Assembly (NCBI GenBank): GCA_001412365.1
Contig: LKUE01000411.1
Span: forward strand, 1 to 12,029
Direction of reading: 5' to 3'
Source: Desulfuromonas sp. SDB
Lineage (GTDB): Bacteria > SDB-A
Length of the DNA stretch: 12,029 nt
Shown: positions 1-12,029 of the stretch, piece after piece
Layout of the letters: every line of letters begins with the position of its first letter
Position numbering within the stretch: position 1 is the stretch's first letter
The notes under the pieces: generated by a model
What the model was told of the DNA's origin: nothing
Seen by the model: the letters and a program-made list of their open reading frames with translations, nothing else
Database searches by the model: none
Program-made: the position numbers and the translations under genes

Positions 1-839
1 GTGATTATATTGTAGATTTTTATTGTCACTCGAAAAAGTTAATAATTGAACTAGATGGAGGAGTGCATAATAAAGAAGAAGTTAGAAAAAAGGATCAAAA
101 GAGAGATAAATATTTAACTTCTTTAGGAAATACAGTCTTAAGATTTAAGAATAATCAGTTACTAAAACAACCTGAGGAAGTTTTTAAAGAAATACAAAAA
201 ACAATCTCTCCCCCTGGAAGTGATAATAGTGAGGGTATAAACTTCTCTCCCCCCGGGATAGATTCAGGAGAGGATATAAACTTCTCTCCCCCTGGGAGTG
301 ATAATAGTGAGGGTATAAACTTCTCTCCCCCTGGGAGAGATAAGAGAGAGGGTTTTATACTCTTCATAGACTGCCGTGAAATGGGGACGATGATTGACCG
401 GAGACACCGGATATTGACAGATGAGGATATTAAAAAAATCGCCGACACTTACCATAAATGGCTTTCTCTCACCTTAGGAGAGAAGTCTGAAGGACAGATA
501 AGAACTAAACAATCATCTCACCCATTGGGAGAGATGTCCGAAGGACAGATAAAAACTAAACAATCATCTCACCCATTGGGAGAGATGTCCGAAGGACAGA
601 GAGGGTATGAAAATATAAAGGGCTTTTGTAAATCTGCCAGTTTAGAAGAAGTTAAAAAGCATAATTATATTCTGACTCCAGGTAGATATGTGGGAATTCC
701 CGATGAGGAAGATGACGGGGAACCATTTGATCAAAAGATGAAAAGATTGACAAAGGAATTAGCTGAACAGATGGAAACATCTAAGAAATTGGATAGAGAA
801 ATTAAAAAGAATTTAAAAAACCTGGGGTATGAGATTTGA
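1..839 (+). CDS. hsdM: Type I modification methylase HsdM, C-terminal part, with in-frame DUF559 nuclease domain and repeat insertions (5' partial)
   Basis: The frame is open from the first full codon (position 3), so the gene begins outside the window; the GTG at 63 is internal. Positions 3-203 encode the end of a DUF559 (Vsr/MutH-like PD-(D/E)XK) domain: [18 protein letters not shown] and then [17 protein letters not shown]. After a repeat array (204-359), the chain reads [16 protein letters not shown] and [17 protein letters not shown], which are typical of the HsdM C-terminus. A second array follows (465-606), then [18 protein letters not shown] and [10 protein letters not shown], and an acidic/lysine-rich helix ending NLKNLGYEI, the usual HsdM end. 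HsdM is the N6-adenine methylase subunit that works with HsdS and HsdR; its SAM-binding and NPPY motifs would lie upstream and cannot be seen. The stop overlaps the hsdS start. HsdM identity is secure. Whether the enlarged protein is still active is unknown. A separate DUF559 gene reading into an hsdM remnant is less likely, because the frame is kept across three junctions. Confidence 0.85.
204..359 (+). repeat. Tandem array A: four 39-nt units inside hsdM
   Basis: Four adjacent 39-nt units lie at 204-242, 243-281, 282-320 and 321-359. Each encodes 13 residues of the type [13 protein letters not shown]. Units 1 and 3 are nearly identical; units 2 and 4 have diverged. Unit 4 holds a perfect hairpin: TCTCTCCC (322-329), a 3-nt loop, then GGGAGAGA (333-340), and it ends with GAGAGGGT (346-353). 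The array lies directly between the DUF559 domain and the HsdM motif FILFID. As 39 is divisible by three, copy-number change would keep the frame. Confidence 0.93.
465..606 (+). repeat. Tandem array B: 51-nt units (2 full + 1 partial) inside hsdM
   Basis: Units start at 465, 516 and 567. Each full unit encodes 17 residues ([17 protein letters not shown] type). A 34-nt core (516-549, identical at 567-600) is followed by a 17-nt A-rich linker, absent after the last copy. The core has two potential hairpins: TCTC-A-CCC / GGG-A-GAGA with an ATT loop, and TGTCC-GAA-GGACA. Unit 1 is the most diverged. The array ends with GAGAGGGT (599-606), the same ending as array A, which suggests one repeat family. 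It fills the HsdM loop between the DTYHKW helix and the GFCKSA motif, which is variable in length in the family. Confidence 0.92.
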
Positions 840-2014
840 TCGAAACCGATATTGGTAAAGTAATAAATAATTGGAAAGTGGTTAGTGTTAAAGATGTCGC
901 AGATATTAATATTAGAAATATAAATAGAAATTATCCATATAGAAAAATCAAGTATATTGATATTTCTTCTGTTGAAAATAGAAATATTAATGAATATCAA
1001 GATTTAGATATTAATGAAGCCCCAAGTAGAGCAAAGAGGATTATAAAGGAAAATGATATTTTGATATCTACAGTTCGACCAAATTTAAAACATTTTACTT
1101 TTGCTAAAAAAGTTCCAGAAAATTCAATAGCTTCAACTGGATTTGCTATAATAACTGCTAAAAATATTGTTCCCTATTATCTATATTACTGTTTAACAAA
1201 TGATCACTACACATCATACTTAACTCAAATAGCAGATACTCACACATCAACATATCCTGCATTTAATACAGATATTATTGAAAAATCAAAAATTCCTTAT
1301 CCCCCCCTAAAAGAGCAAAAAGCAATTGCGGGGGTGCTTTCGGCTTTTGATGACAAGATTGAATTATTGAGCAAACAGAATGAAACTTTGGAAAATATTG
1401 CCCAGGCGATATTCAAACATTGGTTTATTGATAAAACTAAGAATAAAATGAGTATAAAGAAATTAGTTGAAATTGCAGACTTTCTAAATGGATTGGCTTG
1501 CCAAAAGTATCCCCCAGAAAATGAATTTGAAAAGTTACCTGTACTAAAAATCAGAGAATTAAGAAATGGATTATCTGATAATACTGATTATGCATCTACT
1601 AAAGTAAATAAAAAATACATAGTTAATTGTGGCGATGTTATTTTTTCTTGGTCTGGTAGTTTAATGATTAAAATTTGGAATGGAGAAAGGTGTGTATTAA
1701 ATCAACATCTTTTCAAGGTTACATCAAAATTATACCCAAAATGGTTCTATTATCTTTGGATAAAATATTATTTGGATAAATTTATTGGAATAGCATCTGG
1801 AAAAGCAACTACTATGGGACACATAAAAAGAAGTGATTTGAATGAAGTTGAAGTTTTATGTCCAATTGAAAAAAATTTGAAATATTTTAATAATATTTTT
1901 GATCCAATTTATAATAAAAAGATTAATAATTTTAAACAAATCAGAACTCTCACCAACCTCCGAGACACCCTCCTCTCCAAACTAATGTCCGGGGAGATAA
2001 GAGTTAAGTATTAA
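836..2014 (+). CDS. hsdS: Type I restriction-modification specificity subunit HsdS
   Basis: This 392-residue protein has the two-half layout of HsdS, which reads a bipartite DNA site and bridges HsdM and HsdR. Target-recognition domain 1 spans about residues 10-155. The central conserved region starts at [12 protein letters not shown] (157-168) and continues as a long helix ([22 protein letters not shown]). Domain 2 spans about 206-355. The C-terminal conserved helix ends [16 protein letters not shown]. Length and both conserved regions are normal, so the gene looks intact. The start is TTG at 836, overlapping the hsdM stop (TTGA, 4 nt), which implies translational coupling; the only upstream purine run is a weak GGGG at 824-827. 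Codons are very AT-rich, especially in the recognition domains, as often seen where these are exchanged by recombination. A C7 run at 1301-1307 lies at the domain 1/central region junction. The DNA sequence recognised cannot be predicted. Confidence 0.93.
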
Positions 2015-2092
2015 TCTAATAAACTCTTATTCCAGTAAATCTAAATATTCTAATTGTTAAATAGTCCGAAAAATAATAAAGTTTATATAACT

Positions 2093-2098
2093 CTATAT
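2093..2098 (+). repeat. Left target-site duplication of the IS (CTATAT)
   Basis: CTATAT directly abuts the left inverted repeat and is repeated exactly next to the right one (3759-3764). A 6-bp duplication fits the 5-6 bp usual for IS1634-type elements. Confidence 0.8.
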
Positions 2099-2125
2099 CC
2101 TAAAATTTTCTATTTTTAATAACGA
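2099..2125 (+). repeat. Left terminal inverted repeat of the IS
   Basis: The 27-bp end begins CCTAAAATTTTC and finishes TTTTAATAACGA. It pairs with 3732-3758 at 26 of 27 positions. Its inner part (TTAATAACGATGT, 2116-2128) is repeated exactly at 2179-2191, where it contains the transposase start codon. Confidence 0.92.
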
Positions 2126-2150
2126 TGTATTATAAGTAACGAGAAAGTGC

Positions 2151-2179
2151 TTGACAATTATTAAAATAATAGTTATTAT
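2151..2179 (+). promoter_or_regulatory. Sigma70-type promoter of the transposase gene
   Basis: A perfect -35 box TTGACA (2151-2156) is followed by 17 bp and TATTAT (2174-2179), one mismatch from the -10 consensus. Transcription would start near 2186, almost at the ATG (2188), so the mRNA is predicted to be leaderless or nearly so. No Shine-Dalgarno sequence precedes the ATG, which agrees. The spacer holds the AT palindrome ATTATT-AA-AATAAT. Confidence 0.7.
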
Positions 2180-2187
2180 TAATAACG

Positions 2188-3741
2188 ATGTCATATAAAA
2201 TAGAACAACCAATAGGAAATAATATTTATGTTTACGAAGTACAAAGCTACTGGGATAAATCAAAACAGCAGGCAAGGCAGAAGAGAAAATATATCGGTAA
2301 AAAAGATCCTAAAACTGGAAATATAATAACACCAAGAAAAAGTAATCTTCCCCGTTTTTCAAAAGATTTTGGTAATGTTTATTTATTAAAACATATAGCA
2401 CAATCCATAGGTTTGACAGATATCTTAAAAAAGATATTTCCTGATGATTTCAAGGAAATATTGGCATTTGCTTATTATGATATCTGTGAGAGTAAGGCTT
2501 TATATTTATTCAAGAGCTGGATGGAGATGACCTATCTGCCACAGACAAAGGCATTAACCCCCAAACAGATAACTTCATTTACCAGGCAAATGTCATCAAT
2601 GGAAGAGGAAAGAGAAAGATTTTTTAATAAATGGCTAGATAAGAGGAAACCAGTAAATGCTGTGGTGTTTGATATCACATCACTTTCAGGATACTCAGAG
2701 TTGATAAAGTTGCTTGAATGGGGATATAACCGGGATTTAGAAAAATTACCACAAATTAACTTTGGAGTTGTATTTGATCAGGAAGGAAATATTCCATTGT
2801 TTTACAGAATATATCCAGGGAGTATAACCGATGTTAAAACATTAAAAAACATACTAAAACATCTTCTAGCCAATAAATTAAAACAGATCATATTTATCTT
2901 GGATCGAGGATTTTACAGCATGTCAAATATAAGTGAAATGGAGGAAGAATCAATAGATTTTATTATTCCATTTCCATTTAAAGTCAAACAAGCAATTACA
3001 CTTATTTCAAAACATAAAGCAATATTGCAAAGTCCCCTAAGCGCATTCAAGTTTAAAAAAGAAGTTATATACTACATAAAAGACAACATTGTACTAAATG
3101 ATATTAATTTATCCGCGCATATTTATTTTAGCAAGACCAGAGAATATTATGAGCAGAATCATTTTATGAATAGATTATTGGATATAGAAGATAACATAAA
3201 AAAGAGAACATTTTATTATCTTGGAAATGTCCGTGAATATTTATCGCAAAACTTCAGAGGTTCTGAGAAATTATTTGATATTACCCTAAAAGAAGGGAAA
3301 GCATATTTAACCAGGAAAGTCAAAGCTATATCCAGAAAAATAAACAAAATGGGATATATGATTTTATTGTCAAACAACCATACCATAACAAAAGAAGATG
3401 CATTGCTTTATTACAGAAGGAGAGATTACCTGGAAAAACTGTTTGACAGTTTAAAAAATGAACTTGATGGTAAAAGATTAAGAGGGCATTCAAAAGAAAC
3501 AATAGAAGGAAGATTATACTTGAAATTTATATCATTAATACTATATTCAGCAATAAGTAATAAAATGAAAGAACAGGAATTATTTAAAAAATATTCAGTT
3601 AAAGAATTATTAAATGAAATGAAGAAAATTAGAGTAGTTGAAATGACAAATGGAAAACAATATATTACTGAAATATCAAAAAAACAAAGTAATATCCTTA
3701 ATGCTTTTGATCTTGAAATTCCTATCGATCCTCGTTATTAA
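2188..3741 (+). CDS. DDE transposase, IS1634-type
   Basis: This 517-residue transposase catalyses cut-and-paste movement of the surrounding element. The N-terminal stretch YVYEVQSYWDKSKQQARQKR with KYIGKKDPKTG is typical of this transposase group and probably binds the element ends. The RNase H-like core shows D162 (VVFDITSLSGY), D239 (FILDRGFYS) and E416. The last lies in an exact YREK motif: Y409, R412, E416, K423, with spacing Y(2)R(3)E(6)K. All catalytic residues are present and no frameshift is visible. The start ATG at 2188 fits the promoter; the in-frame ATG at 2125 meets a stop after four codons. The stop codon (3739-3741) lies inside the right inverted repeat. The gene has the same orientation as hsdR, so transcripts leaving it could run into hsdR. 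Confidence 0.93.
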   Translation: MSYKIEQPIGNNIYVYEVQSYWDKSKQQARQKRKYIGKKDPKTGNIITPRKSNLPRFSKDFGNVYLLKHIAQSIGLTDILKKIFPDDFKEILAFAYYDICESKALYLFKSWMEMTYLPQTKALTPKQITSFTRQMSSMEEERERFFNKWLDKRKPVNAVVFDITSLSGYSELIKLLEWGYNRDLEKLPQINFGVVFDQEGNIPLFYRIYPGSITDVKTLKNILKHLLANKLKQIIFILDRGFYSMSNISEMEEESIDFIIPFPFKVKQAITLISKHKAILQSPLSAFKFKKEVIYYIKDNIVLNDINLSAHIYFSKTREYYEQNHFMNRLLDIEDNIKKRTFYYLGNVREYLSQNFRGSEKLFDITLKEGKAYLTRKVKAISRKINKMGYMILLSNNHTITKEDALLYYRRRDYLEKLFDSLKNELDGKRLRGHSKETIEGRLYLKFISLILYSAISNKMKEQELFKKYSVKELLNEMKKIRVVEMTNGKQYITEISKKQSNILNAFDLEIPIDPRY

Positions 3742-3758
3742 AAATAGAAAAATTTAGG
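3732..3758 (-). repeat. Right terminal inverted repeat of the IS
   Basis: On the minus strand this reads CCTAAATTTTTC and continues like the left end, with one mismatch in 27. It contains the last codons and stop of the transposase gene. Confidence 0.92.
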
Positions 3759-3764
3759 CTATAT
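3759..3764 (+). repeat. Right target-site duplication of the IS (CTATAT)
   Basis: This is an exact copy of 2093-2098, directly outside the right inverted repeat. Confidence 0.8.
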
Positions 3765-3823
3765 CGTAATATAATGAAATTAAGCTTTATATATAAACCA
3801 ATACTCCCCTATATAAAAATCCC

Positions 3824-6800
3824 ATGAGTAAGATCTGCGAAAATGATATTGAACGTATGACCCTGGAGTTACTGGAAGAGCAGGGATATCTCTACAAGCA
3901 TGGACCGGCTATCTCTCCGGATGGGAAAGACTGTGAAAGAGACAACTATTCCCAGGTGATCCTTAAATCGAGACTGCTTGATACAATAGAAAAAATAAAT
4001 CCCAAAATCCCTTCATCAGTACTGCTGGAAGTGGTTAAAAAAATTCAGAGAATGGAAGAACTTGATCTGGTCAGCAATAATGAAGCTTTTCATAGACTTC
4101 TCACCGATGGAGTTAATGTCGAATACAAGAAAAATGACCGAGTAATTGGAGATTCAGTTAAGTTAATTGATTTTTCAAATCCGGAGAAAAATGAATTTTT
4201 AGCAGTAAATCAATTCACCGTTATTGAAAATAACAACAACAAAAGACCGGATATTATTCTGTTTATAAATGGAATCCCTCTGGTAGTCATTGAACTAAAA
4301 AATCCTGCGGATGAGTCGGCAACTGTACTGAGTGCTTACAAGCAACTGCAGACTTACAAGAGTACTATACCCTCATTGTTTCATTACAATGGATTACTGG
4401 TTATCTCCGATGGTCAGGAAGCAAAAGCAGGATCACTTACCGCTAAGTACCAGCGGTTTATGGTATGGAAATCAATTGAAGGGAAAAGAGAAGCGTCTAA
4501 ATATTTCAATGAGTTGGAAGTATTGATCCAGGGCTGTCTGAATAAAAAAGTTTTGCTGGATTTAATAAGACATTTTACCGTTTTTGAAAAGACTTCTTCG
4601 GTAAAAGAAGATCTTAAAAGCGCAAAGAAGGTGAAACAGAAGATCATCACCGTTAAAACTGAAAAGAAAATTGCCGCTTATCATCAGTATTTTGCAGTAA
4701 ACAAGGCAATCAAAAGAACTAAAACTGCCACTTCCCCCAAAGGAGACCGAAGATGCGGAGTAATCTGGCATTCCCAGGGATCAGGAAAGAGTTTGAGTAT
4801 GGTTTTCTATACCGGGAAATTAGTTCTGGAATTGGATAATCCCACAGTAGTGGTATTGACTGACCGTAATGATCTAGATGACCAGTTGTTTGATACCTTT
4901 GCCGGCTGCAATCAGTTATTAAGACAGAAACCGGTACAGGCGGAAAGCAGAGATGATCTGAAAGAAAAGCTGAAAGTGGCAGCAGGGGGAATTATATTTA
5001 CCACTATTCAGAAGTTCTTTCCTGAGGATAAAGGAGATAAATATCCCGAATTGTCCAACCGCAGAAATATTATAGTCATTGCCGATGAAGCCCACCGCAG
5101 CCAGTATGATTTTATTGACGGTTTTGCCCGGCACATGAGAGATGCACTGCCCAATGCTTCTTTTATCAGCTTTACCGGAACTCCTATTGAAAAAGAAGAC
5201 CGGAATACCCGGGCAGTTTTCGGGGATTATATTGATATCTACGATATCGAGCAGAGTATTGATGATAAATCAACGGTTAAAATCTACTATGAAAGCCGGA
5301 TGGTTAATATTGATCTTAAGGAGGAAGAAAAGGAAAAACTGGATGAAAGGTTAGATGAAGTGCTGGAGAATGTGGAACCTTACGGTCAGGATCGGATTAA
5401 AAGTAAGTGGGCGAGACTGGAAGCAGTGGTGGGTAATGAAAACAGATTGAGGAAGGTGGCGGAAGATATTGTCAATCACTTTGAGCAGAGGTTGGAAGTG
5501 TTTGAAGGTAAAGCGCTGATAGTGTGCATGAGTCGGAGGATCTGTATTGATTTATACAATGAGATAACCAGATTAAGACCTTCCTGGCATGATGAAGATG
5601 ATGATAAGGGATTGATAAAGGTTATTATGACCGGTTCCTCCTCTGATCCGATAGATTGGCAACCTCATATCCGGAATAAGGAGCGGAGAAGAGCAATCGG
5701 AGACCGGGTAAAAGATCCTTTTGATCCCTTGAGAGTAATCCTGGTAAGGGATATGTGGCTAACCGGTTTTGATGCCCCCTGCCTGCATACCATGTATGTC
5801 GATAAGCCGATGAGAGGTCATAACCTGATGCAGGCGATTGCCAGAGTTAACCGGGTATTCGGAGAAAAACCGGGAGGATTGATTGTAGATTATATTGGAA
5901 TTGCTTCCGATTTGAAAAAGGCACTTTCCACTTATACCGAAAGCGGGGGGAGAGGAAAGCCCACTTTAGATCAAGCGGAAGCAGTTGCACTGATGATGGA
6001 AAAATATGAAATAGTTTCCCAGATGTTCTATGAATTTAACTACCAGGATTATTTCAATTTGGAGACTTCAGACCGGTTGAACTTTATCCGGGAAGCTGAG
6101 GAATATGTTTTGGGCTTGGAAGATGGAAAACAGAGATTTACCCGGGAAGTGATGATGCTGTCCAAAGCATTTGCCCTCTCCGTTCCGCATCCTCAGGCAT
6201 TGAAGATACGAGATGATGTCGGTTTCTTTCAGGCACTGAGAGCCAGATTATTGAAATTTGAGACAGTTAAAGCAGCATTGGCTGAGGAAGAAGTGGAATC
6301 GGTCATCAAGCAAATTATTTCCCAGGCGGTGGTAACAGATAAGGTAATTGATGTTTTTGATGCGGCGGGGATTAAGAAACCAGATATTTCCATTTTATCT
6401 GATGAATTTTTAGCGGAAGTCCGGGGGATGAAACATAAGAATGTGGCGGTTGAATTTTTGAGAAAGTTATTAAATGATGAGATCAAGGAAAGATCAGTTA
6501 GAAATCTAATCTTGAGTAAGAAATTTATGGAAATGCTGGAACAGGCAATTAACCGGTATAAAAACAAAATTTTGACTTCGGCAGAAGTAATTCAGGAATT
6601 GATGGATCTTGCTAAAGATATCCGTAAATCAGATAAACGGAAAGATAAACTTAAACTTAATGATGATGAATTAGCTTTCTACGATGCCCTGGCGGACAAT
6701 GAAAACGCAGTTGAGGTATTGGGAGATGAAGTGCTAGGGAAGATTGCCCGGGAGTTGGTGGATAAAGTTAAGAAAAGCGCTACCATTGATTGGACGATCA

Positions 6801-6952
6801 AGGAAAGTGTCAGAGCAAAATTAAGAGTTCTGGTGAGAAGAACCTTGAGAAAATACAAATATCCCCCGGACAAACAGGAAAGAGCCACTCAAACCGTTCT
6901 CAAACAGGCGGAATTGCTTGCCAATATCTGGGTAAAGGAGAGGATAAAATGA
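3824..6952 (+). CDS. hsdR: Type I restriction endonuclease/translocase subunit HsdR
   Basis: At 1042 residues this is a normal full-length HsdR, the subunit that pulls DNA through the complex using ATP and then cuts it. The N-terminal PD-(D/E)XK nuclease shows D143 (KRPDIILF) and E157-x-K159 (VIELKNP). The SF2 motor follows: Walker A HSQGSGKS (316-323, K322), [10 protein letters not shown] (motif Ia), DEAH box 421-424, SFTGTP (449-454, motif III), [13 protein letters not shown] (motif V) and QAIARVNR (670-677, motif VI). The C-terminal helical region ([12 protein letters not shown], then [11 protein letters not shown]) is the usual HsdR tail that contacts the methylase core. All key residues are present. 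No Shine-Dalgarno sequence precedes the ATG at 3824, and no in-frame start lies just upstream. The gene uses more G/C-ending codons (CCG, GCC, CGG, CTG) than hsdS or the following gene. The IS now separates it from hsdMS, so it may depend on IS read-through or on a weak AT-rich promoter at 3765-3823. Confidence 0.97.
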
Positions 6953-6958
6953 GAGGTA

Positions 6959-8758
6959 ATGATGACTAATCAGAAATATTCAGTTAATCAGCATTATATC
7001 GAAACTGTATTGAACTGGATTAAATCAGGGGAGATTGCTATTCCAGAAATACAGCGACCTTTTGTTTGGGATAATGCAAAAGTAAGAGATCTAATCGATT
7101 CTTTGTACAATGGATATCCTATTGGATATTTAATTGCCTGGAGAAATCCGGATGTTCGGCTTAAAAACGGAGATATATCAGCAGGGAAGAAAATTCTAAT
7201 TGACGGACAGCAAAGGGTTAAGGCTTTAACTACTGCAATACTTGGAAGAAATATTGTTAATAAAGATTATAAGTTTATTAGAATAAGAATTGCTTATCAT
7301 CCTCTTGAAGATATATTTGAAGTGAGTAATACAGCTATAGAAAGAGATGGAACCTGGTTACCCGATATTTCAAAAATTATTACCGGTGAAATTGCAATAC
7401 ACAAAATTGTCAGAGAATATTGCAATAAAAATAGTGATGTTGATGAGGATTTTTTATTTGGAAAAATAGAATCGTTGAGAGATATAGCTAAAAAGCCACT
7501 GGGATTGATTGAATTATATCCTGATCTGGATATTGAAACAGTAACCGAAATCTTTATAAGAATTAATTCACAGGGAGTTGAATTAAGTCAGGCTGATTTT
7601 GCCATGTCTAAAATTTCAGCTAACGAGGAATGTAATGGACCGTTGCTAAGAAAATGTATTGATTACTTTTCCCATTTAGCAGTAGCACCAGAGTTTTATC
7701 AGCAACTTGTTGATTTAGATGAAGAATTCAGAAATTCTGAATATTTATCTAAAGTTTCTTGGCTGAAAAATGAAAAAGAAGATCTTTATGATCCATCTTA
7801 TTCTGATGTACTGAGGGTAGCATTCACTTCGGAATTTAACCGTGGCAAGTTAGCTGATTTAGTAAGTTTACTATCCGGTAGGAATTTTGAGGAGAGAACT
7901 TATGAAGATGAAATTGTAAAAAATTCATTTAAGACATTGAGAGATGGTGTCTTAAATTTTATTAATGAGACTAATTTTAAAAGATATTTGATGATTATTA
8001 AATCTTCTGGATTTATTTCTCCAAAATTAATCAGATCTCAAAATACTTTAAATTTTGGATATGTACTTTATTTGAAACTTAAATCTTTAGGTTACAAACC
8101 AGGAAATATCGAGAAATATATTAGAAGATGGTTTGTTATGTCGGTATTAACTGGTAGATATACTGCATCTCCAGAAGGTATGTTTGACAGAGATGTTAAA
8201 AATATTAAAAAGGATAATTTTGAAGAATATCTGGATAATGTTGAGAAAGGAGAATTATCTGATGCATTTTGGGAGGTTTCTTTAATTGAATCAATGAATA
8301 CATCTGTTTCCAGCAGTCCATATTTTAATGTATATTTAGCAGCCCAAGCAAAGGAAAATGACAGAGGATTTTTATCTAAAGAAATTACTGTTCAGGATTT
8401 GATTACTCATAGAGGGGATATCCATCATATTTTTCCAAGAGAATATCTGAAAAAATTTGATCTTAAAAGAGGAAGATATAACCAAATAGCTAATTTCGTA
8501 TATATGCAATCAGAGATAAACATTGCTATTGGCAAAAAATCTCCAAATGTATATTTTCAGGAACTTGTTGATCAGGTAAACGGAAAGAAAACGAAATATG
8601 GAGCTATAGATGATAAGAAAGAATTAATGAAAAATCTTAAAGTTAATTGTATTCCAGAAGACATTTTTGATATGGATATTGATAAGTATGATGAATTTTT
8701 AGTCAAAAGAAGAAAGTTGATGGCAGAAAAAATCAAAAAATACTATTTTTCATTGTAA
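6959..8758 (+). CDS. DUF262 protein with C-terminal HNH (DUF1524-like) domain, GmrSD-type candidate
   Basis: This 599-residue protein joins the two halves of the GmrSD type IV restriction family in one chain. The N-terminal DUF262 (ParB/Srx-like) domain shows IPEIQRPFVW (28-37), DSLYNGYPIGYLIAW and ILIDGQQRVKALT with DGQQR at 82-86, followed by FIRINSQGVELSQADF (from residue 199). The C-terminal nuclease has GDIHHIFPREYL (H489, H490) with downstream asparagines N508, N512 and N521 (NQIANFVYMQ, INIAIGKKSP). In GmrSD, DUF262 uses NTP and the HNH part cuts DNA with sugar-modified hydroxymethylcytosine; the target of this protein is unknown. Both active sites look complete. The gene starts 6 nt after hsdR, so the two are probably co-transcribed. 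AGAGGT (6952-6957) suits the second ATG (6962) better than the first (6959). An accessory role in the type I system cannot be excluded. Confidence 0.88.
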   Translation: MMTNQKYSVNQHYIETVLNWIKSGEIAIPEIQRPFVWDNAKVRDLIDSLYNGYPIGYLIAWRNPDVRLKNGDISAGKKILIDGQQRVKALTTAILGRNIVNKDYKFIRIRIAYHPLEDIFEVSNTAIERDGTWLPDISKIITGEIAIHKIVREYCNKNSDVDEDFLFGKIESLRDIAKKPLGLIELYPDLDIETVTEIFIRINSQGVELSQADFAMSKISANEECNGPLLRKCIDYFSHLAVAPEFYQQLVDLDEEFRNSEYLSKVSWLKNEKEDLYDPSYSDVLRVAFTSEFNRGKLADLVSLLSGRNFEERTYEDEIVKNSFKTLRDGVLNFINETNFKRYLMIIKSSGFISPKLIRSQNTLNFGYVLYLKLKSLGYKPGNIEKYIRRWFVMSVLTGRYTASPEGMFDRDVKNIKKDNFEEYLDNVEKGELSDAFWEVSLIESMNTSVSSSPYFNVYLAAQAKENDRGFLSKEITVQDLITHRGDIHHIFPREYLKKFDLKRGRYNQIANFVYMQSEINIAIGKKSPNVYFQELVDQVNGKKTKYGAIDDKKELMKNLKVNCIPEDIFDMDIDKYDEFLVKRRKLMAEKIKKYYFSL

Positions 8759-8880
8759 TATTGAGAAGTCGGAGAGATAAAGTAAATAGCCAGGTACTTT
8801 TGCATTTTAACTTCAAAATTTCAGAAGTAGATGAAAAGTTTGTATCTTAGGACAATAAAGATTTATACTCATTAATAAAC

Positions 8881-8910
8881 CATGCAAATTGCAAGTTGTA
8901 CTTGCAAATT
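8881..8910. promoter_or_regulatory. Operator-like palindrome and direct repeat in the mcrB upstream region
   Basis: A perfect inverted repeat TTGCAAGT (8889-8896), TGT, ACTTGCAA (8900-8907) overlaps a direct repeat TGCAAATT at 8883-8890 and 8903-8910, whose period is 20 bp, about two helical turns. It lies about 80-100 nt before mcrB in the only sizeable non-coding gap of this half (8759-8987). It looks like a site for a dimeric regulator; with no following T-run it does not look like a terminator. No good -35/-10 pair is clear; TATAAC (8922-8927) and TTGATA (8945-8950) are possible elements. Confidence 0.45.
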
Positions 8911-8976
8911 ACATAAAAATGTATAACCGGTACAATCAGGGACTTTGATATTTATTAAAATATTTAAATAATAATC

Positions 8977-8981
8977 AGGAG
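8977..8981 (+). promoter_or_regulatory. Ribosome binding site of mcrB
   Basis: AGGAG lies 6 nt before the ATG at 8988 and fixes this start. Confidence 0.75.
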
Positions 8982-8987
8982 CAAATA

Positions 8988-11606
8988 ATGAGCAAGAACG
9001 AGGGATTATCTGAATATCAAAAGTTTTCCCAGCAAAAAATCTTAGAAGGATACAGCATGGAAACTTCTAGCAAGATGTGGAAAGAATATAATCAAACTGG
9101 AAAAATCAATTATTCAAATTATCAGAAAAGAGAGAATGAAACAAAATCACCAAATAATCCACCGGAAGTTCTTGATCGTTATTTAAATGAATTTAAGCCG
9201 ATTGCCAAACAATGGTTTGAACAGAGGGAGTGGTTTTATAGATATTATGAGTTTTTTCAAAATTTCATTAAAAAGGAAAATTTAGAAAAAGCAAACTGGG
9301 AAGATTTTCAGAAGATTGGTGATCATTTACATTCGATGAATAACCTCGCATTAGCAAAGAAGAGAGCCTTTGGAAAACCAAATCATCCAATTGAACATTA
9401 CCGTAACAGCTTTTTATATCTGATTTATGGTGATGATCCCTTAGAAGAAAGAATGAAAAAATTTTCATCAAGTGAAAAATATCGAATAAAAGGACTCGGC
9501 AAGAGTTCAATTAGTGAAATATTAGGTCATATTTGTGCAGATAAATTTGTCCATTACAACCGGAGAGATAGAGATGCAATAGAAATTCTTGGTATTAAGT
9601 TCTCCACTGAGAAAGGTAAAGGCTTTGTAGATGAAATTATCCAGTACAATGAAGCAATCGAACCGGTCAAGAAGAAGTATGCGGAAATTGTAGGCCATGT
9701 AACCAAGCTTCCCATAAATTTAGAAATTGATCAGTTTTTTAGCTTTTTATATGAGAAAAATGAGAAAGGGAAAAAATTAGCTAAGCAGGTAGAAGAAAAA
9801 ATATCCGATTATAGTATCAATTATTGGTTAATTGCTCCTGGAGAAGGAGCAAGGTTATGGGAAGAATGTTTACAAGAGAATATAATTTCTTTAGGTTGGG
9901 ATGAGTTAGGAGATATATCTGGGTGTAAAAATAAAGAAGATTTCACTCAGAAATTCTTAGAAATATATCCAGATCGAACCAATGCCAATAATGACATTGC
10001 CGCCTTATATGATTTTAACCATAAAATGAAACCTGGAGATTTTGTTTTTGCTAAAAGAGGAAGAAAGGAAATATTGGGATATGGGGAAGTGTTATCAGAT
10101 GCAAGTTATGATGATCAAAAGGAAAGCTATAAGAATATTCGAAAAGTAAAATGGTTAAATAAAGGTCAATGGAAAATTAAAGATCGAATGTTACCAGTCA
10201 AGACTTTAACCAAAATTACTAATAAAAAAGATCTTTTGGATGATATTTTAAAATTGATAAAGGAGGATGAGAGTATTGAACAGAAAAAAGAAACTCAAAA
10301 TTTCTGGTGGTTGAACTGCAATCCGAATATTTGGGATATTAACAGTATTAGAGTAGGAGAGAGAAAAAATTATACAACCTATAATGAAAAGGGAAACAAA
10401 CGACAACTTTACAGAAATTTTCAGGAAGTTAAAAAAGGTGATTTAATTTTTGGTTATGTTACCAGTCCGGTTAGAGAAGTTGTTTGTGAGGCTATCATTA
10501 CCGATATTCAGTATGAAGATGATGAAGTGATGGAATTTACCTTTGAAAAAACTGAACAATATGAGCACCCGGTTAGCTGGAATGAATTAAAAGCAATTGA
10601 AGAATTATCAAACTGTGAACCGTTAATTAACAATCAGGGTAGTTTGTTTAAAGTTACCAAAGATGAATATGAAATTATAAATGCGATTATTGATGAAAGA
10701 AATCCGGAAGAGGAAATCTTAATTGAATCATATGGTCTTGAGGATATGCTGCAGGAAGTGTTTTTAGATGAAGATGAGATAAACAAGATTCTGGATATTC
10801 TAAAATTCAAAAAGAATATAATTCTGCAGGGACCTCCCGGAGTGGGGAAAACCTACCTGGCTAAACGATTAGCTTATCTGATGATGGGGGAGAAAGATGA
10901 AAAAAGAATCCAGATGATCCAATTTCATCAGTCCTACTCCTATGAGGATTTTATCCAAGGCTACCGTCCTACCGAAGAAGGAAATTTCGAACTGAAAGAC
11001 GGGATTTTCTTTCAATTCTGTAAAAGAGCAATGAGAAATACTGGTCAAAATTACTTTTTTATCATTGATGAGATTAACCGGGGAAATTTAAGCAAAATTT
11101 TCGGTGAATTGATGATGCTTATAGAAAAAGACAAACGAGGGAAGGAATTTGAAATTCCTCTTACCTATTCAGAAAGTGAACAGGAGAAGTTCTACATTCC
11201 GACTAATCTCTACTTTATTGGAACTATGAATACTGCTGACCGTTCATTAGCCATGGTTGATTATGCTTTAAGGAGAAGATTTGCATTTATTAATCTAGAA
11301 CCAGCATTTTTTAAAGGTAGTTTTAAAAATCATCTATTAGAACTTGGTGTGGAAGAGTATCTGATCAAGGAAATTATTGATCGAATGAACAGGTTAAATG
11401 AAGTTATTGCAGAAGATACTAAAAATTTAGGTCCTGGCTATAAAATCGGTCACAGTTATTTTTGCCCGATAGATGAGGAAATTGAGTATGATGAAGAATG
11501 GTTCAATACTGTGGTGGAAAATGAGATTAAATTACTTCTGGAAGAATACTGGTTCGATAACCGGGAAAAAGTCAATGATGAGGTGAATAAATTACTTCTG
11601 AAGTAA
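8988..11606 (+). CDS. mcrB: McrB-type GTPase with HhH-like region and two PUA/EVE-type reader domains
   Basis: This 872-residue protein is the motor and recognition subunit of an McrBC modification-dependent restriction system. The C-terminal AAA+ domain has Walker A GPPGVGKT (615-622, K621), Walker B FFIIDEINRGN (D694, E695) and the McrB signature MNTADRS (from 747), followed by DYALRRRFAF; McrB proteins use GTP. The N-terminal part is larger than in E. coli McrB. It has a helical region with IKGLGKSSISEILGHI (about 167-182), helix-hairpin-helix-like. It then has a first PUA-like domain opening YWLIAPGEGARLWEE (279 to about 427) and a second opening FWWLNCNPNIWD (439 to about 568), which resembles EVE domains. 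EVE and related PUA folds in McrB proteins read modified bases such as methylated cytosine or adenine; the base read here is unknown. A good ribosome binding site fixes the start. The mcrC frame overlaps the 3' end. Confidence 0.93.
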   Translation: MSKNEGLSEYQKFSQQKILEGYSMETSSKMWKEYNQTGKINYSNYQKRENETKSPNNPPEVLDRYLNEFKPIAKQWFEQREWFYRYYEFFQNFIKKENLEKANWEDFQKIGDHLHSMNNLALAKKRAFGKPNHPIEHYRNSFLYLIYGDDPLEERMKKFSSSEKYRIKGLGKSSISEILGHICADKFVHYNRRDRDAIEILGIKFSTEKGKGFVDEIIQYNEAIEPVKKKYAEIVGHVTKLPINLEIDQFFSFLYEKNEKGKKLAKQVEEKISDYSINYWLIAPGEGARLWEECLQENIISLGWDELGDISGCKNKEDFTQKFLEIYPDRTNANNDIAALYDFNHKMKPGDFVFAKRGRKEILGYGEVLSDASYDDQKESYKNIRKVKWLNKGQWKIKDRMLPVKTLTKITNKKDLLDDILKLIKEDESIEQKKETQNFWWLNCNPNIWDINSIRVGERKNYTTYNEKGNKRQLYRNFQEVKKGDLIFGYVTSPVREVVCEAIITDIQYEDDEVMEFTFEKTEQYEHPVSWNELKAIEELSNCEPLINNQGSLFKVTKDEYEIINAIIDERNPEEEILIESYGLEDMLQEVFLDEDEINKILDILKFKKNIILQGPPGVGKTYLAKRLAYLMMGEKDEKRIQMIQFHQSYSYEDFIQGYRPTEEGNFELKDGIFFQFCKRAMRNTGQNYFFIIDEINRGNLSKIFGELMMLIEKDKRGKEFEIPLTYSESEQEKFYIPTNLYFIGTMNTADRSLAMVDYALRRRFAFINLEPAFFKGSFKNHLLELGVEEYLIKEIIDRMNRLNEVIAEDTKNLGPGYKIGHSYFCPIDEEIEYDEEWFNTVVENEIKLLLEEYWFDNREKVNDEVNKLLLK
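11580..11586 (+). promoter_or_regulatory. Ribosome binding site for mcrC
   Basis: GAGGTGA matches the consensus Shine-Dalgarno sequence over 7 nt and lies 4 nt before the ATT at 11591. It is inside the mcrB coding region, and no ATG, GTG or TTG in the mcrC frame lies near it. Confidence 0.65.
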
Positions 11607-12029
11607 AAATACCAATTGAAAACATATATTTCCTGCTTTGCTATGCCTGGAACAAGTTAGACGAAGCAGAGGTAGTCAATGTTGAATCAATTGATTCTCC
11701 TGAACTTTTAGATCTGTTTGCTAAAGTACTGGTCAAAGGTATTTCCCATTTATTGATTCGGGGTTTTGACCGAAATTACATAACTTATGAACAACAAACC
11801 AGCAAGATCAAGGGTAAAATTGATTTTGGAGAATCCTTAAAAAAGAATTTATTTAAAAATGCCAAAGCTCATTGTGTTTTTGATGAATTTAGCCATAATG
11901 TTCTGCATAATCAGATTTTAAAGTACACTTTGAGGACTTTATTACGATATGAGAAACTGGATCCCAAAATAAGTAATGAAATCAGCGGAATATACAAATA
12001 TTTTTTGGAAATTGATGTTATTCAGATCC
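11591..12029 (+). CDS. mcrC: McrC, N-terminal part (3' partial, probable ATT start)
   Basis: The frame opens after a TAA at 11588-11590 and stays open to the window end. It encodes VKIPIENIYFLLCYAWNKLDE, followed by LLDLFAKVLVKGISHLLIRG, IKGKIDFGESL and CVFDEFSHNVLHNQILKYTLR. These are the standard N-terminal motifs of McrC, the nuclease partner that binds the McrB hexamer and cuts DNA. The catalytic PD-(D/E)XK motif would lie beyond the window. No ATG, GTG or TTG is available before these motifs; the first is a TTG some 60 codons in, after conserved sequence. The best start is ATT at 11591, behind GAGGTGA, giving a 16-nt overlap with mcrB. AUU starts are known but rare (E. coli infC). A sequencing error near the junction is the alternative. 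The family call is secure; the start is tentative. Confidence 0.85.
   Translation, partial: MTSEVKIPIENIYFLLCYAWNKLDEAEVVNVESIDSPELLDLFAKVLVKGISHLLIRGFDRNYITYEQQTSKIKGKIDFGESLKKNLFKNAKAHCVFDEFSHNVLHNQILKYTLRTLLRYEKLDPKISNEISGIYKYFLEIDVIQI

Follow-up and report, generated by a model that had tools for sequence, protein, structure and literature searches.

The window, that is, the whole stretch of 12,029 nucleotides that was analysed, is the entire contig G000:C411 of a 3.1-Mb assembly in 433 contigs, and its first base already lies inside a DUF559 nuclease domain. This domain occupies the beginning of an open frame of 278 codons (3-839, + strand) that continues into the type I methylase HsdM. 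Only the C-terminal part of HsdM is present, with hsdS and hsdR downstream (Pfam). The features of the locus are as follows:

3-206, + strand: DUF559 nuclease, C-terminal two thirds, truncated by the contig start (PF04480; clade-conserved columns)
205-353, + strand: element right end, a 39-bp REP-like palindrome repeated 3.8 times and ending GAGAGGGT at 346-353 (repeat analysis)
354-839, + strand: HsdM C-terminal part (PF02384; alignment with uninterrupted HsdM)
477-607, + strand: second repeat array in the HsdM tail, with no nuclease, ending GAGAGGGT (repeat analysis; alignment)
836-2014, + strand: hsdS (PF01420, 5e-26)
3824-6952, + strand: hsdR, uninterrupted (Pfam; empty-site homologue for the HsdR insertion sites)

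The original prediction of a single frame running from DUF559 through the repeats to the HsdM C-terminus was confirmed, with the parts in that order and both Pfam domains in the frame. DUF559 (PF04480) covers residues 2-68 (E = 6.8e-22; profile positions 44-108 of 109), and its 77.8 bits against a family cut-off of 20.6 place it in the family. N6_Mtase (PF02384) covers residues 112-237 (E = 1.3e-12) and aligns to profile positions 234-310 of 311, that is, the last quarter. Each unit of the 39-bp tandem array holds a GC-rich palindrome and is read in frame as SPPG.D..EG; the second array, of 51-bp tandem units (477-600), breaks up the HsdM tail.

The missing HsdM N-terminus and the rest of the truncated DUF559 were found on no other contig of the window genome, in which one further, distant DUF559 is present. 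Because the contig starts in DUF559 and no other contig supplies the missing half, the 5' border was placed by reference to relatives. On the best reading, a mobile element of ~0.45-0.5 kb, of which the window holds the right-hand two thirds, is inserted in an HsdM loop. Elsewhere in the window, hsdS and hsdR are separated by an IS-like element (2083-3774) that encodes a DDE transposase and has inverted repeats of 43 bp (88% complementary). The remainder of the defence island (6959-12029) encodes a GmrSD_N protein, a McrB-like AAA_5 protein with an EVE domain, and one more frame running off the contig end.

Relatives in type I restriction-modification genes

Using the 69-aa piece of the window nuclease as the query against ~85,000 species genomes, we obtained 287 relatives, the best 80 of which were examined. 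Among these 80, 22 loci belong to the window's sequence type, and every one lies within a long open frame. Pfam searches placed DUF559 between HsdM_N and N6_Mtase in L023, L024, L025, L028-L031, L046 and L066, and between HSDR_N and SWI2_SNF2 with the HsdR C-terminus in L021, L022, L026, L027, L034, L037, L038 and L041. The domain splits the HsdR helicase domain in L033 and is hosted by HsdS in L032 and L039. Only one side of the host is present in L036, at a contig end, and in L040, which has stop codons and no HsdR N-terminus upstream.

The original prediction proposed looking for an HsdM N-terminus upstream of DUF559 in the same frame and for a repeat copy at the 5' border, and relatives possess both. 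Alignment with uninterrupted HsdM (MAFFT) revealed a clean addition in a loop: empty proteins join the (C/L)WFL strand to the (V/I)LFIDAR strand by a linker of ~16 residues, and the addition falls there. The right border in the window coincides with this insertion point. The motifs DPxxGSGG and NPP(F/Y) were both present in 11/11 relatives checked.

A tree of 69 DUF559 domains placed the window and the 22 relatives in a single clade (support 99/97), within which there was no free-standing DUF559 gene. The hosts of this clade are type I restriction-modification (R-M) genes only, namely HsdM, HsdR and HsdS, a restriction that could also reflect function. Overall, with members in three different subunits and at several sites, the originally proposed mobile nuclease that colonises genes in frame is strongly favoured. 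The hosts, the majority of which are metagenome bins, span ~15 phyla by record titles and taxonomy, of which certain bin labels may be wrong. Several genomes (G011, G018 and G022) carry two in-frame elements in R-M genes.

Surveys of individual groups extended the range of hosts. In a Verrucomicrobia group (387 genomes), the profile matches of at least 130 bits were all in frames of 412-1302 aa, and weaker matches were mostly in frames of ~120-330 aa. In a Chloroflexota group (400 genomes), all five matches at E<=1e-38 were in frames of 649-1347 aa. Among the matches listed for Bacteroidota (395 genomes), ~41 of ~158, as counted from the listing, were in frames longer than 370 aa; hosts in this survey included HsdR, HsdM, HsdS, type ISP enzymes, Eco57I/MmeI-type and N6_N4 methylases, and the methionine synthase MetH. 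The fusion query recovered no relative from IMG/VR, and tblastn searches of plasmids and phages with the window pieces and the nuclease gave just ordinary HsdM or separate DUF559 matches. As side observations, HsdS in L137 (3504-5333, - strand) adjoins an HsdR that bears a window-type element and itself contains a DUF559 differing in both sequence type and repeat linkers; three loci of the Chloroflexota group (L200, L201 and L202) carry DUF559 in long frames that resembled DNA methylases by eye.

The nuclease itself is well conserved. Invariant residues across 22 aligned rows include D50, E61, D63, H67 and D76, and all five columns are present in the window. The dN/dS of close nuclease pairs was ~0.07-0.12, and the substitution pattern indicates that the nuclease evolves under purifying selection. 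Its AlphaFold model (pLDDT 92.5) matched the DUF559 protein NGO0050 (3hrl), the homing endonuclease I-Bth0305I and Vsr. For I-Bth0305I (3r3p), the comparison gave a VIA Z of 12.3, an rmsd of 2.5 over 92 and a Foldseek value of 2e-4, and the nuclease profile also detected this enzyme by sequence (E = 1.5e-4). No separate DNA-binding domain was visible in the ~115-aa nuclease. An AlphaFold model of a whole interrupted HsdM (6 sequences) had a mean pLDDT of 53 and was set aside.

Palindromic ends and hosts outside restriction-modification

The left end of the element consists of ACCCTCACCC, a few bases, and CCCTCTCCC-loop-GGGAGAGGG, followed by the nuclease. The right end is the inverse of the left, finishing with GGGTGAGGGT, and the two ends thus carry inverted REP-like hairpins. 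Variant ends (CCCTCCCTCAATCCCTCCC on the left, GAGAGGGT on the right) occur in HsdR site-1 copies; the visible right side in the window is of the GAGAGGGT variant, matching the HsdR-borne L021, L036 and L041. Depending on the frame of the locus, the left-end DNA is translated as PSPQPSPSGRG or PHPQPLSQGEK, and the right-end DNA as GRGAGGEG, PLPLGEGRGEG or RVRE. Since the ends are read in differing frames among loci, they are conserved as DNA.

REP-like inserts without a nuclease occur in the same genes, in the window (477-607), L028, L029, L143 and L144, and the window array falls in the very loop where L028, L029 and L144 bear theirs. Outside the element and the R-M locus, the REP-like motif is rare in most host genomes, and 20 non-host genomes contained 2 copies. 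The genome of L021 (G004) stands apart: it has ~149 copies of the motif where other host genomes have 0-10, which may reflect a burst of copies lacking the nuclease. We also considered that host genomes are simply REP-rich and rejected this, G004 alone being so.

Palindromes accompany DUF559 beyond the embedded copies as well. GC-rich palindromes were found on both sides of 22/39 free-standing DUF559 genes, compared with 2/160 other ORFs, whose flanks in the same loci served as the control (p ~1e-16). In addition, the host DNA just outside the element has an inverted repeat of its own at 17/41 ends (p<=0.05 each; permutation 0/20000), for example TCGGTCGAG-GAA-CTCGACCGA in L032. Such host-derived repeats were far commoner at element borders (L021-L066) than at points drawn at random from the same genes. 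They may be either hairpins that serve as the target or a product of insertion; the empty homologues compared at insertion sites were all distant.

A second embedded lineage, from Bacteroidota and Ignavibacteriota, resides in MetH and in leucyl-tRNA synthetase (LeuRS). MetH carries the nuclease in L070, L142, L187 and L188, and by eye in L203, near the B12-binding domain or within the activation domain. The LeuRS hosts are:

L138, 2267-5758, + strand: LeuRS with one in-frame DUF559
L141, 3-3209, - strand: LeuRS with two DUF559 at two sites

HxGH and TTRPDT are intact in both enzymes and KMSKS is intact in L138; in L141, whose frame extends past the contig end, no KMSKS was found. A search for the LeuRS editing domain gave one strong match in each of the two genomes, the interrupted gene itself; G019 has a further but weak match. 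The interrupted enzyme must function with its insert, or something unknown must remove it.

Evidence on movement and competing explanations

In the pairs L031/L144 (HsdM) and L034/L148 (HsdR), the host proteins are 82-85% identical and the nucleases at the same site only 58-59%. Conversely, the nucleases of the window and L147, both in HsdM, group among or beside HsdR-borne nucleases, and constraining the HsdM-borne or the HsdR-borne nucleases to one group was rejected at borderline significance (p 0.039 and 0.048). Constant inheritance of the nuclease with its host gene, which we had considered, is contradicted by the mismatched identities and weakly by these topology tests. As judged from these alignments and trees, nuclease and host similarity are decoupled in both directions.

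The HsdR genes of L041 and L143 provide a more local view. Silent differences affect ~55% of their identical-residue codons, compared with 26% within the element and 4/23 in the codons that immediately follow (Fisher p ~1e-11), and the left edge of this dip is sharp; a second dip coincides with a nuclease-less REP pair in the same HsdR gene. The tract looks like homing with local transfer. Among ~73 same-site pairs, the majority of them saturated, it is the single clear homing-like tract.

Taken together, we consider it likely that these loci carry an in-frame, non-splicing, REP-ended nuclease element that spreads by homing- or transposition-like copying, with movement and cleavage as the parts that we infer. 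The element consists of a REP-like hairpin, the DUF559 nuclease and an inverted REP-like hairpin, and in HsdM it sits in frame in the loop that separates the NPPF-bearing catalytic half from the LFIDAR strand. It would be translated within the host protein, which would tolerate the insert. The nuclease may cut empty alleles or hairpin-bearing DNA, and repair or recombination would then copy the element in, in a homing-like manner. Rare jumps to new sites might proceed via the hairpin ends or short host inverted repeats, and selection would retain only in-frame insertions in tolerant loops.

The main rival is functional recruitment, whereby the type I R-M complex acquired a nuclease domain for its benefit to restriction or repair. 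As any R-M subunit would serve, recruitment would explain hosts as different as HsdM, HsdR and HsdS, and it accords with the confinement of the window clade to type I R-M genes, the purifying selection on the nuclease and the intact host motifs. However, related elements with the same kind of ends occur in MetH and LeuRS, several different sites are used in each subunit, the ends are inverted REP-like sequences that also exist as nuclease-less copies, and elements turn over at one site in similar hosts. The foreign hosts, the inverted ends and the one-site turnover in particular weaken this explanation, and we regard it as unlikely. A narrower form of it in the original prediction, a functional methylase-nuclease fusion, fared no better: with same-clade elements in HsdR and HsdS, and related elements in unrelated enzymes, a fusion confined to methylases is unlikely.

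Somewhat less probable still is passive capture, in which recombining REP-like palindromes occasionally carry a neighbouring DUF559 gene into a loop and the nuclease is irrelevant to movement. The nuclease-less copies in the same genes would fit such a process, as would the REP palindromes already known to lie within ORFs (PMC3733652). Yet most host genomes have few or no copies of the motif outside the R-M locus, palindromes bracket DUF559 genes far oftener than other ORFs, and the nuclease is conserved.

We see little room for an unrecognised form of splicing or bypass, in which the hairpins would signal either excision of the insert from RNA or protein or its skipping by the ribosome. Hairpins at both ends and essential hosts such as LeuRS would suit this explanation, but every verified host keeps the insert in frame and free of stops, which neither RNA removal nor bypass requires. 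Moreover, Rfam gave no group I/II intron match in the window, L023, L028, L041, L138 or L142. The originally noted lack of splicing motifs at the downstream border was borne out: Pfam scans of the interrupted proteins showed no intein (Hint) domain beside the nuclease, and the linkers are purely repeat-derived. Finally, an assembly chimera or two separate genes in the window, as might be suspected of a contig that starts inside the nuclease and contains tandem repeats, can be excluded with near certainty because relatives from many independent assemblies show the same layout at the same HsdM site in open frames.

Comparison with known mobile elements

The preferred reading, a self-copying element that stays in the protein, invites comparison with several known systems. 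Inteins with homing endonucleases are similarly found in frame in conserved genes, carry the nuclease in a translated insert and spread by homing, whereas the insert here lacks a protein-splicing domain, consists of a ~115-aa nuclease with repeat linkers and has hairpin DNA ends. Rickettsia palindromic elements (RPEs) are gene-less palindromic inserts of 100-150 bp. They are tolerated in frame within proteins (PMC3733652); just the solo copies described here resemble them, as the palindromes otherwise bracket a nuclease gene. In fungal mitochondrial rps3, a homing endonuclease is fused in frame to the host gene, as here, but it is a LAGLIDADG nuclease in one organellar host gene, with no palindromic ends and no multi-gene spread.

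I-Bth0305I (EDxHD, Vsr-like) has the same catalytic fold as DUF559, although the aligned active-site residues are not all common to both. It is intron-encoded and has extra DNA-binding regions (PMC3943268), neither of which applies to the DUF559 nuclease described here. REP/RAYT systems also combine short GC-rich, inverted palindromes with a flanked gene for a DNA-cutting enzyme; however, the enzyme here is DUF559, with its Vsr-like fold, rather than an HUH/Y1 tyrosine transposase, the ends are of the ACCCTCACCC type rather than GTAG/CGTC-tagged, and the whole cassette lies in frame within a gene. In sum, inteins, introns, RAYT/REP systems and RPEs each have defining features that the element lacks, and its overlap with known homing endonucleases is the catalytic fold only.

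We found no published description of the element in the open-access literature, which was the literature covered. The case for an undescribed class of mobile element seems to us evenly balanced: REP-ended, homing-like DUF559 nucleases that move themselves into coding loops, remain unspliced, mobilise nuclease-less REP pairs in trans and are the source of many in-frame palindromic repeats in bacterial proteins. Intron RNA and intein splicing are examples of the exit that mobile elements in genes are thought to need. The elements described here appear to do without either and would persist by being tolerable, even where a genome has yielded no leucyl-tRNA synthetase other than the interrupted one. 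In addition, their nuclease is a candidate enzyme for bringing palindromic repeats into coding sequence; to our knowledge, how Rickettsia palindromic elements do so is unanswered. If this is true, the annotation of type I R-M genes and of many DUF559-domain fusions would change. In further fusions, DUF559 stands at the N-terminus of uroporphyrinogen-III synthase in L035 (checked with Pfam), L049 and L079, follows an N-formylglutamate amidohydrolase in L193, and occurs in L064 within an epimerase-like frame that has no second Pfam match.
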